Source: Acidobacteriaceae bacterium
Lineage (GTDB): Bacteria; Acidobacteriota; Terriglobia; Terriglobales; Acidobacteriaceae
Reading direction: 5' to 3'
NCBI GenBank assembly: GCA_030040425.1
Contig: JASHTS010000077.1
Location: 1-61,451 of the forward strand
DNA length: 61,451 bases
Shown one piece after another: positions 1-61,451 of the stretch. How positions within the stretch are numbered: position 1 is the first letter of the stretch; every line of letters starts with the position of its first letter. The translations under genes were made by a program, and so were the position numbers. Under the pieces are notes generated by a model, which was not told the origin of the DNA, did not search any database, and was given only the letters and a program-made list of their open reading frames with translations.

Positions 1-117
1 CCGGCCAATCCCACGCGCTTCAATCCCGCTTACGATTCAGGCGACCACCTGCATCCCAACGACGACGGCTACAAGGCCATGGGCTTCGCCATCGACCTCA
101 AGCTGTTCGAGAAGTAG
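1..117 (+). CDS. SGNH/GDSL hydrolase, C-terminal fragment
   Basis: The window opens inside a gene; frame 1 gives 38 residues ending at TAG 115-117. The visible piece contains GDHLHPNDDGYKAMG, which matches the last catalytic block (DxxH followed by PNDxGY) of SGNH/GDSL esterases and lipases, where Asp and His complete the Ser-His-Asp triad. The family acts on ester bonds in sugars, lipids or polysaccharide decorations; the substrate cannot be told from this fragment. Its 3' end overlaps the end of the convergent membrane-protein gene by 20 bp. Confidence 0.75.
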   Translation, partial: PANPTRFNPAYDSGDHLHPNDDGYKAMGFAIDLKLFEK

Positions 118-1063
118 CCGCGGATTCCGCCGATGCCTGCCGCGCTGCGTTTCGATGCAGCTTGATCTTCAACTCCTCGTAGACAATCGCCGTGGTATAG
201 GTGACCGAAATCCACACCAGCACCGCTTCAATCGGCAATCGGGCCCACGCGACGATGAAAACTCCGATCATCTCCTCCGGCCGGTAGCCCCACCATCCAT
301 AGGGAACGGCCAGCGTCGCCTCCCAGAACAGGCTGATGAGCAGGATCATGAACAGCGTAAGCGAGAGCGCGCGCCACTGGATGAAATTGCGCACCGCGGG
401 AAACAGCATCATCGAGGGCACCGTGCTGCCGGCCACCAGCGCTATGAAGTAGCCCGGCAATCCCGTGGGAGCGGGCGAAAAGAATCTCTTGTAAACGATC
501 GCCGCGGCAACCAGCGCCAGTCCCGCAAAGAGCGACGCCGGATGAAAACTGAGCAGCCGGCCAATCTTCACGCTCTGCGTGCGCGGATCGGGCACGCTGT
601 ACGCGGCGAGCCAGTACTCGCCCGTCCACACGTAGAGCAGAAGCACGGCCAGGAATCCGGTGAAGTAGAAGACGTATTCCTCCACCGGAATCGCACGGCC
701 GATTGCCGGCGCATGAATTCCCAGCGTGGCTCCGGGATTCAGATACACGAAGAAGCGGTTGGCGAAAAAGAAATCGAGGCCGAAGCCGACCGGAACCAGA
801 AGCGCCAGCGTAAGCCAGAAGGCCCGCCGCGGAATCCGCAACCGCTCCTGCGGCAGGAACCATCCGCCGATCACGGCGATCGGAACGATGAACAGGAGCA
901 GGCTCCAGGTGTATCCGTGCGGCGTTGGGTTCGCGCTCCCCATCGTGATCGTCGCCGGCACGCGCACCGTGTGCAACGTAATGCCCGCTGGAATCACTAT
1001 CAGAAGGAGCATAGTCAGGACCAGGGATGCGCTCCGGCGCGGGCTTGGCGCGTTGCCGTTCAT
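98..1063 (-). CDS. polytopic membrane protein, lycopene-cyclase-domain-like
   Basis: A 321-residue integral membrane protein with about eight hydrophobic segments. It carries two spaced P-[VI]-E motifs, PVEEY at 126-130 and LPIEA at 276-280, each leading into a membrane helix. P-x-E/D repeats of this kind mark the CrtYc/CrtYd-type heterodimeric lycopene cyclases, which close beta rings on lycopene, and this length would fit a fused CrtYcd protein. No other carotenoid gene lies nearby, so the assignment rests on motif and topology only. Alternative: a related acidobacterial membrane protein of another function. The start is ATG 1063-1061; the stop overlaps the end of the facing SGNH gene. Confidence 0.55.
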   Translation of the reverse strand: MNGNAPSPRRSASLVLTMLLLIVIPAGITLHTVRVPATITMGSANPTPHGYTWSLLLFIVPIAVIGGWFLPQERLRIPRRAFWLTLALLVPVGFGLDFFFANRFFVYLNPGATLGIHAPAIGRAIPVEEYVFYFTGFLAVLLLYVWTGEYWLAAYSVPDPRTQSVKIGRLLSFHPASLFAGLALVAAAIVYKRFFSPAPTGLPGYFIALVAGSTVPSMMLFPAVRNFIQWRALSLTLFMILLISLFWEATLAVPYGWWGYRPEEMIGVFIVAWARLPIEAVLVWISVTYTTAIVYEELKIKLHRNAARQASAESAATSRTA

Positions 1064-1273
1064 GGCGGAACTCCAATTGAGGTCCGGATCAGATGCCAGG
1101 ATTCTACTCCATTCCTCTCTCCTTCAAGAGCTGTGGCGTGGCCGTTCTGAGGCTCCATCGAGCGGGGAAAATAGTATTTGACACGGCACGCGCGGGAATT
1201 CCATAATTTCGCACCGGCTTCCTCAAAAAACAACGAGTCATCTCTGGATCATTTCGGTAAGGAGTCTCGCGAA

Positions 1274-1732
1274 ATGGCTTACGATGTACCGGGATTGCTG
1301 CAGATGTCGGGCGCCGACCTCGACTCCCTCTTCTCTTCGAGCCCCTGCGGGGACATTCCCAACGGCCCGGCCAAAGGCACCGCCATCATTGCATCGGGCA
1401 CGGTGTTCAGTCCGGACATCGCGGAGTTCATCAGCCTCTTTGTCTGGCAGGGCAAAACCTTCGACGCGGCTCACGGCGTATTGCGCAATCGCATTCTTCC
1501 TTTCGGGCTGAGCGCCATCGTAGCCGAGGTGTACACGGCCCCCAGCCTGCTCGACAACAAGACCTGCATCGTCCTCGATTACTCCAAGACCTCTGAGGTG
1601 GCGCAGTGGATTCGCGATGAAATCCGCCTCATCGGTCCCGGATTTTATCTCGGGCGCGTGTATTGGAGCGCGAAACCGCTCATCCATTTCTGTCTGCAAT
1701 TCGGCGCAGCCGCCGCTTCCCCGCAGTCCTGA
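1274..1732 (+). CDS. conserved hypothetical protein, first gene of DyP/cytochrome cluster
   Basis: A 152-residue soluble protein that I cannot name. The start is ATG 1274, preceded by AAGGAG at 1259-1264; the reading frame stays open upstream to 1178 but without a better ribosome site. It has no signal peptide or membrane helix. Conserved-looking elements are VWQGKTFD near the middle, VLDYSKTS and a closing PGFYLGRVYW...FCLQF, suggesting a compact beta-rich domain. It lies 164 bp upstream of the next gene and is codirectional with a further uncharacterised protein, a DyP peroxidase and a diheme cytochrome, so a role in that oxidative system is inferred. Confidence 0.7.
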   Translation: MAYDVPGLLQMSGADLDSLFSSSPCGDIPNGPAKGTAIIASGTVFSPDIAEFISLFVWQGKTFDAAHGVLRNRILPFGLSAIVAEVYTAPSLLDNKTCIVLDYSKTSEVAQWIRDEIRLIGPGFYLGRVYWSAKPLIHFCLQFGAAAASPQS

Positions 1733-1896
1733 TCCCGCGTCGTGGAAACCGCCGCCGTCCGCGATGCACGAACTTTGCAGCACGCGGCCCACGCGGTTAC
1801 ACCGGAAAAACCACTGAGCAACTGCCCGCTTTTTCCCGCTCCCTGCGTATCCCGGGCCGCACTTCGCCCTCGGAAGTCTCTCTCGATGGCGCCGCT

Positions 1897-3213
1897 ATGA
1901 TGCCGCAGAGCAACGTACTGGTCATCGCTCCGCTCCGCATGGAGCGCGAGGCGGAGCTGCGCCAGTTGCTCGGTTCCATGAATCGGGAGCCGGGGACCGC
2001 CGACCCGCGCAATGCGCTGGTGCCCTTCGCCGCGTTCCCGCAATTGCACTTTGCGCGCTTCGTGATTCTCGCCGACCGCACCGTCGGCGATTTGAAAAAA
2101 GCTTATGGCGTGGCCGCGCCCGACTATCCGCTCAGCCTCGCCTTCATCGCCGATTTCGACGGAACCGCGGACGCCTTTCGCGCCGATCTTGCCCGCCGCG
2201 CCGGCGCGGGGCTCGCGCGCATCTTCTCCTGTTGCCGCGACTTCGCGCCCGGCGCCCACATCGCAGCGGACATCGCCGCCTGGATGAAAGCCCGCGAAAC
2301 GCCCGCCGCGACCCTGTACGGAACCTGGCGCGGGCGTACCGTGCTGCAGGTTCACGAGGAAAATACACTGCGCCTTGCGCTCCAGAGCCATCTGCAGGCA
2401 AAAGCGAATTCCTTGCGGGAGAAGCGCCCCGCTGAGGTGCACGCAGAACTGCGCGCCTTCACCCAGGCGGAGATGCGCGCGGGCCGCTTAACGCTCACAC
2501 CGCCGCCGCCCACGCCCCTCGGATGGTGGCTGCGCAATGCAGCGCACTTCGTTTTCGTTCCCCTGCTCCTGCTCATTCTTACCCCGCTGCTCATCCTTTA
2601 TCTTCCCTTTTTCCTTTTTCAGTTGCGCAGCCGGGAAAAATCCGATCCGGAGATCGCGCCCCGCGTCGAAGCCTGCTACGAGGCGGAGCTCGCGCGCATC
2701 GAGGACTTCGACGTGACCAACCAGTTCACCGCCATGGGCAGCGTCAAGCCGGGGCTCTTCCGCCGCTGCACCCTCGCCTATCTGCTCTGGCTGCTCAACT
2801 GGACCACGCGCCACATTTACGTCCGCGGGCAGCTCGCCCGCGTGGGCACCATTCACTTCGCGCGCTGGGTCTTCCTCAACCACAAGCGCCGGCTGCTGTT
2901 TGCAAGCAACTACGACGGCAGCCTCGAAACCTACATGGACGACTTCATCAACAAGGTGGGCTGGGGACTGAATCTGGTCTTCAGCAACGGCGTCGGCTAT
3001 CCCACTACGCGCTGGCTCATTCTCGACGGCTCGAAGGACGAGCAGAAGTTCAAATACTTTTTGCGCCGCCATGAGCTGCCCACGAATGTCTGGTACAAGG
3101 CGTACCCCGGACTGACGGCATTCGATCTCAAGAGAAACACGCTCATTCGCGAAGGAATCGAACGGTCGTCCTTATCGGAAACGGAGCTTAAGCAATGGGT
3201 AGCGCTGTTTTGA
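1897..3213 (+). CDS. conserved hypothetical protein with one hydrophobic segment, DyP partner
   Basis: About 438 residues from tandem ATGs at 1897/1900. The frame is open back to 1663 but that part overlaps the previous gene and looks non-coding. Residues about 215-240 form a strongly hydrophobic stretch (PLLLLILTPLLILYLPFFLF) dividing an N-terminal domain from a C-terminal domain with ASNYDGSLETYMDDFINK and FSNGVGYP. The C-terminal domain is rich in aromatic residues and charged pairs. The gene overlaps the DyP peroxidase by 19 bp, strong evidence of coupled translation. Function unknown; a membrane-associated partner of the peroxidase is an inference from context. No clear Shine-Dalgarno sequence precedes the chosen start. 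Confidence 0.65.
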   Translation: MMPQSNVLVIAPLRMEREAELRQLLGSMNREPGTADPRNALVPFAAFPQLHFARFVILADRTVGDLKKAYGVAAPDYPLSLAFIADFDGTADAFRADLARRAGAGLARIFSCCRDFAPGAHIAADIAAWMKARETPAATLYGTWRGRTVLQVHEENTLRLALQSHLQAKANSLREKRPAEVHAELRAFTQAEMRAGRLTLTPPPPTPLGWWLRNAAHFVFVPLLLLILTPLLILYLPFFLFQLRSREKSDPEIAPRVEACYEAELARIEDFDVTNQFTAMGSVKPGLFRRCTLAYLLWLLNWTTRHIYVRGQLARVGTIHFARWVFLNHKRRLLFASNYDGSLETYMDDFINKVGWGLNLVFSNGVGYPTTRWLILDGSKDEQKFKYFLRRHELPTNVWYKAYPGLTAFDLKRNTLIREGIERSSLSETELKQWVALF

Positions 3214-4772
3214 AGGAGCAGACATTACCGTCGGCACCGAACCACGCGCCCGTGGACTACGCGGACGTGCAGGGAATTCTGCGCTACGGCTTTGCGCAGA
3301 TGACCGAGGCCGTCTACCTCCTGCTCAACGTCCGCGACGCCGAGGCCGCACGCACCTGGCTCGCTCAGGCGCCGGTGAGCACCGCGCTCGAGCGCAGCCC
3401 CGCGCCCTCCACCGCGCTGCAAGTTGCGTTTACCCGGCAGGGATTGGAGGCTCTCGAAGTTCCTGCGCACGTGATTTCCGGCTTTTCTCCGGAGTTTCTC
3501 TCCGGCATCGCCGGAGACGCGAATCGATCGCGCCGCCTGGGCGACGTGGGCGCCAACGCTCCCTCGGCGTGGGAATGGGGCGCGCCGGGAAGAGTGCCGC
3601 ACTTGGTGGCGATGCTCTTCGCGGAGCCGGGCATGCTTGATGGATGGATGCGTTCTGTGCGCGGTGCCTGGTTCCAGCAGGGCTTCATCGAGATCGGCCG
3701 GCTGAACACTTCCAACCTCGGCGGGCGCGAGCACTTCGGATTCATCGACGGCATCAGCCAGCCGTTGCCCGACTGGAACCGCACCCGGACCGTCACCGTG
3801 AACGGCAGCCAGCTCCAGTACGGCAATCTCGTCTGCCTGGGCGAATTTCTGCTTGGCTATCCCAACGAGTACAACCGCTACACCGACCGTCCCTTGCTGG
3901 ATGCAAGCGATCCCGCGAGCGAAGAGCTGCCGGACGCCGAGGACGAGCCGGGGAAAAAGGACCTGGGCAAAAACGGAAGCTACGCGGTGATTCGCCAGCT
4001 CCGTCAGGATGTGCGCGCTTTCTGGCAGTACGTCGACGAGGCCACGCGCGCCGTGCATGAAACCGGATTTGTCGTTGCCGAGGCCATGGTGGGCCGCGAG
4101 CTCGAAGGTGGCGCGCCGCTCGCGCCGCTGTGCGCGCATTCGATTGCGGGCGTAGGCGCGTCGGGCAGCGCATCGAAGCGCGAGCAGGATGTTCGGCTCA
4201 ACCAGTTCGATTACACCGCCGATGCCGACGGGACGCACTGTCCCTTCGGAGCGCACATCCGCCGCGGCAATCCCCGTACCGCCGATCTGCCGGGCAATCC
4301 CTCCGGCATCGTTTCCGAGCTCATTCACCAGCTCGGCTTCGGCGAAACCAATCTCCACGAAGACCTGGCCGCCTCGGTGCGCTTCCATCGCATTCTGCGC
4401 CGCGGCCGCGAGTACGGTCCGGGCCTTTCGCCCGGCGAAGCCATGCAGCCGGCTCCGCCCGGCGACCCCGAGCGCGGCCTGCATTTCATCGCCCTCAACG
4501 CCAACATCGAGCGCCAGTTTGAGTTCGCGCAGAACGCATGGATCGCCGGCACAAAGTTCGACGGCCTTACCGAGGAAAGCGACCCGCTGCTCGGCAATCG
4601 CGCGCCGGTGGAGGGAGACCCCTTCACCAACAGCTTCTCCATGCCGCAGGCAGGCAAACTGCGCCGCCGCATTCTGGAGATGCCTCAGTTCACAACCATG
4701 CGCGGTGGCGCGTATTTTTTTCTGCCCGGCATCCGGGCCCTCAAATATCTGGCGGAAGCAAAGGGCGCATGA
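3195..4772 (+). CDS. DyP-type heme peroxidase
   Basis: A 525-residue dye-decolourising peroxidase, a heme enzyme using H2O2 to oxidise dyes, lignin-like phenols and other substrates. The diagnostic GxxDG motif is GFIDGISQP around residues 181-189, with the distal Asp. The proximal His is expected in CPFGAHIRRGNPR around 347-359. No signal peptide or Tat motif is seen, so the protein is predicted cytoplasmic unless a partner exports it. The ATG at 3195 lies inside the end of the preceding gene, and the cytochrome gene follows after 32 bp. It is larger than classical type A/B enzymes, in the range of the longer type C/D-like DyPs. Confidence 0.9.
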   Translation: MGSAVLKEQTLPSAPNHAPVDYADVQGILRYGFAQMTEAVYLLLNVRDAEAARTWLAQAPVSTALERSPAPSTALQVAFTRQGLEALEVPAHVISGFSPEFLSGIAGDANRSRRLGDVGANAPSAWEWGAPGRVPHLVAMLFAEPGMLDGWMRSVRGAWFQQGFIEIGRLNTSNLGGREHFGFIDGISQPLPDWNRTRTVTVNGSQLQYGNLVCLGEFLLGYPNEYNRYTDRPLLDASDPASEELPDAEDEPGKKDLGKNGSYAVIRQLRQDVRAFWQYVDEATRAVHETGFVVAEAMVGRELEGGAPLAPLCAHSIAGVGASGSASKREQDVRLNQFDYTADADGTHCPFGAHIRRGNPRTADLPGNPSGIVSELIHQLGFGETNLHEDLAASVRFHRILRRGREYGPGLSPGEAMQPAPPGDPERGLHFIALNANIERQFEFAQNAWIAGTKFDGLTEESDPLLGNRAPVEGDPFTNSFSMPQAGKLRRRILEMPQFTTMRGGAYFFLPGIRALKYLAEAKGA

Positions 4773-4804
4773 TGGGCGCCAATCCAAGCGGGAGGTAATC
4801 TTCC

Positions 4805-7348
4805 ATGACTCACAAGGGACATGGGATTCTCAAGACTTTCTTCACGGCAATTCTCATCCTGGCCATCGCCTGTGCCGCTGCCTTCGGCACATGGTGGCTC
4901 AAGCAGCCGCGGCCCGGCCACGTGAAAGACGAGGCACTGACTGCCGGCAGAGACGCCTCGTCTTTTCCGGCTGCGGATGAGGATTACTTCCACGATATGG
5001 ACGGAGGCATCGACCTCACTGCCCTTGCGCCCGCCGCCGACAAAACTGCGCTTATCCGAGGGCGCAACACCTGGCTGGTGTGGAGTGCCGGTAACGATCG
5101 CCTCTGGGACACGCTCATCAATCGAAGCGCCGGTGCGCTCGACTTCCTGAAAATCCTCTCCGATCACCCCGCGCTCCTCAAGATCAACCCCAACTTCAGC
5201 CGCGACCATCGCTGGGAATATCTCGGCCTGGTCAACGATCCCTGTTTCCAGAAGGCAACCGGGCCCGATCCCAATCGCTGGGGATTGTGGCTGGACACGC
5301 GCCGGCCCGGCTGCGCGCCCGATCCCTTTGAAAACGAGCAGAAATATCCCGGCGTGAAGATCGGCTCGCGCGGCACCAAAGTCGGCGGCAAGGATTTTCC
5401 CGTCGGCTCCTACTACGGCTATGAAACCGGCATCGTGGGCCTGCGCCTCTTTCCCAACCCCGACTTCGACGAAGCGGCCGCGCGGCATTGGGATCCGGTG
5501 CGCTACTACACTGACTCGAACTATTACAACGACAAGAACCTCATCCGTCCTTACCGCGTAGGCATGTCCTGCGCCTTTTGCCACGTGGGTCCGAACCCTA
5601 CCAAGCCACCTGCCGATCCCGACAATCCCAAATGGGAGAATCTGAGCTCCGAGGTGGGCGCGCAGTATTTCTGGATCGAGCGCATCTTTTACTGGGAGGC
5701 CGACCAGACCAATTTCGTCTGGCAGTTGTTCCACGCCTCGCGGCCCGGCTCGCTTGATACGTCGTTCATCTCCACGGACAATATCAACAATCCCCGCAGC
5801 ATGAATGCGATCTATCTGCTCCAGGAGCGGCTCGACCACTCGCTGCGCTGGGGCAAGGAGACCCTCGTGGGGCCGCAAAAAGACAACAAGCAGCTCAACG
5901 ACTATGTGAGCAGCGGACCGTTGACCAAGTATTTCCAGCCTCCGGATACGGTGTGGACACCGCGTGTCCTGAAGGACGGCTCGGATTCCGTCGGCGTGCT
6001 CGCTGCCCTCAACCGCGTCTATATCAATATCGGCACCTTCAGCGAGGAATGGCTGCTGCACTTCAACGCGCTGGTGGGCGGCAAGAAGGTGAGCCCCATT
6101 CCGGTCGCGGTTGCGCGCAAGAACTCCGCGTACTTTGCGGCCACGGAGGCGCAGACGCCGGACATGGCGCTGTTCCTCATCGCCGCCAGTTCTCCTCACC
6201 ATTTGGCGGACGCACCGGGCGGCGCAGCGGAGCTCAAGAAAGATGATTCACTCGTGCCGCGCGGCAAGCAGGTCTTCGCGGAGCAGTGCGCCCGCTGCCA
6301 CTCGAGCAAACTGCCCACGCCGCCTTCCGATGTCCCCGCGATTGCCATCGACCAGGGAGGCGGATGCGCCGGCGCGAACTATCTCGATTGCTGGAACAAA
6401 TACTGGGCCTGGACCAACAGCGACGACTTCAAGCAGAAGATGACCAAAATGGTGGAGGCGCCCGACTTTCTCGATCATAATTTCCTGTCCAGCGAGCTGC
6501 GCATTCCGGTCACGCTCACGCAGACCAATGCGTGCAGTCCGCTGGCCACCAACGCCCTCGCCGGCAACATCTGGGACAACTTTTCCTCGCAGTCGTACAA
6601 GGACCTTCCTTCGGTCGGAACCATTACCTGGTACGAGCCCTACACGGGCGAGCCGAAGACGTATCAGATGCCTGCCGGCGGCCGAGGCTACACGCGGCCG
6701 CCCTCGCTGGTCAGCCTTTGGTCTACGGCGCCTTATCTTTTGAACAACAGCGTGGGCCAATTCAATCCCGACCCCTCGGTGCAGGGAAGGCTCACTTCGT
6801 TCCAGAATTCCATCGAGCAGATGCTTTGGCCGGAGAAGCGCGACAAGGATGAGCTGCTCGGCGACAAAATTCCGGGCAAGATCGACCGCACCACAACGGA
6901 CAGCTATCTGCGCATCTCGTTCGGCTACCTGCCCGATGCCCTGCAGAGCCTGCGCGGGTTTGCCCGCTTCTTCCCCTGGCTGATCGACGACAAGGACAAG
7001 ATGATCCAGATCGGCCCCATCCCCGCGGGCACGCCCGTCGGCCTGCTTTCGAACATTAATCCGCTGAGCGAAAGCACCGATCCGGCCGAGCGCCTGGAGC
7101 ATGACAAGCAGCTCCTCGAGCTCGTGCTTGAAATCAATTCCCGCCTCGAGAAGCTGCCCAAGACGGCGACCGACGCGCAAGTCACGCAGGTCTTCTCGAG
7201 CCTCGTGGACCAGATGCTGAACTTGAGTAAGTGCCCCGATCTGATCGTCAATCGCGGCCACTACTTCGGCACCAATATGGCGCCGGGCGGACAGGGACTG
7301 AGCGATGCGGACAAGCGTGCGCTCATCGCCTACTTGAAGCGGTTCTGA
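4805..7348 (+). CDS. membrane-anchored diheme cytochrome c, RoxA/cytochrome-c-peroxidase-like
   Basis: An 847-residue protein with an uncleaved-looking N-terminal helix (about residues 10-30), then a periplasmic body. Two c-type heme sites are visible: CAFCH near residue 255 and CARCH near residue 494. The region RPPSLVSLWSTAPYLLNNS near residue 635 resembles the 'xPLxGLWxTAPYLHNGS' signature of RoxA-like rubber oxygenases and MauG/CcpA diheme proteins. It is longer than RoxA (about 680 residues). It closes the cluster with the DyP peroxidase, so electron delivery to or from peroxide chemistry is plausible. The substrate is unknown. ATG 4805 is preceded by GGGAGG at 4790-4795. Confidence 0.8.
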   Translation: MTHKGHGILKTFFTAILILAIACAAAFGTWWLKQPRPGHVKDEALTAGRDASSFPAADEDYFHDMDGGIDLTALAPAADKTALIRGRNTWLVWSAGNDRLWDTLINRSAGALDFLKILSDHPALLKINPNFSRDHRWEYLGLVNDPCFQKATGPDPNRWGLWLDTRRPGCAPDPFENEQKYPGVKIGSRGTKVGGKDFPVGSYYGYETGIVGLRLFPNPDFDEAAARHWDPVRYYTDSNYYNDKNLIRPYRVGMSCAFCHVGPNPTKPPADPDNPKWENLSSEVGAQYFWIERIFYWEADQTNFVWQLFHASRPGSLDTSFISTDNINNPRSMNAIYLLQERLDHSLRWGKETLVGPQKDNKQLNDYVSSGPLTKYFQPPDTVWTPRVLKDGSDSVGVLAALNRVYINIGTFSEEWLLHFNALVGGKKVSPIPVAVARKNSAYFAATEAQTPDMALFLIAASSPHHLADAPGGAAELKKDDSLVPRGKQVFAEQCARCHSSKLPTPPSDVPAIAIDQGGGCAGANYLDCWNKYWAWTNSDDFKQKMTKMVEAPDFLDHNFLSSELRIPVTLTQTNACSPLATNALAGNIWDNFSSQSYKDLPSVGTITWYEPYTGEPKTYQMPAGGRGYTRPPSLVSLWSTAPYLLNNSVGQFNPDPSVQGRLTSFQNSIEQMLWPEKRDKDELLGDKIPGKIDRTTTDSYLRISFGYLPDALQSLRGFARFFPWLIDDKDKMIQIGPIPAGTPVGLLSNINPLSESTDPAERLEHDKQLLELVLEINSRLEKLPKTATDAQVTQVFSSLVDQMLNLSKCPDLIVNRGHYFGTNMAPGGQGLSDADKRALIAYLKRF

Positions 7349-7364
7349 ATGAGGAGCAGCCGCG

Positions 7365-9248
7365 CTACTCGACGGTAACCGATTTGGCGAGGTTGCGCGG
7401 CTGGTCCACGTCGCATCCGCGGCGTACGGCGATGTAATACGCGAGCAGTTGCAGCGGCACGATCTCGATCAACGGCGCCAGCATCTCGGGCGCGGGCGGA
7501 ATCTGGATCACGTGTTCCACCAGGCCGGCAATCAGCGCGTCGCCTTCCGTGGCCACGGCGATCACGCGTCCCGAGCGCGCAGTCACTTCCTGGACGTTGG
7601 AGAGCGTCTTCTCGTAGCGCAGTTTCGAAGCCGGATCGGACTCGTCTCGCGTGGCCAGCACCACCACCGGCAGCGTCTCGTCGATGAGCGCGTTCGGTCC
7701 GTGCTTCATTTCGCCGGCTGGGTAACCTTCAGCGTGAATGTAGGAGATCTCTTTGAGCTTCAACGCGCCTTCGAGTGCAATGGGGAAGTGAATGCCGCGG
7801 CCGAGATAGAGAAAGTCACGCGCGTGGGCAAAGTCTCTCGCCAGCTCCTCGCATTGCGTCGAGCGGCCGCGCAGGATCTCCTCCATTTTGGCCGGAATCC
7901 GGCTCAGCTCTTCGATCAAGGCCACCGATTGCGCCTTGTCGAGCTGGCCGCGCAACTGGCCGAGCTTGAGCGCGAGCAGAAAAACTGCGGTGAGCTGCGA
8001 GGTGAAGGCCTTGGTGGAGGCCACGCCGATCTCCGGTCCCGCATGGGTATAGATCGCGCCATGGGCCTCGCGCGCCACCATCGCGCCGACTACATTGCAG
8101 ATGGCCACGGTCTTCGAGCCCAGCGCCTTCATCTCGCGCTGCGCGGCCAGCGTGTCCGCGGTCTCGCCCGATTGCGTAATGAGCAGGCCCAGCGCGCCCG
8201 GTCCCGCGATGGGATCGCGATAGCGGTATTCGCTGGCGTAGTCCACATCCACGGGCAGGCGAGCCAGCCGCTCGATCATGTATTTGCCGGTGAGCGCCGC
8301 GTGCCAGCTCGTTCCGCAGGCGGCGATATTGATGCTCTCGGCGCGGGCGAGCTCCTCGTCGCCGATCTCCATCTCGCCCAGGAAGACTTTGCCCGAGTCC
8401 AGCGAGACGCGGCCCAGCGTGGTATCCGTCACGGCCCGCGGCTGCTCCCAGATTTCCTTGAGCATGAAATGCTTGTATCCGCCCTTTTCCGCCTGGATCG
8501 GATCCCACTGAATGCGGGTCAGCGTGCGCTCAATCGGCTGGCCGTCAAAATCGGTGAACGCGATGCCGCTTCGCGTGAGAACCGCCATGTCGCCATCGGC
8601 CAGAAAATAGATATTGCGCGTGTGATGCAGGATTCCGGGAACATCCGAGGCCACGAAATACTCGCCTTCGCCCTCGCCCAGGATGACGGGAGGTCCAGAG
8701 CGTGCGGCTACAATCTTGTCCGGCTCCGCCGCCGACAAAACCCCCAGCGCGAAAGCGCCCGTCAGGCGCTTGGCCGCGCGGCGCACCGCCTCTTCCAGCA
8801 GCACCGGCCTGCCCGCGGCTTCAGCGTCCTTCTGAATTTGCTCGATCAGGTGGGCAATGATTTCAGTGTCAGTCTCGGTCACGAACCTGTGGCCCTGCGC
8901 GGCCAGCTCGTGCTTCAGCTTGAGATAGTTCTCGACAATGCCGTTGTGGACGACGACGATTCTGCCCGTGCAGTCGCGATGCGGATGCGCGTTCTCTTCC
9001 GTCGGCCGGCCGTGCGTGGCCCAGCGCGTGTGCCCGATGCCGAAAGTCCCCTCGAGCGGATGCTCGCGCAGCGCCTCTTCCAGGTTCGCCAGCTTGCCGG
9101 AAGCGCGGCTCACGGCAAGTTTGCTGCATCCGGCGCTGCCCACGGCGATTCCAGCCGAGTCGTAGCCGCGGTATTCGAGCCGCCGCAGACCTTCGACAAT
9201 AACGGGAACGACCTTCTTGGGGCCAATGTAGCCGACAATTCCGCACAT
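7365..9248 (-). CDS. glmS: glutamine-fructose-6-phosphate aminotransferase (isomerizing)
   Basis: A 627-residue full-length GlmS, which makes glucosamine-6-phosphate from fructose-6-phosphate and glutamine, the entry to peptidoglycan and LPS amino sugars. The N-terminal MCGIVGYIG supplies the Cys2 nucleophile of the class II glutamine amidotransferase domain, followed by TRWATHG and HNGIVENY. Two SIS domains follow ([21 protein letters not shown]) and the C terminus ends with the canonical NLAKSVTVE. Convergent with the cytochrome gene, 16 bp between stops. No glmS ribozyme is apparent upstream; the purS stop lies about 60 bp away. Confidence 0.97.
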
Positions 9249-9306
9249 GGCTCGATTCTATGCGACAGGAGACGCGTCACCGAAAAAGGGTCTGCGAACC
9301 GCCGTC

Positions 9307-9552
9307 CTATCCCTCGATTCGGTAGGAATACTCTTCGATCACAGGATTGGTCAGCACTTCGCGGGCGATGCGTTCCACCTGCGCGCCGGCCGCGTCGGCG
9401 CTCAAGCCCTCGGCAAGCGCAAGGGCGAAATACTTGCCTTGCCGCACCGCAGTTACATCGGCAAACCCGATCTTGCGCAAAGCATTCTGGATGGTCTGGC
9501 CCTGCGGGTCCAGGACCGAACTCTTCAGCGTGACGTAGACATGCGCCTTCAT
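9307..9552 (-). CDS. purS: phosphoribosylformylglycinamidine synthase subunit PurS
   Basis: An 81-residue protein matching PurS, the small structural subunit that bridges PurL and PurQ in the FGAM synthase complex of de novo purine synthesis. Visible family features are VYVTLKSSVLDPQGQTI at the start, the central FADVTAVRQGKYF strand and the C-terminal NPVIEEYSYRIEG. purQ and purL are not next to it here, unlike the usual purSQL order. It sits 58 bp upstream of glmS on the same strand and may be cotranscribed with it. The start is ATG 9552-9550. Confidence 0.93.
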   Translation of the reverse strand: MKAHVYVTLKSSVLDPQGQTIQNALRKIGFADVTAVRQGKYFALALAEGLSADAAGAQVERIAREVLTNPVIEEYSYRIEG

Positions 9553-9560
9553 TATCCGCG

Positions 9561-9566
9561 ATTATA
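9561..9566 (-). promoter_or_regulatory. candidate -10 element of purS
   Basis: A perfect TATAAT on the minus strand ends 8 nt before the purS ATG, so transcription would begin almost at the start codon, giving a leaderless or near-leaderless mRNA. No good -35 hexamer is found 16-18 bp upstream. Confidence 0.4.
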
Positions 9567-9677
9567 GTATTTCCGGGCATTTTCCCGGAGGACCCCACGC
9601 CCCGGCGCACTTTCCTCCGCGGCCTCGCATTCCGCGCCGGATTTCGATCTCCCCAAGCGAACCAGAAGGACAATGCA

Positions 9678-10238
9678 ATGACCAACTATCTGGAACTGCC
9701 CGTAGGCGACCGCGCACCCGAAGTCTTTCGGGCAGTGATTGAGATTCCCAAGGAAGCAACCCAGAAGTTCGAATACGACAAACAGCTGCACGTATTCAAG
9801 CTCGATCGCAATCTGCACTCGCCGGTGCACTATCCCGGAGATTACGGGTTCATCCCCTCTACCCTCAGCGACGATGGCGATCCGCTGGACGTTCTGGTGC
9901 TGGTGCCGAGCCCCAGCTTTTCCGGCTGCGTGCAGGAGGTGCGCCCCATCGGCCTGCTGGAGATGCTCGACCAAGGCGTGCTCGATGAAAAAGTGCTTGC
10001 CGTGGGCAAGAACAACCCGCGCTACACCAACGTCTGGAACTACACCGATACCTACCCGCACCTGCTGAAAGAAATTACGCACTTCTTTTCCATTTACAAG
10101 GACCTCGAAGGCAAGCGCGTGGAAGTGAAGGGCTGGCGCGACGCGAGCTATGCACGCGACCGCGTAGCACGCGCCATCAAGATGTTTGCCGAAGCAAAGA
10201 CGAAGCACCACGAGACCAAAAAGAAAGCCGTGGTTTAA
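9678..10238 (+). CDS. ppa: inorganic pyrophosphatase, family I
   Basis: A 186-residue soluble family I pyrophosphatase that hydrolyses PPi to two phosphates, driving biosynthetic reactions. Family features are the strand YDKQLHVFKLDR, HYPGDYGFIPSTL, and the signature DGDPLDVLVL with the metal-binding acidic residues; a further Lys/Glu-rich region ETKKKAV ends the protein. The start ATG 9678 follows AGAAGGACAATGCA. Transcribed divergently from purS across about 125 bp, which includes a small hairpin CCGGG/CCCGG at 9573-9588. Confidence 0.95.
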   Translation: MTNYLELPVGDRAPEVFRAVIEIPKEATQKFEYDKQLHVFKLDRNLHSPVHYPGDYGFIPSTLSDDGDPLDVLVLVPSPSFSGCVQEVRPIGLLEMLDQGVLDEKVLAVGKNNPRYTNVWNYTDTYPHLLKEITHFFSIYKDLEGKRVEVKGWRDASYARDRVARAIKMFAEAKTKHHETKKKAVV

Positions 10239-10313
10239 CTCGTGGCCGAGTGGAGCAGCCAGTGAGCGGGTCGCAACGCGGAGCCGATATGACTCCCGTG
10301 CCTGCGAGAGAGT

Positions 10314-11660
10314 TCAATCAGGGATCGAAACGGAAGCGGGCCGGCGCGCTTTCAACGCCGTGGTGAGCCAATAAAGCAGCGGACCGATGAGGGCCACACC
10401 GCTCGAGAACAGCAGTGACGAGGTGTTTCCGATGATCTTCTCGTCGCGCGAAACGTAGAGCGCATATCCAATAAGCAGCGTGGGACCCACGCCCAGCAGG
10501 CAGGCAAAGGGAAAGGCGCCGGCGCGAAACGGGCGCTCGAGCTTCGGCTCGCGCACGCGCAGCACCACCAGCGCGATGAACTCGAGGATAAGGCTGCTTC
10601 CATAGAGCACCAGGTCGATGGAGATGAGGCGCTCAAAGGGCAGCGCCAGCGCCAGCGCCCAGGCCACCGCGCAAACGAGCACGCTTACCCAGGGCACGCC
10701 GCGCCGGTTGCGCCGAAGGAAGACCCGCGGCAGTATCTGGTCTGCGGCCATGGCCAAGGGCAGGCGGGCGTAACTCATCATGAGCGCATTGAACATGCCC
10801 ACGCCGCAAATGATCCCTCCGCCAACCAGAGCCGTGGCCAGAACGGGCCCGCCCAGCGCGCGGCCGGCCAGAGCCCACGAGCCGGTGGTAAAGCCATCGG
10901 GCGAAAGCCCCGCCGCGGCCATAGCCAGGAGCGGAAGAACATACGTGAAGGCCGTCGCGATGGCCGCGCCGATCATCGCCCGCGGATACGTGCGCTGGGG
11001 ATTGTCTACGTCGCGCGCCACGGTGGAGGCATTGTCCCAACCCATGTAATTCCACATGGCGACCAGAATCGCCGTGGAGAACGAAGCGCCCGCTGCCGGC
11101 CTTCCCCAGAAACTCGACGGATGCAGCGTAAATCCGCGCCATAATCCGAACCCGAAGAACACCGCGAACGGCGCCAGCAGCAGCACGCCCAGCTTCACGC
11201 TGTCTTCGCCCACCTCCGGCGCGCCGCGCAGGTTCCAGGCGGTGCAGAGCGCCACAACGGCGAGCTTCCACGCGTAATCTCTCCAGCCGGCGGTGAGCGC
11301 GGGGTTCAGCACGCCCAGGTAAAGAGCAAATATGGAAGGATAGAGCGCCATATCGAAGATGCTCGCGGCGAGCGAGAGCCAGCTCTCCTGGTATCCCCAG
11401 AAGGAGCCCATGGCGCGGCGCACCCACACGTAGAAGCCGCCCTCGGCGGGGATGGCGCCGGCCAGCTCCCCGATCATGAGCGCGGTAGGCAGGCTCCAGA
11501 CGAGCGGCAGGATCAGCAGAATCGCCATAGCACGCGCGTATCCCGCCCCGCCCAGGATGTCTTCGATGCCATACGGACCGCCGGACACCATGAAATAAGT
11601 GGCGGCAATGAGTGGAATCATGCCCATCTTACGCCGCGCCGGCTTCCGCTGTGGGGACAT
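10314..11660 (-). CDS. APC-family amino acid permease
   Basis: About 448 residues with some 12 predicted membrane helices, opening with IAATYFMVSGGPYGIEDILG, the GPYGIE-type glycine-rich TM1 signature of the APC (amino acid-polyamine-organocation) superfamily. It would carry amino acids or amines across the inner membrane by H+ or substrate exchange; substrate not predictable. I chose ATG 11660 (MSPQRKPARRKMG), although the frame extends to 11744 with an unlikely Arg/His-rich leader. A paralogue lies at 54428-55855. The stop faces the end of ppa 75 bp away. Confidence 0.85.
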   Translation of the reverse strand: MSPQRKPARRKMGMIPLIAATYFMVSGGPYGIEDILGGAGYARAMAILLILPLVWSLPTALMIGELAGAIPAEGGFYVWVRRAMGSFWGYQESWLSLAASIFDMALYPSIFALYLGVLNPALTAGWRDYAWKLAVVALCTAWNLRGAPEVGEDSVKLGVLLLAPFAVFFGFGLWRGFTLHPSSFWGRPAAGASFSTAILVAMWNYMGWDNASTVARDVDNPQRTYPRAMIGAAIATAFTYVLPLLAMAAAGLSPDGFTTGSWALAGRALGGPVLATALVGGGIICGVGMFNALMMSYARLPLAMAADQILPRVFLRRNRRGVPWVSVLVCAVAWALALALPFERLISIDLVLYGSSLILEFIALVVLRVREPKLERPFRAGAFPFACLLGVGPTLLIGYALYVSRDEKIIGNTSSLLFSSGVALIGPLLYWLTTALKARRPASVSIPD

Positions 11661-11772
11661 GACAGTGAATCTAACAACCTCTTCGTGGGCTGCAAAGTGG
11701 AAAAGCAGCCTGCGCCGGAGCTCGATCGGCGCTCGCATGCGCACTTCCGGTATAATCCCACTGGAAGACTTC

Positions 11773-11865
11773 GGAGAGATGGCCGAGTGGCTGAAGGCGG
11801 CGGTTTGCTAAACCGTTATAGGGTCAAAAGCTCTATCGGGGGTTCGAATCCCCCTCTCTCCGCCA
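11773..11865 (+). tRNA. tRNA-Ser(GCU)
   Basis: A 93-nt class II tRNA. Acceptor GGAGAGA (11773-11779) pairs with TCTCTCC (11855-11861), followed by discriminator G and an encoded CCA. The anticodon loop TTGCTAA carries GCT, reading serine AGC/AGU. A long variable arm and the T-loop TTCGAAT are present. The gene sits between the permease and the padR-ADOP pair. Confidence 0.97.
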
Positions 11866-12213
11866 GCAAGTCAAGTATTTTCTTTAGATTCTTATAATCC
11901 TTGAACTCAGCGTCTATCGGAACACTTGAAAGTTTCTGTCGTCTCCGAGTAGCCATCTGTTTCCTGAATTCTCCCGATTTTTCCAGCTAAATCGAGCTAA
12001 GCCGTAATCCGAAGTTGTCCCTCACTGCTGCGGTGGCGAGCGGATCGCAAAGCAGAACCGCCTGCTTGAAATCGAGCGCCAACTGGGGATCGAAGGTGCG
12101 CTCCGCGAGGGCGAGCATTCACAAACGCTGGAAGAGGCGATCGACCGCGCACCGGTTGACATTCTGCCTATCATGCCCCAATCTATAGGCAGGCAATCAA
12201 CAGGAGAGAAACG
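11866..12213 (+). other. intergenic region after tRNA-Ser with a possible coding remnant
   Basis: No intact gene. The first 160 bp are AT-richer than the surroundings. From 12041 one plus-strand frame reads RIAKQNRLLEIERQLGIEG and continues with charged, amphipathic sequence to about 12170 without an upstream start, which may be the tail of a decayed gene. The last 60 bp hold the padR promoter and operator candidate. Confidence 0.35.
12156..12192 (+). promoter_or_regulatory. padR promoter with overlapping palindromic operator candidate
   Basis: A perfect -35 TTGACA occupies 12156-12161. An 8-bp inverted repeat, CTGCCTAT (12164-12171) and ATAGGCAG (12185-12192), covers the spacer and the -10 area. 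It lies 21 bp before the padR GTG. PadR proteins commonly bind such palindromes in their own promoters, so autoregulation is likely but inferred. Confidence 0.45.
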
Positions 12214-12552
12214 GTGCCGGAAAACAAATCGGATGTATTGCAGGGAACGCTGGATCTGATGGTGCTGAAGACTCTTGAGTCGATGGGCGCGCTGCACGGC
12301 TATGGCATCGCACGGCGGATCGAACAAGTGAGCGGAAATGCGGTCAGTCTCAACCAGGGAACGATCTATCCGGCTCTCCTGCGCCTGGAACAGCGCAGAT
12401 GGGTAAGAAGCGAGTGGGGCACTTCGGAAACCGGACGTCGCGCCAGGTTCTACTCGCTCACCCGCCGAGGGCGAAAGCAGATCGAGCAAGAGACTGAGAA
12501 CTGGGAGCGCGTCGCCGCCACCATGGCGCGCTTCCTTGCCCCGTCGAATTAG
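12214..12552 (+). CDS. PadR-family transcriptional regulator (acidobacterial type)
   Basis: A 112-residue winged-helix repressor. It begins with GTG 12214 five bases after AGGAGAG. LQGTLDLMVLKTLESMG, HGYGIARRIEQ and NQGTIYPALLRLEQRRWV are the PadR wing-helix core, and the C-terminal helix EQETENWERVAATM provides the dimer interface. It lies 9 bp upstream of the ADOP permease; this pairing is characteristic of Acidobacteria (families known as padR_acidobact and ADOP). It probably represses the two-gene operon from the palindrome overlapping its promoter. The inducer is unknown. Confidence 0.92.
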   Translation: MPENKSDVLQGTLDLMVLKTLESMGALHGYGIARRIEQVSGNAVSLNQGTIYPALLRLEQRRWVRSEWGTSETGRRARFYSLTRRGRKQIEQETENWERVAATMARFLAPSN

Positions 12553-12561
12553 GAGGCGATC

Positions 12562-15261
12562 ATGGATTGGCTCCGCATTCTTCTCAGCCGCTGCGCGGCA
12601 CTCTTCCGTGGCAAAAAGCTCGATGCCGCTCTCGACGAAGAGCTGCGTGCGCACATCGAGTTGGCGGTTGAGGAAAATCGCAGGCGCGGCATGAATGACC
12701 GGGAAGCGCGCACCGCCGCGCTGCGCGCGTTTGGCGGGGTCACACAGATTCGCGAGGGCTATCGCATGCAGCGCGGCTTGCCGTGGCTGGAAGAGACCGC
12801 TCGCGATCTTCGCTTCGCCTCGCGGCAGTTGCGCAAGTCACCCGGTTTCGCGCTCACCGCCATACTTACACTCTCGCTGGGCATTGGCGCGGTCACCTCA
12901 GTCTTCAGCGTGATCAATGCGGTGTTGCTCAAGCCCTTTGCCTTTCGCGATCCCGGCCGCCTGGTTGTGATGCGCGAGGCGGTAGAAGACGAGGAGAGCA
13001 GGGAGTGGCAGGCCATTCCCGATAATTACCGGCATTTCCTGCGCTTGAAGAAAGATGCGGCGACCCTCGAAGACGCCGCGATTTTTGCTCAACGCGGGCT
13101 GAGCGTCTCTCGCGGCGAAGATCACCCACGCATCGCCGGCGCGGTGATCGCTTCGCCCAACATTTTCCGGTTGCTTGGCGTTCAACCCATCCTGGGCCGG
13201 GATTTTGTAGAAGACGACGCTCGGCAGGGCGCTGAAAGCGTCGTGATTTTAAGTTATGGAAGCTGGCAGGCATGGTTTGCGCGCGATCCAGCGGTGATTG
13301 GCAAAACGCTGCAAATCGATGGCCATCCAACCACGGTGATCGGCGTGCTGCCGCCGGGGATGCGATTTCCGCAGATCGCGCTGGCGCCGAAGATCGCCTT
13401 TCAGGACGCCCCGGGCGACACTCAGCTCTTTGAACCGCTGACGCCCAGCGAGCACGACCTGACTGCGGATATGGGTGACTTCGACTACAAGGCGGTTGCC
13501 CGGCTCAAACCCGGCGTGACACTGGCACAGGTGAACGCCGAGTTGGAGACCATGCAGAAGGCGTACACGCTTTTCGCCCACCTGCCCTTTCATTTTGGAA
13601 TCGCGCTCACGCCATTGGCAAAGGATGTCACCTCGAGCGTGAGCGGCGCACTTTGGCTGCTGTTTGCGGCGGTGGGTGCGGTGTTGCTGATTGCGTGCGT
13701 CAACCTTGCCAATCTGCAACTGGCGCGCGCCGTCAATGCGGAACGCGAGACTGCGGTGCGAGCCGCACTGGGCGCAAGCCGCGGTCAGCTCGTGAGGTCG
13801 CGCCTGGCCGAGAGCGTGGTGCTGGCGGTGGTTGGGGGCGCGGCCGGAACAGCGCTCGCTTTCGGCGGCGTGCGCCTGTTGATTGCTTTGGCGCCTGCGA
13901 ATATCCCGCGCCTGGATGAGGTGCGGGTTAGCCTGCCGGTTCTCGTCTTCAGCGGCGTCCTGTCGATGGCAGCGGCAATCACCTTCGGCATGTTGCCCGC
14001 CCTACGTTCCCTTCGCGTTGCTCCGCAAGCGGCGCTGCAGGCAAGCTCCGCTCGCGCGGCGAATACGCAGGAAAGCACCCGGTCGCGCAGCCTGATGGTG
14101 GCGGCACAGGTGGCTTGCACCGTTGTCCTGCTCAGCGTTACTTCGCTGGTGCTGCGCAGCCTTTCGCATCTTCTGCGGCAGGACCGCGGCTTCGATGCAA
14201 GCCATGTGACGCTCGCACAGACCGACCTGTTCGCGCCGCGTTATAACGACGACAGTGCCAAGGGAGCTGCGGCCCGGCTCTCCTTTGTCGATGGCGTCCT
14301 CAGGTCTCTGGGTCAGCTGCCCGCCGTTCAGTCGGTGGCTGTGACCAGCGTGACGCCGCTGACCGGGGAAAACTGGGTGGATAATATTTCCCGGCCCGAC
14401 CATCCGGTTCCCGCTGGAAAAGAGCCGATGGTCAACGTGCGTTGGATCAACCCCGGTTATCTGCCCACCCTGCGGAGCCCGCTTGTCGCCGGACGCAACA
14501 TCACCGCGGCCGACCGCGCCAATCCTTATGTGGCGCTCATCTCGGAGAGGACCGCGCGGGAAGCCTTTCCCGGCGAAAATCCCATCGGGCGAACGATCGT
14601 TAACCTTGTGCCGGACGACAAGCATCCGATCAAGGTGATCGGAATCGTCGCCGACGCGCGCATCAACGGGCTTAAGGACGATGCCGCCATTGTCTATCTG
14701 CCCTACTGGGCTTACACGCCGCTGACGCTGTCATTCCTGGTGCGCAGCTCACAACCCAGCGATGCACTGATTCCCGAAATGCGGCGCGCAATCTGGCAGA
14801 TCGATCCGCAGGTTCCCATTCCGATGCTCAAGTCCATGGATGAACAGATCAGCGATTCCGTGGCGTCCGAACGCTTCCAGGCGATACTGCTGAGTGGTTT
14901 CGGAGCCGCGGCCTTGTTCCTGGCTTTGCTCGGCGTCTACGGAGTGCTCGCATATTCAGTCACGCTGCGCCGGCAGGAGTTCGGCATTCGCATCGCCCTG
15001 GGCTCAGGCAAGAGCTCTCTCATCGGGCTGGTGCTGCGGCAGGCCGCCTATCCCGTTCTGCTGGGCACAGGTGTGGGACTCACGATGGCTGTGATCGCGC
15101 TGCGCTGGGTCCGGAGTCAGCTTTATCAAACGCCCGCCGCGGACCCGCTCGCAGTTGGCGGCAGCGTGCTGTTGCTCTTGGCCTGCGCCGGTATAGCGGC
15201 GATCGTTCCGGCCCGCCGTGCGGCATCCACTGACCCGATGCGAGCGCTGCGAATGGAGTAG
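12562..15261 (+). CDS. ADOP-family FtsX/MacB-like permease
   Basis: An 899-residue permease of the 'acidobacterial duplicated orphan permease' type. A cytoplasmic N-terminal region (about 1-90, with LRAHIELAVEENRRRGM) precedes a MacB-like first helix LTAILTLSLGIGAVTSVFSV, a periplasmic core domain, an FtsX three-helix block (about 355-480), a second periplasmic domain and a final FtsX block with EFGIRIALGSGK. No ATPase gene is adjacent, as typical for this family, so its energy source and substrate are unknown; mechanotransmission or efflux roles are inferred from MacB. RBS AGGAGG at 12551-12556. Confidence 0.92.
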   Translation: MDWLRILLSRCAALFRGKKLDAALDEELRAHIELAVEENRRRGMNDREARTAALRAFGGVTQIREGYRMQRGLPWLEETARDLRFASRQLRKSPGFALTAILTLSLGIGAVTSVFSVINAVLLKPFAFRDPGRLVVMREAVEDEESREWQAIPDNYRHFLRLKKDAATLEDAAIFAQRGLSVSRGEDHPRIAGAVIASPNIFRLLGVQPILGRDFVEDDARQGAESVVILSYGSWQAWFARDPAVIGKTLQIDGHPTTVIGVLPPGMRFPQIALAPKIAFQDAPGDTQLFEPLTPSEHDLTADMGDFDYKAVARLKPGVTLAQVNAELETMQKAYTLFAHLPFHFGIALTPLAKDVTSSVSGALWLLFAAVGAVLLIACVNLANLQLARAVNAERETAVRAALGASRGQLVRSRLAESVVLAVVGGAAGTALAFGGVRLLIALAPANIPRLDEVRVSLPVLVFSGVLSMAAAITFGMLPALRSLRVAPQAALQASSARAANTQESTRSRSLMVAAQVACTVVLLSVTSLVLRSLSHLLRQDRGFDASHVTLAQTDLFAPRYNDDSAKGAAARLSFVDGVLRSLGQLPAVQSVAVTSVTPLTGENWVDNISRPDHPVPAGKEPMVNVRWINPGYLPTLRSPLVAGRNITAADRANPYVALISERTAREAFPGENPIGRTIVNLVPDDKHPIKVIGIVADARINGLKDDAAIVYLPYWAYTPLTLSFLVRSSQPSDALIPEMRRAIWQIDPQVPIPMLKSMDEQISDSVASERFQAILLSGFGAAALFLALLGVYGVLAYSVTLRRQEFGIRIALGSGKSSLIGLVLRQAAYPVLLGTGVGLTMAVIALRWVRSQLYQTPAADPLAVGGSVLLLLACAGIAAIVPARRAASTDPMRALRME

Positions 15262-15320
15262 GAGTTGACGGAAGATGCGAGTCCGCATTCCGCCTCAACG
15301 CCTCACCAATCCGATAACCT

Positions 15321-15842
15321 CTACTTTTTGGCGGAAGGCGGAAGCATTCCGTTCAGTCGCAGATAGCTTGCCATCTGGGAGTAATGGTCCTCGAGGTCAT
15401 CCGTCAACTCGACGAGTGCACGCGCACGCGGCTTCTTCACTCCGTGGAAATAGGTGATGGTTGCGCCCAGGCTTGAGTCTTGCAACCCGTCCAGTGCCGC
15501 CTGGCAGGTGTCGAAGGATTGCTTGAGAATCGGTATCAGCTGGTCCTTCGGGGTCGTGTCCGTGACCGCCGGTCCATGACCCGGGCCGTCCCCGGAGAGC
15601 ATGCCACAGGTGCCAAAGTTCGCCTGGATGACATGCGAGACGATCTTCCCGTAGGTCCACTGATCCGGAGTCGGATGATACCCGTACTTGTCCGCCGGCA
15701 TCTGTTCGGCTGCAGCGACAATATAGCTGGACTGGCGCTGAAAGATCTCCTTCGCGCTCGCCACTACCGGGTTCGACGCGTCCTGCGCAAACGCACATGC
15801 CGAAGCCGCCGCGAGCACAAGCCATCCCGTTCCAAGTCTCAT
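15321..15842 (-). CDS. secreted DinB-family protein
   Basis: A 173-residue protein with a Sec signal peptide (MRLGTGWLVLAAASACAFAQ) followed by a DinB/YfiT four-helix domain. The putative metal-binding histidines are in YGKIVSHVIQ and in DLEDHYSQMASYL, typical of DinB proteins, many of which are metal-dependent thiol S-transferases. Most DinB proteins are cytoplasmic, so the export signal is notable. The gene converges on the ADOP permease with a 59-bp gap. Function cannot be refined further. Confidence 0.8.
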   Translation of the reverse strand: MRLGTGWLVLAAASACAFAQDASNPVVASAKEIFQRQSSYIVAAAEQMPADKYGYHPTPDQWTYGKIVSHVIQANFGTCGMLSGDGPGHGPAVTDTTPKDQLIPILKQSFDTCQAALDGLQDSSLGATITYFHGVKKPRARALVELTDDLEDHYSQMASYLRLNGMLPPSAKK

Positions 15843-16146
15843 CGCGCTACCTCAGACTCATCTTACCTCTTGGTCGCGCCAGAAAGGGCTCAGCGTGGCA
15901 GCGAGATTTTTGCTTCTATCCTTTGTATCCGGAACTCGGCTCTGCGCCGGCAACCCGAAAGCGGTCTGGGCTTTCCCCGAGACTTGCCACCTACCGTTTT
16001 TCGTCACTGAACCGATGGTGCACGCCAGGTGCGGCAATCTGCCGGGAAACCTGCGCTGCGCGCGACCATGCTGAGGACCGGCGTGAAAATTCAGTTGAAC
16101 TTGAATTATTGCCTTTGAAGTTGGAAAATCTCATCCGGAGCCGTGA
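15843..16146. other. intergenic region between DinB gene and sulfatase
   Basis: About 300 bp containing both divergent promoters. I see no convincing consensus promoter, RNA or reading frame. The sulfatase ribosome site GGAG lies at 16137-16140. Confidence 0.4.
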
Positions 16147-17610
16147 ATGACCGTCAATCGACGCAAGTTTCTGCTGAGAACAGCGGCTGCCGCCGCGCAG
16201 GCGGGTGTGACGGCCGGTTTATCTTTCGGCGAAAAGGCGCAGCGGGTCCAAACGGGTGATCCCGAAGCTCCCGCCGCGAAGCCGAATATCGTAATCTTTC
16301 ACTCCGACCAGTTTCGTTGGGATTTTATCGGCGCCAATGGGTTGAACAGCGCGACGCATACACCAAATCTGGACGCGCTGGCTTCAAGAGGAACAAACTT
16401 CACGCATGCGGTCACCAATCAGCCGGTGTGCGCGCCTTCGCGTTCCGTGCTGCTCACCGGCATGTACGCAACTGAGACCGGCGTGTGGCACAACGGCCTG
16501 GGGCTAAGACAGGATTTGCCCACGCTGGCGACAGAACTGCGCAAGGCCGGCTATACCGCGAACTACATTGGCAAATGGCATCTCGCGCCCGGGTCGGAGA
16601 GCCGGGGCGGAGGCCGAGGCGCCGTGAAGCCTGAATTTCGGGGCGGCTTCGACGACTTCTGGGAAGCATCGAACGAGCTCGAGTGGTCAAGCCATCCTTA
16701 CGAAGGAACCATTTGGGACCGTGATGGGAACCCGATTGCGTTCAAGAACGAGTATCGCGTCGACTTCATCACCGATCGCGCGGAAAAGTTTCTGCGGCAA
16801 ACGCATGAAAAGCCATTCCTGCTGATGATCTCCCAGCTCGAGCCGCACCAGCAAAACGATCTCGGACGCATGGTGGGGCCGCAAGGTTCCGCGGAGCGTT
16901 TTGCCGACGCGTTTGTGCCCGCCGACCTGCGCAGCTCTCCAGGAGACTGGCATAAACAGCTGCCGGACTACTACGGAGCCTGCGAAAGCATTGACGCTTC
17001 GGCGGGCCGCGTGCGCAAGATTCTCGACGAAGAGAACCTCACCGCAAACACCATCTTCCTTTTTCTCAGCGACCACGGTTGCCACTTCATGACGCGTAAT
17101 CAGGAGTACAAGCGGAGCGCTCACAACAGCAGCATACGTGTTCCCTTGCTCATCGATGGTCCGGGATTCGAGCGTGCGCAGCAGATTCAGGAGCTGGTCG
17201 GCATGGTGGACATTGCACCCACGCTCCTGGAGGCGGCGGGCGCGTCTGCGCCGGCAACGATGAAGGGGCGGAGTTTTCTGCCGCTTCTGCGCGATCCCCA
17301 GGCGCGCCGTGACTGGCCGAATCGGCAGCTGATCCAAATCAGTGAATCGATGACGGGGCGTGCGATCCGGACAAGAGAGTGGACTTATTGTGTGGCAGAT
17401 CCAACCGGCGCCACGGACAAGCCGGCGAGCGACAACTATCACGAATACCAACTGTACGATCAGAAAAATGATCCGCACGAACTCGTCAATCTCACCGGAC
17501 GCAAAGAGTATCGCGAAGTTGCTGATGGGTTGAGCGGCCAGCTCAAGGAGTTGATGCTGCAAGGGGGCGAAGCAGAGCCCACGTTTGAACCGGCAAAACT
17601 ATATCCGTGA
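16147..17610 (+). CDS. Tat-exported sulfatase (arylsulfatase A family)
   Basis: A 487-residue sulfatase that would remove sulfate esters from sugars or polysaccharides. A twin-arginine signal NRRKFLLRTAAAAAQAG is present at the N terminus, so it is exported folded. The catalytic motif CAPSRSVLLTG (Cys95) follows the C-x-P-S-R rule; this Cys is converted to formylglycine by an anaerobic-type or FGE maturase that is not in this window. Metal-site motifs IVIFHSDQFRWD, GKWHLAP and FLSDHGCHF are visible. An isolated gene next to secreted carbohydrate enzymes, suggesting work on sulfated glycans. Confidence 0.93.
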   Translation: MTVNRRKFLLRTAAAAAQAGVTAGLSFGEKAQRVQTGDPEAPAAKPNIVIFHSDQFRWDFIGANGLNSATHTPNLDALASRGTNFTHAVTNQPVCAPSRSVLLTGMYATETGVWHNGLGLRQDLPTLATELRKAGYTANYIGKWHLAPGSESRGGGRGAVKPEFRGGFDDFWEASNELEWSSHPYEGTIWDRDGNPIAFKNEYRVDFITDRAEKFLRQTHEKPFLLMISQLEPHQQNDLGRMVGPQGSAERFADAFVPADLRSSPGDWHKQLPDYYGACESIDASAGRVRKILDEENLTANTIFLFLSDHGCHFMTRNQEYKRSAHNSSIRVPLLIDGPGFERAQQIQELVGMVDIAPTLLEAAGASAPATMKGRSFLPLLRDPQARRDWPNRQLIQISESMTGRAIRTREWTYCVADPTGATDKPASDNYHEYQLYDQKNDPHELVNLTGRKEYREVADGLSGQLKELMLQGGEAEPTFEPAKLYP

Positions 17611-17918
17611 GGGGTCACTCGGCCTGGTCTTATCGATTGAATTGCGCCCCGTGCCAGAATGCGCTCGAATGGTTCATTCCATGCGATCCGCGGTTAGTTG
17701 ACTTCTGCGTGTACCACTAAGGTCATAGGGTAGAGGGAAGCTTTTTCCCAAAGAGAAACAGAAGCTATGGTAGGCTTGGTGCGTATTCCGGGCAAATAGA
17801 ACTTCTGGGACTCCCCACCGGCCTCAGGCAGCGTCGCATCTTGCAAGGTCGCGCCCGTTCCCTCGGAACAAGTGCTGACGGATGTCCCTGACCACATTCT
17901 GTCAGGAGTGAATGGGCC
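17611..17918 (+). other. intergenic leader of the NHL/Ig protein gene
   Basis: No gene. The AGGAG ribosome site at 17904-17908 precedes ATG 17919. A weak hairpin with arms GGGAA and TTCCC lies near 17733-17747. No consensus promoter is evident. Confidence 0.35.
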
Positions 17919-20900
17919 ATGTTCCCTGTGTCTAGGAAAGCCGTTCCGGCAATTGCCACCTTCCTTTCCCACCGAATCTCCAACATACGGCCGAGGCGAG
18001 CCAAAGCTGCCGCGAGGTGGGGAATTCTCGCAGTGCTGTTTTCCGTCTCGGGGACCCTGGTCTTTGCGCAGGCGGCTTCCGCGAACTTCGGACCCGTCGA
18101 TATTGGCGCCAGCAGCTCTGTCATTCCACTGACTTTTACGTTCCAGACATCGGACACGCTTGCATCCACACAGGTACTTACCCTGGGTTCGATGGGCCTC
18201 GATTTTGCCGATGCGGGCTCGGATACATGCACCGCGAATACTGCCTATATCGCCGGACAAAGTTGCGCAGTGAATGTGATTTTTACTCCCCGATTCGCTG
18301 GAAACCGCTTCGGCGCCGTCGTTTTGCAGGATAGCTCGGGCAACACCATGGCGGCCGGGTTTCTCCAGGGCGTAGGCGTGGGACCGCAGATCGTTTATCA
18401 ACCCGGTGTGCAAAGCGTGCTGGGCAGCGGTTTCAGTGAGCCGGCAAGCGTGGCCGTCGACGGCGATGGCGACATTTTTGTGTCCAACGTCGGCAGTTCG
18501 ACGTTGTATGAGATGGTTGCGGTGAATGGAGAGGTGCCGCCTTCGCCCACAATCAGGACGATCGGAAGCGGCTTTGGCAGCCTCCTTTTCCTTGCGATCG
18601 ACGCAGGCGGGAATCTGTATGTTGCCGACACCGAAAATAATGCGGTCAAGGAGATATTGGCGGTCAACGGCAGCATTCCGGCCTCGCCCACCATAAAAAC
18701 GCTCGGCAGCGGCTTCAGTGAACCTGCGGGTGTTGCGGTGGACACGAGCGGCGATGTCTACGTAACGAATTCCGGCAATAACACCGTGGAAGAGATGGAG
18801 GCTGTCAATGGCAGCATCCCCGCTTCGCCTACGATCCACGAGTTAGGCAGCGGTTTTCATCAACCGCTTGGCGTAGCCGTGGACGCGAGCGGCAACGTCT
18901 ACGTTGCAGATTCGGGTGACAACGCGGTCAAGGAAATTGCAGCAGGCGACGGAACCATCACCACCCTCGGCAGCGGCTTTGACACTCCCTATTCCCTCAC
19001 GCTGGACGACGCCGGCGACCTCTACGTGGCCGATTACGGCAACAATGCGGTGAAGGAAATCGTGGCGGTCAACGGCAGCATTCCGGCTTCGCCCGTGGTC
19101 GAAAAGCTGGGCAGCGGCTTTTATGGGCCGGCGGGCGTGGCGGTGGATGCGGCCGGCAACGTCTACGTTGCCGACTCTCAAGATGCCCACATAGACAAGC
19201 TGGACTTTGCCGATCCGCCAAGCCTGACGTTTGCCAGCACCGCAATTGGGGCGGTGAGCACGGACAGCCCGCGGACCGTGACCCTCCTGAACTTCGGCAA
19301 TGCCTCTCTGACGTTTCCCGTTCCGCCGGCCGGCAACAATCCGAGCATCACCACCAACTTCACTCTTAACAGCAGCGGCGCCTCCGCATGCCCGCTGCTG
19401 ACCAGCGAATCTTCCGAGCCGGCAACGCTGGCCGCAGGCGCCTCCTGCCAACTGCCCATCAGCTTTGCTCCCACGGCAACGGGAGCCCTCACAGGATCGC
19501 TCGCGTTGACAGATAACAACCTGAATGCGTCTGCGCCGAATTACGCATCGCAGAGCATCACGCTGAATGGCACGGGAACCGGCAGCTTTACGCTGTCGAG
19601 CTCGGCATCATCTCTCACCATGACGCAGGGTGGCTCGGGCACGTCCACCATCACCATAACTGATCAGAACGGATTCACGGGCAATGTGAATCTGAGCGCT
19701 TCCAATCTGCCTCCCGGCGTCGAAGCTTCGTTCAGCACGAATCCAGCCAGCGGATCCAGTGTGCTGACTCTGAGCGCGAACAGCACCTCGTCGCTCGCTG
19801 AAAATCAAACGATCACCATCACGGGAACTTCCGGCTCATTGACCGCAACCACGACGCTGCTGCTGACAGTGAATCCAGGGCCGAGCTTCCTGCTCAGCTC
19901 TTCGCCTTCCGCCCTGAGTGTCGGCCAGGGCTATTCCGGTTCATCTACCATTACGGTCACCGGAGAAAATGGCTTTACAGGCAGCGTCAGTCTGGCCGCG
20001 TCCGGGTTGCCCAGCGGGGTAACGGCGGCCTTCAGTCCCAATCCAACTGCATCGGGCTCGAGCCAGCTCACCTTTTCTGCGATCAGTTCCGCCGCCACCG
20101 GCACTTACACTGTGACCATTCAAGGAACGTCTGGTGCGTTGAGTGCGAGCTGCACAGTATCTCTCACCGTCATCGCCGAACCAAGTTTCACCATTGGTTC
20201 ATCCGTTAGTTCTGGCGGGATGTCGGCGGGTTCGTCCCTCACGTCTACGATCACGGTAACGCCCATAAACGGCTTCAACAGCGCAGTAACTCTTTCCGCG
20301 TCCGGGCTGCCTAGCGGGCTCACGGCGTCGTTCGCACCAAACCCGGCCACGAGCACCAGTGTGCTCACGCTGACGGCGAGCGCTTCCATGCCTACAGAGT
20401 CCGCTCTCATTACCATTACGGGCACCTCGGGAAATCTGACTGCAAGCACTCTCATCGATATCGGTATCACGGCACAGCCACTCGGGTTTACCCTGAGCAG
20501 CGCACCCTCTTCAATTCCCGTACTTCAGGGCTTCTCTGCAACGACGACCATTACGATCACCGGCAGTGGCGGATTTGCGGGAAGCGTCGACCTTGCCATC
20601 AGCACGTCTCCCGGCTTTAGTCTTCCCGGCGGCGTAACCGCCTCGTTCAGCCCCAATCCCGCTGTGGGAACAAGCGTGCTGACGCTCACCACGAGCCCTT
20701 CGGCGGTTCCCGCTTCCTACAACATAGGCATTACCGGCGCCTCTGGCTCGCTCAGCGCAATCGGATACATTACTTTGATCGTCCAGCCCAGTCCTGGGTT
20801 TTCGCCCTCACCCGCATATTTCGGCGCGGCCAGCGTAGGCTCCTCGAGCTCGGTGCATACGTTGACTTATACTTTTGGCGCCCCGGTAACGCTCGGCTCG

Positions 20901-23723
20901 ATGGAGGTTCTCACGCAAGGCGCCGCCGGATTGGATTACTCGAATGCCGGGACAGGAACCTGCATGGCAAATTCTTCCTATACCGCCGGGCAAAGCTGCA
21001 CATTGAACGTGGTCTTTACGCCGATGTTCGCGGGCAGCCGCAACGGCGCCGCGCTGCTCATCGATAACAACGGAAATGTGATCGCGACAGATTCCTTGCA
21101 GGGCACCGGTTACGGCCCGCAGATCGACTTCCTGCCCGGTACCCAGAACCTCCCGGGCGCCGGCTTCTACCAGCCCTGGGGCGTTGCGATCGACGGAAGC
21201 GGCGACATCTTTGTCGCCGATACCGGTAACCAGCAGGTGAAGGAGATTCTCGCCGTCAACGGAAAAATCCCTGCTTCGCCAACCATCAATGTGCTCGGAA
21301 GCGGCTTCGGTTCTCCTGCCGGCGTGGCGCTGGATAGCAGCGGGAATCTCTACGTCGCCGATTTCGCCAACAATGCCGTCTATGAGCTCTTGAATGCTGG
21401 CGGCTACACCACAATGACTACGCTCGGTGGCGGCTTCGCGAATCCATCAAGCGTAGCGGTGGACGCCAACGGCAATGTGTTCGTGGCCGATTACTCCAAT
21501 AATGCGGTCAAAGAAATTCCGCCCGGCTGTTCTACGAGCGCCTGCGTGATCGCCTTGGGCAGCGGATTCGATGCGCCGTTCAGCGTAGCGGTGGATCCAA
21601 TCGGAGACATCTTTGTTGCCGATACCAATAATTTCGCAGTCAAAGAGATCACCTGGGGAAGCAGTTACACAACCGTCAATACTCTCTTCAGTGAGCCGTC
21701 CTTCTTCGGTTGCGTAGCGTCGGACGGGCAGGGGAACCTGTACGTGTCAGACACAAAAAACAACCGCCTGCTGGAATTTCCTGCTTCCGACGGGTTCGAG
21801 ACTTACTCCACCTTGCCCGGAAGCTACAACAATCCCTATGGGCTGGCAATCAATTCCGCCTACGATATCTATGTGGCCGAGGTCGGCAGCAGCGTTGTCT
21901 CCATGGATGATTTCTCCGATCCACCCTCGCTGACGTTCGCCGCCGCCGCAATCGGCTCAACCAGCACTGACAGCCCGCAGACCATTACGGTGGAAAATGC
22001 CGGCAATTCGCCGCTGAGTTTTCCGGTCCCATCGACCGGTAACAATCCGACGCTTGGAGCGGACTTCACGCTCAACAGCACCGGCTCTTCCGATTGCCCG
22101 CTGATCACCAGCGGATCAGGAAGCGCGGGAAGCCTGGCGCCAGGCGCAAGCTGCGAGCTGCCGGTGAGCTTTACGCCCACCACTCCGGGTCAGCTGACGG
22201 AAGCGCTGGTGCTGACTGACAGCAATCTCAACGCGGCTGCGCCCGCTTACGCGACGCAGAGTGTGCAATTAACTGGAACAGGACTCGCCGCGACTCCGAC
22301 CATTAGCTGGTCCAACCCCTCCGCAATTACCTATGGGACTCCTCTTGGCGCTGCACAATTGAACGCCACGGCGAGTGTGCCTGGAACTTTCAATTACTCG
22401 CCCGCGGCCGGTGCCGTGCTTGGCGCGGGAACGCAAACGCTGAAAGTCACCTTCACACCGAATGACATTACGGACTACACCACGGCAACCGCGACGGTGA
22501 CGCTTACGGTAAATCAGGCCGTTCCTGCGATCACCTGGACAGCGCCCGCGGCCATCACCTACGGAACGGCTTTGAGCGCGACGCAGCTCAATGCGACCTC
22601 TTCCGTGGCCGGAGCGTTCGCTTACTCGCCGGTTTCGGGAACCGTGCTCGCCGCTGGGCAACAAACCTTGATGGCCACCTTTACGCCCACCGATGGCGCC
22701 GACTACACCGCCGCAACAGCCAGCGTGACGCTGACCGTGAACCAGGCGCCGCTGACCATTGCTTGGCCCACACCCAGTCAAATTATTTATGGAACCGCCT
22801 TGAGCGGCACGCAATTGAACGCCAGCTCTACCGCGCCCGGCACCTTCGTCTATTCACCGGCAGCCGGAACCGTTCTGGGAGCAGGTCAACATACCTTGAG
22901 CGTGACGCTGACGCCCACCTATCCGGGAAATTACACCACCGCGACCGCGAGTGCCAACGTAACGCTTACGGTGAATAAGGCAACTCCTTCGATCACCTGG
23001 GCGACGCCGGCTGCAATTTCCTATGGGACGGCTCTGAGCGCGACGCAACTCGATGCCAGCTCTTCGACGAGCGGAACCTTCGCCTATTCTCCGGCCGCAG
23101 GCACGGTCTTGGCTCCCGGTGAACACACCCTGACGGTGACCTTCACGCCGACGGATTCCACCGACTACACTACAGCTACGACAAGCGTCACTCTCCTGGT
23201 GAACAAAGCAACGCCCTCCATCACCTGGGCAGCGCCGGCGGCCATCACCTACGGAACGGCTTTGAGCTCGAAGCAACTGGATGCGAGCGCCTCAGTTGGC
23301 GGAAGCTTCAACTATTCACCCGCCGCCGGGACCGTACTCGGAGCTGGACAACAGACGCTCACCGTGACTTTTTCACCATCCAACTCGACGGACTACGCCA
23401 CGGCAACAGACGCAGTCACACTGACCGTGAACCAGGCCGCGCCGACCATCAAGCTTACCTCCTCTGCCAGTTCGGCCACTTTGGGCCAAACGATCACTTT
23501 TACTGCGACGATCAGCGGCAAGGGGGCCACACCGACTGGCACGGTGACGTTCCTCGATAGCGGGACGCAAATCGGAACAGGATCGCTCAATGGCAGTGGA
23601 GTAGCAACCTTCTCCACCAACGCTCTTGCCGTAGGCAAGCACTCGATTACGGCGAGCTACGGCGGAAACGCCAACTACACGACGGTAACGTCCAGCGCGG
23701 TGAATGTAACGATCAACCGATGA
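17919..23723 (+). CDS. giant secreted NHL-propeller / Ig-like repeat protein
   Basis: A 1934-residue extracellular protein with an extended N-terminal signal (helix WGILAVLFSVSGTLVFAQ about residues 34-51). The order is: choice-of-anchor domain (about 55-155), NHL propeller with repeats VAVDxxGNVYVADxxNNxVKEI (160-430), a second choice-of-anchor domain, four or five Ig-like repeats (550-955), then the same series again: anchor domain, NHL propeller (1065-1330), anchor domain, five near-identical MBG-like Ig repeats (1458-1840) and a closing Big_3-type Ig domain. No enzyme motif or C-terminal anchor is seen. Adhesion or cell-surface scaffolding is likely. Confidence 0.85.
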   Translation: MFPVSRKAVPAIATFLSHRISNIRPRRAKAAARWGILAVLFSVSGTLVFAQAASANFGPVDIGASSSVIPLTFTFQTSDTLASTQVLTLGSMGLDFADAGSDTCTANTAYIAGQSCAVNVIFTPRFAGNRFGAVVLQDSSGNTMAAGFLQGVGVGPQIVYQPGVQSVLGSGFSEPASVAVDGDGDIFVSNVGSSTLYEMVAVNGEVPPSPTIRTIGSGFGSLLFLAIDAGGNLYVADTENNAVKEILAVNGSIPASPTIKTLGSGFSEPAGVAVDTSGDVYVTNSGNNTVEEMEAVNGSIPASPTIHELGSGFHQPLGVAVDASGNVYVADSGDNAVKEIAAGDGTITTLGSGFDTPYSLTLDDAGDLYVADYGNNAVKEIVAVNGSIPASPVVEKLGSGFYGPAGVAVDAAGNVYVADSQDAHIDKLDFADPPSLTFASTAIGAVSTDSPRTVTLLNFGNASLTFPVPPAGNNPSITTNFTLNSSGASACPLLTSESSEPATLAAGASCQLPISFAPTATGALTGSLALTDNNLNASAPNYASQSITLNGTGTGSFTLSSSASSLTMTQGGSGTSTITITDQNGFTGNVNLSASNLPPGVEASFSTNPASGSSVLTLSANSTSSLAENQTITITGTSGSLTATTTLLLTVNPGPSFLLSSSPSALSVGQGYSGSSTITVTGENGFTGSVSLAASGLPSGVTAAFSPNPTASGSSQLTFSAISSAATGTYTVTIQGTSGALSASCTVSLTVIAEPSFTIGSSVSSGGMSAGSSLTSTITVTPINGFNSAVTLSASGLPSGLTASFAPNPATSTSVLTLTASASMPTESALITITGTSGNLTASTLIDIGITAQPLGFTLSSAPSSIPVLQGFSATTTITITGSGGFAGSVDLAISTSPGFSLPGGVTASFSPNPAVGTSVLTLTTSPSAVPASYNIGITGASGSLSAIGYITLIVQPSPGFSPSPAYFGAASVGSSSSVHTLTYTFGAPVTLGSMEVLTQGAAGLDYSNAGTGTCMANSSYTAGQSCTLNVVFTPMFAGSRNGAALLIDNNGNVIATDSLQGTGYGPQIDFLPGTQNLPGAGFYQPWGVAIDGSGDIFVADTGNQQVKEILAVNGKIPASPTINVLGSGFGSPAGVALDSSGNLYVADFANNAVYELLNAGGYTTMTTLGGGFANPSSVAVDANGNVFVADYSNNAVKEIPPGCSTSACVIALGSGFDAPFSVAVDPIGDIFVADTNNFAVKEITWGSSYTTVNTLFSEPSFFGCVASDGQGNLYVSDTKNNRLLEFPASDGFETYSTLPGSYNNPYGLAINSAYDIYVAEVGSSVVSMDDFSDPPSLTFAAAAIGSTSTDSPQTITVENAGNSPLSFPVPSTGNNPTLGADFTLNSTGSSDCPLITSGSGSAGSLAPGASCELPVSFTPTTPGQLTEALVLTDSNLNAAAPAYATQSVQLTGTGLAATPTISWSNPSAITYGTPLGAAQLNATASVPGTFNYSPAAGAVLGAGTQTLKVTFTPNDITDYTTATATVTLTVNQAVPAITWTAPAAITYGTALSATQLNATSSVAGAFAYSPVSGTVLAAGQQTLMATFTPTDGADYTAATASVTLTVNQAPLTIAWPTPSQIIYGTALSGTQLNASSTAPGTFVYSPAAGTVLGAGQHTLSVTLTPTYPGNYTTATASANVTLTVNKATPSITWATPAAISYGTALSATQLDASSSTSGTFAYSPAAGTVLAPGEHTLTVTFTPTDSTDYTTATTSVTLLVNKATPSITWAAPAAITYGTALSSKQLDASASVGGSFNYSPAAGTVLGAGQQTLTVTFSPSNSTDYATATDAVTLTVNQAAPTIKLTSSASSATLGQTITFTATISGKGATPTGTVTFLDSGTQIGTGSLNGSGVATFSTNALAVGKHSITASYGGNANYTTVTSSAVNVTINR
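22297..23440 (+). repeat. five tandem Ig-domain repeats of about 230 bp
   Basis: Within the giant gene five units start near 22297, 22525, 22756, 22987 and 23218. Each encodes ITWxxPxAITYGTxLSxxQL, then a TFxYSPAAGTVLxAGxQTL strand and DYTTATAxVTLTVN. They are similar at the DNA level, so recombination can change repeat number. Confidence 0.85.
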
Positions 23724-23808
23724 GGGACGCGGCGGGAGCTTGTGTTTGTGCGCTCATCGAGAATTTAAGCGGTTCGCACCGGGTTTTCGCCGAGCATGGC
23801 CGGGACTC

Positions 23809-24240
23809 TCAGGAAACGGGGAGTCGATTTTCCGCGGCCACGCGCCCGTACCACAGGCCTGGGTCCTTTGCCGTGCGTTTCTGGTCGTCGAAATCGACAT
23901 AGGTGAGCCCGTAGCGCTGGCTGTGGCCATCCAGTCATTCCAAGTCATCTAGCAGCGACCAGGCATGGATGGCGCGCACGCGCGCCGTCGGCAGTCGCGC
24001 GCGCCACTTCGGCAAGCTCGTCACGGAAAAACTTTGTTCGACGCGTATCGCGAGCCTGCCCGCCGGCTTTTTCACGCGGAGTATCCAGATAGCCGCAGCC
24101 GCTCTCGGTAATTTCGATAACGGGATGGCTGTATTCTCGCGAGATCTGCATCACCAGATTGGTAGCGGCTGTGGCATACGGTACAATTCCGCCAGGTCAG
24201 ATTTCGCTCTCGATCCGTAGTATGGGTTCGCACATAGCTT
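23809..24240 (-). pseudogene. GH1 beta-glucosidase, C-terminal remnant
   Basis: Reading right to left, the minus strand gives PVIEITESGCGYLDTP, the GH1 segment holding the catalytic nucleophile Glu of I/VTENG, then DTRRTKFFRDELAEVARA, HAWSLLDDLE, GLTYVDFD and a normal GH1 ending with TGA at 23811-23809. The frame is broken three times: a stop TGA at 24199-24197 where Trp is expected (EI*PGG), a single-base frameshift near 23980, and TGA at 23937-23935 in place of Trp in the LE-W motif. The N-terminal two thirds are missing. It lies beside the GH3 gene, so it was probably part of the same sugar-use locus. Confidence 0.82.
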
Positions 24241-24437
24241 CGCAGCGCGTTGCAGAACTGACGCGAGCAACACATGCTCGGATTCTTCCTCTCCCATCCT
24301 TCGGCCGCGCTTTCGTATTCCATTGGCAAGCCAGCCAGGCGCTCACTCTTAGAAGACCTTGACCGTTGCACCTGCAAATGCATCGCATTCCAGATTTCGA
24401 TGCCGAACAGCTTCTTCTATAGTTTCCAGGAGACACG
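24241..24437 (+). other. spacer upstream of GH3 gene
   Basis: No gene; the DNA probably includes eroded GH1 sequence and the GH3 promoter. AGGAGA at 24427-24432 is the GH3 ribosome site. Confidence 0.4.
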
Positions 24438-27080
24438 ATGAAAAAACCCGGGAAAATCATGCTCTTGGCGGTCGCCGCCTGCTTCGCCTTCATGATTTGC
24501 GGGGCTTATGCCCAGGACACGTCTACGTTGCCCTACATGAATCCGAGGTTGTCGCCCGAGGAGCGCGCGGCGGACCTCGTCCAGCGCATGACCCTCGACG
24601 AAAAAGCTTCGCAGCTGGTCAACGATGCCCGCGCGATTCCGCGACTCAACGTTCCGGCCTACAACTGGTGGAGCGAGGCGCTGCATGGAGTGATCGACAC
24701 AGGCGTAACCGAGTTTCCCGAGCCGATCGGCCTCGGCGCGACTTTCGATGTGCCCGGAATTCATGCCATGGCTACCGATATTGGGATCGAGGGCCGGATC
24801 AAGCATGTGCAGGATGTGCGCACCGGACACGTCGGCATCATGGGAGGTCTCGATTTCTGGGCGCCCAATCTCAACATCTTCCGCGATCCGCGATGGGGCC
24901 GGGGGCAGGAGACTTACGGAGAAGATCCATTTCTCACCAGCCGCATGGGCGTCGCATTTGTCACCGGCATGCAGGGCGACGACCCGAAATACTATCGCGT
25001 GATCGCAACGCCGAAGCACTTTGACGTGCACAGCGGCCCGGAACCGACCCGCCACTTCTCCGATGTGGATGTGAGCCGGCATGATCAGCTTGATACGTAC
25101 GAGCCGGCTTTTCGCGCCGCCATTGTCGAAGGCAAAGCCGGCTCGGTGATGTGCGCCTATAACGCCATCAATGGCCAGCCTGCCTGCGCCAATCAGTTTC
25201 TGCTCCAGGATCAATTGCGCGGTAAATGGGATTTTCAGGGATACGTTGTCTCCGATTGCGACGCTGTCCGGGATATCTTCACCGGGCACCGGTACCGCAC
25301 AACGCAGGCCCAGGCCTCGGCCATTTCGCTCATCCGAGGCATGGACAACGAGTGTTACGGCGGCGGACCCAACTTGAAGGACGATTCCGATTACAAGCCA
25401 TTTATCGAAGCCGTGCAGCAGGGCTATCTTCCCGAGTCCGCGATCGACACCGCGCTTGTGCGCCTGTTCACGGCGCGCATGAAGCTGGGCATGTTCGATC
25501 CGCCAGACATGGTTCCCTACACAAAGATCGATGAGAACGAGCTGAGCAGCCCCGAACACCGCGCGCTGGCCCGCAAGCTTGCTGAGGAATCCATGGTGCT
25601 TCTTAAAAACGACGGTGTGCTGCCGCTGAAGTCCGTCAAGCGCATCGCGATCGTCGGTCCGCTTGCCGATCAGACGGCAGTTCTTCTCGGCAACTATGCG
25701 GGCAGGCCGACGCATACCGTGAGCATGCTCGAGGGAATGAAAGCGGAGTTTCCCGAAGCGAAGATCACCTACGTTCCCGGCACGCAATTTCTCTCCGATG
25801 AAGGATCTCCTGTGCCCTCATCCGCACTGACCACGGCGGACGGTCATCCCGGTCTCAAAGCCCAGTACGGTTCCCGCACCGGCATGGGATCAGCGCTTAC
25901 GCCCATCCTGTCGCGCGTGGACCCGGCCATCGACCTGAATGAAAACAATCTCCCGGATCAGGCAAAAGGAAATTTTGCGCTCGCGGTGCGATGGTCAGGC
26001 TTTCTTACCGCCGACGTGACGGGAGATTACCTTCTCGGCGTCAAGGCTGACGGCTTTGCGCAGGTCTCGGTCGATGGCAGGCAGGTTGTGCGCGTCTTCG
26101 GCAGCGGGGCGAATCTAGGCCAGGTGCATCTGGAAAAGGGCCGCCCTGTTTCACTGGACGTAACTTATGGACAGCAGCAAGGCGGCAAGCCGGCAGCGCA
26201 GCTCATCTGGACTCCTGTCCGCAACGCGCCCGATCCGGCCGCGATTGCCGCCGCAAAGGACGCGGATGTGGTGATCGCCGTCGTCGGGATCACCAGCCGC
26301 CTTGAAGGGGAGGAAATGCCTGTTGACCAGCCCGGCTTTTTGGGCGGCGACCGCACGAACCTGGAAATGCCGCAGCCCGAAGAGGATCTCGTCGAGGCCG
26401 TGGCTGCAACCGGCAAGCCTTTGGTTGTGGTTCTCATGAATGGCAGCGCTCTCGGTGTGAACTGGGAGAAACAGCACGCCAACGCCGTTCTGGAGGCATG
26501 GTACTCCGGCGAAGAAGGCGGAACCGCGATTGCCGAAACGTTGAGCGGCAAAAACAATCCCGCCGGACGCCTTCCCGTCACCTTTTACAAGGACATCCAC
26601 CAGCTCCCGAATTTCGAAGACTACTCGATGAAGGGACGTACTTATCGATATTTTGAAGGCCAGCCGCTCTGGCCCTTTGGCTACGGCCTCAGCTACACGA
26701 CCTTCGCTTATGGCCATCTCAGTCTGCCGGAAGCCCCGCTCAACGCAGGCGATCCGCTGAATGCATCCGTCACCGTAACCAACACCGGGAAACTCCCGGG
26801 AGACGAGGTGGTCCAGCTCTACCTGAAGTTTCCTGACATTCCGGGCGCGCCCATCCGCGCGCTACGCGGATTTGAGCGCGTGCACCTCGATCCGGGGGCC
26901 AGCCGGGATGTGGAGTTTCATCTGAATTCTCGCGATTTGAGCATGGTTACCGATGCCGGCGAAATTATCGTGGCGCCAGGCATGTACACGGTCTCGATCG
27001 GCGGTGGACAGCCCGGCACCGAGGCTCCAACGGTCAGCGGCAGCTTCGAGGTAAATGGCCGCATCATTCTGCCCGAGTAG
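24438..27080 (+). CDS. GH3 beta-xylosidase/glucosidase with PA14 insertion
   Basis: An 880-residue secreted glycoside hydrolase, signal peptide MKKPGKIMLLAVAACFAFMICGAYA. The N-terminal barrel carries NWWSEALHGV, KHFDVHSGPEPTRH and the nucleophile motif VVSDCDAV (Asp273); SDCDA-type motifs are typical of GH3 xylan beta-xylosidases and alpha-L-arabinofuranosidases. A PA14 domain (about 472-592) is inserted in the second domain, and a Fn3-like domain ends the protein (LPGDEVVQLYLKFPD). It likely releases xylose or glucose from oligosaccharides in the periplasm or outside. ATG 24438 follows AGGAGA. A GH1 pseudogene lies directly upstream. Confidence 0.92.
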   Translation: MKKPGKIMLLAVAACFAFMICGAYAQDTSTLPYMNPRLSPEERAADLVQRMTLDEKASQLVNDARAIPRLNVPAYNWWSEALHGVIDTGVTEFPEPIGLGATFDVPGIHAMATDIGIEGRIKHVQDVRTGHVGIMGGLDFWAPNLNIFRDPRWGRGQETYGEDPFLTSRMGVAFVTGMQGDDPKYYRVIATPKHFDVHSGPEPTRHFSDVDVSRHDQLDTYEPAFRAAIVEGKAGSVMCAYNAINGQPACANQFLLQDQLRGKWDFQGYVVSDCDAVRDIFTGHRYRTTQAQASAISLIRGMDNECYGGGPNLKDDSDYKPFIEAVQQGYLPESAIDTALVRLFTARMKLGMFDPPDMVPYTKIDENELSSPEHRALARKLAEESMVLLKNDGVLPLKSVKRIAIVGPLADQTAVLLGNYAGRPTHTVSMLEGMKAEFPEAKITYVPGTQFLSDEGSPVPSSALTTADGHPGLKAQYGSRTGMGSALTPILSRVDPAIDLNENNLPDQAKGNFALAVRWSGFLTADVTGDYLLGVKADGFAQVSVDGRQVVRVFGSGANLGQVHLEKGRPVSLDVTYGQQQGGKPAAQLIWTPVRNAPDPAAIAAAKDADVVIAVVGITSRLEGEEMPVDQPGFLGGDRTNLEMPQPEEDLVEAVAATGKPLVVVLMNGSALGVNWEKQHANAVLEAWYSGEEGGTAIAETLSGKNNPAGRLPVTFYKDIHQLPNFEDYSMKGRTYRYFEGQPLWPFGYGLSYTTFAYGHLSLPEAPLNAGDPLNASVTVTNTGKLPGDEVVQLYLKFPDIPGAPIRALRGFERVHLDPGASRDVEFHLNSRDLSMVTDAGEIIVAPGMYTVSIGGGQPGTEAPTVSGSFEVNGRIILPE

Positions 27081-27107
27081 TTGATCTGGTTTTTGCTGGG
27101 ATGGACA

Positions 27108-27461
27108 ATGTCCTTTGACTGGAGCGGCGGCGGGCTTGCCGAGGGCCTCAAGTGCTACCGCAGCGGCGAATATTTCCTGGCGCACGAGCACTGGGAAGGG
27201 GTTTGGCTCACGCGCGAGGAACCCGAAAAAACTTTCCTGCAGGCGCTGATTCAGATTGCGGCAGCCTTTCACCACCTGCGCCGCGAGAATCGTGTGGGCG
27301 CCGCGTCTCTATTGCGAAGCGCTTTGCGCAAGTTGGCCCCTTATGCCAGCGACTTCGGTGGGATCGCGGTGGATTCGCTCCGCGAGACAAGCACTGCCTG
27401 GTTGGCCGCACTCGATGCAGGTGAAAAATCGCCGCAATTACCCGTGCCGACGATTCGTTGA
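27108..27461 (+). CDS. DUF309 protein
   Basis: A 117-residue helical protein. The DUF309 signature is visible as GEYFLAHEHWEGVW (F-x-A-H-E-x-W-E-x-x-W) followed by FLQALIQIAAAFHHL. The biochemical role of the family is unknown. ATG 27108 is preferred over the TTG at 27081 because GGGATGG precedes it and the earlier codons look unrelated to the family. It follows the GH3 gene by 27 bp and may be cotranscribed. Confidence 0.85.
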   Translation: MSFDWSGGGLAEGLKCYRSGEYFLAHEHWEGVWLTREEPEKTFLQALIQIAAAFHHLRRENRVGAASLLRSALRKLAPYASDFGGIAVDSLRETSTAWLAALDAGEKSPQLPVPTIR

Positions 27462-27508
27462 GGGGCTCAATGCAAAGCGTATACTGCTTGGGCCGGGAGG
27501 GTTACACC

Positions 27509-28543
27509 ATGCGCCTTTGGCATCAATTCGGAATCCTGTTGCTTGCGGCTGTTCTGCCTGCCCTCGCTCAGGCGCAGCCTACGCCGAAAGCCGCACTTCT
27601 CGCGCTCTCCAAGCACGACCACACCCTCTCGATCATCGATCCCGCAAGCCTGCGCATCGTGGCGCGGATTCCCGTGGGCGACGACCCGCATGAAGTCATC
27701 GCTTCCACAGACGGCCGCACCGCCTACGTCTCCAACTATGGCTTTGGAGCCTTTCATACACTGGCCGTTATCGATCTGGTTGCGCAGAAGCAGTTGCCCT
27801 TTATCGATCTGGGCGCCCTGCGGGGTCCTCACGGGCTCGCGTTTGTGGATGGCAAGGTATGGTTCACCGCCGAGGCAGCCAAGGCCATCGGCAGCTACAA
27901 CCCGGCCACGAGCAAGATCGACTGGATCATGGGCACAGGCCAGAATCGCACCCACATGATTTATGTTTTTCCGGGTGCGCAGCGCATTCTCACCACCAAT
28001 GTCAACTCGGGCACGGTGACCATCCTCGATCACACTCAAGGATCGGCGGGAGCGCCCGCAGCTCCGCCGCCGGGACGCCCGCCGATGCCCGGCCCTCCCG
28101 GCGGCGACTGGAATGAAACAGTAATTCCCGTGGGCCACGGCTCGGAGGGCTTCGACGTCTCTCCCGACGGCAAAGAAGCGTGGGTCGCGAATGCGGGGGA
28201 CGGCACCATCTCGGTGATCGCTCTCGCCCAAAAGAAAGTGGTGGCGACCATCGATGCCGATGTGCCCGGCGCCAACCGTCTCAAGTTCACGCCGGATGGC
28301 CGCCAGGTTCTCGTGACTGCCGGCACGTTGGTGGTTCTCGACGCTGCGACGCGCGCGGTGGTCAAGCGCCTCTCCGACGTGCGCGGCACCGGCGGAATCC
28401 TGATGCAGACCGATGGCGCGCGCGCCTACGTCGCCTGCTCGCCTGTGGGTTACGTCGCCGTCATCGATCTGAAGACGCTCGCCATGGTGGGCCGCATCGA
28501 TGTAGCCGGCCCCGACGGCCTGGCGTGGGCTGTGCGTCCCTGA
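27509..28543 (+). CDS. secreted YVTN-type beta-propeller protein
   Basis: A 344-residue secreted protein, signal MRLWHQFGILLLAAVLPALAQA, with ribosome site GGGAGGG at 27495-27501. About six to seven propeller blades of the YVTN/surface-layer type follow (IPVGDDPHEVIASTDGRTA, AWVANAGDGTISVIAL, VPGANRLKFTPDGRQVLV). A proline-glycine-rich loop (APPPGRPPMPGPPGG) interrupts the propeller near residue 195. Such proteins bind or sense surface ligands; no catalytic motif is visible. The frame extends upstream to 27458, overlapping DUF309 by 4 bp, but lacks a better start. Confidence 0.8.
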   Translation: MRLWHQFGILLLAAVLPALAQAQPTPKAALLALSKHDHTLSIIDPASLRIVARIPVGDDPHEVIASTDGRTAYVSNYGFGAFHTLAVIDLVAQKQLPFIDLGALRGPHGLAFVDGKVWFTAEAAKAIGSYNPATSKIDWIMGTGQNRTHMIYVFPGAQRILTTNVNSGTVTILDHTQGSAGAPAAPPPGRPPMPGPPGGDWNETVIPVGHGSEGFDVSPDGKEAWVANAGDGTISVIALAQKKVVATIDADVPGANRLKFTPDGRQVLVTAGTLVVLDAATRAVVKRLSDVRGTGGILMQTDGARAYVACSPVGYVAVIDLKTLAMVGRIDVAGPDGLAWAVRP

Positions 28544-28577
28544 GGACAGGAACGAATCCAATCGCTCTTGCGCAAAA

Positions 28578-28610
28578 GCAAAGACCCGCCGACTCGCGGC
28601 GGGTCTTTGC
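28578..28610 (+). terminator. rho-independent terminator, bidirectional
   Basis: A perfect 14-bp stem, GCAAAGACCCGCCG (28578-28591) and CGGCGGGTCTTTGC (28597-28610), with loop ACTCG. It lies after the YVTN gene and before the stop side of the leftward gene at 28694, so it can serve both. Confidence 0.85.
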
Positions 28611-28693
28611 ATCGGTTCAAAGCGCATCTCCGTCAGATCGCAGATGAAGCCGCTTTGCTCCCATCCGGCCGGGGCGAACTTGCCGAGTCGAAC

Positions 28694-29731
28694 TTACCAG
28701 CGGGAGATCGTCAGGGCATCAAGGTAAACCGTCGTGTGCCCGCTCGATCCGAGACCGTCCACCTGGAACTGGGTGTTGATCGTCGGGCCCCAGCCAAGCG
28801 AGGCCGCTCCGTAGACCGTTTCGTTGATTGAGCTCTCCGCTCCATCAAGCCAAACCGAGTGGTACGTAATGTTGCCGGAGTCGTCGCGTGAGTAATACGC
28901 CTGCACGTGATGCCAGGTGTTCTGCGACCAGCTGCGTGGATTGCAGTGCGTGCCGCTCTTGCCTACCCACGACGGTTTGGGGTCTGAAGACGATCCCTTG
29001 TTCACCGTGTAAGCCCACTCTCCCGAATAGCCATCGCATTGAACGCCGATCAACACCGTCTTCCCGTCGGCCATCACCTGGTTCACATCCATCTCCAGGT
29101 TCGCAATGTCGCTCGCCGAACTGGTCAGGTAGATCCACGCGTCGTAAAAGAAATTGGTGTCGTTGGCATCGTCAGAGAAGGAGACGGAGTAGCGCTCGTC
29201 GCCGCCGTTGGAATAGGAAGTCTCGAAGCGGCGGGTACTGCCGTATTTGGAGGGGGAGCTCACAATCGACGTCGACCCGCTCGATGAGCCCGGCCCGCCG
29301 TCATCGTGCTCTGCGGCCCAACCGCCCAATGCTTGAATGCTGCTGACCGCCACGGCATCCGACGGAACGAGGGTGTCGCTTGTTTCCGTGCTTGTGCCCG
29401 ACTGAACATTGACCACCACGTCGGTCACGCAGGAAGAACCTTTGTCGCCCCACGCTTTCACATGTAGGGTATGCGTGCCTGAGCTGGACCCGATCGAAGC
29501 GTCGATGGTCTGCTTTCCGCTGAATACGGTTGTATCGGAGCTGCTGTCGAACGAGTAGCCCATCGAACTTACATTTTGCGAAGAGCATGTGGCTGCAGAG
29601 GCAGACAATGTGAATGGCGAAGAAACGTCGGAATTGTTCGCAGGACTGTTGATCGTTACTCCGGCCATTGCCGGGATCGACATGGAAACGGCAAGCGAAG
29701 AGGCGACAAAGAGCGCTCGGGTAATATGCAT
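28694..29731 (-). CDS. secreted Ig-like/lectin-like protein A
   Basis: About 345 residues from ATG 29731 (RBS AAAGGA), signal MHITRALFVASSLAVSMSIPAMA. An Ig-like domain starts VTINSPANNSDVSSPFTL with GTHTLHVKAWG; a spacer with SSIQALGGWAAEHDDGGPG follows, then a C-terminal jelly-roll-like domain (about 135-345) with NLEMDVNQVMADGKTVL, NTWHHVQAYYSRDDSGNITY and VYLDALTISRW. The C-terminal domain is shared with the neighbour at 30354-31904, so the two are paralogues. It looks like a LamG/concanavalin-like glycan-binding fold; no catalytic residues recognised. Confidence 0.75.
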   Translation of the reverse strand: MHITRALFVASSLAVSMSIPAMAGVTINSPANNSDVSSPFTLSASAATCSSQNVSSMGYSFDSSSDTTVFSGKQTIDASIGSSSGTHTLHVKAWGDKGSSCVTDVVVNVQSGTSTETSDTLVPSDAVAVSSIQALGGWAAEHDDGGPGSSSGSTSIVSSPSKYGSTRRFETSYSNGGDERYSVSFSDDANDTNFFYDAWIYLTSSASDIANLEMDVNQVMADGKTVLIGVQCDGYSGEWAYTVNKGSSSDPKPSWVGKSGTHCNPRSWSQNTWHHVQAYYSRDDSGNITYHSVWLDGAESSINETVYGAASLGWGPTINTQFQVDGLGSSGHTTVYLDALTISRW

Positions 29732-30255
29732 CGGATTCCTTTGAAGGCGGATTCTTGGCGCAGTCTCCCTGTCGCTCTCGTGAGGGAGCCGAACCCGTTC
29801 TCGATTCTTCGGTGGGCTGCTCTGAGCGGCACAGACCAGACGCGCCGGCTTCGAACTACTCAGCAACCTCTATGCTGCGTCGGCGGTTCCGGTGATCGTG
29901 TCACCCAACCGCCGAACCAAGTTTCGATCCAATCTTGAGACCTTCCTGCGACTTTCATGTCCCGGAAAAACTTTTAAGCCCTGTTCCGTTCCGTTCGCAC
30001 TCTCAAGATCCGACCGTAGGCAACCTTCAAGAATGTTCTAAGGAATAGTTGCACAGTGCATCGAGAGGCGGCAATCGATTTCCGCAGATTTTTCAAAAAA
30101 AATTCCGCCGCGTGGGCATCTCCGTAATTCTTACGCGCATCGCGTAAAAACTCTACGCGGATCGTGAAAAAAAGCTGTGCTACGAGGCTGAAAACCAGGT
30201 TTTCTCCTAGCCTGCACGCCACGTCAGCGGCACACGCTCCGGGCGCGCGAAGAAT
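29732..30255. other. intergenic region between two lectin-like genes
   Basis: No gene supported. It is AT-richer than its flanks, with several short T and A runs near 29962-29975 and 30095-30110. It would contain the promoter of the 28694 gene; no consensus found. Confidence 0.35.
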
Positions 30256-30288
30256 GCCGGGCGCTTTATTGAACAGGAAGCGCCCGGC
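30256..30288 (-). terminator. hairpin after lectin-like protein B gene
   Basis: An 11-bp perfect stem GCCGGGCGCTT (30256-30266) and AAGCGCCCGGC (30278-30288) with an 11-nt loop lies 65 bp past the stop of the leftward gene. The T-run after it is weak (ATTCTT). Confidence 0.6.
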
Positions 30289-30353
30289 GCATGCGGTGAT
30301 TGCGGTCACACTTGTGCTGAAGCGGGTTGGGAGCCCTGCGCGGTTCCGATTTC

Positions 30354-31904
30354 TTACCAGCGATACATGGTGAATTTGTCCAGGTATAACGTGGATGAGC
30401 CGCTCGCGCCGGATCCATCGATCTGGAAGTTCGCCATCAAATCTGCCGCTGCCCAGCCAAGCGAAAATGCGCTGGGCACGGTTTCGTTGATAGGCGCTTC
30501 CACTCCGTCGAGCCACACCCCGTGATAGGTCACGTTGCCCGCATCGTCGCGCGACGTGTAAATCTGTACGTGGTGCCATTCATTGGGCGTCCACGTTTCC
30601 GGGTTGCAGGGCTGATCGGACTTGACCCATTTCACCACCGGAGCCTGCGGCGTTCCGGCATTCTCGCTGTAGTCCCAGGTATTTGAATCGCCCGCGCACT
30701 GGAATGCATAAATGACTGTGTCCCCATTGGCGATCACCTGATTGTTGTCCATCTCCAGATTGCCAAGCGCGCTTCCTTCTTCAATCCATACCTCGGCGTC
30801 GTAAACAAAATTCGTCGCGTCGGCGTCCTTCGCATAGGACACCGAATAGAGCTCGCCGCCCCAATCAGTAAACGCCGTATCGAATTCAGCCGTCTCGCCC
30901 GTGAGCGACGGGTCGCTCACCATGGTCATCGAGCCAACCGCTGTTCCCGGCGTGCCTGGGTCATGATCCATCTGCCAGTTGGGCAAAGTCTGTATCTGCG
31001 TCACGCTCGTTGCATTGGAAGGAATGGGCGGTTCCGACGACGAGGACGAGATCACGTAATCGCCGCGCGCCAATCCGCTGCTCGTATCTCCTTGGGCAAC
31101 TCCGATGGCCTCGATTACTTCCGAGCCATTCACAGCGATGGGGCTGGAGTATCGCGCCGAAGCGGTCGTGGGCGCGGAGCCGTTGGTGGTGTAATAGATG
31201 TCCGCCCCGGGGGTGGAAGTGGACAAAGTAACGGACTGCTTGCTGGGGTAAGTTCCGGGCGCCGGCGAGAACATCGGCGTCGCCACCGTGGTCGGAGTCA
31301 CAGTGATATTCAGCAGCACCTGGTCGCTGGTCTGTTTGCCCCAGCATTTCACGTGCAGAACGTGCGCTCCTGCGCTCGCACTCACCGAAGCGCTGAACGA
31401 CGTTGATTCGATGACCGCCTCGCCGCTGTCCAGCGAGTAGCCCATGGAGACCGCGGGCTGTGATGCGCACGTGGTTGCGCTGGCGACAAGCTTGAAAGGC
31501 GAAGTGACCTCGGCCCCATTTTCAGGCGTCGTCACAGTAATATTCGACTGGGGAGCTGCAAGGACCGTGATATTCAGCAAAACTTCGGCGTTGACTCCCT
31601 GTCCCCAGCACTTCACGTGCAAGACATGGGCGCCTTCACTTGCCGTCACGGGGACGCTGAAGGAGATCGGCTCGATGATCGCTGCGCCATCATCGATCGA
31701 ATACCCCATGGAGACGGCGGGCTTGGAAGCGCACATGGTTGTGCTGGCGATCAAAGTGAAAGGCGAAGTAACCTGAGCTCCATTTGCTGGAGTCGTCACG
31801 GCAATGGTGGATGTCGATGTGGCCTCGGATTTCGATGTAATGGCAGAGATCGTCGGCATAGTGCACGCCGTGAGCGCCACAGCAGCAAGCGTAAGAATCT
31901 TCAT
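30354..31904 (-). CDS. Ig/chitobiase-C/lectin-like lipoprotein B
   Basis: About 516 residues from ATG 31904. The start MKILTLAAVALTACTMP has a lipobox-like LTAC, so it may be a lipoprotein. Two tandem Ig-like domains of about 85 residues (ITVTTPENGAEVTSPFKLVA and its near copy) each end GAHVLHVKCWG. A chitobiase/hexosaminidase C-terminal domain (about 205-285; GADIYYTTNGSAPT) comes next, and the final 230 residues match the C-terminal domain of the 28694 gene product (EWHHVQIYTSRDDAGNVTYH, LYLDKFTMYRW). It probably binds surface or environmental glycans. Upstream codons to 32078 are unlikely coding. Confidence 0.75.
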   Translation of the reverse strand: MKILTLAAVALTACTMPTISAITSKSEATSTSTIAVTTPANGAQVTSPFTLIASTTMCASKPAVSMGYSIDDGAAIIEPISFSVPVTASEGAHVLHVKCWGQGVNAEVLLNITVLAAPQSNITVTTPENGAEVTSPFKLVASATTCASQPAVSMGYSLDSGEAVIESTSFSASVSASAGAHVLHVKCWGKQTSDQVLLNITVTPTTVATPMFSPAPGTYPSKQSVTLSTSTPGADIYYTTNGSAPTTASARYSSPIAVNGSEVIEAIGVAQGDTSSGLARGDYVISSSSSEPPIPSNATSVTQIQTLPNWQMDHDPGTPGTAVGSMTMVSDPSLTGETAEFDTAFTDWGGELYSVSYAKDADATNFVYDAEVWIEEGSALGNLEMDNNQVIANGDTVIYAFQCAGDSNTWDYSENAGTPQAPVVKWVKSDQPCNPETWTPNEWHHVQIYTSRDDAGNVTYHGVWLDGVEAPINETVPSAFSLGWAAADLMANFQIDGSGASGSSTLYLDKFTMYRW

Positions 31905-32378
31905 GAAAAAAAGCCTCGAATAATGGGCGCTCGCGCTCGTATCTCCAGTGACTGCGGTCTGCGCCATCGGTGGGAACAGCCTGTCGACCAAACCCCAAAT
32001 CTTGCCTTGCTCAGCTCGCATCGCCGCCGCCTTTGAGGACCGGATCCAGTTGCCAAAGAAGTTGATCTGTGGACGCAAAACTGCCGCGCCTGCGGAATGC
32101 CGGTTGCAGAGGACATTGAAGAAAAAGGAGAAGAGTGAAGCGAAGTCGCGAGATGACTTACTTCGCGAGGGTGCCGGCCGATGAGCGGCAAGGAAAAGAA
32201 CTACGCCGCCGTATCGACCGGACTACGCTTTCACACTTCCTTGGCGCGCTCTTACAGGAAAACGTTCTTCTCCTTGAACAGCGACCGTTTGCGCACACGC
32301 GGCGGCCTCGCCACGAGCCCGGAAATCATTCCAGCTCCGGCCGTTCTCGCTCCAATGAATTGCAGTTGAGATAAGAGA

Positions 32379-32480
32379 CCGAGCCACGAGTGCGTCCTTC
32401 CGGAGTTCCCAAACAACCTGGCACTTGCGCAAGGACCTTACACCCGCGGGGCACACAGGTACCCATCGAAGCTGGCTCGG
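32379..32480 (-). ncRNA. candidate structured leader or small RNA
   Basis: Downstream of the leftward promoter, 8-nt arms CCGAGCCA (32480-32473 on minus) and TGGCTCGG (32386-32379) close a domain of about 100 nt that has further internal pairs, such as GGTCCTT with AAGGAC. It matches no RNA family that I recognise, and no terminator follows. Confidence 0.25.
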
Positions 32481-32507
32481 TGTCAATAGAAGGTTCTTGT
32501 GGTAACG

Positions 32508-32535
32508 AGTATAGGCGGTAACTGAAGAGTGTCAA
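32508..32535 (-). promoter_or_regulatory. strong sigma70-like promoter, leftward
   Basis: On the minus strand TTGACA (32535-32530) and TATACT (32513-32508) are separated by 16 bp, close to the vegetative consensus. The first gene downstream is the lipoprotein at 31904, giving a leader of about 600 nt unless a small RNA is made. Confidence 0.55.
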
Positions 32536-32881
32536 CTAAAACTTTTAGGTTAGATAAATCCCTCGATGGAACTACTCGCTCTGGAAAGTCAGTTACTCCC
32601 GCTCTGCTCGTAGCGCGGCGAGCCTGGATCGGACAGCTATAACTTGGGAGGACTAACAGAACAAACCCATTTATTGCCAGCTCGGGAAGTTCGACCAGAC
32701 TGCCGGCAACAAAGTCTTTCTGGAACAGGCAGGCGCCTCAACCTTGGCAATACCCTCGCTCAAGCGGAATCGATTCCGGAACCGAATTGGAGCATTCCAG
32801 AAAAGAAAACCCCGCCGCGGCTGCTCGCTGGGGAAACAGCCTTCGGCAGGGTCCGGGGATCGTGTGTTCAGCGCGCGCCGG

Positions 32882-35800
32882 TCACTGCACCGTAATCGGC
32901 ACCGTAGTGTCTTGCATGGTCGAGCCATTGATGCCCGTAACGGTGATGGTGTAATTTCCCGCAGTCGTTCCGGCGCTGCTGGTCGCGGACGCCCCGCTGG
33001 AACTGACGCATCCGCTCGCCGCGAAAGCGAAAATTGCCAGCACCAGCATGCCGAAGAACATGTGCCACTTGCGCCGCCGGATCGGCAGGCAGAAAAAGAG
33101 CAGGGTTGCCAGGCTCGAGCCCCCGCCTACTACAAACATCCGGTGAACGGTTCTGTTGAGTGCTGTGGCGGCCGGCGCGGTGGTGTTCACCGTGAGCGTG
33201 GATGTCACCGCGGCTGACGCGATGGTCGCGGGCTGGCTTACCGAGCAAGTGGGCAAATCGACGGCGCCCTGTGGGCTTGAGGTTACCGCGCAGGCCAGCG
33301 TCACCGCACCCGAGAAGCCGCCGCTCGGTATCACGGTAATGGTTGAAGTTGTCGAGGCGCCCGGCGCAATGGTCCCAAGCGGCGACGAGCTCAACTGGAA
33401 GGATGCGGGCCCCGAACCGCCGGCGAGCGCAGTGGTCGAGTAAGTCCAGGTGAGAATCTTCTGGCTCGATGTGAGTCCGCCGCTGCCTCCCGTGAAGCCC
33501 ACATACGCCGTATCCCCGCCTACGATTTGCGCGATATTGATCGCCTGGGACGTGGTGAAGGTATCGCCGGTAACCAGATCGTTCAGGTTCAGGGTCAGCG
33601 TCGTGCCGTCGTAGGTAAGCTGCGCCTCAATTCCGTCGTCGCTGTTGAGTTCGATTCCGCTCGGACTGATGTCGATCGTGGGCGTCACCGGCGGCTCTCC
33701 GTTGGTGTAGAAGCCCGTCGAATCGCTCCCTTCGTCGTCGTAGTTGTAGAAGTTAAACTTCACGGCCACGCTCTTCTGAATGCCCTGATAGCCGAGTCCT
33801 GCCGAATCGCCGCCCAGCGCGGTCGGGCCCTGGTTCTGAATGGTGAAAGTGAATCCGTTCCCCTGTGCATTCGAGAGCTGGAATTCGAAGTTTGTGGTGA
33901 AGTTCGTAATATTGATGGGCGCATCCCAGAACACGCTGCTGGCCTGCCACAACTGGCCGTCGGTTAACTGCAGGCGCGTATCGTCGTCGGCTGCGGCGCT
34001 GCCGTTCAGGGTCAAGCCCGCCGTCGACGAGAAACCGCTGCTGAAGTTGATCGACGTGCCTCCGATCTGAATCACGTATGCCGCCGATTCGACGTTGCTG
34101 TTCTGCAGGCTGGGATCGATGGCGATCGCCTCGATGGTCTCCGACGCCGCAACCGCGATGGGGCCCGTGTACAACGTCGAGGAGGCCGAAGGTGCGGTGC
34201 CATTGGTGGTGTAATAGATCTTCGCGCTGGCGTCGGGATCCGTAATGGTCACCTGCTGCGCATTCATGTAGGTCCCCGCGGCCGGCGAGAAGGTCAGCAG
34301 CGGAGTCTGATCGGAGAATGTGAACGTGGCCGTGCTCACACCGCTCTGGATATATCCGGCCGCGCTGGCCATGGCTTCCAAAGTCGAATCCGTTGTAACC
34401 GTGATCGGTCCTGTATAGAGCGTCGATGCCGGCGTAGGTGCCGTGCCGTTCAGCGTGTAGTAGATATTTGCGTCCGCGGTGGTGGTAGAGAGCGTCACCG
34501 TCGCTGTGGAGGCGAACGTGCCGCCGTTCGGAGAAATGGAGGGAGGGGCCGCGGTCGGCTGTCCGTTGAACAGACCATACACGTCCACTTCTCCATGCGC
34601 CGCCACGTACACCTTTCCGTTGGTCACAACAGGGATGGAAAACTTGTTTGCCGGCCCGGCCGAGTCGCGCGCTGAATTCGTGTCGCTTTCATAGATGGGT
34701 TGCGAAAGGTCGTTGGCATCCCACGCGTAAAGTACCGCCGGACCGTCGGTGTTGAACTGATCGGACCGCACCGCCCAGGCAATTCCGTTTGAAGTCCCAT
34801 CCGAGGAGATAGAGAACGAAGGGCTGGGGAAGTTGGAGGTGACCGCCGTATCCGTGCTCGAAGGCGTGGTATTCATCACGCCGCTGTTCATGGTGAACAT
34901 CATGGGCGAATTGTATTCGCCCCAGAGGTACACGTTTCCGTTCCAGTAAGCGGGCGTGTTCCAGAACCCGCAGCCCTGCGTGATTTGGCCCGGCATTGCG
35001 GGACAAGTAGTGCTGTTCGCGGGCGGAACATAGGGCGCAATATCCTGGAGCGCATTCGTATTCGATGAGGCGCCCGCGGCATAGCCGCCCAGGTTGTCGC
35101 GGTTGAGAACCGTGATGCGTCCCTCTTTACCTGCCTGCACTAACTCGTGCGGAGTTGCTCCCTGCTGATCCGGCACCATGAGAAGCCCGCCGGAGCCAAG
35201 GTCCCAGTCGTGACTGTTCAGAGTTTCATAGTTGAATGAGGTAAAAGCGTCGGTCGGCGTGAGGCCGCCGTTGGCAAGATTGATATCGATAACGCTCTCG
35301 CCCAGGTCGTCACTTTCTTTGAAGGGCGGGTAGGTGGTCGTAGCGGCTCCATTACCCGTGACGATAAACATGCGCCCGCCGGGCGCATCGTCATCGATCG
35401 GCAATCCCGCGCCCGCAGCCCAAACACCTGCGCCCACATCGTTCGGCGAGAGGCACAAGACCGCGCTCTGTGCCAGGGTTGTCGCATTGTAGGCGAAGAC
35501 CCATCCATGCCAGGGGCCGTTGTCGCCGTGCGCCGCGTAGCCGAAGTAGACGTAGCCGTTGTAATAGTCCAGCGCCGAGCGCTGATTCTCCCAGAGCGGG
35601 CTGAACGTGAGTTGCCCGCCGGAGCTGCCGTTGCCGGTGCCCGCCACCGTGGCCGTCACCACCACAGGGCTGCCCGCCTCTTCATTTCCGTTCACGATAT
35701 TGATGGCATGGAGTCGCGAATAATACGTGCCGCCCTCCATGGTTGCGGCCACCACGTACATGGTGTTGGTGGCCGGATTGATGGTCGGCGTGCCGGTGAT

Positions 35801-36325
35801 GCCGATGGTTGGAGCTACATCGGGCGATCCCGTCTTGCTGTACGGTATCGCCGTTGCCCCCGCTCCCGCGCCATGCGCGGCCGTGAGCAGGCTGGTCTGC
35901 CAAATCGGATTTGCGTCTGCGCCGCCGTTCGAGTCCGCGTCGAAGGCGTAAATGGAATCGTTCTCCGTGCATACAAACAGCACATTGTGCACCTGGCCGT
36001 CGCTCATCTTGATATTGGGCACGTAGAGCGGCTGCGCGTAAACCGTGCTGTCCACGGGCAAAGCAAAGAGCTTGCCAAATGTATTCACATTCACGTTTTG
36101 CGGATTCAGCGCGGTCTCATCGGTATTCTGCCCGGCGTGGGTCAAATCGTAGCGCCACGTAAGCACCGGCACGGCCGTGGGTGTTTGCGCTGGCAGGCTC
36201 AATCCAGCCAGAAGCAGCACGCCCGGCGCGAGCAGCCACAATTTGTTAGATTTTCTGGCGATTTTGGATGCGGCGGAAATGGGAAAAAACGGGACATCTT
36301 GGGGCAGCTGGAATTTTTTTAACAT
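32882..36325 (-). CDS. secreted PQQ-like propeller / chitobiase-C / L-type lectin protein with membrane hairpin
   Basis: A 1147-residue surface protein. ATG 36325 is preferred over GTG 36331 because GAAGG lies 7-8 bases before it. After a hydrophobic signal (LLAPGVLLLAGLSLPAQ) come a PQQ/quinoprotein-like propeller (to about 585), two chitobiase-C domains (588-755; ANIYYTLNGTAPTPAST, AKIYYTTNGTAPSASST), a legume-type lectin domain (757-962; FNFYNYDDEGSDSTG) and a final Ig-like repeat. That repeat is split by two hydrophobic helices around PIRRRKW, ending in ASGC (Cys1106), then NYTITVTGINGS. Sugar binding at the surface is likely; no catalytic residues recognised. Confidence 0.82.
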   Translation of the reverse strand: MLKKFQLPQDVPFFPISAASKIARKSNKLWLLAPGVLLLAGLSLPAQTPTAVPVLTWRYDLTHAGQNTDETALNPQNVNVNTFGKLFALPVDSTVYAQPLYVPNIKMSDGQVHNVLFVCTENDSIYAFDADSNGGADANPIWQTSLLTAAHGAGAGATAIPYSKTGSPDVAPTIGITGTPTINPATNTMYVVAATMEGGTYYSRLHAINIVNGNEEAGSPVVVTATVAGTGNGSSGGQLTFSPLWENQRSALDYYNGYVYFGYAAHGDNGPWHGWVFAYNATTLAQSAVLCLSPNDVGAGVWAAGAGLPIDDDAPGGRMFIVTGNGAATTTYPPFKESDDLGESVIDINLANGGLTPTDAFTSFNYETLNSHDWDLGSGGLLMVPDQQGATPHELVQAGKEGRITVLNRDNLGGYAAGASSNTNALQDIAPYVPPANSTTCPAMPGQITQGCGFWNTPAYWNGNVYLWGEYNSPMMFTMNSGVMNTTPSSTDTAVTSNFPSPSFSISSDGTSNGIAWAVRSDQFNTDGPAVLYAWDANDLSQPIYESDTNSARDSAGPANKFSIPVVTNGKVYVAAHGEVDVYGLFNGQPTAAPPSISPNGGTFASTATVTLSTTTADANIYYTLNGTAPTPASTLYTGPITVTTDSTLEAMASAAGYIQSGVSTATFTFSDQTPLLTFSPAAGTYMNAQQVTITDPDASAKIYYTTNGTAPSASSTLYTGPIAVAASETIEAIAIDPSLQNSNVESAAYVIQIGGTSINFSSGFSSTAGLTLNGSAAADDDTRLQLTDGQLWQASSVFWDAPINITNFTTNFEFQLSNAQGNGFTFTIQNQGPTALGGDSAGLGYQGIQKSVAVKFNFYNYDDEGSDSTGFYTNGEPPVTPTIDISPSGIELNSDDGIEAQLTYDGTTLTLNLNDLVTGDTFTTSQAINIAQIVGGDTAYVGFTGGSGGLTSSQKILTWTYSTTALAGGSGPASFQLSSSPLGTIAPGASTTSTITVIPSGGFSGAVTLACAVTSSPQGAVDLPTCSVSQPATIASAAVTSTLTVNTTAPAATALNRTVHRMFVVGGGSSLATLLFFCLPIRRRKWHMFFGMLVLAIFAFAASGCVSSSGASATSSAGTTAGNYTITVTGINGSTMQDTTVPITVQ

Positions 36326-36644
36326 GCGCACTACCTTCGCCGAGTTATGAATTCAAGGTCCGCGCGGGAAGGAGGCGAAGCGGGCTGGCATGATCGCACC
36401 CGTCGTGGGGCACACGAGGCCGTTCGAAAGAACTGGGCAAGCAGTTCCCTCGGTGAACACGCGGGCACGCCAGCGCAACAACTCCCTTCAGCAAAAGGAC
36501 CCTGGTCGTTTACGAGCGCAACATGAACGTTGTAGCAATTAGGAATCTTTCGACTTCGAACGCTCCGCACAGCTTTGGAAGCGATAATTTGGATGGCCTT
36601 CAGGCTGGCTGCGGTTGCTTATCGCGGGATCATCCGTTTTCGCG
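36326..36644. other. divergent intergenic region
   Basis: About 320 bp between divergent genes; holds both promoters. No consensus site, RNA or small gene recognised. Confidence 0.35.
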
Positions 36645-37853
36645 ATGCTATGCATCCAATTAACCACAATGCATGCAACCCTGTCGGGCAATCCAGATCT
36701 CCGCCTTCCAACCCTCAGTTGTGGGCTGCTCGCGCGCCTGGCTCCCGCATTGACGCTGTTTGTTCTCCTTTTGCCCGCGTCCGCTTCTGGGCACGCACAA
36801 CCCGGTGCGCAAGCGCCTCTGGGCATTGCCTGGCAAGTCCGTGGACTATGGCAACTGGAGCCTTCGAGCGCGCCTGTGTTTAGCGGCGATGCCGTTCCTC
36901 CGGGCTCGCTCTTACGTCCAGGGGGCGAAGCCGGCGATCATTCCATTCTTATATTTCTTCCCGACGGCCAGCGCATTCTCTACGACTGTTTCTCCGCTAT
37001 CGATTGCGCGCGCGGCTTTCGTGTGCCGCCGCTCTATCGCCGGCCCGATCCCTTTGCCGTAGACATGCTCGCGCGCATTCGCGCAACCCTCGCAGGGGGA
37101 GCGCACTCTCCCAAGGCCCGCGGCGAGCCGCACGCTTTGCCTCGCGATGAAGTGGTCGCCGTGCTCGGCGCCGGCAATCGCGTCCATGTGGCCGGTCTTG
37201 CCGCCGACCTGCCGAATGGCCGCTACACCTACGATCTTCTGCCCGTCGATCGCGCCGCTCCGGGCGAGTTCCATCGCAGTCTCACCAAAGCGGGCCCCGC
37301 TCTTGAGCTCACGCTTCCCGGCGCCGGTCTCTACGATCTGCGCATCACTGACGATCGCAATGTTCCCCGCATCGATCTATTCATCGCGGCCGTCCATGCC
37401 GCGGACTCGGCGCGCATCGAAAAGCCCTTTCAGCGCGCTTCTGCGCTGCTGGGCGATTGGAACATCGACTATCAGGGCTGGCCCATCGACGAATTTCAGT
37501 GGGTCTATCTTGAAGCGCTCATGTTGAACATAAGATCGCGGCGCGCAGCCGTGCCGGTCGCCGCGAAGTTTGCCGTGGATCCCGCGGCCGATGCCGGCTT
37601 GACCGCCGAGCCGGCGTTTTCGCCGCGCCCCGGCGTGTTTGATGGAGACACGGCCGTAACGTTGCGCTGCGCCACACCGGGCGCCGTCATCCGCTTTACC
37701 GTGGATAACTCGCAGCCGCTGGCCAACTCGCTGGTCTACCACGCGCCGGTCATGGTGAAAGGAACCGAGCTCACAATCAAAGCCTACGCCACGGCTCCGG
37801 GCAAAAAAGACAGCGCCGTAGTTACCGGCATCTTTCGCATCCAGGATCAATGA
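36645..37853 (+). CDS. secreted protein with C-terminal chitobiase-type domain
   Basis: About 402 residues from ATG 36645; TTG 36615 and ATG 36669 are alternatives, none with a good ribosome site. A hydrophobic signal LAPALTLFVLLLPASASGHAQ lies near residues 31-51. The central region (IAWQVRGLWQLEP, DHSILIFLPDGQRILYDC) is unassigned. The last 80 residues form a chitobiase/hexosaminidase C-terminal domain (PAFSPRPGVFDGDTAVTL, VIRFTVDNSQPL, ELTIKAYATAPG), the same module as in the two larger surface proteins to the left. Function unknown. It precedes the M3 peptidase by 139 bp. Confidence 0.7.
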   Translation: MLCIQLTTMHATLSGNPDLRLPTLSCGLLARLAPALTLFVLLLPASASGHAQPGAQAPLGIAWQVRGLWQLEPSSAPVFSGDAVPPGSLLRPGGEAGDHSILIFLPDGQRILYDCFSAIDCARGFRVPPLYRRPDPFAVDMLARIRATLAGGAHSPKARGEPHALPRDEVVAVLGAGNRVHVAGLAADLPNGRYTYDLLPVDRAAPGEFHRSLTKAGPALELTLPGAGLYDLRITDDRNVPRIDLFIAAVHAADSARIEKPFQRASALLGDWNIDYQGWPIDEFQWVYLEALMLNIRSRRAAVPVAAKFAVDPAADAGLTAEPAFSPRPGVFDGDTAVTLRCATPGAVIRFTVDNSQPLANSLVYHAPVMVKGTELTIKAYATAPGKKDSAVVTGIFRIQDQ

Positions 37854-37992
37854 CGGTGCGTGCGGAAGTGCGCTGTCCACACCAGGTCGGCGCGCCCTTC
37901 AGTGCCTCGCCCTGTCCACGCTTTCCTTCAGCGCATCCTATCCCCAAGTCTTCCCGGTGTGGCAACCTAGAAGTGGAGAGGATTCTGTTTTT

Positions 37993-40167
37993 ATGTCGAT
38001 TGAATCGCCCTCGGCTGCCGCCAACGCCGGCGTTCACGTCTGGGAGGCAGGCGGCGCTGCTTCCGCTGAAGCGCTCTCAGCCTGGGTCACTGCGCGCTTG
38101 GCAGAGCATGAAGCGGCCCTTGCCCGTCTACTCGCGGTGCGCGGCCCCCGCACTCCCGCGAATTCGTTGCGCGAATATGACGCGGCCATCGAGCAGCTGA
38201 GCTTGGCTGGTGCTCAGGCCGGCATTCTCAACTCCGTGGCGTCGGAAAAGGCAGTGCGCGACCAGGCTCAGGCTGAAGCGCAGCGCGTGTCGGTTGCCGC
38301 CAGCGCGCTGAGTCTGAATCGCGAAGTTTACCAGGCCCTGGTCGCCATCGATCTGGAAGGCGCAACTCCCGCGACGAAGCACTACGTGGAGCGCACGCTG
38401 CTCAGTTATCGCCTCGCCGGCGTGGACAAAGATCGGGAGACGCGCGACCGTCTGCACGCGCTGCATGAGAAAGCGACGCGCCTCTCGCTGGAGTTCAGCC
38501 GCAACATTCAGGAGGGCGCGAAAACCATCGCTGCCACAGGGGACGAGCTCGACGGCCTTCCCGAAGATTACCTCGCGCGCCATCCCTTCGACGGGAACGG
38601 CAGTGTGCTTCTGTCCACCGATCCGCCTGACATGCAGCCGGTAATGACCTTCGCCGCCAGTGCGGCGCTGCGCGAGCGCATGTTCCTGGCTTACAACACG
38701 CGCGCCTATCCGGCGAATCGGCAGATTCTCCTTGACCTGCTGGCCACGCGCCAGGAAATCGCCGGTGTGCTCGGATTCCGCAGCTGGGCTGATTTGGCAA
38801 CGGCCGATCAGATGATGGGTTCGGCGGCCAATGCGCGCAGCTTTCTTGCCCAACTGGATGAGGCCAGCCGCGACGGCGCACACCACGAGCACAAGCTGGT
38901 GCTCGAGTTCGCGCGCGAACGCCAGCCCGGGCTCGAGGCCATCGATATCAGCAGCCGCGGCTATTGGTACGAGCAGTATCGCCGCGCGGCCTTCGACTTC
39001 GATTCGCAATCCGTGCGGCCTTATTTTCCCTATGCGCGCGTCGAAGCCGGAGTGCTCGAAACCGCGGCGCGCTTGTTCAAAGTCGAGTTCCGCCCTTCGC
39101 CGGCAACCTCGTGGCACCGCTCGGTCTCGGTCTACGATGTCTTCGACGGAAGCCGGCATCTTGGGCGGTTTTATCTCGATATGCATCCGCGCGAAGGCAA
39201 GGACAAGTGGTTTTCCGCGGCTCCCGTGGTTACCGGCGTGCGCGGGCGGGTCCTGCCTGAAGCAGCCTTGATCTGCAATTTTCCCGGCGGCGACGCGGAA
39301 CCGGTCCCACTCACCCCGCAACAGCTCGAGACTCTTTCCGGCGAGCCCGCGCACATTCCCCAGCAACAGCACGAGCTCGAAGCCCGGGCCGCCGAGCAGG
39401 AACGCAAAGAAAAAAAGACGGCGGCGCGCGATCCCGGCTTGCTGCAATACTCCGATGTGGTGACTTTCTTTCACGAGTTCGGGCATCTCATGCATGCCAT
39501 TCTCGGCGGTCACACCGAGTGGGCCGGGCTCTCGGGATTCGCCACCGAAGGCGACTTTATTGAAGTTCCTTCGCAAATGCTCGAAGAATTCTTCCGCGAC
39601 GAAAAACTGTTGCAGTCGTTTGCCCGGCACTACGAAACCGGCGAAATCCTTCCCGCCAGGCTCATCCAGGACCTGAAGCGCGCCAGCGCCTTCGGTCGCG
39701 CCGACTGGATTCGCGCCCAGCTTTACTACACCACGCTCTCGCTCGATCTGCACGACCGGGGTCCCCGCGGACAGGCTTCGGTCCGTGGGGTGGACGATCA
39801 GGATCCGGCGCAGATTGATCTTGACGCGATGACAAAGCAGCTCTATGAATCGCTGCAGCCATGGACGTGGGTTGACGGCAACCGCATGTACGCGAGCTTT
39901 GGCCATCTCACCGGCTATTCCTCGAATTACTACACCTATGCCTTCGACAAAGTGATCGCGCTCGATTTCTTCGGCCAGTTCGATCCCGGAGATCTGCTCG
40001 ATTGTGAGGCCGGCGCGCGCTACCGGAAAACTGTGCTCGAGCAGGGTGGCTCCAAGCCGGGCCGCGCGATGGTGCGCGATTTCCTCGGCCGCGATGAGGA
40101 GTTCGCCGCCTTCACACGCTGGCTGAATGAGGAATTCGAGTTGCAGCTCTTGCCGGCCGGCGCCTGA
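37993..40167 (+). CDS. M3-family zinc oligopeptidase
   Basis: A 724-residue thimet-oligopeptidase/oligopeptidase-A-like metallopeptidase without signal peptide, so cytoplasmic peptide turnover is expected. The zinc site is FFHEFGHLMH (HExxH, His494 and His498), with the third ligand Glu expected in ATEGDFIEVPSQMLEEF. The ATG at 37993 follows GTGGAGAGGA; the frame also opens at 37957. Length and order fit the M3A family. The substrate-shaping GYSSNYYTYAFDKVIA near the C terminus is typical. Confidence 0.93.
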   Translation: MSIESPSAAANAGVHVWEAGGAASAEALSAWVTARLAEHEAALARLLAVRGPRTPANSLREYDAAIEQLSLAGAQAGILNSVASEKAVRDQAQAEAQRVSVAASALSLNREVYQALVAIDLEGATPATKHYVERTLLSYRLAGVDKDRETRDRLHALHEKATRLSLEFSRNIQEGAKTIAATGDELDGLPEDYLARHPFDGNGSVLLSTDPPDMQPVMTFAASAALRERMFLAYNTRAYPANRQILLDLLATRQEIAGVLGFRSWADLATADQMMGSAANARSFLAQLDEASRDGAHHEHKLVLEFARERQPGLEAIDISSRGYWYEQYRRAAFDFDSQSVRPYFPYARVEAGVLETAARLFKVEFRPSPATSWHRSVSVYDVFDGSRHLGRFYLDMHPREGKDKWFSAAPVVTGVRGRVLPEAALICNFPGGDAEPVPLTPQQLETLSGEPAHIPQQQHELEARAAEQERKEKKTAARDPGLLQYSDVVTFFHEFGHLMHAILGGHTEWAGLSGFATEGDFIEVPSQMLEEFFRDEKLLQSFARHYETGEILPARLIQDLKRASAFGRADWIRAQLYYTTLSLDLHDRGPRGQASVRGVDDQDPAQIDLDAMTKQLYESLQPWTWVDGNRMYASFGHLTGYSSNYYTYAFDKVIALDFFGQFDPGDLLDCEAGARYRKTVLEQGGSKPGRAMVRDFLGRDEEFAAFTRWLNEEFELQLLPAGA

Positions 40168-40204
40168 GGCTGGGAACCCGACGCGCGCGTGCCTTGAATC
40201 CGAA

Positions 40205-40609
40205 ATGGGGAAGGGAATCGCTGTGGAGCCTGCCGATTTTCGCCGCATCGCTCTCAGCCTCGAAGGCGCCGAAGAGGGCTCGCACATGGGCGCGGTCGAT
40301 TTTCGCGTCGGCGGACGCATCTTCGCTACGCTGGCGTCCCTGAAAGAAGGCTACGGCAATCTCATAATCACGCCGGAGCTCCAGGCTGCATTCATCGCTG
40401 ACAGGCCGGACCTGTTCCTGCCCATCCACGGCGGCTGGGGACGCATGGGCATGACGCATATTCGTCTCGCCGAGGCAGACGAAGACTCTCTTCGCGGCGC
40501 GCTGCACACGGCCTGGAAGCTGCGCGTCGAAAAGAATCGGAAATCCGCCGCAAAGACGACTGCACCACAAAGGAGGGCCGCTGCGGGAAAGAAACCAAAC
40601 TTTAATTGA
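40205..40609 (+). CDS. MmcQ/YjbR-family protein
   Basis: A 134-residue protein of the MmcQ/YjbR fold (CyaY-like, double-wing). Visible family pattern: EPADFRRIALSLEGAEEGSHMG, FRVGGRIFATLA, and GWGRMGMTHIRLAEADED. Its role is not established; DNA binding has been proposed for members. A basic tail RRAAAGKKPNFN ends the protein. ATG 40205 was chosen as upstream codons overlap the peptidase and look non-coding. Starts 37 bp after the peptidase gene. Confidence 0.85.
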   Translation: MGKGIAVEPADFRRIALSLEGAEEGSHMGAVDFRVGGRIFATLASLKEGYGNLIITPELQAAFIADRPDLFLPIHGGWGRMGMTHIRLAEADEDSLRGALHTAWKLRVEKNRKSAAKTTAPQRRAAAGKKPNFN

Positions 40610-40653
40610 ACTCTTTTTCAACGCCGGGAATCTCTCGCTGCAGGAGGCTTTAC

Positions 40654-41295
40654 ATGAAAGTCGGAGTCCTTGGATCGGGCGAGGTAGCGCAAACATTGGC
40701 CGCGGGTTTGGCAAAGCATGGGCACAATGTGAAAATCGGCAGCCGGTCGCCGGAAAAGCTCGCCAAGTGGACGGCGCAGAATCCCAAAGTGGCAACCGGG
40801 ACCTTTGCGCAGGCAGCCGAATTCGGCGAGCTGCTGATTCTCGCCGTCAAAGGCAACGTTGCGGCAAACGCGCTGCGCCTGGCCGGCGCGAAAAACCTCG
40901 CCGGCAAATTCGTGGCCGACGCATGCAATCCAATCGCGGACGCTCCGCCCGCAAAAGGCGTGCTCCAGTTTTTCACCGGGCCCAATGAGTCGCTCATGGA
41001 GCAGTTGCAGAGCGAGTTTCCTGAAGTGCATTTCGTCAAGGCCTTCAACTCCGTCGGCGCGCCGCGCATGGTCGATCCGCATTACGCTGCTGGCAAGCCC
41101 ACCATGTTCATCTGCGGCAACAATGACCCCGCGAAGAAGGCGGTCGGCGGCATCGTGGAGCAATTCGGATGGGAGGTTGCGGACATGGGTGGCGCTGAAG
41201 CGGCTCGCGCCATCGAGCCCTTGTGCATTCTGTGGTGCATTCCGAGTTTCCTGCGCAACGAGCGCACGCATGCATTCAAGCTGCTGAGGAGCTGA
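40654..41295 (+). CDS. NADP-binding oxidoreductase, F420-dependent NADP reductase-like
   Basis: A 213-residue Rossmann protein beginning MKVGVLGSGEVAQTLAAGL, a GxGxxA dinucleotide motif, then KIGSRSPEKLAKW, whose Ser-Arg suits the 2'-phosphate of NADP. The NADPH-dependent F420 reductase family (npdG-like, COG2085) has the same layout; in organisms without F420 such proteins act on other substrates. Ribosome site AGGAGG lies about 8 bases before ATG 40654. An SDR gene follows 10 bp downstream, so the two are likely cotranscribed. Confidence 0.85.
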   Translation: MKVGVLGSGEVAQTLAAGLAKHGHNVKIGSRSPEKLAKWTAQNPKVATGTFAQAAEFGELLILAVKGNVAANALRLAGAKNLAGKFVADACNPIADAPPAKGVLQFFTGPNESLMEQLQSEFPEVHFVKAFNSVGAPRMVDPHYAAGKPTMFICGNNDPAKKAVGGIVEQFGWEVADMGGAEAARAIEPLCILWCIPSFLRNERTHAFKLLRS

Positions 41296-41305
41296 TCGCA
41301 AAGAG

Positions 41306-42109
41306 ATGACACGCAGGCGGGATTTTGAGGGCCGGTGGGCTCTGGTCACGGGCGCGAGCGCGGGCATCGGCGTCGCGCTGGCGCGCGAGCTTGCCGAGCG
41401 TGGCGCAAGGCTGATTCTCAGCGCGCGCCGCCGCGAACGGCTCGAAGCGTTGCAATCGGAACTTGCGGCGAAGGGGACCGAAACCCGCATCGTGGTCGCC
41501 GATCTCAACGATCCCGCCGCGCCGCAGCAGATCTTCGATCAAACCGCAGGCGCCGGCCTCGCCGTCGAGATACTCGTCAACAACGCCGGCCTCGGCCACT
41601 ACGGCGAGTTCTATTTGACGGAGCCCGAGCAGGAATTCAGCCAGGTCCGCGTAAACTGCGAGGCCGTGGTGCGCCTCGCGCGTCTCTTCGTTCCTCCCAT
41701 GGTGGAACGCAGGCGCGGCTGGGTGCTCATCGTGGCGTCGACTGCGAGCTTCCAGCCCGTCCCCTACATCTCCACCTACGCGGCGACCAAAGCCTTCGAC
41801 CGTTTTTTCGCGCTCGGCCTCGCCGAGGAAGTGGCGCGCTTCGGCGTGAACCTCACTGCGCTCTGCCCCGGTTCCACGGAAAGTGAATTCTTCGAAGTGG
41901 CCGGCGCGCAAGGGTTCAAAGGCAGAGGCGTCCAGCCGGCAGAAGAAGTGGCCCGTCGCGGCGTCGATGCCCTTTTGCGCGGCCGGCGTGTCCTGATTCC
42001 TCGGCTCGACCGGCGTTTCGCCGCGTTCCTGGTGCGATTCGTTCCCGTGCGGTTGATCACGCGTGTGGTCGAAAAAGCGGCGCGGCCCCAATCCAACCCA
42101 CCCGCCTGA
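41306..42109 (+). CDS. short-chain dehydrogenase/reductase
   Basis: A 267-residue classical SDR. The cofactor motif is TGASAGIG near residue 17, NNAGLGHYG near 92, the catalytic Ser in IVASTASFQ near 145 and Tyr-Lys in YAATK near 157-161. The C-terminal LVRFVPVRLITRVVEKA is amphipathic and may contact the membrane. The closest type is the DltE/YqjQ-like cytoplasmic short-chain reductases; substrate unknown. Starts 10 bp after the F420-reductase-like gene. Confidence 0.9.
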   Translation: MTRRRDFEGRWALVTGASAGIGVALARELAERGARLILSARRRERLEALQSELAAKGTETRIVVADLNDPAAPQQIFDQTAGAGLAVEILVNNAGLGHYGEFYLTEPEQEFSQVRVNCEAVVRLARLFVPPMVERRRGWVLIVASTASFQPVPYISTYAATKAFDRFFALGLAEEVARFGVNLTALCPGSTESEFFEVAGAQGFKGRGVQPAEEVARRGVDALLRGRRVLIPRLDRRFAAFLVRFVPVRLITRVVEKAARPQSNPPA

Positions 42110-42175
42110 AAGCTGCGCACGCTTGCCAGCACCCCGGCCGCGTGATGTAAAAAGGCCGCGAAAGGAAATCCTTCG

Positions 42176-42976
42176 ATGAAGCTGCGCTCTCTTCGCTTCC
42201 CGCAAGTCTTTGCGCCCGCGTTTCTTCTTCTCCTTGCCACCGGCGCCGTCGCGCAACAAGCCGCGCAGCCAAAACCCGAAGACACGGAAGTCTGGCAGCC
42301 GGTGCCGAAGATCGTCACGCCGGGCGCGACCGATGCCCAGCCTCCCTCCGATGCCATTGTTCTTTTCAACGGCACGAATGAAGACGAGTGGGTATCGGCG
42401 CAGGACCACACGCCTGCGCGCTGGTTTGTGCACGACGGCGTGCTCACCGTGAATAAGGCGCCGGGCGTGGGCAACATCGAAACCAGGCGCAGATTCCGGG
42501 ACTATCAACTCCATATCGAGTGGAAGATTCCCACCGACATTACCGGCAGCGGACAGGCGCGCGGAAACAGCGGCGTCTTTCTCGCTTCCACGGGCCCCGG
42601 CGACTCCGGCTACGAGCTGCAGGTTCTCGATTCCTACAACAACGCCACTTACGTCAACGGCCAGGCGGGCAGCATTTACAAGCAGAGTCCGCCGCTGGTA
42701 AACCCGGATCGCCCGCCGGGCCAGTGGCAAACCTACGACGTGATCTGGACAGCTCCCCGATTCAATGCGGATGGCTCCCTCAAAACGCCGGCCTACGTAA
42801 CCGTGTTTTTCAACGGGGTGCTGGTGCAAAACCACTTCGCGCTCAAAGGGCAGACGCTTTATATCGGTCAGCCGTTTTACAAAGCCTATGACACGGCGCC
42901 CATCAAGCTGCAGGCCCACAGCGATAAGAGCGAACCCATCAGCTTCAGGAACATCTGGGTGAGGGAACTGAACTAA
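42176..42976 (+). CDS. secreted DUF1080 (3-keto-disaccharide hydrolase-type) protein
   Basis: A 266-residue protein with signal MKLRSLRFPQVFAPAFLLLLATGAVAQ. One DUF1080 jelly-roll domain is present: AIVLFNGTNEDEW, LHIEWKIP, GNSGVFLAS, YELQVLDSYNN, GQWQTYDVIWTAPRF and FFNGVLVQNH. Some family members hydrolyse 3-keto-glycosides formed by GFO/IDH dehydrogenases; others are only glycan-binding. No GFO/IDH gene is adjacent, so activity is open. It is separated by 66 bp from the SDR gene. Confidence 0.9.
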   Translation: MKLRSLRFPQVFAPAFLLLLATGAVAQQAAQPKPEDTEVWQPVPKIVTPGATDAQPPSDAIVLFNGTNEDEWVSAQDHTPARWFVHDGVLTVNKAPGVGNIETRRRFRDYQLHIEWKIPTDITGSGQARGNSGVFLASTGPGDSGYELQVLDSYNNATYVNGQAGSIYKQSPPLVNPDRPPGQWQTYDVIWTAPRFNADGSLKTPAYVTVFFNGVLVQNHFALKGQTLYIGQPFYKAYDTAPIKLQAHSDKSEPISFRNIWVRELN

Positions 42977-43181
42977 AGTGACGTCCCGCTGTCGAGGTCG
43001 AGCCTTCCCGCGTCTGCGCCGGGTGCATTCCGGGTAGTTTCTGCACTTTTCCCAAAGCGGACATGCACCAAAGTAAGGTTTTGGCAGAGGTTACCTTGCG
43101 GTTATTGTGTACACAGTATCCCAGCAGTCTGGTACCGTCGATTCGCAGTCACCGGTCAACCCATTCCTCTGAGAGGCATGC

Positions 43182-43886
43182 ATGCGTTTGTCTCCGAATT
43201 CCCCGGGCCGGCCGCGTCTTTTTCGGCCATCGGCCCGCCTCCCGCGCGCAATCCTGATTCTGGCGCTCACCCTCTCTCCCGCTTGCGTCTTCGCGCAAAG
43301 TGCCCCGCACACCGCCGCTCCTGAATCTGCGGCTCTCAATGCCCGCGACGCAAACGGCCTTACCCCTCTAGTCGCTGCGGCCTCCCAAGGCAGCACGGCG
43401 CTGGTGAAGTCTCTGCTGGCTCAGGGAGCCCTGGTGAATGCAACCGCGGCCGACGGCCGTACGGCGCTCATCGCCGCCGCGCAGAGCGGAAAGATCGACA
43501 CGGTCGCCACGCTCATCGCCGCCGGCGCCAATCTCGACTGGTCCGCTCGTGGCCAGGGAACCGCGCTGAATGTTGCGGAAAACACCGGACAGACGCAGAT
43601 CGCCGCGCTGCTTCTCGCTTCCGGCGCGCACTCCACCGGCAAGTCCGTCGGCGATACCGTCTGTGTCCGGCCCTGGGCAGGCGATGGTTTTTGCGGCACG
43701 GTGCGCTCGTTCACGGTGCGCTCGGTCGAAATCGAAATCACCAAGATCGTCGGCTGCGCCGGCGGGTGCCAGGCGCGCCCCGAGTGCTCCGCGGCCAGGC
43801 CCGTGGGCGGCAACGATGGCGTTCAATCCGGCGACCGCATCGCCGTCCCCAGCTGGTGCCTGACGCAGACGGGGGTGAAACCATGA
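43182..43886 (+). CDS. secreted ankyrin-repeat protein
   Basis: A 234-residue protein. A signal helix (ARLPRAILILALTLSPACVFAQ, about 20-41) leads into three ankyrin repeats (ANGLTPLVAAASQGSTALVK, DGRTALIAAAQSGKIDTVA, GTALNVAENTGQTQIAALLL) and a C-terminal Cys-rich domain of about 80 residues (VCVRPWAGDGFCGT, IVGCAGGCQARPEC) that may hold disulphides. The stop codon overlaps the ATG of the next gene as ATGA, so translation of the glycosidase is probably coupled to it. Partner-binding or chaperone role is inferred only. Confidence 0.8.
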   Translation: MRLSPNSPGRPRLFRPSARLPRAILILALTLSPACVFAQSAPHTAAPESAALNARDANGLTPLVAAASQGSTALVKSLLAQGALVNATAADGRTALIAAAQSGKIDTVATLIAAGANLDWSARGQGTALNVAENTGQTQIAALLLASGAHSTGKSVGDTVCVRPWAGDGFCGTVRSFTVRSVEIEITKIVGCAGGCQARPECSAARPVGGNDGVQSGDRIAVPSWCLTQTGVKP

Positions 43887-46804
43887 ATCGCGCGCACGCG
43901 TTCTCCCCCCGCAACTTGCGCTTTCTTGCTTCCGGCCTGCTGGCCGTTCTTGCCGTCTTTGCGGGCTCGCCCGCCACGCGTGCCCAGAGCCAGTCGGGTT
44001 TCCAGTACAACGGCATCGACCTCGCTGACTACACGCAGGACGGCTACCTCTCGAGTTCGGAGGCCGCACAGACCATCCGCGCGACCAGCGCCAACTACAC
44101 CGCCGTGATGGCCACCTGGTACGTCCAGACTTTCGATTCGAACTCCATCGCGCCGGAGACCACCTCTTCCCCCGGCTATGACGCGAGCACCGATCCGCTT
44201 TCGCCCGCTGATGCTGCGGTGATCGCGGCCATTCAGGCCTTGCAGGCGCAGGGCATTACGGTTGCGCTCAAGCCCCACGTGGACTCGATCGACGGAACCT
44301 GGCGCGGAGATTTCACCTGGCCAAGCGCCGATACCACCACCGCCGAGCAGCAGGCCTGGCTCACGGCCTGGTTCACCAGCTACCAGTCTTTCATCCTGCA
44401 CTTCGCGCAGATCGCATCGCAGAACGGTGTGGGCATTCTCGTCATCGGCACCGAGTTCGCCAAGCTCAGCGGCAGCACCTGCGCCGGCAGCTGCGAATCG
44501 TATTGGCTGCAGTATGTCATCGATCCTCTGCGGCAGCAGTATCCCAACCTCACCCTGGCTTACGGCGCCAACGCCACCAGCGCCGGCGACGAGTTCACCA
44601 CCGTCTCCTTCTGGAAGGACGTGGACATCATCGGCGTGGACGGCTATTTTCCCATCGACAACTCCGCCGATTGCAACACCAGCACACCGCCGGACCCCAC
44701 GCTGGCTGAGCTCGAAAGCGGCTGGACCGACAACCCCTGCAGCGGCGACTTCAATGCTGTGGCTGCCCTTCAGAATCTCTCCAGCGCCTACCCCGGCAAG
44801 CCGCTGATCTTCACGGAGATCGGTTACCCCAGCGCAACCGGCTCCAACGCGGCTCCTTACAACTACACGCCTACCGGCGCCTACGACGACACCGAGCAGT
44901 CGAACTGTTACGAGGCGTTCTTCGAGATTTTCAGCCAGCAGACCTCGTGGATGAAGGGCGTCTTCTGGTGGGCGTGGATGGTTTCGCCGCCCGCGGCCAA
45001 CGACACCGGCTATTCGCCGCAGAACAAGACCGCCGGCGACACCACGCTCCCGGAGTGGTACGGCTCGCAAACCGAGGGCTTTACGCTCGCGCCCGCCAAT
45101 GCCGCACTTACGCTGAACCAGAGCTCGAATATCTCCACCGTCATCTCCATCACGCCGCTTGACGGCTTCAACGGATCGGTCACCCTGGCCGTCTCCGGCT
45201 TGCCGAGCGGTGTCACGGCGTCCTTCACTGCCGGCAGCGCCGCAAATACGCAGATCCTCGCGCTCAAGGCCAGCAGCACGGCGACAGCCGGTGGTCCGGT
45301 GAGCATCACCGTGACGGGAACCTCCGGAAGCCTCACGGCAACCACTTCCATCGCTCTCACCGTTCAGGCCCTGCCGCCCGGCTTCACGCTTACAGCTTCG
45401 CCCGGCACCCTATCTGTCGGCCAGGGCTCCTCAGCCGTAAGCACCATCACAGTCACCGATGTCGGCGGATTCTCAGGCGCGGTTACGCTGGCCGCCTCGA
45501 ATCTGCCCAGCGGCGTTACCGCCACTTTTGGCGCCGGCGCCGCTGCCGGCACGCAGGTGGTCACGCTCGCCGTCAGCGCCACCACGCCCACCGGAACAAC
45601 CTCGGTGACCGTCACCGGAACCGGTACTTCGGGTGCGCAGACGCTCACCGCGAGTACGACCATCGAACTCACCGTGGGCCCGCCCAACTTCACTGTTACG
45701 CCCGGGCTTTCCTCGCTCTCCATCGCCCAGGGCGGCAGCAACATGGAGACGATCACGGTCACGGACGCCAACGGCTTTAGCGGCGACGTGAGTCTGGCCG
45801 CGTCCGGACTGCCGGCCGGCATTACCGCCTCCTTCAACCCCACTTCCGCAACCAGCTCGAGCGAGCTCACGCTCACCGCCTCGAGCTCCGCCGGACTGGG
45901 CGGTCCGGTCACCATCACTATCACTGGGACCAGCGGCAGCCTCTCTGCTTCCACAACCATTCAGATCACCGTCGTAGTCCCGCCCAGCTTCACGCTCAGC
46001 ACGCAGGATCAAGCCTATTCCGTGGCACAGGGCGAGAGCTCGCCCATCCCCGTCACCATCTCTGACCTGGGCGGATTCGACGGCAGCGTCCAATTCACGG
46101 CCACCGGATTGCCGAGCGGCGTAACCGGCAGCTTCAGTCCCAATCCCACCACGAGCGCCTCTACCACACTCACCGTCACCGCCTCCGGTACCGCCGAGAT
46201 CGAAGGGCCGGTGGACGTCACCATCACCGGCACCTCCGGCAGCATCCTTGAAGAGACCACCATCGAGCTTTCTGTGACGGGCATCCCCGGCTTCGCCGCC
46301 AGTGGGAATCCCGATTCGTCTATCACCATTGAAGCCGGCGCAACCAGCGGCAATACCGCCACCATTGCGGTGATCGGCACCAACGGATTCAGCGGAACCG
46401 TGAACCTCACCTGTGCCATTACACCGGTCGCGGCCAAAGATCCGCCCACATGCAGCCTTTCGCCCGCATCCCTGACCATCAGCGGTACAGCCGCGGCCGC
46501 GTCTCTGCTCACCATTACCACCGTTGCCCCGGGGGCCGCTTTGAGCCGGCGCGAAAACCTCTTCTTGCCCGCGACGGGTGGAACCGCGCTTGCCCTGGTT
46601 CTGTTCGTGTTCGTCCCGAGGCGTCGCCGGAATTGGCTCACCCTGGTCGTGCTCCTTTCGCTCGCCGTCTCTCTGGGCGCGATCGGCTGCGGCGGTAAGA
46701 GCGGAGCCCCAGGTACTACCCCGGGCACTTACACCGTCACCGTGACGGGTACCTCGGGTTCGACGAACGCCACCGTAGGCACGGTTTCGTTGACTATCCA
46801 ATAG
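43883..46804 (+). CDS. GH113-like glycosidase with Ig-like repeats and split C-terminal membrane anchor
   Basis: A 973-residue secreted protein, signal FLASGLLAVLAVFAGSPATRAQ. Residues about 35-390 are a TIM-barrel resembling GH113 beta-mannanases: ALKPHVDSIDGTWRGDF, the acid/base candidate in IGTEFAKLSG and the nucleophile candidate in FTEIGYPS. From about 400 come four Ig-like repeats of about 95-100 residues (TITVTDVGGFSGAVTLAASN and variants). The fifth is interrupted between ASLLTITTVAPG and GTYTVTVTGTSGS by two hydrophobic helices flanking PRRRRNW and a lipobox-like AIGC (Cys936). The start overlaps the ankyrin gene stop. Confidence 0.85.
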   Translation: MNRAHAFSPRNLRFLASGLLAVLAVFAGSPATRAQSQSGFQYNGIDLADYTQDGYLSSSEAAQTIRATSANYTAVMATWYVQTFDSNSIAPETTSSPGYDASTDPLSPADAAVIAAIQALQAQGITVALKPHVDSIDGTWRGDFTWPSADTTTAEQQAWLTAWFTSYQSFILHFAQIASQNGVGILVIGTEFAKLSGSTCAGSCESYWLQYVIDPLRQQYPNLTLAYGANATSAGDEFTTVSFWKDVDIIGVDGYFPIDNSADCNTSTPPDPTLAELESGWTDNPCSGDFNAVAALQNLSSAYPGKPLIFTEIGYPSATGSNAAPYNYTPTGAYDDTEQSNCYEAFFEIFSQQTSWMKGVFWWAWMVSPPAANDTGYSPQNKTAGDTTLPEWYGSQTEGFTLAPANAALTLNQSSNISTVISITPLDGFNGSVTLAVSGLPSGVTASFTAGSAANTQILALKASSTATAGGPVSITVTGTSGSLTATTSIALTVQALPPGFTLTASPGTLSVGQGSSAVSTITVTDVGGFSGAVTLAASNLPSGVTATFGAGAAAGTQVVTLAVSATTPTGTTSVTVTGTGTSGAQTLTASTTIELTVGPPNFTVTPGLSSLSIAQGGSNMETITVTDANGFSGDVSLAASGLPAGITASFNPTSATSSSELTLTASSSAGLGGPVTITITGTSGSLSASTTIQITVVVPPSFTLSTQDQAYSVAQGESSPIPVTISDLGGFDGSVQFTATGLPSGVTGSFSPNPTTSASTTLTVTASGTAEIEGPVDVTITGTSGSILEETTIELSVTGIPGFAASGNPDSSITIEAGATSGNTATIAVIGTNGFSGTVNLTCAITPVAAKDPPTCSLSPASLTISGTAAAASLLTITTVAPGAALSRRENLFLPATGGTALALVLFVFVPRRRRNWLTLVVLLSLAVSLGAIGCGGKSGAPGTTPGTYTVTVTGTSGSTNATVGTVSLTIQ

Positions 46805-47268
46805 CAACAGAAGAGGTTGCATCCATCACGTGCAGAGCTCGAAGGGGCCCTGCAGTCCCGGTATGGCGAAGGATAGGCGAAAACATGTCGTACCGCGACT
46901 CGAAAGTCTTACTCCAAAGGTGGGATTTCCACATATCGATGCGCTGTGGAAAAGTTTTCTTTCCCCTGCGCACCCGCTGGTGCAACCTTTCCACTCCATT
47001 CGCATCTGAACAAGTAATTAGCAGAGGCTTCCCCAAGATGTCCTACCGAAGAAAGGTTTCAACTCCTTTTTGAGGGTCCATTCGGACCTCTTCCCAAACA
47101 CCCCCCTGGATTCCCTCCCTTAACTGCCTCTCGAATGGGCCTACCGGAAGGTAGGCCCAAATTACGTTTGGACATTTCTTGCTCCGAACACAATCAATCG
47201 CCCGTGGGGGGGAGTTTTTCGGCGCAGACTCCACTCCCGCTACAATCAATGGTTCGCCGTCCCTATCC
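46805..47268 (+). other. intergenic region with two inverted repeats
   Basis: No gene. Inverted repeat TTTCCACA (46926-46933) / TGTGGAAA (46945-46952) is followed by a T-rich run and could be a weak terminator for the glycosidase gene. A second hairpin lies at 47136-47159. Confidence 0.45.
47136..47159 (+). terminator. stable hairpin, possible terminator
   Basis: A 9-bp stem TGGGCCTAC (47136-47144) / GTAGGCCCA (47151-47159) with loop CGGAAG. There is no T-run on either side, so the terminator role is uncertain; a processing or attenuation element upstream of pgeF is possible. Confidence 0.35.
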
Positions 47269-48366
47269 ATGCCGCCTCCTCGACGCTCCACTCCGTCATC
47301 CGCACGCTCGGCGTCCGACCCGCTCCTCAAGGCCGCCGGTCCCGAAGCGGCGGGTCTTGAAGCGGCGGTTCTCGTCGATGGCCGCCAGTCGCAAAGTGAG
47401 CGCCATCCCCGCGGCGCGCTGCTCGAGCCCGCATCCCGGGCAGAGCTTGAGCATCCCGCGCCGGTTCCCACCACTGCTCCCAACGGGGTCCGTTGGCTTC
47501 CGGTCCCCGGCTGGAAAATTCCCTGGCTCTCAAGCGGATTCAGCACGCGTCTTGGCGGCGTGAGCCGCGCTTACGCGGCAGACGGCGCGTCGGGAGAACT
47601 CAACCTTGGCCTCACGCCCGAGGACTCGCGAGAAAATGTTGTCGCCAACCGGCGCCTTCTGGCGGGAGCGGTCACCGGCAACGGCTCTCACCCGCTGATT
47701 ACCCTGCGCCAGTTTCACTCGAATCTTGTTGTGATTGCAGGCTCAGAGGACGCCGCGCGGGAGCGCCCGCGCAAGGGCGATGGCCTGCTCTGTGCGGAGC
47801 CGGGCCTGCTGCTGGGCGTGCAAACCGCCGACTGCATTCCGGTGCTGGTGGCCGACCGCAAGCGGCGAGTTGTCGGCGCTTTCCACGCGGGCTGGCGCGG
47901 CACGGTGAAACGCATCGTGGAATCCGGCATCGGGCGCATGCGCCTGGAATTTGGTTCGCGGCCTGCCGATCTCATCGCTGCCATCGGCCCCGGCATCGGC
48001 CCTTGCTGCTATGCCGTCGGCGAGGAGGTCTGGTCGGAGTTCGAATCGCAATTCGCCTACGCGCGTGTGCTGTTCCACGAGGTGTACGATTCCAACCCCG
48101 TGCATCAGCGCTATCCCATGCTGTTCCTGAACCAGCGCGCTCCCGGGCACATGCGAGCCGGCACAGGCCTGCACGTCGACTTGATGGAAGCGAATCGGCG
48201 CCAGCTTCTCGATGCAGGCATCTCTCTTCAATCGATCCAGATTGTGGGCGGTTGCACCCAGTGCAATCGGGGTCTGTTCTTCTCCCATCGCGGCGCGCGC
48301 GGCCGCACGGGGCGCATGATGGCGGTGATCGGGATTCGCAGCGGCAAAGGCGTTGCGCAGAGCTAA
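47269..48366 (+). CDS. pgeF: PgeF/YfiH multicopper-type polyphenol oxidase, peptidoglycan-editing
   Basis: About 365 residues. The DUF152/YfiH domain is in the C-terminal 270 residues: SGFSTRLGGVSRAY, LRQFHSNLV with a conserved His, TADCIPVLVAD with a Cys, and FHAGWRGTV with the third ligand. E. coli YfiH removes misincorporated L-Ser from UDP-MurNAc-dipeptide; family members also oxidise phenols. The N-terminal 85 residues are low-complexity and may be disordered or mis-started. ATG 47269 is taken, though no ribosome site is clear and the frame is open to 47179. Confidence 0.88.
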   Translation: MPPPRRSTPSSARSASDPLLKAAGPEAAGLEAAVLVDGRQSQSERHPRGALLEPASRAELEHPAPVPTTAPNGVRWLPVPGWKIPWLSSGFSTRLGGVSRAYAADGASGELNLGLTPEDSRENVVANRRLLAGAVTGNGSHPLITLRQFHSNLVVIAGSEDAARERPRKGDGLLCAEPGLLLGVQTADCIPVLVADRKRRVVGAFHAGWRGTVKRIVESGIGRMRLEFGSRPADLIAAIGPGIGPCCYAVGEEVWSEFESQFAYARVLFHEVYDSNPVHQRYPMLFLNQRAPGHMRAGTGLHVDLMEANRRQLLDAGISLQSIQIVGGCTQCNRGLFFSHRGARGRTGRMMAVIGIRSGKGVAQS

Positions 48367-48445
48367 GAGTCACGTCGTGGGTTGGGGATGGATGGGGGTG
48401 CGGTGACGGCGCCTGAACGAGCCGCTGCACACGCTGGGAATGCTC

Positions 48446-48742
48446 TCAGGAAGCTTTAGCCGCTTCGCCTGGATTCACCAGGTCGCGCAACTCCTTGGAC
48501 GGCTTGAAGTAGGGCACTTTCTTTGCCGGGACTTCCACGCGTTCCCCGGTCTTGGGATTACGGCCGATGCGGGGATTGCGCTGCCGGATACGAAATGATC
48601 CGAACCCGCGAATTTCAATCTTGTCGCCGCTCTGCAAAGCGCCAATTACGGAGGAGAAGATGGTTTCTACGATCACTTCGCCGTCGCGCCGAGTAAGGTC
48701 GCCCAACGCGGTTACCTTCTCCACCAGGTCTGCTTTTGTCAT
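48446..48742 (-). CDS. HU/IHF-family DNA-bending protein
   Basis: A 98-residue histone-like protein. MTKADLVEKVTALGDLTRRDGEVIVETIF forms the dimerising helices, and GFGSFRIRQRNPRIGRNPKTGE is the beta-arm with the conserved RNPxxGxNPxTGE loop that bends DNA. Length and sequence fit an IHF-beta/HU-type subunit; the two cannot be separated by eye. It shapes the nucleoid and acts in replication and recombination. Convergent with pgeF, 79 bp between stops. Confidence 0.95.
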   Translation of the reverse strand: MTKADLVEKVTALGDLTRRDGEVIVETIFSSVIGALQSGDKIEIRGFGSFRIRQRNPRIGRNPKTGERVEVPAKKVPYFKPSKELRDLVNPGEAAKAS

Positions 48743-48984
48743 AACTCAAAGACCTCCGCTCCCAGCATAATGGGATTCTGCCCATGATCGGGCGAAAAAA
48801 GCAAGCCCCCCTTGCAAATTAGCCTTTGTGCATCAGCGGTTTGCCCGCCGGATTGTCCCTGGCGCGCGCCGCAAACGCCTCCTTTGTTAACGTGCGGTAT
48901 CATGACTTGAATCACGCCGTCCCGGGAGAGTTCTGGACTTAAGTGCTATGGTTCGAAGCCGACCGGTATGGAATCGTCTAAACA

Positions 48985-49752
48985 ATGTCTTATCCGCAGT
49001 TTAGCATCGTGATCCCGGCCTACAATGAGGCCGCGCGCATCCCCGGCACTCTGGAGTCGGTGACCGCTTGTGTCCGCAGCCGCGGCTGGTCGGCGGAGAT
49101 CATCGTGGTCAACGATGGTTCACGCGATGCAACTGCCAGTGTAGTCCGCTCTTTCGCTGCCAAAAATCCTGAAATCCGCCTGATCGAGAACCCCGGCAAT
49201 CGCGGCAAAGGCTACAGCGTGCGCAACGGCCTGCTCCGCGCCCTCGGGGAAGTTGTGATGTTTACCGACGCCGATCTCTCCGCGCCCATTGAAGAAGCCC
49301 AGGGCCTCTTCGATGCCATCGCCGGCGGCGCGGACATCGCCATCGGCTCGCGCTGGTTGGAACGCAGCCGCCAGACCATCCGGCAGCCTTTCTATCGCCG
49401 CTTCTTCGGCCGCTGTTTCAACGCCGTCACGCGCGCCATCATGGGGCTTTCCTTTGCCGATACGCAGTGCGGATTCAAGGCCTTTACGCGCGCAGCGGCG
49501 CAGACCGTATGCCAGTTGCAGACCATCGATCGCTGGGGCTTCGACCCCGAGATCCTCTTCATTGCGCTCAAGCGCGGCTACCGTATTGAAGAGGTGCCCG
49601 TAAGCTGGGCGCACGATGAGCGCACCCGCATCAGCTACCTCAAGGACGGCTTGCGCATGCTCGAGGATATCGCCATCGTTCGCTGGAACGCCCTGCGCGG
49701 ACGCTACGGGCGTGAGATCGAGCCCATTCATCGCGCCACACTGGTCAAGTAG
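48985..49752 (+). CDS. dolichyl-phosphate glucosyltransferase-like GT2 enzyme
   Basis: A 255-residue cytoplasmic GT2 transferase. FSIVIPAYNEAARIPGTLESV opens the GT-A fold, NDGSRDAT follows, and the metal-binding DxD is FTDADLSAPIEEA. DTQCGFKAFTRAAA is characteristic of ALG5-like dolichyl/undecaprenyl-phosphate beta-glucosyltransferases, which charge lipid carriers with glucose for surface glycans. No GtrA flippase is adjacent. Transcribed away from the HU gene; the 242-bp spacer shows no clear promoter. Confidence 0.9.
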   Translation: MSYPQFSIVIPAYNEAARIPGTLESVTACVRSRGWSAEIIVVNDGSRDATASVVRSFAAKNPEIRLIENPGNRGKGYSVRNGLLRALGEVVMFTDADLSAPIEEAQGLFDAIAGGADIAIGSRWLERSRQTIRQPFYRRFFGRCFNAVTRAIMGLSFADTQCGFKAFTRAAAQTVCQLQTIDRWGFDPEILFIALKRGYRIEEVPVSWAHDERTRISYLKDGLRMLEDIAIVRWNALRGRYGREIEPIHRATLVK

Positions 49753-49789
49753 AACAGCCCCGCTCCGCACAAACGTGTGCGCCCCAGAG

Positions 49790-49812
49790 CCTGCCCTGAG
49801 CTTGTCGAAGGG
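49790..49812. repeat. REP-like dispersed palindrome
   Basis: The sequence CCCTGAGCTTGTCGAAGGG at 49794-49812, with CCTG before it, is an imperfect palindrome that recurs as an intergenic repeat in many bacterial genomes. Only one copy was noticed in this window. Confidence 0.6.
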
Positions 49813-49949
49813 ACCCTCGCACTTGGGGACCGGGGATCGAACAAATCTCTCCTGAGACTTATTCCCTCATGCGCCCGTCCCTCTTCACAGGTTCCGGCCT
49901 CCCGCGAAGACGCGCCGCGACCGCTTCGTTTTCTGAAAGGAAAATTCGC

Positions 49950-50357
49950 ATGATCCGCAAATTGGGGCTCACGATTTTGTTGTTTGCACTCGGCTCCGCA
50001 GCCGCTCTGGCCGCAGACTTCAATGGCAAATGGAACGGGCAGGTGCAGGGGCGCAATGGCATGCAGACCCTGGTCTTCGACTTCCACGTCGACGGCTCAA
50101 CCCTCACCGGCAAGATCACCACGCCGCGCGGCGATACCGATATCTCCAATGGCAAGGTCGACGGCGACACCATCACCTTCGACCAGGTGCTGAACTTCAA
50201 CGGCAACTCCTTCACCATCACCTACACCGGCAAGGCTGCCGCCGATGGCACCATCCAGTTCACGAGGCAGTTTGGCAGCGCCGGTGACCGTCCGCCGCAA
50301 CAGTTCACGGCCAAGCGTGGCGACGCTCCAACCACCCCGGCCGCACCGCCTCAATAG
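49950..50357 (+). CDS. small secreted beta-barrel-like protein
   Basis: A 135-residue secreted protein of unknown function. Signal MIRKLGLTILLFALGSAAALA is followed by a lipocalin-like beta-rich domain with regularly spaced strands: FNGKWNGQVQGRNG, LVFDFHVDGSTLTGKI, ISNGKVDGDTITFDQV and SFTITYTGKAAADGTIQF. A disordered Pro/Ala tail ends the protein. ATG 49950 is supported by GAAAGGAAAA a few bases before; the frame opens at 49869. Small proteins of this pattern are common in Acidobacteria; no role assigned. Confidence 0.75.
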   Translation: MIRKLGLTILLFALGSAAALAADFNGKWNGQVQGRNGMQTLVFDFHVDGSTLTGKITTPRGDTDISNGKVDGDTITFDQVLNFNGNSFTITYTGKAAADGTIQFTRQFGSAGDRPPQQFTAKRGDAPTTPAAPPQ

Positions 50358-50490
50358 CGGTTTTTTTCCCGGGGTTGCACCAAGCTGGCGGGGAACCGGG
50401 CGCAGGAAAATCCCCTGCGCCCCGGATTCGCCACGAGATGAATATCTCTGATAAACTGAAGATTCTGAAGACCACGTGCAGGAAGATCCC

Positions 50491-50862
50491 ATGTCTATTC
50501 ATCCCGTTATGCAGCGCCTGGCTGAGAAGCTCAAGCGCACCGATTTGCCGGAGTTTGTTCCCGGCGACCAGATTCGCGTCCAGGTGAAGATCAAGGAAGG
50601 CGATAAAGAGCGTTTGCAGGCCTTCGAGGGCCTGGTGATCGCCATCAACAACGGCCCCCAGGGCACCTTCACCGTGCGCAAGATGAGCTTCGGCCAGGGC
50701 GTCGAGCGCATCTTCCCCTTCAACTCCAAAGTCATCGACAAGATCGAGAAGATCCGCAGCTACAAGGTGCGCCGCTCCAAGCTGTTTTACATACGCGGGC
50801 TGCGCGGCAAGGCGGCCCGTCTCAAGGAAATCGATCGCGAGTCGGGTAAAGTCCGCGCCTGA
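50491..50862 (+). CDS. rplS: 50S ribosomal protein L19
   Basis: A 123-residue L19, located at the 30S-50S interface. The family pattern is clear: [49 protein letters not shown] and [24 protein letters not shown] 50491 follows GCAGGAAGATCCC. The usual neighbours trmD and rimM are not here, but rnhB is 530 bp downstream, as in many genomes. A strong terminator follows at 50902. Confidence 0.98.
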
Positions 50863-50901
50863 TCGCCCTGCGCTTTCGGGAAGAAAGCCGCGTTTTCCAC
50901 G

Positions 50902-50929
50902 AAACCCTCAGCACGCCCGCTGAGGGTTT
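50902..50929 (+). terminator. rho-independent terminator of rplS
   Basis: An 11-bp stem AAACCCTCAGC (50902-50912) / GCTGAGGGTTT (50919-50929), loop ACGCCC, followed by T and CGTTTG. Confidence 0.88.
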
Positions 50930-51010
50930 TCGTTTGTGCATAGGAAATGTTTCGGCTTGCAGATCGATCTCGTTTACGGGCCAACGCAAACGAGGAAAGA
51001 TCAAAACGAG

Positions 51011-51043
51011 CAAAGGCCCCGGGTTATCAGTCCGGGGCCTTTG
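51011..51043 (-). terminator. rho-independent terminator between rplS and the minus-strand tRNA
   Basis: A 12-bp perfect stem CAAAGGCCCCGG (51011-51022) / CCGGGGCCTTTG (51032-51043) with a 9-nt loop. On the minus strand it is followed by CTCGTTTTG, so it would end a transcript coming from the tRNA at 51231; it can also back up rplS. Confidence 0.75.
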
Positions 51044-51056
51044 CATTTCAGGGACT

Positions 51057-51084
51057 CCAGATCACTGGAAGCCGTCTGCGAAAC
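51057..51084 (+). repeat. inverted partial copy of the tRNA D-arm and anticodon loop
   Basis: On the plus strand CCAG-ATCA-CTGG (51057-51068), AA, then GCCGTCTGCGAAAC (51071-51084) repeat, in inverted orientation, the D-hairpin, 2-nt joint and 14 nt of anticodon arm of the minus-strand tRNA at 51143-51231 (match at 51191-51204). The following bases do not close an anticodon stem and no acceptor or T-arm is present, so this copy is not a working tRNA. Confidence 0.7.
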
Positions 51085-51142
51085 TTACAAAAAGCTTATC
51101 ACACCGGCAGTTGCCCGTCAAATCCTGTGGTCGAGCATCCTA

Positions 51143-51231
51143 CTGAGGGCAAGGGAGTTGAACCCTAATGGCTGATAAGGCCACTCGACCGTTTCGCAGA
51201 CGGCGCCCAGTACCCACTGGTAATACCCTCC
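51143..51231 (-). tRNA. candidate allo-tRNA (8/4 cloverleaf, anticodon GCG)
   Basis: An 89-nt class II tRNA fold read on the minus strand. Acceptor GGAGGGTA (51231-51224) faces TGCCCTCA (51151-51144): 7 pairs plus a terminal G-A mismatch. D-arm CCAGT-GGGT-ACTGG has a 4-nt loop as in tRNA-Sec. Anticodon arm GCCGT-CTGCGAA-ACGGT carries GCG. The variable arm is AGTGGC-CTTATCA-GCCATT, and the T-arm AGGG-TTCAACT-CCCT has only 4 bp, with a perfect T-loop. The discriminator is G (51143), preferred by SerRS; CCA is not encoded. This 8+4 layout fits allo-tRNAs; a pseudo-tRNA is the alternative. Confidence 0.6.
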
Positions 51232-51391
51232 AGGCGCAATTGTCTACGATCGAGTCACCTTACACCTGAAAGTCCGCGATAGAGCAAATGAATTCGACTT
51301 CAAATCCGCTTTTAGATTAGGAGCGGGATTTCCGAGGGTTTCGCCGCGATAGACGGCTCGGAATCGCCAAGCTGTTCTTATACTCGAAGAC

Positions 51392-52096
51392 ATGATCAGG
51401 GCCACGGTATGCGGTTGGAAGCTCGAGCGGGCGGCGCGCCGCGAGGGCGCCCTGCGCATCGCCGGATTGGACGAAGTCGGCCGCGGACCGATGTTCGGGC
51501 CGGTCGTAGCAGCCGCAGTTATCCTTCCAAAGAGTTGCCCCCTGCAAGGGCTGACCGATTCCAAGAAGCTCTCGGAAAAATCTCGAAACGAATTCGATCG
51601 CGAGATCCGCGCCAATGCCATCGCCTGGGCCATCGCCGCTGTCGATGTGGAAACCATCGACCGCATCAATATCCGCAATGCATCCCTGCTGGCTATGCGC
51701 CAGGCCGTCGAGCAGCTCCCGCTCAGCCCCGATTACCTTCTCATCGACGGTCTCGACACCATCGACTGGCCCTGTCCGCAGCAGGCCGTCGTGCAGGGCG
51801 ACGGCACCAGCCTCTCCATTGCCGCGGCCAGCGTGCTCGCCAAGGTTTATCGCGACCGGCTGCTGGTCGAGCTCGATCTCCAATTTCCCGGTTACGGCCT
51901 CGCGCGCCACAAGGGCTACTGTTCGCTTGAGCATCTTGAAGCGCTGGCGCGCCTGGGTCCCACGCCCATGCACCGCAAGAGCTACCGGCCTGTAGCCCAG
52001 ACCAGGTTCAACTTCTCGAGCGAGGCCGAGCTCGAGACCGCAATGGAAACCCTGGCCATCGACGCGCTCGAAATCGAAAGCCCGGATCGGGCCTGA
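51392..52096 (+). CDS. rnhB: ribonuclease HII
   Basis: A 234-residue RNase HII, which cuts RNA in RNA-DNA hybrids and single ribonucleotides in DNA. The N-terminal LRIAGLDEVGRGPMFGPVVAAAVIL contains the DExGRG active-site motif; further acidic ligands are in LIDGLDTIDW and in the SIAAASVLAKVYRDRLL segment. The C-terminal LGPTPMHRKSYRPV is also typical. Start ATG 51392; no strong ribosome site. Convergent with msrQ, 33 bp between stops. Confidence 0.96.
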   Translation: MIRATVCGWKLERAARREGALRIAGLDEVGRGPMFGPVVAAAVILPKSCPLQGLTDSKKLSEKSRNEFDREIRANAIAWAIAAVDVETIDRINIRNASLLAMRQAVEQLPLSPDYLLIDGLDTIDWPCPQQAVVQGDGTSLSIAAASVLAKVYRDRLLVELDLQFPGYGLARHKGYCSLEHLEALARLGPTPMHRKSYRPVAQTRFNFSSEAELETAMETLAIDALEIESPDRA

Positions 52097-52129
52097 AGAG
52101 TCTTGCCCAGCGGGTTGCGTTGCGCCTCG

Positions 52130-52744
52130 TCACGCCACCGTCCGCTCCTTGCGGCGCTTCAACCACGCCATCACCGGCCTTGCCAGCAGGAGCGCGGCAA
52201 GAACGATGGTCATGTGCAGCGGCGTGAGTACGCCCGTCTTCACTTGCCACCAATAATGAATCATGCCGCACACCGCGGCCGCATAGATGAGCATGTGCAG
52301 GCGGTTCCAGTTCCTCCCGCCCAGTTTGCGGATGGACCAGCTGGTGGAAGTGGCGGCGAGCGGCACCATGAGCAGCCATGCGGCCATGCCCATGGTGATG
52401 AAGCGGCGCTTCTCGATGTCCACGATCATACCGTGCACGTCGAAGTTCGCGTACAGGCCGACATACGTGAGCAGATGCAGCGTGCCGTAGAAGAACGCGA
52501 AGAGACCGAACAGCCGGCGGAATTGGATGAGCCACGCAAGACGCGGCGAGAGTCTCCGCAGCGGAGAGATGGCCAGCGTTATGAGAAGCAGGCGCAGCGT
52601 CGCCAGCCCGGTGGTGAAAGCGATGGTCGCTGTCTGATCGATGCCAAGATGGTTGGTGAAGGCGCCCCAGACCAGGTAGGCGAACGGGTACAGGCACGCA
52701 ATCCAGGCGGCCGTCTTCAGAGCGATGAGATGGGAGTGCTTCAT
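52130..52744 (-). CDS. msrQ: heme-binding membrane subunit of methionine-sulfoxide reductase
   Basis: A 204-residue six-helix inner-membrane b-type cytochrome of the YedZ/MsrQ family, which passes electrons from quinol or flavin to periplasmic MsrP. Features are RRLFGLFAFFYGTLHLLTYV with a heme His, RKLGGRNWNRLHMLIYAAAVCGMIHYWW with two more His, and LGLATLR-like helices at the N terminus. It overlaps the DUF1801 gene by 4 bp (ATGA-type), so the three-gene msrP-DUF1801-msrQ unit is an operon read leftward. Confidence 0.95.
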   Translation of the reverse strand: MKHSHLIALKTAAWIACLYPFAYLVWGAFTNHLGIDQTATIAFTTGLATLRLLLITLAISPLRRLSPRLAWLIQFRRLFGLFAFFYGTLHLLTYVGLYANFDVHGMIVDIEKRRFITMGMAAWLLMVPLAATSTSWSIRKLGGRNWNRLHMLIYAAAVCGMIHYWWQVKTGVLTPLHMTIVLAALLLARPVMAWLKRRKERTVA

Positions 52745-53286
52745 GCGGCCCCGGTGCGCGCACTCGAACCGCGTCCCTTGCTCCCGCGCTTTCTACCCTG
52801 CGCGCCGGCGCTCTGAGCGCCTTGAGCCGCCGGCCTGCGCGGCCGCTGCCGGGCTGAGATCGACTTGATGATGAGCTGGCGAGCGCCCTTTTGTGGAAAC
52901 GGCACGCGCGCCAGCTCCACGGCCTCGTGCATCAGGCCTGTCACCGCAGGCTCGTCCAACATGGCCGGCGAGGTGAGCAGAATGTGCCTGGCTACATTGC
53001 CGCTCCCGCGCAAAAGCTTCTGCGGATCGCGCAGCCCTTCGGCCTGCAGGAAAAACAGGCTCACCCAGCGCGGATAAAGCGCGATCGAGAAGATGGCCTC
53101 CGATGTTTTTTCCGTCGGCCCGAATCCGACGGCGAGCGCATTGTAATTGTCGTAGACCAGCTCCAATGCCGTGGGATAACGCCGGCGCATCGCGGCCAGG
53201 ATCGCCTCGGCCTGCGCGCCGATCTCCGGCAGATATTTGCCGATGCAAGCAGCCAGCTGCTCCTCCGGGTTCTTCGATCGCGGCAT
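52741..53286 (-). CDS. DUF1801-like protein inside the msrPQ operon
   Basis: A 181-residue cytoplasmic protein. The core (KYLPEIGAQAEAILAAMRRRYPTALELVYDNYNALAVGFGP, TEKTSEAIFSIALYPRWVSLFFLQ) resembles DUF1801/YdhG-type domains of unknown role. The last 40 residues are a lysine/arginine-rich disordered tail (RQRPRRPAAQG, GRKRGSKGRGSS), suggesting nucleic-acid or anionic surface contact. It is inserted between msrP (19 bp away) and msrQ (4-bp overlap), which usually adjoin each other. Confidence 0.75.
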   Translation of the reverse strand: MPRSKNPEEQLAACIGKYLPEIGAQAEAILAAMRRRYPTALELVYDNYNALAVGFGPTEKTSEAIFSIALYPRWVSLFFLQAEGLRDPQKLLRGSGNVARHILLTSPAMLDEPAVTGLMHEAVELARVPFPQKGARQLIIKSISARQRPRRPAAQGAQSAGAQGRKRGSKGRGSSARTGAA

Positions 53287-53305
53287 CCGGTCCCCTTGCG
53301 AGTGC

Positions 53306-54286
53306 TCAATAATAGCGGTGCAGGTTCATACCCTGGTACATGGACGCAACCTGGTCACCGTAGCCATTGAACATGAGCGTGGCGCGCCACTGCTCGTAAA
53401 AGGGCAGGCCGACGCGCCGCTCGCGCTTCTGGCTCCAGCGGGGATGGTCCACGTTCGGATTCACGTTCGAGTAAAAGCCGTATTCGTTCGGGGCCATGTC
53501 GTTCCACGTGGTGGGCGGCTGCTTTTCGACAAAGCGAATGGTGACGATGGATTTGGCTGACTTGAAGCCGTACTTCCACGGCACCACGATGCGCACCGGC
53601 GCGCCGTCCTGGTTGGGCAGCGTCTCGCCATAAAGGCCGAAGGTAAGCAGAGTGAGCGGATTCATGGCCTCATCCATGCGCAGGCCTTCGCTATACGGCC
53701 AGTAAATCGTCGATTCGTCGGACCACTTTTCCACGTGGCGATCGTAGTAGGAGAGAAACTGCACATACTTCGCGCTGGGCAGCGGATTGCACTGCTTGAC
53801 GAGCTCCGAAAACGAGTAGCCCACCCAGGGAATCACCATGCTCCACGCCTCCACGCAGCGCATCCGGTATACGCGGTCTTCGAGCGGCCGCAGCTTGAGC
53901 AGGTCGTCGATGGAAAAGGCGAGCGGCTTGGCCACCTTGCCTTCCACCTTCACCGTCCACGGGCGCGTGGGCAGCGCGCCGGCATTCTTGGCGGGATCGT
54001 CCTTCTCTACGCCGAACTCATAGAAATTGTTGTAGTGCGTAATGTCTTCGTAGCTGGTGAGCTGTTCGCCTGTTGTCGTCAGCGGGCTGTATACCGTCTG
54101 GAGCTTGGTTCCGGCGAGGGCCACTCTTCCCGGTTCGATCACCTGGGCCACGCGGTCGGCGGCCAGCGCCACCGCGCCCGTAGCCAAGGCGTTGCGCAGA
54201 AAACGGCGGCGATTCATGAACTGGCGATAGGCGCTCTGGGGCGTAATTTCGGAAGACGGAATGTCAGGCGGCTTGCCGATATGCAT
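53306..54286 (-). CDS. msrP: molybdopterin-dependent methionine-sulfoxide reductase catalytic subunit
   Basis: A 326-residue periplasmic MsrP (YedY), which repairs oxidised methionines in envelope proteins using a molybdopterin cofactor. The Tat signal is MNRRRFLRNALATGAVAL (residues 24-41), preceded by a leader as in other MsrP. The Mo-ligand Cys144 is in YRMRCVEAWSMVIPW, and the substrate-site pattern continues through LPNQDGAPVRIVVPWKYGFK. The C terminus ends GMNLHRYY. It is first of the operon with the DUF1801 gene and msrQ. Confidence 0.96.
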   Translation of the reverse strand: MHIGKPPDIPSSEITPQSAYRQFMNRRRFLRNALATGAVALAADRVAQVIEPGRVALAGTKLQTVYSPLTTTGEQLTSYEDITHYNNFYEFGVEKDDPAKNAGALPTRPWTVKVEGKVAKPLAFSIDDLLKLRPLEDRVYRMRCVEAWSMVIPWVGYSFSELVKQCNPLPSAKYVQFLSYYDRHVEKWSDESTIYWPYSEGLRMDEAMNPLTLLTFGLYGETLPNQDGAPVRIVVPWKYGFKSAKSIVTIRFVEKQPPTTWNDMAPNEYGFYSNVNPNVDHPRWSQKRERRVGLPFYEQWRATLMFNGYGDQVASMYQGMNLHRYY

Positions 54287-54427
54287 AGGCTACCTCGCAC
54301 CGGGAAGGGCTGCATTTATTAGACACCCACCGGGGGAGCGAAGTTACAGACCCTCCGCGGATTGTTTGCGGGAGAAAGAAATCCGAGACGGCGCGCAGTT
54401 CTTCGCGGGGGAAACCGGAACATCGAT

Positions 54428-55855
54428 TCAAACCGGCTGCGTAGGCTCTGCAAACGGCCACTCCCTCAGCCGCCACGCGCGCGCAAGATAGATCGCCGTG
54501 CCCGCGGCCGCAATGCCGGCCGCAACCAGGAGCCCCCACAGCGCGTGCTCGCGATAAACGAGCAGAAAAAGAAAGCCGGCTAAGGCCGCGAGCGGCGGGA
54601 GCGGATAAAGCGGCATGCGAAACGGCCGCTCCAGCTCAGGCCGTTGCACGCGCAGGAGCACCACGCCCACTTGCTGCAACGAAAACTGCAGCACGATGCG
54701 CGTAATCACCAGCAGCGTGATCACCTGCCGGAGCGAGAAAAAACAGAAGACAAAGCCTACTGCCCCCAGCGCCACCAGCGAGCGGTGAGGAATGCCGTGC
54801 TTCGGATGCACGGCGGCGAGAAAGCGGAAGTAATTGCCGTCGCGCGCTGCCGCGTAAGGCACGCGCGAGTAGCCCAGCAGCAGAGAAAACACCGATGCAA
54901 ACGCAGTCCACACGATCAGCGCGGCAATCGTGTAGCCGGCCCATCCCCCGAAGGCCGAGCGGGCAATCTCGGCAACGAGCTGCACTTGAAGCGCGGCGCT
55001 CGCGGCCGTGTGCGCAGCCGCGCCGCGCAGCGAGGGCAACACAGCCAGGTCCATCGCCAGATAAATTGCCGCCACCAGCAGCACGGAAAAAAGGATCGCG
55101 CGCGGGATCGTCTTTCCCGGCCGGCGCACTTCGCTGCCGAGAAAGCTGATGTTGTAGTAACCCCAGTAGCAGTACGTCGCCAGCAGCGTTCCTGCCGCAA
55201 GCCCGTTGCGCGCCGCGGCAAAGCCGAGCGGCGGCGCCGCGGGCATCTGCCAGCCGCCGGTCGCGGCCGCGTGCGCAAAGCCGGAGAAGATCACGCCGGC
55301 CAGCGCCGCCATCACCCCGGCAAGCAGCACCCACGCGAGGCGGGTGATGGAGCCCAGGTTGCGATAGAGGAGCGCGGTCACAAGCACGCAGGCAGCAGCC
55401 GCAGCAAAGTTCGCGTAGTGCAGCCAGGGCCACGCCGCAACAGGCGCGTTGTCGAGGCCGGGCCAGAAGACGGCGAGAAAACCCGAGAGTCCGATGCAGC
55501 CCGAGGCAATGGAGAGCGGCGCCGTAAAACCAACTTGCCAGACGTAAAGAAAGCTGAGCCAGTTGCCTGCGCCGCGCGGCCCGTAGATCTCGCGCAGATA
55601 TGCGTAGGAGCCGCCGGCGCGTGGAAAGGCTGCGCCCAGCTCCGCCCACACCAGCCCGTCGGCCAAGGCAATCGCCGCGCCCAGCACCCACGCCCATATG
55701 GAGAGCCGGAAACCCGCGGCGGCAATCACCAGCGGCATGGTGATGAACGGCCCCACGCCGATCATCTCCAGCAGGTTGAACAACACCGCGGAGCGCAGGC
55801 CGATGCGCCGGCTGAGCACGTCGCTGTTCGCGGAAGTGGGCGTAGAAAAGGCCAT
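54428..55855 (-). CDS. APC-family amino acid permease
   Basis: A 475-residue permease with about 12 helices; LFNLLEMIGVGPFITMPLVIAAAG is the glycine-rich first helix of APC transporters. It is related in layout to the permease at 10314-11660 (both share PALTAL-type first loops and a C-terminal RVQRPELERPFRMPLYP / RVREPKLERPFRAGAFP element), so the two are paralogues. Substrate unknown. Start ATG 55855. It is divergent from the deacetylase gene, 55 bp apart. Confidence 0.88.
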   Translation of the reverse strand: MAFSTPTSANSDVLSRRIGLRSAVLFNLLEMIGVGPFITMPLVIAAAGFRLSIWAWVLGAAIALADGLVWAELGAAFPRAGGSYAYLREIYGPRGAGNWLSFLYVWQVGFTAPLSIASGCIGLSGFLAVFWPGLDNAPVAAWPWLHYANFAAAAACVLVTALLYRNLGSITRLAWVLLAGVMAALAGVIFSGFAHAAATGGWQMPAAPPLGFAAARNGLAAGTLLATYCYWGYYNISFLGSEVRRPGKTIPRAILFSVLLVAAIYLAMDLAVLPSLRGAAAHTAASAALQVQLVAEIARSAFGGWAGYTIAALIVWTAFASVFSLLLGYSRVPYAAARDGNYFRFLAAVHPKHGIPHRSLVALGAVGFVFCFFSLRQVITLLVITRIVLQFSLQQVGVVLLRVQRPELERPFRMPLYPLPPLAALAGFLFLLVYREHALWGLLVAAGIAAAGTAIYLARAWRLREWPFAEPTQPV

Positions 55856-55910
55856 CAGGCGTAGGCGCTCAACGGATTGTACACTGGCCTAAGAGCCTGG
55901 TTTCGAGAGC

Positions 55911-58766
55911 ATGGTCCTTCCCATTCGACTGCACTCACTCATTGCCTGCGCTACCTTTGCGGCCCTTGCCTTTTCCGCTGGGCCCCAGCTCGCTGCGCAA
56001 CCGGCGGCGACGGCATCCGCGGAGAACGAGCTTGCGCAGGTGCCGCTGCCCGAGCCGCAAGCAGGAGCGCTGCCGCTGCCGGAAGACCGCGGCCAGGCCG
56101 ATCTGGTACAGACGCTCAGGCGGCTCGGCACCACGGCGAGCGTGCTCGCGATCGTAGCCCACCCCGACGACGAGGACGGATCGTTGATGACGTATCTCTC
56201 GCGCGGATTGGGCGTGCGCGTCACGCTGCTCACGCTCACGCGCGGCGAAGGCGGCCAGAACGCCATGTCTGCCGAGGAGTACGATGCGCTGGGGCTGATC
56301 CGCACCAACGAGCTGCTCAAGGCCGACGAATACTATGGCGTCACGCAGCTCTGGGGCACCGAAGCGGACTTTGGCTTCTCCAAGACGCAGAAGGAGTCCT
56401 TCGAGAAGTGGGGTCACGACCGCGTGCTCTATGACGCGGTGCTGGCTGTGCGCATGGTGCGGCCGCAGGTGATCATCTCTACCTTTGTCGGCGGCGTCTC
56501 CGACGGTCACGGCCAGCACCAGGTCTCCGGCGAAATCGCGCAGGAAGCCTTCAAGGCCGCCGGCGATCCCAGGGTTTTTCCCGAGCAGCTGAAGAACGGC
56601 CTCGAGCCGTGGCAGCCGCTCGCGGTTTATGCGCGCATGCCGTTCGCGCCCATCACGGACAAAGGCATCTTCGATTACGCCACCGGCAAGTGGGCCCCGG
56701 CGAAATTTCACAACTACGTGACCGGCGAGTGGAGCGATCATCTTTCGACCGACGCGACCATGTCCGACGGAAACTGGGATCCGGTACTGGGCCGGACTTA
56801 TGTGCAGATCGCGCGCGAGGGCTGGGGTGAGCAGAAATCGCAGTACGGAGGCGCCAGCCCCGCTCTGAGCGGTCCCGAGTTTTCCGACTACCATCTGTGG
56901 GCCGTTGCGCCCGCAGCGCAGGCCGCCGCAAATTCCGATGCGCAGGACACGAGCCTCTTCGACAACCGCAAAGTCAACATCGACAGCAATCTCGAGGGCC
57001 TCGCTCACCTGGTGCGGGGCACGCCGCCTAGGTGGCTGAGCGATGCACTGCACGAGATCGAAGTGAACTTCCAGGGCTTCCAGCGCAACTGCCAGGACGA
57101 ATCCGGCGAGAATGCTGCGCAGAGGCTTGCGCCCATTTACCGCGAGACCCTCGATCTCTACGCGCGCGTCGAGGCGAGCGATCTGGGCGCCGAGGCGAAA
57201 TCGGATCTCGAATTCGAGCTCGGCGCCAAGATCGATCAGTTCCAGCGCGCGCTCGCCGATCTGCTCGGGCTCGACATGATTGCGTTCGAGACCGGTAACG
57301 CCGGCGCGCAAGGTTACGGCGGGCGCGGAGGATCAGCCGATGAAACACCGCGCAGCGTGGCGCCGGGCGAGGAATTCGAGGTGCGCGTGCACGCCTATAG
57401 CTCCTCCGGCCAGGCGCGCCTGCTGAAGACCTGGTTTGAGACTGCGAACAACGAAACATGGACGCAGGGCGAGCCTTCGCCCGCGCAGAACGCGGGGAAC
57501 GTGGCCGACGCCGTCTTCCATCTGCGCGTGCCTGAAGATGCCAAACCCACGCAGCCGTTTTTCACCCGGCCGACCACGGAACAACCCTACTACGACATCG
57601 CGAACGAGGCGTGGCGCGAGCGGTCGTTCGCGCCGTATCCGCTTGCCGCCTGGACCGAATTCAGCTTCGACGGCGTGCCCATCCGCCTGGGCAAGGTGGT
57701 GCAGACGCTCGAGCGCGTTACCGGCGTCGGCGGCGTCTACCAGCCGCTGGTGATCACGCCGAAGATCGGCCTCACCGTCGAGCCGGAAGCGCGCATTCTT
57801 CCACTTGACGGCTCGGCGCTGCCCGTCAACGTAAGCGTGCACGCGCAGGGCGCAGCTGAAGGAACGGTTACGCTCGAACTTCCGGCGGGCTGGCGCTCCG
57901 ATCCCGCGCAACGCGAGTTCCATCTCAGCGGCGCGGGCGATTCGATGCCGTTTTCGTTTTCCGTCACCGCGCCCGACGTCGGACCGGGCGCCTATACCAT
58001 CCGCGCCATCGCGCACGCCGGAGGGCACGAATACTCCGAGGGCTGGCATAACGTAAGCTATCCCGGCCTTCGTCCCTACAACCAGTACAAGCCCGCCGAA
58101 CTGCGCACGCGCAAGGTGGATGTAAAGCTGGCGCCCAACTTGCGCGTGGGTTACATCATGGGGACCGGGGACACGGTGCCGGAGGCCATCGCGGCCCTCG
58201 GCGTTGCGCCGCATCTGCTCTCCGACGAGGAGCTCGCAACCGGCGATCTCGCGCAGTGGAACGTGCTCGTGGTCGGCATTCGCGCCTACTCGACGCGCCC
58301 CGCATTGGCCGAGGCGCAGCCGCGGCTCGAGCAGTTCGTCCGGCAGGGCGGAACGCTGGTGGTCGAATACCAGAGCGGGAACTTTCCCGCGCCGCTGCCG
58401 CTGTCGATGGGGCGCATGGCGGAGCGCGTGGTCGACGAGCGCGCGCCGGTCAAGCTTCTCGATCCGGCCGGCCCGCTTCTCTCCTGGCCCAACAAGATCA
58501 CGGAAGCCGACTTCGACGGCTGGTTCGAGGAGCGCGGCCACTCCTTCCTCGACACCTGGGATCCCGGCTACATCGCGCTCACCGAAACCGCCGATCCCGG
58601 ACAGGATCCTCAGCGCGGAGGCCTGCTGGTCACCCATCCCGGCAAGGGAACCTACATCTACGTGGCCTATGCTCTCTATCGCCAGTTCCCTGAGCTGGTG
58701 CCGGGCAGCTATCGGCTCCTGGCCAACCTGCTGAGCGCGGGCAGGGAAGCAGCTTCCGGCAAGTAA
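55911..58766 (+). CDS. secreted PIG-L family deacetylase with C-terminal GATase-like domain
   Basis: A 951-residue exported protein, signal MVLPIRLHSLIACATFAALAFSAGPQLAA. The PIG-L/LmbE domain (about 70-300) has AHPDDE at 83-88, the zinc and catalytic motif, with TRGEGGQN and GHGQHQVSGEIA. PIG-L enzymes N-deacetylate GlcNAc-containing conjugates. A middle region (about 480-740) is beta-rich and Ig-like. The last 200 residues (VGYIMGTGDTVPEAIAALG, VLVVGIRAYSTRPAL, FVRQGGTLVVEYQSG) look like a glutamine-amidotransferase-type flavodoxin fold without a recognised catalytic Cys. ATG 55911. Confidence 0.88.
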   Translation: MVLPIRLHSLIACATFAALAFSAGPQLAAQPAATASAENELAQVPLPEPQAGALPLPEDRGQADLVQTLRRLGTTASVLAIVAHPDDEDGSLMTYLSRGLGVRVTLLTLTRGEGGQNAMSAEEYDALGLIRTNELLKADEYYGVTQLWGTEADFGFSKTQKESFEKWGHDRVLYDAVLAVRMVRPQVIISTFVGGVSDGHGQHQVSGEIAQEAFKAAGDPRVFPEQLKNGLEPWQPLAVYARMPFAPITDKGIFDYATGKWAPAKFHNYVTGEWSDHLSTDATMSDGNWDPVLGRTYVQIAREGWGEQKSQYGGASPALSGPEFSDYHLWAVAPAAQAAANSDAQDTSLFDNRKVNIDSNLEGLAHLVRGTPPRWLSDALHEIEVNFQGFQRNCQDESGENAAQRLAPIYRETLDLYARVEASDLGAEAKSDLEFELGAKIDQFQRALADLLGLDMIAFETGNAGAQGYGGRGGSADETPRSVAPGEEFEVRVHAYSSSGQARLLKTWFETANNETWTQGEPSPAQNAGNVADAVFHLRVPEDAKPTQPFFTRPTTEQPYYDIANEAWRERSFAPYPLAAWTEFSFDGVPIRLGKVVQTLERVTGVGGVYQPLVITPKIGLTVEPEARILPLDGSALPVNVSVHAQGAAEGTVTLELPAGWRSDPAQREFHLSGAGDSMPFSFSVTAPDVGPGAYTIRAIAHAGGHEYSEGWHNVSYPGLRPYNQYKPAELRTRKVDVKLAPNLRVGYIMGTGDTVPEAIAALGVAPHLLSDEELATGDLAQWNVLVVGIRAYSTRPALAEAQPRLEQFVRQGGTLVVEYQSGNFPAPLPLSMGRMAERVVDERAPVKLLDPAGPLLSWPNKITEADFDGWFEERGHSFLDTWDPGYIALTETADPGQDPQRGGLLVTHPGKGTYIYVAYALYRQFPELVPGSYRLLANLLSAGREAASGK

Positions 58767-59267
58767 GCAGGCGGCGCGGCAATAATCAGCACGCAAGCGC
58801 GGCCAACCCGAGGCAGCGCCACGCTGCACCTCGCGATGCTCCTGCGCCCGCGCTCTCCACAGATCGTCTGATTACAGTCTCGTGAATGCCTTCTGCTTTC
58901 CTCTTCTCAAATCCCCTGAATCGGCTCGTCAATTCGCATTGTGAAAAATTTGTGAATTCGTCAAATCTTAATCTTGCTCTGCGAGTCTTGGATTCGGAAG
59001 CGGCAAGTCAGTTCACCAGCGCGAAGCACTCTTGCGCCAGGGCTGGCAATCCGCACCGCCATGGAGTTATCCCGCATTCCTTCTTTCACTGCATACAGGG
59101 TTGAGCCATGCACCTTGTTCGATCGCCGGGTACGTGCGATCGCCTGAACGCAAAGCTGTCGGCCGGAAACCGAAGTGGAGTTTGCCGGCCGGCAGCCTGT
59201 GCAAGGGCTGCGATACAAGCTTCCGGATTTGCGCCAACAAACTGATCTGAGAGGAAAGAGAGGCCCG
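58767..59267 (+). other. intergenic region upstream of porin gene
   Basis: No gene. A local AT-rich stretch at 58915-58990 (TTGTGAAAAATTTGTGAATT) stands out from the GC-rich background and is the best place for the porin promoter or a regulator site. GAGGAAAGAGAGG before 59268 is the ribosome site. Confidence 0.4.
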
Positions 59268-61115
59268 ATGAAATTCAAAGCTTATGCGGCTGCGGCGGCA
59301 GTACTCGCAGCCGGTCTTGTTGTTTCCTACGCCCACGCCCAGGCCGACCCTCCGGCCAAAACGCACAAGAGAGAAGCCGCGCCCCCAGCGCCTTCCGTGC
59401 AGGAGCAGATCGATGCTCTGCGCCAGCAGATGCAGAGCCAGATCGACGCGCTCAAGCAAAGCCTGGCCGAGAAGGACACGCAACTGCAGCAGGCGCAGCA
59501 GGCCGCCGCGGACGCGCAGGCCGCGGCCGCCAAGGCGCAGGCTGCCGCCGATGCGGAGCAGCAGGCGCTGGGCGAGAATCAGACCGCCGTCAGCTCGTTG
59601 CAGAGCACGGTGAACGACATGAAGTCGGCAAATGCCGCCGTGGTTTCTTCGATCACGGAAGAGACCACCTCCATCAAAAAGGCAATGGAGGACCCTGATG
59701 TCATTCACTACAAGGGCATCACCCTGTCTCCGGCCGGCAGCTTCCTGGCGGGTGAAACTGCGTGGCGCTCGGGCGGCACCGGCGGGGGATTGAACACGCA
59801 GCCCTCGGGCGTTCCGCTGAGTCATTCCGAGGCTGCGCAGATCAGCGAGTTCCAGGGATCGGGCCGTCAGTCGCGCGTAGCCCTGAAGGCGGTGGGCAAA
59901 ACCGGCGCCTTTACATTGTCCGGCTACTACGAGGCTGACTGGCTCTCAGCCGGCGTCACCTCCAACAACAACCAGTCCAACAGCTACACCATGCGCCAGC
60001 GCCAGTTGTGGGCAGATGCCAAGACGGCCAGCGGCTGGGACTTCTCCGGAGGCCAGGGATGGTCGCTGGCCACGGAAACCACGCAAGGTCTGACGCGCGG
60101 CACGGAGATTCTGCCGGCGACCATCGACCCCCAGTACGAAGCCGGCTTCGTGTGGACGCGGCAATACAGCTTCCGCGTGACCAAGGACTTCGGCAAGGCG
60201 TTTTTCGCGGGCATTTCCGCCGAGAACGCGGAGACTCTCAACCCGGCCGGGCAGAACCTTCCCACGAGCCTGCTCCTCACTACGGTCGGCAACACCGGCG
60301 GTCTCTACGACAACCAGAGCAACTACTCCTATAACCTGACGCCGGATTTCGTTGCCAAAATTGCAATCGAGCCCGGCTGGGGACATTGGGAGCTGTTCGG
60401 CATCGGCCGCTCCTTCCGCGACCGCCTCTATCCGTCGGGCTTCACGGCCGGCGCGGTGACGCCCTGTGGCGTTGCGTCAGCCACGGCTACGCCCTGCAAC
60501 AACTCGGTGTGGGGCGGCGGCGTGGGCGGCGGCTTCCGTGCACCGCTGGGGACCAAGAAGCTCACCATCGGCCTGAAAGGCCTGTGGGGCCAGGGTGTGG
60601 GCCGCTACGGCGATTCGACTATTGCCGACATCACCTTCCGTCCCAATGGCGCCATCTCGCCGCTGCACGGTTTTTCGGCTCTGAGCACCCTCGAGGCGAA
60701 CCCCACCAACCGCCTGATGCTCTACTTCAACTACGGCGGCGACTACATCTACCGCGACTGGGTTACGGACACGATTACCGGCGACCCCAACCTCGGCAAG
60801 CAGGTGGGCTATGGCACCTACACAGTGAACATGTCGGGCTGCAATACGGAGAATGCATCGACCGCGGCCAACGCCAGCGCCAACCCCGGCACGCCGAGCA
60901 ACTGTGGCGCCAACAACAAGGACACGCAGGAGTTCACCGCCGGCTGGTGGTACAACATCTATGCCGGCCCGAAGGGGAGGCTCCGCCAGGGCTTCCAATA
61001 CAGCATGTGGCGGCGCGACCTCTGGTCGGGTGCGGGCGGCGCCACGAACCCAAACGGCGGCGCCAATGGCGAAGACAACATGTGGTTTACCTCGTTCCGT
61101 TACTACATGCCGTAG
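59268..61115 (+). CDS. outer-membrane porin-like protein with coiled-coil N terminus
   Basis: A 615-residue outer-membrane protein. Signal MKFKAYAAAAAVLAAGLVVSYAHA. Residues about 40-135 form a Gln/Ala-rich coiled coil (QEQIDALRQQMQSQIDALKQ repeats), as in Omp-alpha-type porins that trimerise through the periplasm. The rest alternates short amphipathic strands ending in FRYYMP with a C-terminal aromatic, a beta-barrel signature. ATG 59268 is preferred to 59175 because of its ribosome site. The transported solute is unknown. A clear terminator follows. Confidence 0.85.
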   Translation: MKFKAYAAAAAVLAAGLVVSYAHAQADPPAKTHKREAAPPAPSVQEQIDALRQQMQSQIDALKQSLAEKDTQLQQAQQAAADAQAAAAKAQAAADAEQQALGENQTAVSSLQSTVNDMKSANAAVVSSITEETTSIKKAMEDPDVIHYKGITLSPAGSFLAGETAWRSGGTGGGLNTQPSGVPLSHSEAAQISEFQGSGRQSRVALKAVGKTGAFTLSGYYEADWLSAGVTSNNNQSNSYTMRQRQLWADAKTASGWDFSGGQGWSLATETTQGLTRGTEILPATIDPQYEAGFVWTRQYSFRVTKDFGKAFFAGISAENAETLNPAGQNLPTSLLLTTVGNTGGLYDNQSNYSYNLTPDFVAKIAIEPGWGHWELFGIGRSFRDRLYPSGFTAGAVTPCGVASATATPCNNSVWGGGVGGGFRAPLGTKKLTIGLKGLWGQGVGRYGDSTIADITFRPNGAISPLHGFSALSTLEANPTNRLMLYFNYGGDYIYRDWVTDTITGDPNLGKQVGYGTYTVNMSGCNTENASTAANASANPGTPSNCGANNKDTQEFTAGWWYNIYAGPKGRLRQGFQYSMWRRDLWSGAGGATNPNGGANGEDNMWFTSFRYYMP

Positions 61116-61139
61116 GGCGGAGCCAGCAAAAGCAGCAGA

Positions 61140-61174
61140 GAAAGGCAGCCCCGCGGGGCTGCCTTTCAGTTTTT
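61140..61174 (+). terminator. rho-independent terminator of porin gene
   Basis: GAAAGGCAGCCC (61140-61151) pairs with GGGCTGCCTTTC (61056+100: 61156-61167), loop CGCG, followed by AG and a T-run to 61174. Confidence 0.9.
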
Positions 61175-61451
61175 GACGATTTGCGGGCCAGAGCCGCTTG
61201 GGGGATGCCGGGTACGGCCAGCGGAGGGGGCCCCCCCCACCCCCGTCTCTGGGTGTAAATTCCTGATGAGCAAGGGGTTAAGGGGGGCAAGAACATACCT
61301 ATCTCATCAAGCCTCAATCTGGGCGGGAGGTGGGCTTTGACTAGCTACTCTCATCATTCGCCCACTCTAGCTGGTCGCCCTGTTTGGAAACGGATATTGC
61401 GGTGCATCGGATTGCTCCATGTTTTGGCATTCCGTAGTTTAGGTGTCCATT
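61175..61451. other. gene-free end of the window
   Basis: Nothing coding recognised. A G/C homopolymer tract lies at 61224-61244. Base composition falls toward the end. Confidence 0.4.

What the first reader, a model, noticed from the sequence alone, without database searches (positions are those of the whole stretch)
46507..46804. Last Ig-like repeat split by a two-helix hairpin and lipobox-like Cys (glycosidase)
Seen: in the GH113-like protein the fifth Ig repeat runs to SLLTITTVAPG, then about 65 residues with two hydrophobic helices around PRRRRNW and AIGC (Cys936), then GTYTVTVTGTSGS...SLTIQ, which aligns with the missing final strands of the other repeats. Only 37 residues follow the Cys. 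Inferred: a C-terminal anchor or sorting signal inserted into a beta-sandwich, with a lipobox-like site that signal peptidase II might cut.
Basis: partly seen in the sequence, partly recalled or inferred. Interest (0 to 1): 0.75.

Follow-up and report, generated by a model that had tools for sequence, protein, structure and literature searches.

The report
Lipid-anchor tail splitting an Ig domain
The enzyme ends in a membrane anchor found throughout one group of soil Acidobacteriota: a two-helix hairpin with a likely lipid-attachment cysteine, inserted inside the last Ig-like domain; NCBI already lists this tail as a putative anchor, but how it is processed has not been shown.

Summary
In the 973-residue GH113 protein (43883-46804 +), the fifth Ig-like repeat is interrupted after residue 884 by helix–PRRRRNW–helix–AIGC936. 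It resumes at 948 with its last two strands. The tail is not a one-off. It matches NCBIfam NF058595.1 "lipo-invert putative C-terminal anchoring domain" (72.1 bits, cut-off 37), as does a second window protein (32882-36331 −). It occurs in 58/60 genomes of the family, 41/41 of the order and four families of the class, but nowhere else in the phylum sample. In 98 tails found with the Cys column masked, all 98 have the Cys and residue −1 is always Gly, Ala or Ser. AlphaFold models of both window tails put the strands on either side of the hairpin into one Ig sandwich. Natural variants (hairpin one loop later; extra segment after the Cys) still keep the last strand or strands after the Cys. Best reading: a membrane anchor lipidated by Lgt and possibly cut by LspA, with the cut ends held together by the Ig fold. 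Lipidation and cleavage are inferred, not shown. The family is known; the split-Ig structure, clade boundary and loop variant are what this adds.

The parts
43883..46804 (+). Whole gene: secreted GH113 protein, 973 aa, with five Ig-like repeats and the anchor tail
43883..43984 (+). N-terminal Sec signal peptide (SPI-like, ...SPATRA|Q), residues 1-34
   Evidence: read from sequence; SPI-like N-termini also in relatives
44045..44989 (+). GH113 catalytic domain, residues 55-369
   Evidence: Pfam PF22612, 1.5e-44
45077..46288 (+). Four uninterrupted Ig-like repeats, residues 399-802
46289..46534 (+). Fifth Ig-like repeat, strands up to and including SLLTITTVAPG, residues 803-884; has the Cys pair LTC...TCSL common in tail domains
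46565..46615 (+). First hydrophobic helix region (LPATGGTALALVLFVFV, residues 895-911)
46616..46636 (+). Basic loop PRRRRNW (residues 912-918), expected to face the cytoplasm
46637..46687 (+). Second hydrophobic helix and lipobox-like end LTLVVLLSLAVSLGAIG (residues 919-935)
46688..46690 (+). Invariant cysteine, Cys936 (TGC), inferred lipidation site
46691..46723 (+). Gly/Ser-type linker, residues 937-947
46724..46801 (+). Last two strands of the fifth Ig-like repeat, residues 948-973
32882..36331 (-). Second protein with the same tail (1149 codons: CHB_HEX_C_1, Fn3_assoc, weak legume-lectin match, anchor tail)
32885..33412 (-). Its last Ig-like domain with the hairpin; Cys1108 at 33008-33010

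Best explanation
The last ~100 residues form a membrane-anchoring module (NCBIfam 'lipo-invert' tail) shared by many secreted proteins of one clade of the class. The protein is exported by its N-terminal signal peptide. The first helix of the hairpin stops transfer, the RRRR loop stays in the cytoplasm, and the second helix crosses back like a lipoprotein signal sequence, ending in a lipobox-like [G/A/S]-Cys on the outer face (topology inferred). Both halves of the Ig-like domain therefore lie outside the inner membrane and fold into one sandwich around the hairpin (modelled). The general enzyme Lgt attaches a diacylglyceryl group to Cys936 (inferred). LspA may then cut before it (inferred, less certain). 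In that case the 38-residue lipopeptide would keep hold of the enzyme because it supplies the last two strands of the Ig domain. The passenger, here a GH113 glycosidase, ends up tethered to the cell envelope.
For: Membership: 72.1 and 65.8 bits against NF058595.1, cut-off 37. Cys in 98/98 tails with that column masked in the search; -1 is G53/A33/S12; residue +2 is Gly in 82 and never Asp; 3-8 Arg/Lys at -32 to -12 in 93 of 98. In 62 clusters under 40% identity, -1 is G/A/S in 100% against 34% background at -2 to -12. N-terminal lipoprotein-like sequences in the same loci end the same way, e.g. ...AAPAIGCGGGG and ...IGLAGCGGGS (7 cases). AlphaFold: strands, helices 99-111 and 114-134, then two strands (pLDDT 78); P0002 tail likewise, with post-Cys strands at pLDDT about 96. 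VIA-align places each model end to end on the single contiguous Ig-like domain 404-502 of M. viridifaciens sialidase (1EUT: 98 residues, 2.0 A, Z 11.7; 97 residues, 1.9 A, Z 12.3). Natural variants: in L007 about 100 extra residues sit between Cys and the last two strands, which are kept; in L139/L140/L144 the hairpin sits one loop later and only the last strand follows. One LspA in each of 21 genomes.
Against: No lipidation, cleavage or localisation has been measured. Residue -3 is looser than a textbook lipobox: L, V or I in 43 of 98, and Ala in the window protein; some tails have Gln or Glu there. If LspA cuts, the first helix still holds the passenger in the inner membrane, so sorting to the outer membrane would need another step that was not identified. 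The Foldseek search gave no match under E 0.001, so the single-sandwich reading rests on the models and VIA-align.
Confidence: 0.7

Rival explanations
1. The hairpin is a plain inner-membrane anchor. The Cys is not lipidated and nothing is cut; the Ig domain sits on the membrane surface with its hairpin dipped in.
For: Two short hydrophobic helices around a basic loop could anchor by themselves; -3 is loose for a lipobox.
Against: Does not explain an invariant Cys and an exclusively Gly/Ala/Ser -1 in 62 divergent clusters, or the Gly/Ser linker like that of true lipoproteins.
Confidence: 0.18
2. Lgt lipidates the Cys but LspA does not cut, so the protein keeps an unbroken chain with a transmembrane hairpin plus a lipid on an internal cysteine. 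This is the no-cut branch of the best explanation; its probability is counted within that one.
For: The same sequence features as the best explanation; an unbroken chain removes the need for the Ig fold to hold two pieces together.
Against: LspA normally cuts lipidated substrates of this shape (general knowledge), and -1 G/A/S, the residue next to the LspA cut, is the strictest position besides the Cys.
Confidence: 0.3
3. It is a sortase, rhombosortase or exosortase sorting signal cut before the first helix (LPATGG or GG), releasing or transferring the enzyme.
For: LPATGG then a helix and RRRR resembles an LPXTG signal (NCBIfam TIGR01167 gives 11.2 bits, below its cut-off of 15.9); GG-like residues before the helix in 48 of 98 tails.
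Against: LPxTG in 1 of 98 tails. No sortase hit in the window genome; sortase in 6 of 16 carriers and 11 of 25 non-carriers. No rhombosortase over cut-off in 21 carriers. Exosortase absent from two carriers rated 100% complete, G007 and G023. A second helix, a Cys and two strands follow, unlike these signals.
Confidence: 0.04

Closest known systems
NCBIfam NF058595.1 'invert_tail' (lipo-invert putative C-terminal anchoring domain)
   Same: Scores above the curated cut-off over nearly the full 113-position model for both window proteins.
   Different: Nothing for the window proteins. Relatives L139, L140 and L144 (hairpin one loop later) fall below the cut-off.
Bacterial lipoprotein signal (Lgt/LspA substrates)
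   Same: Basic stretch, hydrophobic stretch, [G/A/S]-Cys, Gly/Ser linker.
   Different: Near the C terminus after another helix, not at the N terminus; -3 is looser; the bulk of the protein lies before the Cys.
MYXO-CTERM / myxosortase (PMC11980579)
   Same: C-terminal anchor with an invariant Cys predicted to be lipidated, a helix and Arg-rich residues; many passengers per genome.
   Different: There the order is Cys, helix, Arg-rich end, with cleavage distal to the Cys; here it is helix, Arg cluster, helix, Cys, then two beta strands.
GlyGly-CTERM / rhombosortase (PMC3237569)
   Same: The first half (GG-like residues, helix, Arg cluster) looks similar in some tails.
   Different: No rhombosortase over cut-off in carriers; more sequence follows the Arg cluster.

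Membership tests
NCBIfam NF058595.1 invert_tail | Score above the curated cut-off of 37 bits | tested here: met
   72.1 bits (P0001) and 65.8 bits (second window protein)
NCBIfam NF058595.1 invert_tail | Anchors the protein (function in the name, marked putative) | not testable with these tools
   needs localisation or lipid labelling
Bacterial lipoprotein (Lgt/LspA substrate) | Cys preceded by Gly, Ala or Ser | tested here: met
   98 of 98 tails
Bacterial lipoprotein (Lgt/LspA substrate) | Leu/Val/Ile at -3 | tested here: inconclusive
   43 of 98 tails; Ala in the window protein
Bacterial lipoprotein (Lgt/LspA substrate) | Signal lies at the N terminus | tested here: not met
   Cys936 of 973; the N terminus reads as a separate SPI-like signal
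Bacterial lipoprotein (Lgt/LspA substrate) | Lipidated N-terminal Cys after cleavage | not testable with these tools
   needs mass spectrometry
LPXTG sortase substrate | Conserved LPXTG motif | tested here: not met
   1 of 98 tails
LPXTG sortase substrate | Sortase encoded in the genome | tested here: not met
   no PF04203 hit in G000 (about 75% complete) or in five relatives of its family
GlyGly-CTERM | Rhombosortase TIGR03902 in the genome | tested here: not met
   0 of 21 over cut-off
MYXO-CTERM | Cys before a single helix, protein ends in an Arg cluster | tested here: not met
   element order reversed; definition from PMC11980579
Ig-like beta-sandwich domain | Strands before and after the hairpin form one sandwich | tested here: met
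   predicted models only

The most novel reading that the evidence does not exclude
LspA cuts these proteins internally, turning each into two chains: a large passenger and a ~40-residue lipopeptide that keeps it on the membrane only by completing its last Ig-like domain. This would be a general, non-covalent lipid anchor by strand complementation, used by several to many secreted proteins per genome across one clade.
Probability: 0.35. Interest if true: 0.85.

Novelty: new member of a known kind. Interest (0 to 1): 0.55.

Why it matters
Little is known about how Acidobacteriota, abundant soil bacteria, attach secreted enzymes to the cell. This tail is used by several to many proteins per genome (here a GH113 glycosidase; elsewhere S53-type proteases and kelch proteins) and suggests that the ordinary lipoprotein pathway acts on an internal site near the C terminus. 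If LspA cuts there, the Ig domain would work as a clamp joining two chains, a form of anchoring that I know of from no other lipoprotein. The idea can be tested directly in cultured strains such as Edaphobacter modestus and Paracidobacterium acidisoli.

Tried and rejected
LPATGG as a sortase motif: rejected, 1 of 98 tails and no sortase found in the window genome. Rhombosortase partner: 0 of 21 over cut-off. Exosortase partner: more frequent in carriers (11 of 16 against 5 of 25) but missing from two carriers rated 100% complete, so not required. A second LspA dedicated to the tails: only one LspA per genome in 21 genomes. Plasmid spread: no match in the plasmid collection. Literature: no paper in the library contains 'lipo-invert', and searches on Acidobacteria anchors, lipoboxes and lipoprotein sorting gave nothing on this tail. 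The first alignment was too divergent for the genome scan. The structure of the loop variant was not submitted because its loci came from a source the folding tool does not list. The control set of N-terminal lipoproteins was small (7 cases with G/A/S at -1) and serves only as illustration. Foldseek alone gave no hit under E 0.001.

Full report
The claim. All of this is in the sequence. The ORF 43883-46804 + encodes 973 residues. GH113 is Pfam PF22612 at 1.5e-44. Repeats begin at residues 399, 500, 602, 702 and 803; the first four are 100-102 residues long and the fifth is 171. SLLTITTVAPG is 874-884, PRRRRNW starts at 912, the Cys is 936, and GTYTVTVTG starts at 948. The segment after the Cys aligns with the end of the other repeats, clearly with Ig1 and Ig3 and weakly with Ig4.

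It is a known family. NCBIfam release 20.0 holds NF058595.1, 'lipo-invert putative C-terminal anchoring domain'. The window protein scores 72.1 bits against a cut-off of 37, and the ORF 32882-36331 − scores 65.8. No paper in the library uses the name.

Distribution. The window's genome, 75% complete, has 17 places over the cut-off. In a phylum sample 5 of 60 genomes carry the tail, all in the window's own family. Within the family 58 of 60 genomes do, in 57 of 59 genera, and 41 of 41 in the order, which adds a second family. In a class sample 16 of 41 do; all sampled members of families f1, f38 and f40 are positive and none of the other seven families. Named loci include Acidobacteriaceae genomes, Edaphobacter modestus and Paracidobacterium acidisoli; the last has matches at the same coordinates as a genome of family f1, which points to Acidobacteriaceae as that family. 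Two contigs labelled Rhodanobacteraceae and Solirubrobacterales also carry the tail; I suspect mislabelled or mixed bins but did not prove it.

The cysteine. An HMM built with the Cys column masked found 98 distinct tails. All 98 have the Cys, and the residue before it is Gly 53, Ala 33 or Ser 12. After clustering at 40% identity over the hairpin, 62 clusters remain; −1 is G/A/S in all of them against 34% at positions −2 to −12. Clusters still share ancestry, so the product of these odds is not a true probability, but an ordinary helix end would not be expected to show such a restriction. Residue +2 is Gly in 82 and never Asp. Residue −3 is Leu, Val or Ile in only 43. N-terminal lipoprotein-like sequences from the same loci end alike, for example AAPAIGCGGGG.

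The fold. AlphaFold on 24 sequences gives strands up to residue 80 of the fragment, helices 99-111 and 114-134, and two strands 149-159 and 162-173 (mean pLDDT 78). The tail of the second window protein gives the same order, with pLDDT about 96 in the post-Cys strands (mean 82). VIA-align places each model from end to end on the single contiguous Ig-like domain 404-502 of the Micromonospora viridifaciens sialidase (98 residues, 2.0 Å, Z 11.7 and 97 residues, 1.9 Å, Z 12.3 with 1EUT). The helices are therefore, in the models, an insertion in one sandwich. Other Ig-type domains score close behind, so no particular family is claimed.

Natural variants. In L007 (same genome) about 100 residues sit between the Cys and the last two strands, which are still present at the very end. 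In L139, L140 and L144 the hairpin comes after the strand GTYxI, one loop later, and only the last strand follows the Cys; these fall below the NCBIfam cut-off. In all of them at least the last strand follows the Cys. Every search that found tails also scored those strands, so tails lacking them could have been missed.

Partners. LspA is present once in each of 21 genomes of the order. Rhombosortase is never over its cut-off. Sortase and exosortase do not track the tail closely enough to be required. The simplest partner is thus the general lipoprotein pathway.

Mechanism. Shown by sequence: architecture, conservation, distribution, variants. Modelled: one sandwich. Inferred: topology with the Arg loop inside, lipidation of Cys936 by Lgt, and cleavage by LspA. 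If cleavage happens, the two last strands explain why the lipopeptide would not be lost. If it does not, the tail is an unbroken hairpin with an internal lipid. Sorting to the outer membrane would need a further step, because the first helix still belongs to the passenger chain; I found no candidate for it.

Comparison. MYXO-CTERM proteins also have an invariant Cys, predicted to be lipidated, but with the helix and Arg cluster after it (PMC11980579); the present tail has the reverse order. The name 'lipo-invert' may refer to that, which is my guess.

Verdict. A real, conserved and already catalogued tail; the window protein is a new member of a known kind. What is added is the split-Ig structure, the clade boundary, the masked-Cys statistics and the loop variant. 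Surprise is moderate now and would be high if internal LspA cleavage were shown.

Noticed in passing
43182-43886 +: An ankyrin-repeat protein gene ends in a stop (TGA, 43884-43886) that overlaps the ATG of the GH113 gene (43883), suggesting translational coupling.
   Followed up: partly
L139:1330-1848 (+), L140:1498-2043 (-), L144:1417-1977 (-): Variant tails with the hairpin one Ig loop later; below the NCBIfam cut-off; L139 and L144 have weak matches to NF058597 'choice-of-anchor Z' repeats.
   Followed up: partly
L007:1150-2049 (-): A ~100-residue extra segment lies between the lipobox Cys and the last two strands.
   Followed up: partly
window 46289-46534 and relatives: The tail Ig domain usually carries a pair of Cys (75 of 96 tails have exactly two), about twice the density of upstream repeats; a disulfide is possible.
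   Followed up: partly
17919-23723 +: 1934-residue protein with NHL repeats and HYDIN/CFAP65/ASH-type Ig domains, ending in Big_3_5 with no anchor tail seen.
   Followed up: no
L117, L129: Contigs labelled Rhodanobacteraceae and Solirubrobacterales carry the tail; the first genome has eight matches. Possibly mislabelled bins.
   Followed up: partly

Follow-up and report, generated by a model that had tools for sequence, protein, structure and literature searches.

Among the 8/4 allo-tRNAs (Mukai et al. 2017), which include representatives from Acidobacteria, GCG and GUC are among the commonest anticodons (PMC7609411), and in E. coli serine was incorporated at Leu codons by 8/4 and 9/3 allo-tRNAs from S. 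bohemicum (PMC7609411). The idea that such molecules could take part in a toxin-antitoxin system has been raised in a review of allo-tRNAs for the UAU class only (PMC7609411). Toxin-antitoxin loci controlled by RNA are themselves well described: in hok/Sok and aapA/IsoA the full-length transcript is inert because of long-range pairing, processing of its ends leads to refolding, and an antisense RNA with its own promoter targets the active form (PMC4147584, PMC6733600). In the type VIII system CreTA, CreT sequesters a tRNA, while CreA acts through a CRISPR effector on the promoter (PMC8501985).

The role of allo-tRNAs has been open since their discovery, and the combination of a cognate antisense RNA with a predicted self-inhibiting precursor offers a testable answer, namely that these tRNAs may be regulated as dangerous molecules. 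The locus considered here lies in a window of 61,451 nucleotides (the whole stretch of DNA analysed) from an Acidobacteriaceae bacterium, between rplS and rnhB and on the opposite strand, and it probably represents an RNA-only toxin-antitoxin-like module whose regulated, and likely harmful, product is a tRNA. The pairing architecture that joins the tRNA, the antisense RNA, the leader and the trailer was established computationally; its elements in the window are as follows.

51257..51262, minus strand: -10-like box TAAGGT of the allo-tRNA transcript, lacking a good -35 box (weak promoter)
51232..51251, minus strand: 5' leader, complementary to the 5' strand of the anticodon stem and to the anticodon loop
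51143..51231, minus strand: 8/4 allo-tRNA, anticodon GCG at 51195-51197, discriminator G, no encoded CCA
51129..51142, minus strand: 3' trailer, whose AGGATGCTCGACC is complementary to the 5' strand of the variable arm and to the 3' strand of the anticodon stem
51116..51121, minus strand: -35 box TTGACG of the antisense RNA
51093..51098, minus strand: -10 box TAAGCT of the antisense RNA, after a spacer of 17 nt
51005..51084, minus strand: whole antisense RNA gene, ~80 nt (match to the antisense RNA model R2 at 51010-51084, E 4.4e-20)
51063..51084, minus strand: antisense segment, complementary to tRNA columns 21-42 over 14 nt exactly and over 21 nt at 90%
51056-51069, minus strand: small hairpin, its start overlapped by the antisense segment
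51010..51044, minus strand: 13-bp perfect hairpin, presumed terminator of the antisense RNA, kept in relatives

A sequence-only reading of this DNA had proposed an 89-nt minus-strand fold at 51143-51231, and every stem and loop of it was recovered: an 8-nt acceptor with 7 pairs and a G.A top pair, a 5-bp D-stem with a GGGT loop, the anticodon loop CTGCGAA, a 6-bp variable arm and a 4-bp T-stem with the loop TTCAACT. Its assignment to the 8/4 allo-tRNAs with anticodon GCG also held, as ARAGORN called a tRNA-Arg(gcg) at 51144-51230, the tRNA-Sec model (RF01852) gave 43.1 bits against a cut-off of 47 (E 2.3e-7, 536 bases) and the cloverleaf covaries, although the interval that it had marked covers the tRNA and leaves out the leader, the trailer and the downstream antisense RNA gene. 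The general tRNA model of Rfam did not reach its cut-off with the window gene, and the single-sequence fold was mildly better than shuffles (z -1.7). Among 32 aligned relatives 97.3% of cloverleaf cells are paired, with 89 double-changed cells against 27 in shuffles; the covariation that the sequence-only reading had asked for in the acceptor and T-stem is thus present, and in alignment A4 helices 1 and 5, which make up the 8 + 4 acceptor branch, have 98.8 and 99.2% of cells paired. With tRNA-Sec the gene shares the extended acceptor branch, the long variable arm and the 43 bits; identity with tRNA-Sec was rejected, since the score stays below 47 bits and the anticodon is GCG, not UCA, and true tRNA-Sec genes are present separately in the genus, where they lack the antisense element. 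Judged by its 8/4 branch, long variable arm and non-serine anticodon, the window gene is a genuine allo-tRNA. The mismatch at the top of the acceptor, also pointed out earlier, is real and confined to the window copy (1/44 loci), with G-C in the sister genome G098; the window tRNA may therefore be partly decayed while its G098 sister is intact.

RF01852 also drew true tRNA-Sec and ordinary Ser and Leu tRNAs in the genus, and relatives were therefore collected with two other models. The tRNA covariance model R1 was run on 80 genomes of the genus and recognized clear orthologues in 14 of them, a single copy in each, including one in G098 at the same rplS-rnhB site, where the sequence-only reading had advised looking for orthologues. 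The broader model R3 added 13 further loci from several families in 399 genomes of the class, giving 44 loci together with the 31 of the first set. When 396 genomes drawn from the whole phylum were searched, the window's genome and G146, of the same family, were the only ones with matches at E 1e-11 or better. A DNA pattern applied to the genomes of ~85,000 species matched 33 stretches, almost all of them in MAGs of Acidobacteriota, with peat, bog and soil as frequent sources; MAGs also make up many of the genomes sampled throughout. Two of the 33, in Demequina (L091) and Desulfobacteraceae (L121), were set aside as chance matches that R1 does not recognize. Within subclades the chromosomal sites are stable (ccmB-ccmC, rplS-rnhB and nei). 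An explanation by mobile elements was rejected: there were 0 matches in viral contigs, phages and plasmids, and no conserved protein gene was found among the neighbours of the allo-tRNA loci.

Over the 44 loci the anticodons are GCG, GTC, GAG, GAT, TTC, GAC, GCC and ATC, and none is a serine anticodon. Serine charging of this class is nevertheless plausible because the discriminator is G in 42/44 loci and the variable arm is long. U33 is replaced by C or G in 12/44 loci, so that decoding may be weak in some of them. The sequence-only reading had suggested that the window tRNA may read Arg CGC codons; as a conserved function this fails, because orthologues differ in anticodon, also where they share a single site, and because those 12 loci lack U33.

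The stretch 51000-51280 folds far better than its shuffles (z -5.8) because a 21-nt inverted repeat ties the anticodon arm (51191-51211) to 51064-51084. About 60 nt 3' of the allo-tRNA and on the same strand, the antisense segment begins 8 nt past the promoter TTGACG-17-TAAGCT and is followed by the small hairpin and the 13-bp terminator hairpin, and this succession of sigma70-type promoter, antisense segment and hairpins therefore points to a small RNA gene that would be transcribed in the same direction as the tRNA. The segment, at the 5' end of this RNA, is a reverse complement, 21-22 nt long, of the 3' strand of the D-stem, the 5' strand of the anticodon stem and the anticodon loop, and the duplex of tRNA and antisense RNA is predicted at -45 kcal/mol; folded together the two RNAs reach -92.4, compared with -73.0 separately. 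No earlier report of this antisense RNA was found in the open-access literature. A separate strong hairpin (AAACCCTCAGC/GCTGAGGGTTT) at 50902-50929 of the window, 3' of rplS, is probably the rplS terminator.

Such an antisense RNA lies directly downstream of the tRNA in 44/44 allo-tRNA loci of this class in Acidobacteriota, and it is specific to its own neighbour: the complementarity score averages 43.7 for cognate and 27.0 for non-cognate combinations, and 0/20000 random pairings were as good, in permutations that ignore the relatedness of the loci. An artefact of relatedness is argued against by anticodons that change at one site and in divergent families. In the 31 loci of the first set, own flanks scored 43.7 and shuffled flanks 19.3, while 84.3% of cells are paired in the proper register and 33-38% when it is slid. 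Pairs 17 and 18, which involve letters two and three of the anticodon, have each changed on both sides in 15/31 loci, and neither is left unpaired in any locus. At the orthologous ccmB-ccmC site the anticodon is GAT, GAG or GAC depending on the species and the antisense RNA tracks each of them, and in G146 and G430 three paralogous tRNA/antisense pairs coexist that are mutually orthogonal. On the other hand, 27 ordinary tRNAs, Ser and Sec included, scored at most 29 and have no such element. The antisense gene also keeps its own signals, with promoter scores of at least 8 in 36/44 loci (6% of shuffles), TTGACA-like promoters whose -10 box mostly ends 4-8 nt ahead of the antisense segment, and, in G075 and G349, a terminator of unrelated sequence beside a perfect antisense end.

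Since the antisense segment repeats part of the tRNA exactly, in inverted orientation, at many loci, it could be imagined that the two arms are merely kept alike by template switching or conversion, with no selection and no meaning at the RNA level. Such an origin is hardly credible here: in core pairs 9-19 G-U cells outnumber mismatches (12 vs 6), as RNA pairing predicts, the leader, the trailer and the antisense RNA are distinct from one another and pair in different registers, promoter and terminator are retained, the latter even where it is unrelated in sequence (L052, L129), and nothing alike is seen at ordinary tRNAs. The view of the sequence-only reading, in which a plain allo-tRNA inserts serine at Arg CGC and all else is incidental, agrees with the intact cloverleaf and the serine-type features, but with a cognate antisense gene at all 44 loci, a variable anticodon, frequent loss of U33 and the G.A top pair in the window copy it has become very improbable. 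It overlooked the antisense gene, the leader and the trailer, and judging by these elements the tRNA is a regulated molecule and not a free decoder.

Regulation appears to extend to the precursor. The 20 nt 5' of the tRNA carry a shorter antisense of the same anticodon loop, which in the window takes the form of a leader (TCGTAGAC) that pairs with tRNA columns 32-39, with GCGCC lengthening the hairpin towards the D-stem, and the 22 nt 3' of the tRNA carry an antisense of columns 43-54 with up to 12 perfect pairs (L142). Each of the two is cognate to its tRNA (0/20000 permutations, kinship of the loci being ignored), and together they permit a competing two-hairpin fold in which the acceptor strands are separated. 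When the energy of the precursor split into two hairpins was compared with that of the cloverleaf fold, the mean difference was +0.6 kcal/mol with own ends, +5.7 with swapped ends, +7.2 with shuffled ends and +9.7 for the bare tRNA; the two-hairpin fold is lower in energy at 18/44 loci and within 3 kcal/mol at 29, and for the window precursor it is better by 8.1 kcal/mol (-8.1). These modelled energies support a bistability of the precursor that is specific to its own leader and trailer. Promoters of the tRNA itself score 6.65 over the 44 loci, against 5.54 in shuffles.

The antisense RNA also occurs by itself. Model R2 gave 20 strong matches in the genus, 12 beside an allo-tRNA and 8 solitary (L061, L067, L069, L070, L073, L074, L075 and L077), the latter with promoter, antisense end and terminator intact, while 0/44 loci have an allo-tRNA of this class without antisense RNA. 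Four of the solitary genes (L061, L069, L070, L074) share a GAG-type end, GTTTCTCAGGCGGC, at different sites. In G100 the orphan lies between rnhB and rplS, as the pair does in the window, and in G009 before nei, as at L049 and L053; the simplest reading of orphans at allo-tRNA sites is loss of the tRNA from a pair whose antisense RNA was retained. No allo-tRNA of this class was found in G004, G009 and G013, which are 96-100% complete. That the antisense RNA stands alone and the tRNA never does is as expected if the tRNA is the harmful partner; the intact antisense end of the orphans, in turn, may mean that they have another job, and it is possible that they are anti-addiction copies or serve some other function. 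One further locus (L009/L094, G023:C285) has a deletion that took away the 3' half of the allo-tRNA together with the 5' half of the antisense RNA, so that the remaining 5' tRNA half runs directly into the antisense terminator.

The eight solitary genes, as well as the loss of U33 in 12/44 loci, would also suit an arrangement in which regulation is chiefly the task of the antisense RNA, and the allo-tRNA is a stable decoy, shaped like a tRNA, that titrates this regulator off mRNA targets. We regard this as improbable, because a decoy would need neither the conserved acceptor, T-arm, T-loop and discriminator nor an autoinhibitory leader and trailer, and because fixed mRNA targets would forbid the antisense end to drift with each tRNA. 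Moreover, a search of four orphan genomes for second targets of the orphan antisense end gave no full-length one, and matches elsewhere were no commoner than with a reversed-pattern control.

The module favoured here, with the tRNA as its harmful product, could work as follows. The allo-tRNA precursor would be produced inert through pairing of its leader and trailer, and cleavage by RNase P together with 3' trimming would let the cloverleaf form by refolding. Once mature, and probably serylated, the tRNA would cause Arg, Asp, Leu, Ile, Val, Gly or Glu codons to be mistranslated as serine, to the detriment of the cell. An abundant antisense RNA would start pairing at the exposed anticodon loop and then invade the anticodon and D stems, thereby inactivating the tRNA, which would be freed once the antisense RNA is exhausted by stress, phage infection or loss of the locus. 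The scheme would resemble that of hok/Sok or aapA/IsoA with the toxin mRNA replaced by a tRNA, and these sequences suggest an RNA-only switch, with a tRNA as the dangerous partner, in some Acidobacteriota soil bacteria. The lack of association with mobile elements or plasmids, unlike many toxin-antitoxin loci, counts against a module of this kind. Together with the stable sites within subclades and the strong selection on tRNA structure, it is in keeping with a regulated adaptive mistranslation in which a beneficial stress tRNA, inserting serine at selected codons, would be held back by the same leader, trailer and antisense RNA until needed, with no addiction and no killing. This alternative is nevertheless unlikely, as specific decoding would hardly tolerate GAT, GAG and GAC anticodons at one ccmB-ccmC site, only 14/80 genomes of the genus have the tRNA, and it is the tRNA that disappears from sites where the antisense RNA persists.

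Compared with the systems described so far, the toxin-antitoxin-like module shares with the known 8/4 allo-tRNAs the 12-bp acceptor branch split 8/4, the long variable arm, non-serine anticodons and the occurrence in Acidobacteria, while a dedicated antisense RNA and an antisense leader and trailer go unmentioned in the review (PMC7609411). With hok/Sok and aapA/IsoA it would have in common the proposed precursor logic, and it has an antisense RNA with its own promoter, here predicted from sequence; unlike in those systems, the regulated RNA is a tRNA rather than the mRNA of a small membrane toxin, and the antisense gene does not overlap its target but follows it on the same strand. Complementarity to the target and an own promoter, as in the antisense RNA of type I systems, make it a candidate antitoxin; type I identity was rejected, because the target is a tRNA with a covarying cloverleaf, no conserved protein gene is present at the loci and no protein toxin is thus involved. 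The likeness to CreTA consists in an RNA toxin (a candidate role here) that acts on translation through tRNA function and in an RNA antitoxin; as expected of type VIII, of which the module is a candidate member, the putative antitoxin RNA is present wherever the putative toxin RNA is (44/44), with the antisense RNA alone in 8 places and the tRNA alone in none. Unlike in CreTA, it is a tRNA that would act as the toxin, and the predicted antidote base-pairs directly with this tRNA, with neither CRISPR nor a protein partner. The chances are slightly better than even that this is the first toxin-antitoxin system with a tRNA toxin that is serine-charged, mistranslating and born inactive and whose antisense RNA coevolves with the anticodon. 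If so, tRNA would join the list of toxins, with its anticodon arm under RNA-only control, the diversity of allo-tRNA anticodons would be explained by antisense specificity rather than by decoding, and an orthogonal on/off switch would become available for allo-tRNAs in genetic code expansion.

Other allo-tRNA-like genes were noted in related genomes (L025, L055, L057, L059, L130, L133 and L134), mostly of the UAU class (TTATAA loop), and no antisense partner was found for them in the genomes examined here. The 200 nt upstream of L025 contain a partial direct copy of the anticodon and variable region of its tRNA, and TTCTCAATTTTGAGAA inverted repeats lie immediately upstream of both L025 and L059. 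At L042 and L048 a small helix-turn-helix ORF, resembling the HigA antidote and matching Pfam HTH_3 below the cut-off, lies between the antisense RNA and ccmC.
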